Below, one piece after another: positions 1 to 5,283 of a stretch of 5,283 nt of DNA. This DNA is from Pseudomonadota bacterium. GTDB lineage: Bacteria; SAR324; XYD2-FULL-50-16; JAHJRI01. Each line of letters starts with the position of its first letter. The first letter of the stretch is position 1. The DNA lies in contig JAKSDL010000578.1 of assembly GCA_022360105.1 (NCBI GenBank), positions 1-5,283 on the forward strand, in the 5' to 3' direction. The position numbers and the translations under genes were made by a program. A model generated the notes under the pieces. That model saw only the letters and a list, made by a program, of their open reading frames with translations. It did no database searches and was not told the origin of the DNA.

Positions 1-137
1 ACGTGCCGGCCTACGACATGGGCTATAAATCCGTGGAGGTGATCGCGCGGAATCTTAACGCCAAGGAACCAAAAGTGGTGCACAAATGTCTTGACGCACC
101 GATTGTTTTTCGCGAATCCACTCAAACCATCAGCTGA
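1..137 (+). CDS. LacI-family transcriptional regulator, C-terminal fragment (5' end outside window)
   Basis: Only the last 44 codons are present, read from base 3 to the TGA at 135-137. The segment has the layout of the end of a LacI/PurR-type sugar-sensing domain: a PAYDMGYKSVEVIARNL stretch matches the family's 'P..eMG..AvelL' helix, and the end, IVFRESTQ, matches the very common '(V)RESTA' strand that closes the periplasmic-binding-protein-like fold. Such proteins bind a sugar or nucleoside effector and repress nearby catabolic genes. The DNA-binding N-terminus is not in the window, so a free-standing periplasmic sugar-binding protein is a less likely alternative. It lies 82 bases upstream of a DeoC-like aldolase, which would suit a local regulator, but no operator was identified. 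The family call is fairly secure; effector and targets are unknown. Confidence 0.72.
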   Translation, partial: VPAYDMGYKSVEVIARNLNAKEPKVVHKCLDAPIVFRESTQTIS

Positions 138-219
138 AAAAATCAGATTTTCAATCGTAAGTGACTGTTTTGATGAGGATCGGCACCCTGCATCATTTTA
201 ACAAACAGGTAGTATAAAA

Positions 220-945
220 ATGGAAACAACCAAACAGATGGAGATTCAACGTTATATCGACTACTCTACGCTAAAACCCGAGATGACCGTGGATGAGGTA
301 AAGGGAGCATTGGAACGTGCCATAGAGGACAACTACAAAGCGATTTGTGTTCGCCCTTGTGACATTGAAATGGCAGTCGCCATGTGCAAAGGAACCGATA
401 CCGTATCCTGTTGTGTACTGGACTACCCGCATGGCACCGGAGGGAAAGAGGCAAAAAAGGCACTTACCGAGATTTATGCCAAACAGGGAATCGAAGAGAT
501 TGACATGGTCATGAATTTCGGTTTGGCCCGCTCAGGGTTGTGGGATAGTGTCGGAGAGGAGATCACAGCTGTCACACGAGCAGCTCATGACAACGGAGCG
601 ATTGTCAAAGTGATCTTTGAAATTGGACACCTGACGCTGGACCAGATTGGGAAAGCAACGGAAGTCTGCATCGAGTGCGATGCTGACTTTGTTAAAACCT
701 GCACCGGTTTTTACGAACCTGTCACGGAAGAAGCAGTGAAGATGATGTTGGATACGGCTGCAGGGCGGACGAAAGTAAAGGCATCAGGCCCTGGTATCTT
801 TGATTTGGCAACCGCAAAAAAATACATTGATCTGGGAGTCGAGCGACTGGGTATCGGATCTGCGTTTTCGGACAAGATCCTGGCTGAATCCCGTGGCATC
901 GACGTATCCGAAATGGATAAGGGTATCAGCAAGGGCGAGTATTAG
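220..945 (+). CDS. deoC: DeoC-family class I aldolase (deoxyribose-phosphate aldolase-like)
   Basis: The 241-aa product has the length and motif order of DeoC, a cytoplasmic Schiff-base aldolase that cleaves 2-deoxyribose 5-phosphate into acetaldehyde and glyceraldehyde 3-phosphate in deoxynucleoside breakdown. Visible motifs are IDYSTLKP (residues 13-20, family form IDHT.LKP), ICVRP (42-46), DMVMNFG (95-101, with the conserved Asp95), FVKTCTGF (157-164, Lys159 as the expected Schiff-base lysine) and VKASGP (186-191, Lys187 as the second active-site lysine). A glycine-rich GIGS (211-214) fits the phosphate-binding loop. Two departures from classical DeoC are IDYST for IDHT and GFYEP after the Schiff-base lysine, where DeoC usually has GFST and a glycine-rich loop, so the natural substrate may differ. 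The start at 220 has only a weak upstream AGGTAG; Met7 is an alternative. It follows the LacI-type gene and precedes a UroD-like gene by 143 bases. Confidence 0.86.
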   Translation: METTKQMEIQRYIDYSTLKPEMTVDEVKGALERAIEDNYKAICVRPCDIEMAVAMCKGTDTVSCCVLDYPHGTGGKEAKKALTEIYAKQGIEEIDMVMNFGLARSGLWDSVGEEITAVTRAAHDNGAIVKVIFEIGHLTLDQIGKATEVCIECDADFVKTCTGFYEPVTEEAVKMMLDTAAGRTKVKASGPGIFDLATAKKYIDLGVERLGIGSAFSDKILAESRGIDVSEMDKGISKGEY

Positions 946-970
946 AGACGAGGCCCGGTGCTTGACATGG

Positions 971-1018
971 CCGGCCTGTAAACCGGTTAACACTCAATAT
1001 CTGCTTCATAAAGGCCGG
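971..1018 (+). repeat. Intergenic inverted repeat between the aldolase and first UroD-like gene
   Basis: CCGGCCT (971-977) is exactly complementary to AGGCCGG (1012-1018) across a 34-base loop, and the loop contains a small perfect palindrome, AACCGGTT (981-988). There is no T-run after the right arm, so this is not a canonical intrinsic terminator. It could be an operator or a transcript-processing hairpin, or chance in a CCGG-rich stretch. Nothing else is recognisable in this 143-base gap apart from the ribosome binding site AGAGG at 1078-1082. Confidence 0.3.
986..993 (+). repeat. GTTAACAC intergenic direct repeat, copy 1
   Basis: This is the first of three identical octamers with a GTTAAC palindromic core, located in the gap between the aldolase and the first UroD-like gene and overlapping the AACCGGTT palindrome. 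See the other copies at 3913-3920 and 3973-3980. The purpose is unknown. Confidence 0.28.
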
Positions 1019-1088
1019 ATGCCAACGTTTGATTTTTCAGAGTGAACGGATGCATGTGATTGTATTTTAGCTTAAACAGAGGATAAAA

Positions 1089-2114
1089 ATGACCTACACA
1101 GCCTTTGACCGCTTCAACGACGCGATAACGTCCAGTCCCAAGGATCGTGTGCCCGTAATAGCAGGAACGATTCTTTGGGGTGCCACCAATTTTCCGGGCG
1201 CATCCTATCAGGAAATCGTCTCGGACCCGGAACTGATTGCCGCGGCACAACTGTGGGTAAAGGAAACCGTTTCCTTTGACCTCGTTTATCCCACCCCGGA
1301 CAACTTTTTCATTGGGGAGGCGTTCGGATGCAAGATTCGATATTCCGACGGGGATCCGATCCTGGACCACCTTCCGATGAAATTAAAAACCTTAAATGAC
1401 ATTGATGCGATTAACTTTCCAAACCCCAGAAAAGACGGCAGATTTCCGGTGGTTTTGGCAGCGGCAAAACGATTGTTTGAAGAGACAAAAGGAACGATTC
1501 CCATCATGGCAAATATTGAAGGAGTGTTTACGGTTGCCACCCGCATCATAGATCCTTCACAGATTCTGCGCATGACCCTCAAAACACCGGAAGTATTGGA
1601 CGTTTTTTTGGACAGGATCAATCGAGTGTTGATTGAGCTTTCCTTAGCGCTTGTGGAAAACGGGGTGAATTCCATATCCATGCCGGAGCCGACAGCTTCT
1701 TCGAGCATGCTCTCGCCCAAGATGTTCAGGAGATTTGTTCTTCCCCGTCTCCAGGAATATACAAAGGAAGTGAATGTTCCGGTCATGCTCCATATCTGTG
1801 GCGATACGGCTCCGATATTGGATGCCATGGCAGAGACGGGAGCGGATATCCTCAGTCTGGATCAGTGCATGAACCTTGCGGAGGCTAGAAAGGTTTTACC
1901 GGAAACAGTGATTGCCGGAAACGTTGATCCCGTGGATTCTCTGCTGATGGGAAAGGTTGAAACGGTTGAACAGGATGCGCTCCGCTGCCTTGAAACCATG
2001 GGAACCGAACGATTCGTTCTGATGCCCGGCTGCGGAATTCCTCCCAAAACATCCATTGAGAATCTCAAGGCGATGGTTCAGACTGCATCCGATTACGGCT
2101 TGGGGAAAAAATAA
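1089..2114 (+). CDS. UroD/MtaA-like methyltransferase with intact zinc site
   Basis: The 341-aa protein belongs to the uroporphyrinogen decarboxylase superfamily, on the MtaA/MtbA/CmuA side rather than true HemE. Those zinc enzymes move methyl groups between a corrinoid protein and a thiol such as coenzyme M. The metal-site signature is complete: LHICGD places His235 and Cys237 as ligands, and LMPGCGIPP places Cys315 as the third, the arrangement used by MtaA. GNVDP (277-281) before the last ligand is also typical. HemE is unlikely because these zinc ligands are present and a HemE-type arginine-rich N-terminus is not evident. The start is well supported by AGAGG at 1078-1082, six bases upstream. 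No corrinoid-protein gene is in view, so the methyl donor and acceptor cannot be named. It is a distant paralogue of the protein at 2882-3913, and its Cys315 aligns with that protein's in-frame TGA. Confidence 0.85.
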   Translation: MTYTAFDRFNDAITSSPKDRVPVIAGTILWGATNFPGASYQEIVSDPELIAAAQLWVKETVSFDLVYPTPDNFFIGEAFGCKIRYSDGDPILDHLPMKLKTLNDIDAINFPNPRKDGRFPVVLAAAKRLFEETKGTIPIMANIEGVFTVATRIIDPSQILRMTLKTPEVLDVFLDRINRVLIELSLALVENGVNSISMPEPTASSSMLSPKMFRRFVLPRLQEYTKEVNVPVMLHICGDTAPILDAMAETGADILSLDQCMNLAEARKVLPETVIAGNVDPVDSLLMGKVETVEQDALRCLETMGTERFVLMPGCGIPPKTSIENLKAMVQTASDYGLGKK

Positions 2115-2251
2115 CCGGCAACCTTCACCAAGTTTCATTCACAGCGAACCGGGAAACAAAAACCGAGGGTGATGGGATTCCAGCCTTGATTCGGAACGAT
2201 GAGGGTCAAATCCCGTTATTGCAAACCATCTTTTTTAAATAAGGAAAAAAC

Positions 2252-2848
2252 ATGAACGATACAAAAAACTGGGCACTGAAAGGAGTTTTCTACGAGTGTT
2301 GCCGCGTTGAGGACGGTCATTGTTCACTATGGTTCAGAAGGGACCTGCCTCATGCCTGTACCAACATGGCGACCTATCGGATTACCGAAGGCCACATTCA
2401 GGGCGTTGATATGAAAGATGTTGTGATAGTGCTGCACCAGGACGGAATCGGTCCGACCATCGACGAATTGGTGCAAGGGGCAGCTGAAGGAGCAGCTTAT
2501 TTCAGCAACAATGTAAATGATAAGCAGAAAGATCTATTGGAAACCTTTCTTAAAACAGAGATCGGTATCCGGCCCTGGAAGAAGAATCTGGGCATTAAAG
2601 TCGCCGAGATCAATGTTGTTGAGGACAATGGCAGCTACCACATCACTATGCCGTTTGGGGAACATAAGATGACCCTGACCAGCGGGGGTGACAAAAGCAA
2701 TCCCATGCAGATGGAAAACCCTTTCAATCCGGCTTTAAGCAACTACAGGTTCTGCAATACCGATTTCTGGAGTTTTCACGATTACGGCAAAAACCTGGAA
2801 TATAAGAATGCAAGCGGTATGGTGGCAGAATTTGCTTTTAGCGGCTGA
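2252..2848 (+). CDS. DUF1326 domain-containing protein
   Basis: The 198-aa product resembles the DUF1326 family, whose biochemical function is not established. Supporting features are the N-terminal NWALKGVFYECC (residues 6-17), matching the family's 'W.l.G.y.e.C' opening, Cys24 and Cys36 following in the usual cysteine-rich segment, and YRITEGHIQGVDMKDVVIVL (42-61), matching 'f.I..G.y.gv.l.gl.v'. The classic CPC motif is replaced by HCSLW. The C-terminal part includes NPFNPALSNYRF (156-167) and FWSFHDYGKNLEY (172-184). There is no signal peptide or membrane helix, so a cytoplasmic protein is expected. The ribosome binding site AAGGA (2241-2245) sits six bases before the start. The next gene begins 33 bases after the stop, so the two are probably co-transcribed. 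The clustered cysteines could bind metal, but that is a guess. Confidence 0.72.
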   Translation: MNDTKNWALKGVFYECCRVEDGHCSLWFRRDLPHACTNMATYRITEGHIQGVDMKDVVIVLHQDGIGPTIDELVQGAAEGAAYFSNNVNDKQKDLLETFLKTEIGIRPWKKNLGIKVAEINVVEDNGSYHITMPFGEHKMTLTSGGDKSNPMQMENPFNPALSNYRFCNTDFWSFHDYGKNLEYKNASGMVAEFAFSG

Positions 2849-2881
2849 TTTTTAATAGAACACTCTTAATGGAGCGAATCA

Positions 2882-3913
2882 ATGGCGAAACAGATGCTGC
2901 TCGACGCAACGCGCGGGCAAAATACCGAAAGGGCTCCCTGGGTCCCTTATGCCGGTGTCAATTGTGCGTACCTGATAGGCGAAACGGCCAAATCCTATCT
3001 CAAGGATCCCGGATTAATCGCAAAAGGTGTTGTAGAAGCTGCTAAAACCTATCATGCAGACGGGATTCCCCTGCTGTTTGACCTTTCCGTGGAAGCCGAA
3101 GCGGTAGGGTGTGAGGTCGAACATTGGGATGACAACGTTCCTTCGGTCAGGACTCACCCCTGCGAAACAAAGACTCCGGAAGAGCTGGGGATGGGTATTT
3201 TCGACAAAGAAGACGGTCGCTGGCCGATCATATTTGAAGCCGCTGCGAAGGCCAAACCCGAATTGGATAAGATGGATTGTGCTATGCTGGGGTTGGCTGC
3301 GGGGCCTTTAACCCTTGCTTCTCACCTGGCTGGAGTCCGAATTTTCACCTCAGTAAAAAAGAACAAGGAATTTGCCCACGCTCTCGTGAACTATGCCGGT
3401 AAACTATGCGCCCAGTCTGTTCGTTACTATGTGGAAATGGGGTGCGATCCCATTGCCATCGTTGATCCGGTAGCGTCTCAGATTCGAGCGGAAACATTCA
3501 GAGAATTTGTAACCCCCAACTGTCAGGAGGCGCTTGAGGTCATCAATGCGGCTAACAGGACTTCGAGTTTCTTCATCTGCGGCGATTGCACCAAGGTCAT
3601 AGAAGAGGTCTGCCAAGTGGGTACGCATGGCTTTGCCATTGATGAGCAGCTGAACATGAACTTTGTCCGCGACACTGCCCTGAAATACAAAAAGGGTTTT
3701 GGCGGTAACCTGAAACTAACGCTGGCTCTTAGTCTCGGTTTGATTTCACCAAGGGAAGATGCAATTGTCAGCCTGGCTGCCGGAGGAACAAGGGGATACA
3801 CCTTTGCCCCTGGCTGAGACCTCCCATTTGATGTTCCGGCGGAACATCTGATTCAGGCTTATGAAGCGAGAGAATGGTTCATGGAACATTATCCCAAGTA
3901 TCCCGAGACCTAG
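2882..3913 (+). CDS. Selenocysteine-containing UroD/MtaA-like protein (TGA at codon 312 read as Sec)
   Basis: The frame from ATG 2882 reaches a TGA at 3815-3817 after 311 codons, then stays open for 31 more codons to a TAG at 3911-3913, giving 343 aa, close to the 341 aa of the paralogue at 1089-2114. The read-through residues fit the family: FAPG-U-DLPFDVPAEHL matches the 'PGC.iP..tp.enl' end of MtaA-like proteins, so the TGA replaces the third zinc-ligand cysteine. A strong hairpin follows the TGA at bSECIS distance. Other motifs are GCEVEHWDDNVPSVRTHP (76-93) and FFICGDC (230-236). In the last, the usual His of H-x-C is Phe231 while Cys233 is kept, so the metal site is remodelled. GGAG (2871-2874) supports the start. 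It probably acts on a methyl group or metal-bound thiol/selenol; the substrate is unknown. A true stop at 3817 would remove the ligand and the last helix. Confidence 0.87.
3815..3817 (+). other. In-frame UGA, probable selenocysteine codon (Sec312)
   Basis: This TGA sits between GCC-CCT-GGC and GAC-CTC-CCA in an otherwise uninterrupted frame. The paralogue at 1089-2114 has cysteine (Cys315) at the aligned position inside PGCGIPP. Homologous sequence continues after the codon, and a bSECIS-like hairpin begins 12 nt downstream. Confidence 0.86.
3830..3848 (+). promoter_or_regulatory. bSECIS hairpin for the UroD-like selenoprotein
   Basis: GATGTTCC (3830-3837) and GGAACATC (3841-3848) form a perfect 8-bp stem around a GGC triloop. 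The stem starts 12 nt after the UGA, and 20 nt separate the UGA from the first loop G. Bacterial SECIS elements lie within the coding sequence just after the UGA, with a guanine in the first two loop positions and roughly 16-37 nt between UGA and loop; this element fits all three. The extra pairs U3828-G3850, U3827-A3851 and A3826-U3852 below a U-U mismatch could lengthen the stem. It would recruit SelB with Sec-tRNA. Confidence 0.83.
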
Positions 3914-3920
3914 TTAACAC
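3913..3920 (+). repeat. GTTAACAC intergenic direct repeat, copy 2
   Basis: The octamer GTTAACAC occurs at 986-993, 3913-3920 and 3973-3980, always outside or at the edge of genes. This copy overlaps the last base of the TAG of the UroD-like selenoprotein gene and lies exactly 60 bases from copy 3. The core GTTAAC is a palindrome. The function is unknown and chance is not excluded. Confidence 0.3.
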
Positions 3921-3972
3921 ATTATTGAAACCTTTAAACCCAGACCGCGTTAAATTATAGCCACACACGGCT

Positions 3973-3980
3973 GTTAACAC
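3973..3980 (+). repeat. GTTAACAC intergenic direct repeat, copy 3
   Basis: This copy sits in the 99-base gap before the first thioredoxin-like gene, 32 bases upstream of its ATG. With the preceding T it forms the perfect palindrome TGTTAACA (3972-3979), which could be a half or whole operator. The rest of the gap shows the ribosome binding site GGAG (3999-4002) and an AT-rich stretch (3950-3960) that could hold a weak promoter, but no convincing -35/-10 pair at proper spacing. Confidence 0.3.
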
Positions 3981-4012
3981 GTAAACCCACAAACCATTGG
4001 AGTACGATAATC

Positions 4013-4405
4013 ATGAAAGAAAAAATACGCATTGATGTGCTTACGCTGGACAGCGTTCAATGTCCTGCCTGTGGGTATATGATGGAGTCTATCGCCGCGC
4101 TTCCCAACGATGTGCAGGAAATGATTCTTTATAAGGAGTGGTCCATCAAATCCAAGGATGGCATCGCCATGTTCACGAAGCTAAAAGGTAAGGTCTTGCC
4201 GACAGTCTGTATTGAGGAGGACCTGGTCTTTCAAAGCATCATCCCTCAATACGAGGAATTGATCGACGCCCTGGCAGACAGGGCACATTCCGATGAACAG
4301 CGTGACCGTATCTTGTTATTGAGGGACAAAGGATTTGACTTTGACAACATCAAGCAGAATCTGGAAAAAGCCGGTGCGGGTAAAAAAACCCGCACAGATG
4401 TGTAA
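4013..4405 (+). CDS. Thioredoxin-fold protein with CPAC active site
   Basis: The first 90 of 130 residues form a small thioredoxin-like domain: a beta strand (IRIDVLTL, 5-12), the redox motif Cys17-Pro-Ala-Cys20 at the start of a helix, a KEWSI strand (41-45), the cis-proline motif LP at 62-63 facing the active site, and a closing strand and helix with IPQYEELIDAL (77-87). Length and layout resemble small archaeal/bacterial thioredoxin- and glutaredoxin-like proteins. Residues 91-130 are a charged tail, partly helical (SDEQRDRILLLRDKG), absent from the two neighbours. There is no signal peptide, so it acts in the cytoplasm. GGAG at 3999-4002 supports the start. It aligns without gaps over 90 residues to the Sec protein at 4840-5121 (35 identities by hand count), with Cys17 opposite Sec17. 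It is a likely disulfide reductase or redox partner of the adjacent enzymes; the partner is unknown. Confidence 0.8.
   Translation: MKEKIRIDVLTLDSVQCPACGYMMESIAALPNDVQEMILYKEWSIKSKDGIAMFTKLKGKVLPTVCIEEDLVFQSIIPQYEELIDALADRAHSDEQRDRILLLRDKGFDFDNIKQNLEKAGAGKKTRTDV
4374..4395 (+). other. Strong hairpin at the 3' end of the CPAC thioredoxin gene
   Basis: GTGCGGGT (4374-4381) pairs perfectly with ACCCGCAC (4388-4395) across a loop of six A residues, an 8-bp GC-rich stem ending 10 bases before the stop codon's last base. No T-run follows, so it is not a textbook intrinsic terminator. It could slow transcription, protect the mRNA 3' end or mark a processing site that sets different levels of the neighbouring genes. 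Confidence 0.5.
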
Positions 4406-4474
4406 GCTCCCTTAAAAACCTACAATGCACGCTGATCGGAAAATCACGGCGTAGACTAGAATATGTTTTAACGG

Positions 4475-4816
4475 ATGCAAGATAAGATTCACATTGAAGT
4501 CACGTTTAAAAACATCTCAAACCTGCCCTGTGTTTACATGGAAAAGGCGGTTCTGGAAATTGTATCGCTAAACAGGCACCGGGTGAAATACAGCAGGTTG
4601 GATATCAGAACGGAAGCAGGCCGAAAACGTTTTCTCTCACTTTCCTGTTCCTTATATGGCGAGAAGGCTGTCTACGTAAACCACCGTTTGGCACCCATCC
4701 CGGGATTGTTTATTAATGGAGAACTGATGTTTGACATCATTCCATCCAGGCAGGAACTGGAAAAAGCAATTGACGACCAGTTGTCCAAGGTGGGAATGGC
4801 AAACGGTGATTCGTGA
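4475..4816 (+). CDS. Thioredoxin-like protein with degenerate active site (NLPC)
   Basis: The 113-aa product starts like its neighbours (MQDKIHIEV compared with MKEKIRIDV and MHEKVLIEV) and ends with the same strand-helix pattern (LFINGELMFDIIPSRQELEKAI, about residues 78-99). Where the first neighbour has Cys-Pro-Ala-Cys this protein has Asn16-Leu-Pro-Cys19, so the first redox cysteine is lost and the second kept. The cis-proline position is IPG (74-76). The middle (residues 30-60) is diverged and richer in Arg and Lys. A dithiol cycle is not possible at this motif; a monothiol, binding or scaffold role is more likely. No clear ribosome binding site precedes 4475, but the start is supported by alignment of the N-termini. 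It lies 69 bases after the CPAC gene and 23 bases before the ATG chosen for the Sec-containing gene, consistent with one transcript. Confidence 0.68.
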   Translation: MQDKIHIEVTFKNISNLPCVYMEKAVLEIVSLNRHRVKYSRLDIRTEAGRKRFLSLSCSLYGEKAVYVNHRLAPIPGLFINGELMFDIIPSRQELEKAIDDQLSKVGMANGDS

Positions 4817-4839
4817 AGATGCACGACATGACAAACATG

Positions 4840-5121
4840 ATGCATGAAAAAGTACTGATTGAGGTCTTTGTTACCAATTTAAGGCAATGAGCGGCCTGCG
4901 TCTGCATGATGCAAGCGGTAAGGGGCCTGCCGCAAGAGATTAAGGCAATGGTTGAAATCAGGGAGTGGAACCTGTCCATAGCCGATCATATTGCCGAATT
5001 CAAGCGCGTAAAGGTGAAAAGGCTTCCCAGCATCGCCATCAATGGCGACACGGTCTACGAATCTCTGATACCGGATCAGGAGGAACTGATCGACCAAATC
5101 AGGAAACGACTAATTGGATAA
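4840..5121 (+). CDS. Selenocysteine-containing thioredoxin-like protein (UAAC active site)
   Basis: From ATG 4840 the frame reads 16 codons, meets a TGA at 4888-4890, and continues 76 codons to TAA (5119-5121), giving 93 aa. It aligns without gaps over 90 residues to the protein at 4013-4405 (35 identities by hand count). The TGA falls at residue 17, exactly on Cys17 of that protein's CPAC, giving Sec17-Ala-Ala-Cys20. The cis-proline (LP, 62-63) and the IPDQEELIDQI end (77-87) are also conserved. A stop there would make no sensible protein; the fragment starting at 4906 lacks the first strand and the active site. In-frame ATGs at 4819, 4828 and 4837 are alternative starts, and none has a clear ribosome binding site; 4840 is chosen because MHEKVLIEV lines up with both paralogues. 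Cys22 is an extra cysteine. The expected role is a highly reactive selenol-based oxidoreductase. Confidence 0.85.
4888..4890 (+). other. In-frame UGA, probable selenocysteine codon (Sec17)
   Basis: This TGA lies between CAA and GCG in a frame whose sequence on both sides is homologous to the upstream CPAC thioredoxin-like protein. The aligned residue there is the leading active-site cysteine, and a cysteine three residues later is conserved, giving the U-x-x-C motif typical of redox selenoproteins. Confidence 0.84.
4891..4933 (+). promoter_or_regulatory. Candidate bSECIS structure for the thioredoxin-like selenoprotein
   Basis: The top stem TGCA (4903-4906)/TGCA (4910-4913) encloses a UGA triloop whose second base is G, and begins 12 nt after the Sec codon, as in the upstream element. 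Below an internal loop, C4896-G4918, U4897-G4917, G4898-C4916 and C4899-G4915 can pair, and GCGGC (4891-4895) can close the base with GCCGC (4929-4933). The four-pair top stem is weak and other foldings are possible, so the Sec call rests mainly on homology. Confidence 0.45.
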
Positions 5122-5130
5122 CTCAGCAAA

Positions 5131-5283
5131 ATGAAACCCACAACCGACGTATTCCTCATCACCGGTTTTCTCGGCAGCGGGAAAACCACGTTTCTAAACC
5201 GGATCATTCAAGCGTTCCCCAAGGATCGCAAACTGATGATCTTGATGAACGAATTCGGGGACATAGGCCTGGACGGAACCCTA
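5131..5283 (+). CDS. CobW/G3E-family GTPase, N-terminal fragment (3' end outside window)
   Basis: Fifty-one codons are present and the frame is open at the window edge. The start shows the P-loop GFLGSGKTT (residues 12-20) after a hydrophobic strand, then NEFGDIGLD (40-48), the combination typical of COG0523/CobW-type G3E GTPases. Members of this family act as cytoplasmic metal or cofactor chaperones that use GTP to insert zinc, cobalt, nickel or corrinoid into target proteins. The CxCC metal motif usual in COG0523 lies further downstream and cannot be seen, so the subfamily and metal are undetermined. The gene begins nine bases after the stop of the Sec thioredoxin-like gene and therefore probably shares its transcript. 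Only a weak GGA (5116-5118) precedes it, suggesting translational coupling. Its position suggests metal supply for the UroD-like enzymes, which is inference. Confidence 0.85.
   Translation, partial: MKPTTDVFLITGFLGSGKTTFLNRIIQAFPKDRKLMILMNEFGDIGLDGTL

Follow-up and report, generated by a model that had tools for sequence, protein, structure and literature searches.

A predicted selenoprotein of the UroD/MtaA fold with selenocysteine at a zinc-ligand position and a thioredoxin-like protein as its probable partner

In HgcA, the selenocysteine (Sec) residue sits on the corrinoid protein itself, and the fold differs from that of the predicted selenoprotein described here. HgcA is likewise a case of Sec in corrinoid methyl chemistry, and is listed in PMC13188914 (Table 1). 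A known enzyme of the UroD fold is MtaA, the methylcobamide:coenzyme M methyltransferase of Methanosarcina mazei (4ay7/4ay8; families TIGR01463 and NF040654), which is 25% identical to the Sec protein; unlike MtaA, the latter lacks the His ligand, has a predicted Sec, adjoins a thioredoxin, and is bacterial. The Mlp proteins are MtaA-like and are encoded with a corrinoid protein and an activase in anaerobes; methyl chemistry on soft atoms (S or Se) has been proposed for type I mlp clusters and for the Sdm methyl-selenide system, and ClMlp2 has been assayed for methylcobalamin:selenide transfer (PMC10418091, PMC11097638). In the sections of these two papers drawn on here, however, selenium is a proposed substrate rather than an enzyme residue, and the proteins are not called selenoproteins. 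The MT1 proteins of the CdmB/OdmB/VdmB type, which like the Sec protein are UroD-fold methyltransferases, and some of which are zinc-free, differ in having haloalkane or methoxyaromatic substrates, and the excerpts of PMC13222342 used here mention no Sec in them. A 2026 review of selenoproteins in prokaryotes (PMC13188914) has 119 families and subfamilies in its Table 1, no UroD or MtaA family among them, and the excerpts used of two earlier surveys (PMC2398784, PMC9312934) name no UroD/MtaA selenoprotein. With this subfamily, that 119-entry inventory would gain a family of a fold that it lacks.

The window, i.e., the whole 5,283-nucleotide stretch of DNA that was analysed, carries the predicted selenoprotein gene among the features listed in Table 1. 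An earlier note on this DNA had proposed an in-frame TGA, at codon 312, and a product of 343 residues upon read-through; the frame is confirmed, and reading through the TGA lengthens the match to the URO-D domain, its Pfam score rising from 142.2 to 159.4 bits. The DUF1326 gene is present in two of the 81 sequences searched (window included), the sole other carrier being the closest relative, locus L001. An Rfam search of the window gave two chance matches only, with E-values of 2 and 2.8.

Table 1. Predicted features of the window.
Feature	Position	Strand	Remarks
Paralogous UroD/MtaA-like protein	1089..2114	+	Normal His-Cys-Cys triad H235, C237, C315
DUF1326 protein, between both UroD genes	2252..2848	+	PF07040
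UroD/MtaA-fold predicted selenoprotein	2882..3913	+	343 aa with Sec312; ATG 2882, TAG 3911-3913
Predicted Sec codon TGA, residue 312	3815..3817	+	Third zinc-ligand Cys position of MtaA (4ay7 alignment)
SECIS-type hairpin	3830..3848	+	Offsets +15 to +33 from TGA; stem GATGTTCC / GGAACATC, loop GGC
TrxA, small thioredoxin-like protein, CxxC (CPAC)	4013..4405	+	Probable selenoprotein partner
TrxB, second thioredoxin-like protein	4475..4816	+	HUIPC family NF047660 match, 58.1 bits, below cut-off 105
Third thioredoxin-like protein, predicted selenoprotein	4819..5121	+	TGA 4888-4890, RQ-U-AAC; start 4819 or 4840
CobW-type GTPase, start of gene, truncated by window end	5131..5283	+	PF02492, 50.7 bits

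The protein scores above the gathering threshold of the URO-D domain (PF01208) and below the cut-offs of the narrower families: 117.9 bits against a curated 235.4 for TIGR01463 (MtaA/CmuA methyltransferases), 99.9 against 400 for NF040654 (the MtaA equivalog), and 59.9 against 302.95 for HemE (TIGR01464). The HemE score disagrees with the name uroporphyrinogen decarboxylase given to several close database relatives. The description as a UroD/MtaA-like Sec protein is borne out by the fold match, which is over threshold, and by strong comparative evidence for Sec. The placing of Sec at the third zinc ligand of MtaA and at Cys315 of the paralogue was equally sound, since a phmmer alignment to 4ay7 puts residue 312 on the third zinc-ligand Cys of MtaA, and the paralogue has C315 there. 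What was not supported, in the form proposed, was Sec as one of the ligands of an intact MtaA zinc site. All 122 rows compared (76 Sec, 32 “Cys”, including P0075, which has Trp, and 14 fused to a thioredoxin) have F, L, or Y in place of the triad's His; the ordinary His-Cys-Cys zinc site is therefore absent, and only C233 and residue 312 remain of the three ligands. C233 and H148 are invariant across the 122 rows, so that the combination of C233 with Cys/Sec312 is kept. The candidacy of C236 as a substitute zinc ligand is weakened: of the 76 Sec rows, 38 have Cys at this position and half have Ala, and the 14 fused rows all have Ala.

Downstream of the gene, a TrxA homologue starts within 900 nt in 70 of the 77 loci with that much room, at a median gap of 32 nt; it is not nearby in the Sec loci L007, L016, L017, and L020 and the Cys loci L012, L078, and L079. 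Sec in TrxA itself is excluded, since both codons of the CxxC motif are TGC or TGT in 73 of 74 homologues. In L090, a distant Cys relative, the UroD and thioredoxin parts form one polypeptide, encoded next to a CobW gene. With the unfused protein of the window as query, 13 loci at 33–40% identity were found, ten of them fused (L099 and L101–L109) and three unfused (L098, L100, and L112). With a fused protein as query, all 120 matches listed, of 450–473 residues, have C-x-x-C-x-Y-M in the C-terminal part, a figure that is no frequency, as a fused query ranks fused proteins first; F231, C233, A236, and C312 are present in these matches. The natural fusion, as Rosetta-stone evidence, and the conserved adjacency together suggest that TrxA and the UroD protein act together, and thus support TrxA as the probable partner of the Sec protein. 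Proteins that are fused or split, and that have either Cys or Sec, offer a ready natural comparison.

The wider neighbourhood, in which each family took its name from a single annotated representative, points to corrinoid chemistry. Among the 28 loci flanked on either side by 5.9 kb or more, a corrinoid protein occurs in 21, a CobW GTPase in 21, a RACo-type activase in 16, a Cys UroD paralogue in 16, a thioredoxin reductase in ten, and an MtrH/MtgA-like gene in ten. Neither a corrinoid protein nor an activase lies within the 5,283 nt of the window, which ends inside the CobW gene; in L001, the corrinoid gene comes after CobW, in a region that the window does not reach. In 17 further stretches, a corrinoid protein (seven), an MtmB-type gene (five), or a CobW gene (11) was found near the UroD gene. 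Of the 55 loci with 3.5 kb of downstream sequence, 36 have CobW within that distance and 19 do not. The usual CobW motif is GCxCC. It is missing from 47 of the 48 CobW proteins beside the Sec gene, 44 of which have GSxFCxC instead (e.g., L060 2909-3943), and the proteins with this motif may form a distinct subgroup of G3E GTPases. Beside the fused gene of L090 / L113 (contig 79 of genome G355), inspection of the translations by eye revealed CobW, CysE-like, NifS-like, and NifU-like genes, a set that hints at a sulfur link. A role in arsenic or metal detoxification, prompted by DUF2284 nearby in 27 loci, by an ArsE-like thioredoxin match (TIGR00412), and by an aquaporin-family gene in six loci, was considered but taken no further than an idea, as none of about 20 annotated family representatives is arsenic-specific.

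The reading that we favour, with a probability of about 0.6, is that of a corrinoid-linked methyltransferase in which a Cys/Sec pair would be reduced by, or would exchange with, TrxA. Such a Sec-containing, MtaA-like protein of the UroD fold would serve the corrinoid-dependent methyl metabolism of anaerobic bacteria, and Sec312 and the invariant Cys233 would be, by alignment, the selenium and sulfur ligands left from the His-Cys-Cys zinc site of MtaA. The pair, in the centre of the barrel, may bind and activate a soft substrate or methyl acceptor (a thiol, a selenol, or similar), and a methyl group might then pass, in either direction, between the corrinoid protein and the soft acceptor. TrxA could reduce the pair after a selenenylsulfide has formed, or could supply a thiol that reacts with it, and the CobW GTPase may serve in metal loading or in the upkeep of the system. 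Taken separately, a redox or thiol-exchanging role stands at roughly even odds. More tentative is the complete scheme of a corrinoid-coupled barrel methyltransferase that has lost the zinc-binding His and in which a thioredoxin, either dedicated or fused, would recharge a Cys/Sec pair that transfers methyl groups via a selenenylsulfide or thiol exchange; this would be an undescribed mechanism.

Another possibility, which survives best among the alternatives although we hold it to be somewhat improbable, is that Sec312 truly coordinates a metal. Together with C233 and one more donor, which might be H148, a TrxA cysteine, or, in the proteins that have it, C236, it would bind zinc or some other soft metal, and the metal would activate a thiol or selenol for methyl transfer as in MtaA. 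The position of residue 312 and the invariance of C233 and H148 agree with this, as do the sections of PMC10418091 drawn on here, which give His-Cys-Cys as the zinc sphere of the S-methyltransferases of the superfamily and favour soft ligands. The frequent proximity of CobW also favours a metal site, though these CobW proteins mostly lack GCxCC. The loss of the His ligand from every row and the inconstancy of C236 argue against it, and some UroD-fold methyltransferases function without zinc, as described for CdmB in the excerpts of PMC13222342. Moreover, the adjacent or fused CxxC thioredoxin points at least equally to a redox-active or thiol-exchanging site. The two roles can coexist. A Sec at the zinc-ligand position of a methyltransferase fold directly raises the question of whether selenium is able to take the place of the metal or to tune metal-thiolate methyl transfer.

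A further alternative, which appears unlikely, casts the protein either as an MT2 that transfers the methyl group from the corrinoid protein to a small thiol or as an MT1 that removes one from a thioether or selenoether, and leaves to the thioredoxin the mere protection of the selenol. The corrinoid protein, the RACo-type activase, and the MtrH/MtgA-like genes nearby speak for this, and nine of the 81 sequences contain a separate MT1 candidate of the MtmB family (e.g., L003 3144-4526, L004 3810-5192, and L016 1081-2463). Eight of these nine genes are open over 460–472 aa in the standard code, without an in-frame amber codon (the ninth has 404 aa). In seven, the residues after GRPG, close to where pyrrolysine would stand, are ordinary ones. 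A non-Pyl homologue of MtmB, MtqB, demethylates tetramethylammonium and choline, as reported in the excerpts of PMC13044021 used here. However, part of the loci already has candidates for both MT1 and MT2, and the thioredoxin fusion in relatives suggests more than protection.

The case for Sec itself is comparative. Relatives were retrieved from genome contigs, one genome per species, with two peptide patterns taken from the family, and the best 80 of 104 were kept, so that the codon counts describe this sampled set only. Codon 312 is TGA in 75 of these 80 loci, TGC in three, and TGT in two; TAA and TAG occur in none of the 80, and with the window included TGA is found in 76 of 81 sequences. 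The next in-frame stop lies 31–47 codons after the TGA in the 76 TGA sequences, and exactly 32 codons after it in 59. Both of the homologue searches proposed in the earlier note were thus productive, TGA recurring at the same codon in 75 of 80 loci and Cys being present in five of the 80, as well as in 26 of the best 120 protein database matches. This recurrence of TGA across genomes rules out a sequencing error, including the feared misreading of TGC or TGT as TGA, and likewise a pseudogene. The in-frame TGA is real, and its decoding as Sec is almost certain.

That the true product ends at the TGA after 311 aa, with a conserved RNA or a decayed gene end downstream, is very improbable. It is what the gene calls would suggest: among the best 120 database matches (protein records only), 93 stop at the PG just before residue 312, so that most close relatives are stored truncated at the predicted active-site residue. 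Yet all 27 full-length matches, of which 26 carry Cys and one (P0075) Trp at 312, extend past this residue, contrary to the other fear voiced beforehand, that all homologues might end before it. In 532 pairs at 80–95% identity, pN/pS is 0.13 over the 30 codons past the TGA, similar to the 0.11 over the preceding 60, and by this measure the codons beyond the TGA are under purifying selection. The silent divergence of the same pairs is 0.57 over the 30 codons after the TGA versus 0.69 upstream, and 0.75 over +12 to +30, a region mostly outside the hairpin described below. Finally, the TGA is never exchanged for TAA or TAG in the 80 loci, and it is read-through that completes the URO-D match.

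The decoding of UGA as Sec at codon 312 would be aided by a hairpin just downstream, with a stem around GTTCC/GGAAC and a three-base loop. Bacterial SECIS loops follow the rule of a G at the loop start, and this G is found in 70 of the 76 Sec sequences. Silent variation is low within the predicted hairpin, where Val +6 is GTT in 74 of 74 cases and Pro +7 is CCG in 70 of 76. On average, 6.66 of eight pairs form in the Sec sequences, against 4.64 after a synonymous redraw of their codons. The counts for the five Cys loci are 2, 3, 3, 5, and 5 of the eight, and no Cys locus is clearly more stable than its own redraws. In a seven-pair stem, 93.1% of the cells are paired, compared with at most 57.9% in controls in which the stem was slid. 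Seven of the 76 Sec sequences (L069–L072, L074, L076, and L077) have only three or four of eight pairs in the register tested, fewer than two of the Cys loci, and show, by eye, ACGTTC..GAACGT in another register. Covariation is thin: changes on both sides occur at three of seven pairs, in five cells, versus seven cells in each of the controls slid by −2 and +2, and the covariation score of the +2 control (0.123) exceeds that of the real stem (0.063).

Of the Sec machinery that the earlier note had proposed to check, selB and tRNA-Sec were sought in the genomes of 50 relatives, hand-chosen from the 77 loci listed from the best 80 and including all five Cys loci: selB is above the cut-off in 44 of 50 and tRNA-Sec in 43 of 50. 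Only matches over the cut-off were counted because all 14 control genomes match at a loose threshold; over the cut-off, two of the 14 have selB and five tRNA-Sec. Among the TGA genomes, G041 (L068) and G044 (L072) have neither gene above the cut-off, possibly because of incompleteness, with G044 containing selB fragments of 193 and 146 bits. No selB above the cut-off was found in G013, G017, and G028, which have tRNA-Sec, and no tRNA-Sec above the cut-off in G005, G007, and G022, which have selB. The five Cys-type genomes include three with both genes (G010, G039, and G048), one with selB alone (G049), and one with neither (G012). With selB and tRNA-Sec above the cut-off in most of the TGA genomes searched, Cys at 312 in 26 of the 27 full-length matches, and a hairpin more stable than its synonymous redraws in the TGA set only, the idea that TGA encodes tryptophan under an alternative code, for which P0075 (the one match of the 27 with Trp, possibly a gene call under such a code) might be quoted, is scarcely credible.

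The carriers live anaerobically, and the names of many mark them as sulfate reducers. Cultured organisms with the TGA form of the gene include Desulfocicer vacuolatum DSM 3385 (L003), Desulfospira joergensenii DSM 10085 (L006), and Desulfofundulus australicus DSM 11792 (L018). The subfamily is rare in the phylum of G003, with nine of the 395 genomes sampled (eight TGA, one Cys; a tenth match is a 36% relative), and in that of G018, with five of 398 at at least 50% identity. A FastTree tree, for which residue 312 was masked, was built from the 76 Sec, 32 “Cys” (P0075 included), and 14 fused rows; several of its nodes are poorly supported. On this tree, Fitch parsimony counts 11 changes between Sec and Cys, or ten if P0075 is scored as Sec, its Trp probably being a TGA codon; in the input to this tree, a fixed offset left stops ahead of the true start in L070, L071, and L076. 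TGA at 312 is also present in the fused L102 (37% identical) and in the distant relative L112, both outside the tree. At this one residue, Sec appears to have arisen on more than one occasion.

Among NCBIfam families, the three small thioredoxin-like genes of the window best match the HUIPC motif thioredoxin-like (seleno)protein family NF047660, whose cut-off of 105 bits they do not reach (28.3, 58.1, and 23.3 bits). The third of these genes also falls below the cut-off of PF13192 (23 bits against 24.8), and its in-frame TGA is shared by 24 homologous sites, its own included. At 23 bits against the HUIPC cut-off of 105, this gene may represent another undescribed selenoprotein subfamily. In L074, a small thioredoxin-like match at 5590-5868 has its TGA in a different column (NDFVRUVSC), which perhaps reflects an alignment shift or yet another Sec variant. 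In the translated open reading frames, TrxB of the window has a single motif Cys (NLPCVYM), as compared with CxxC in a relative (L073).
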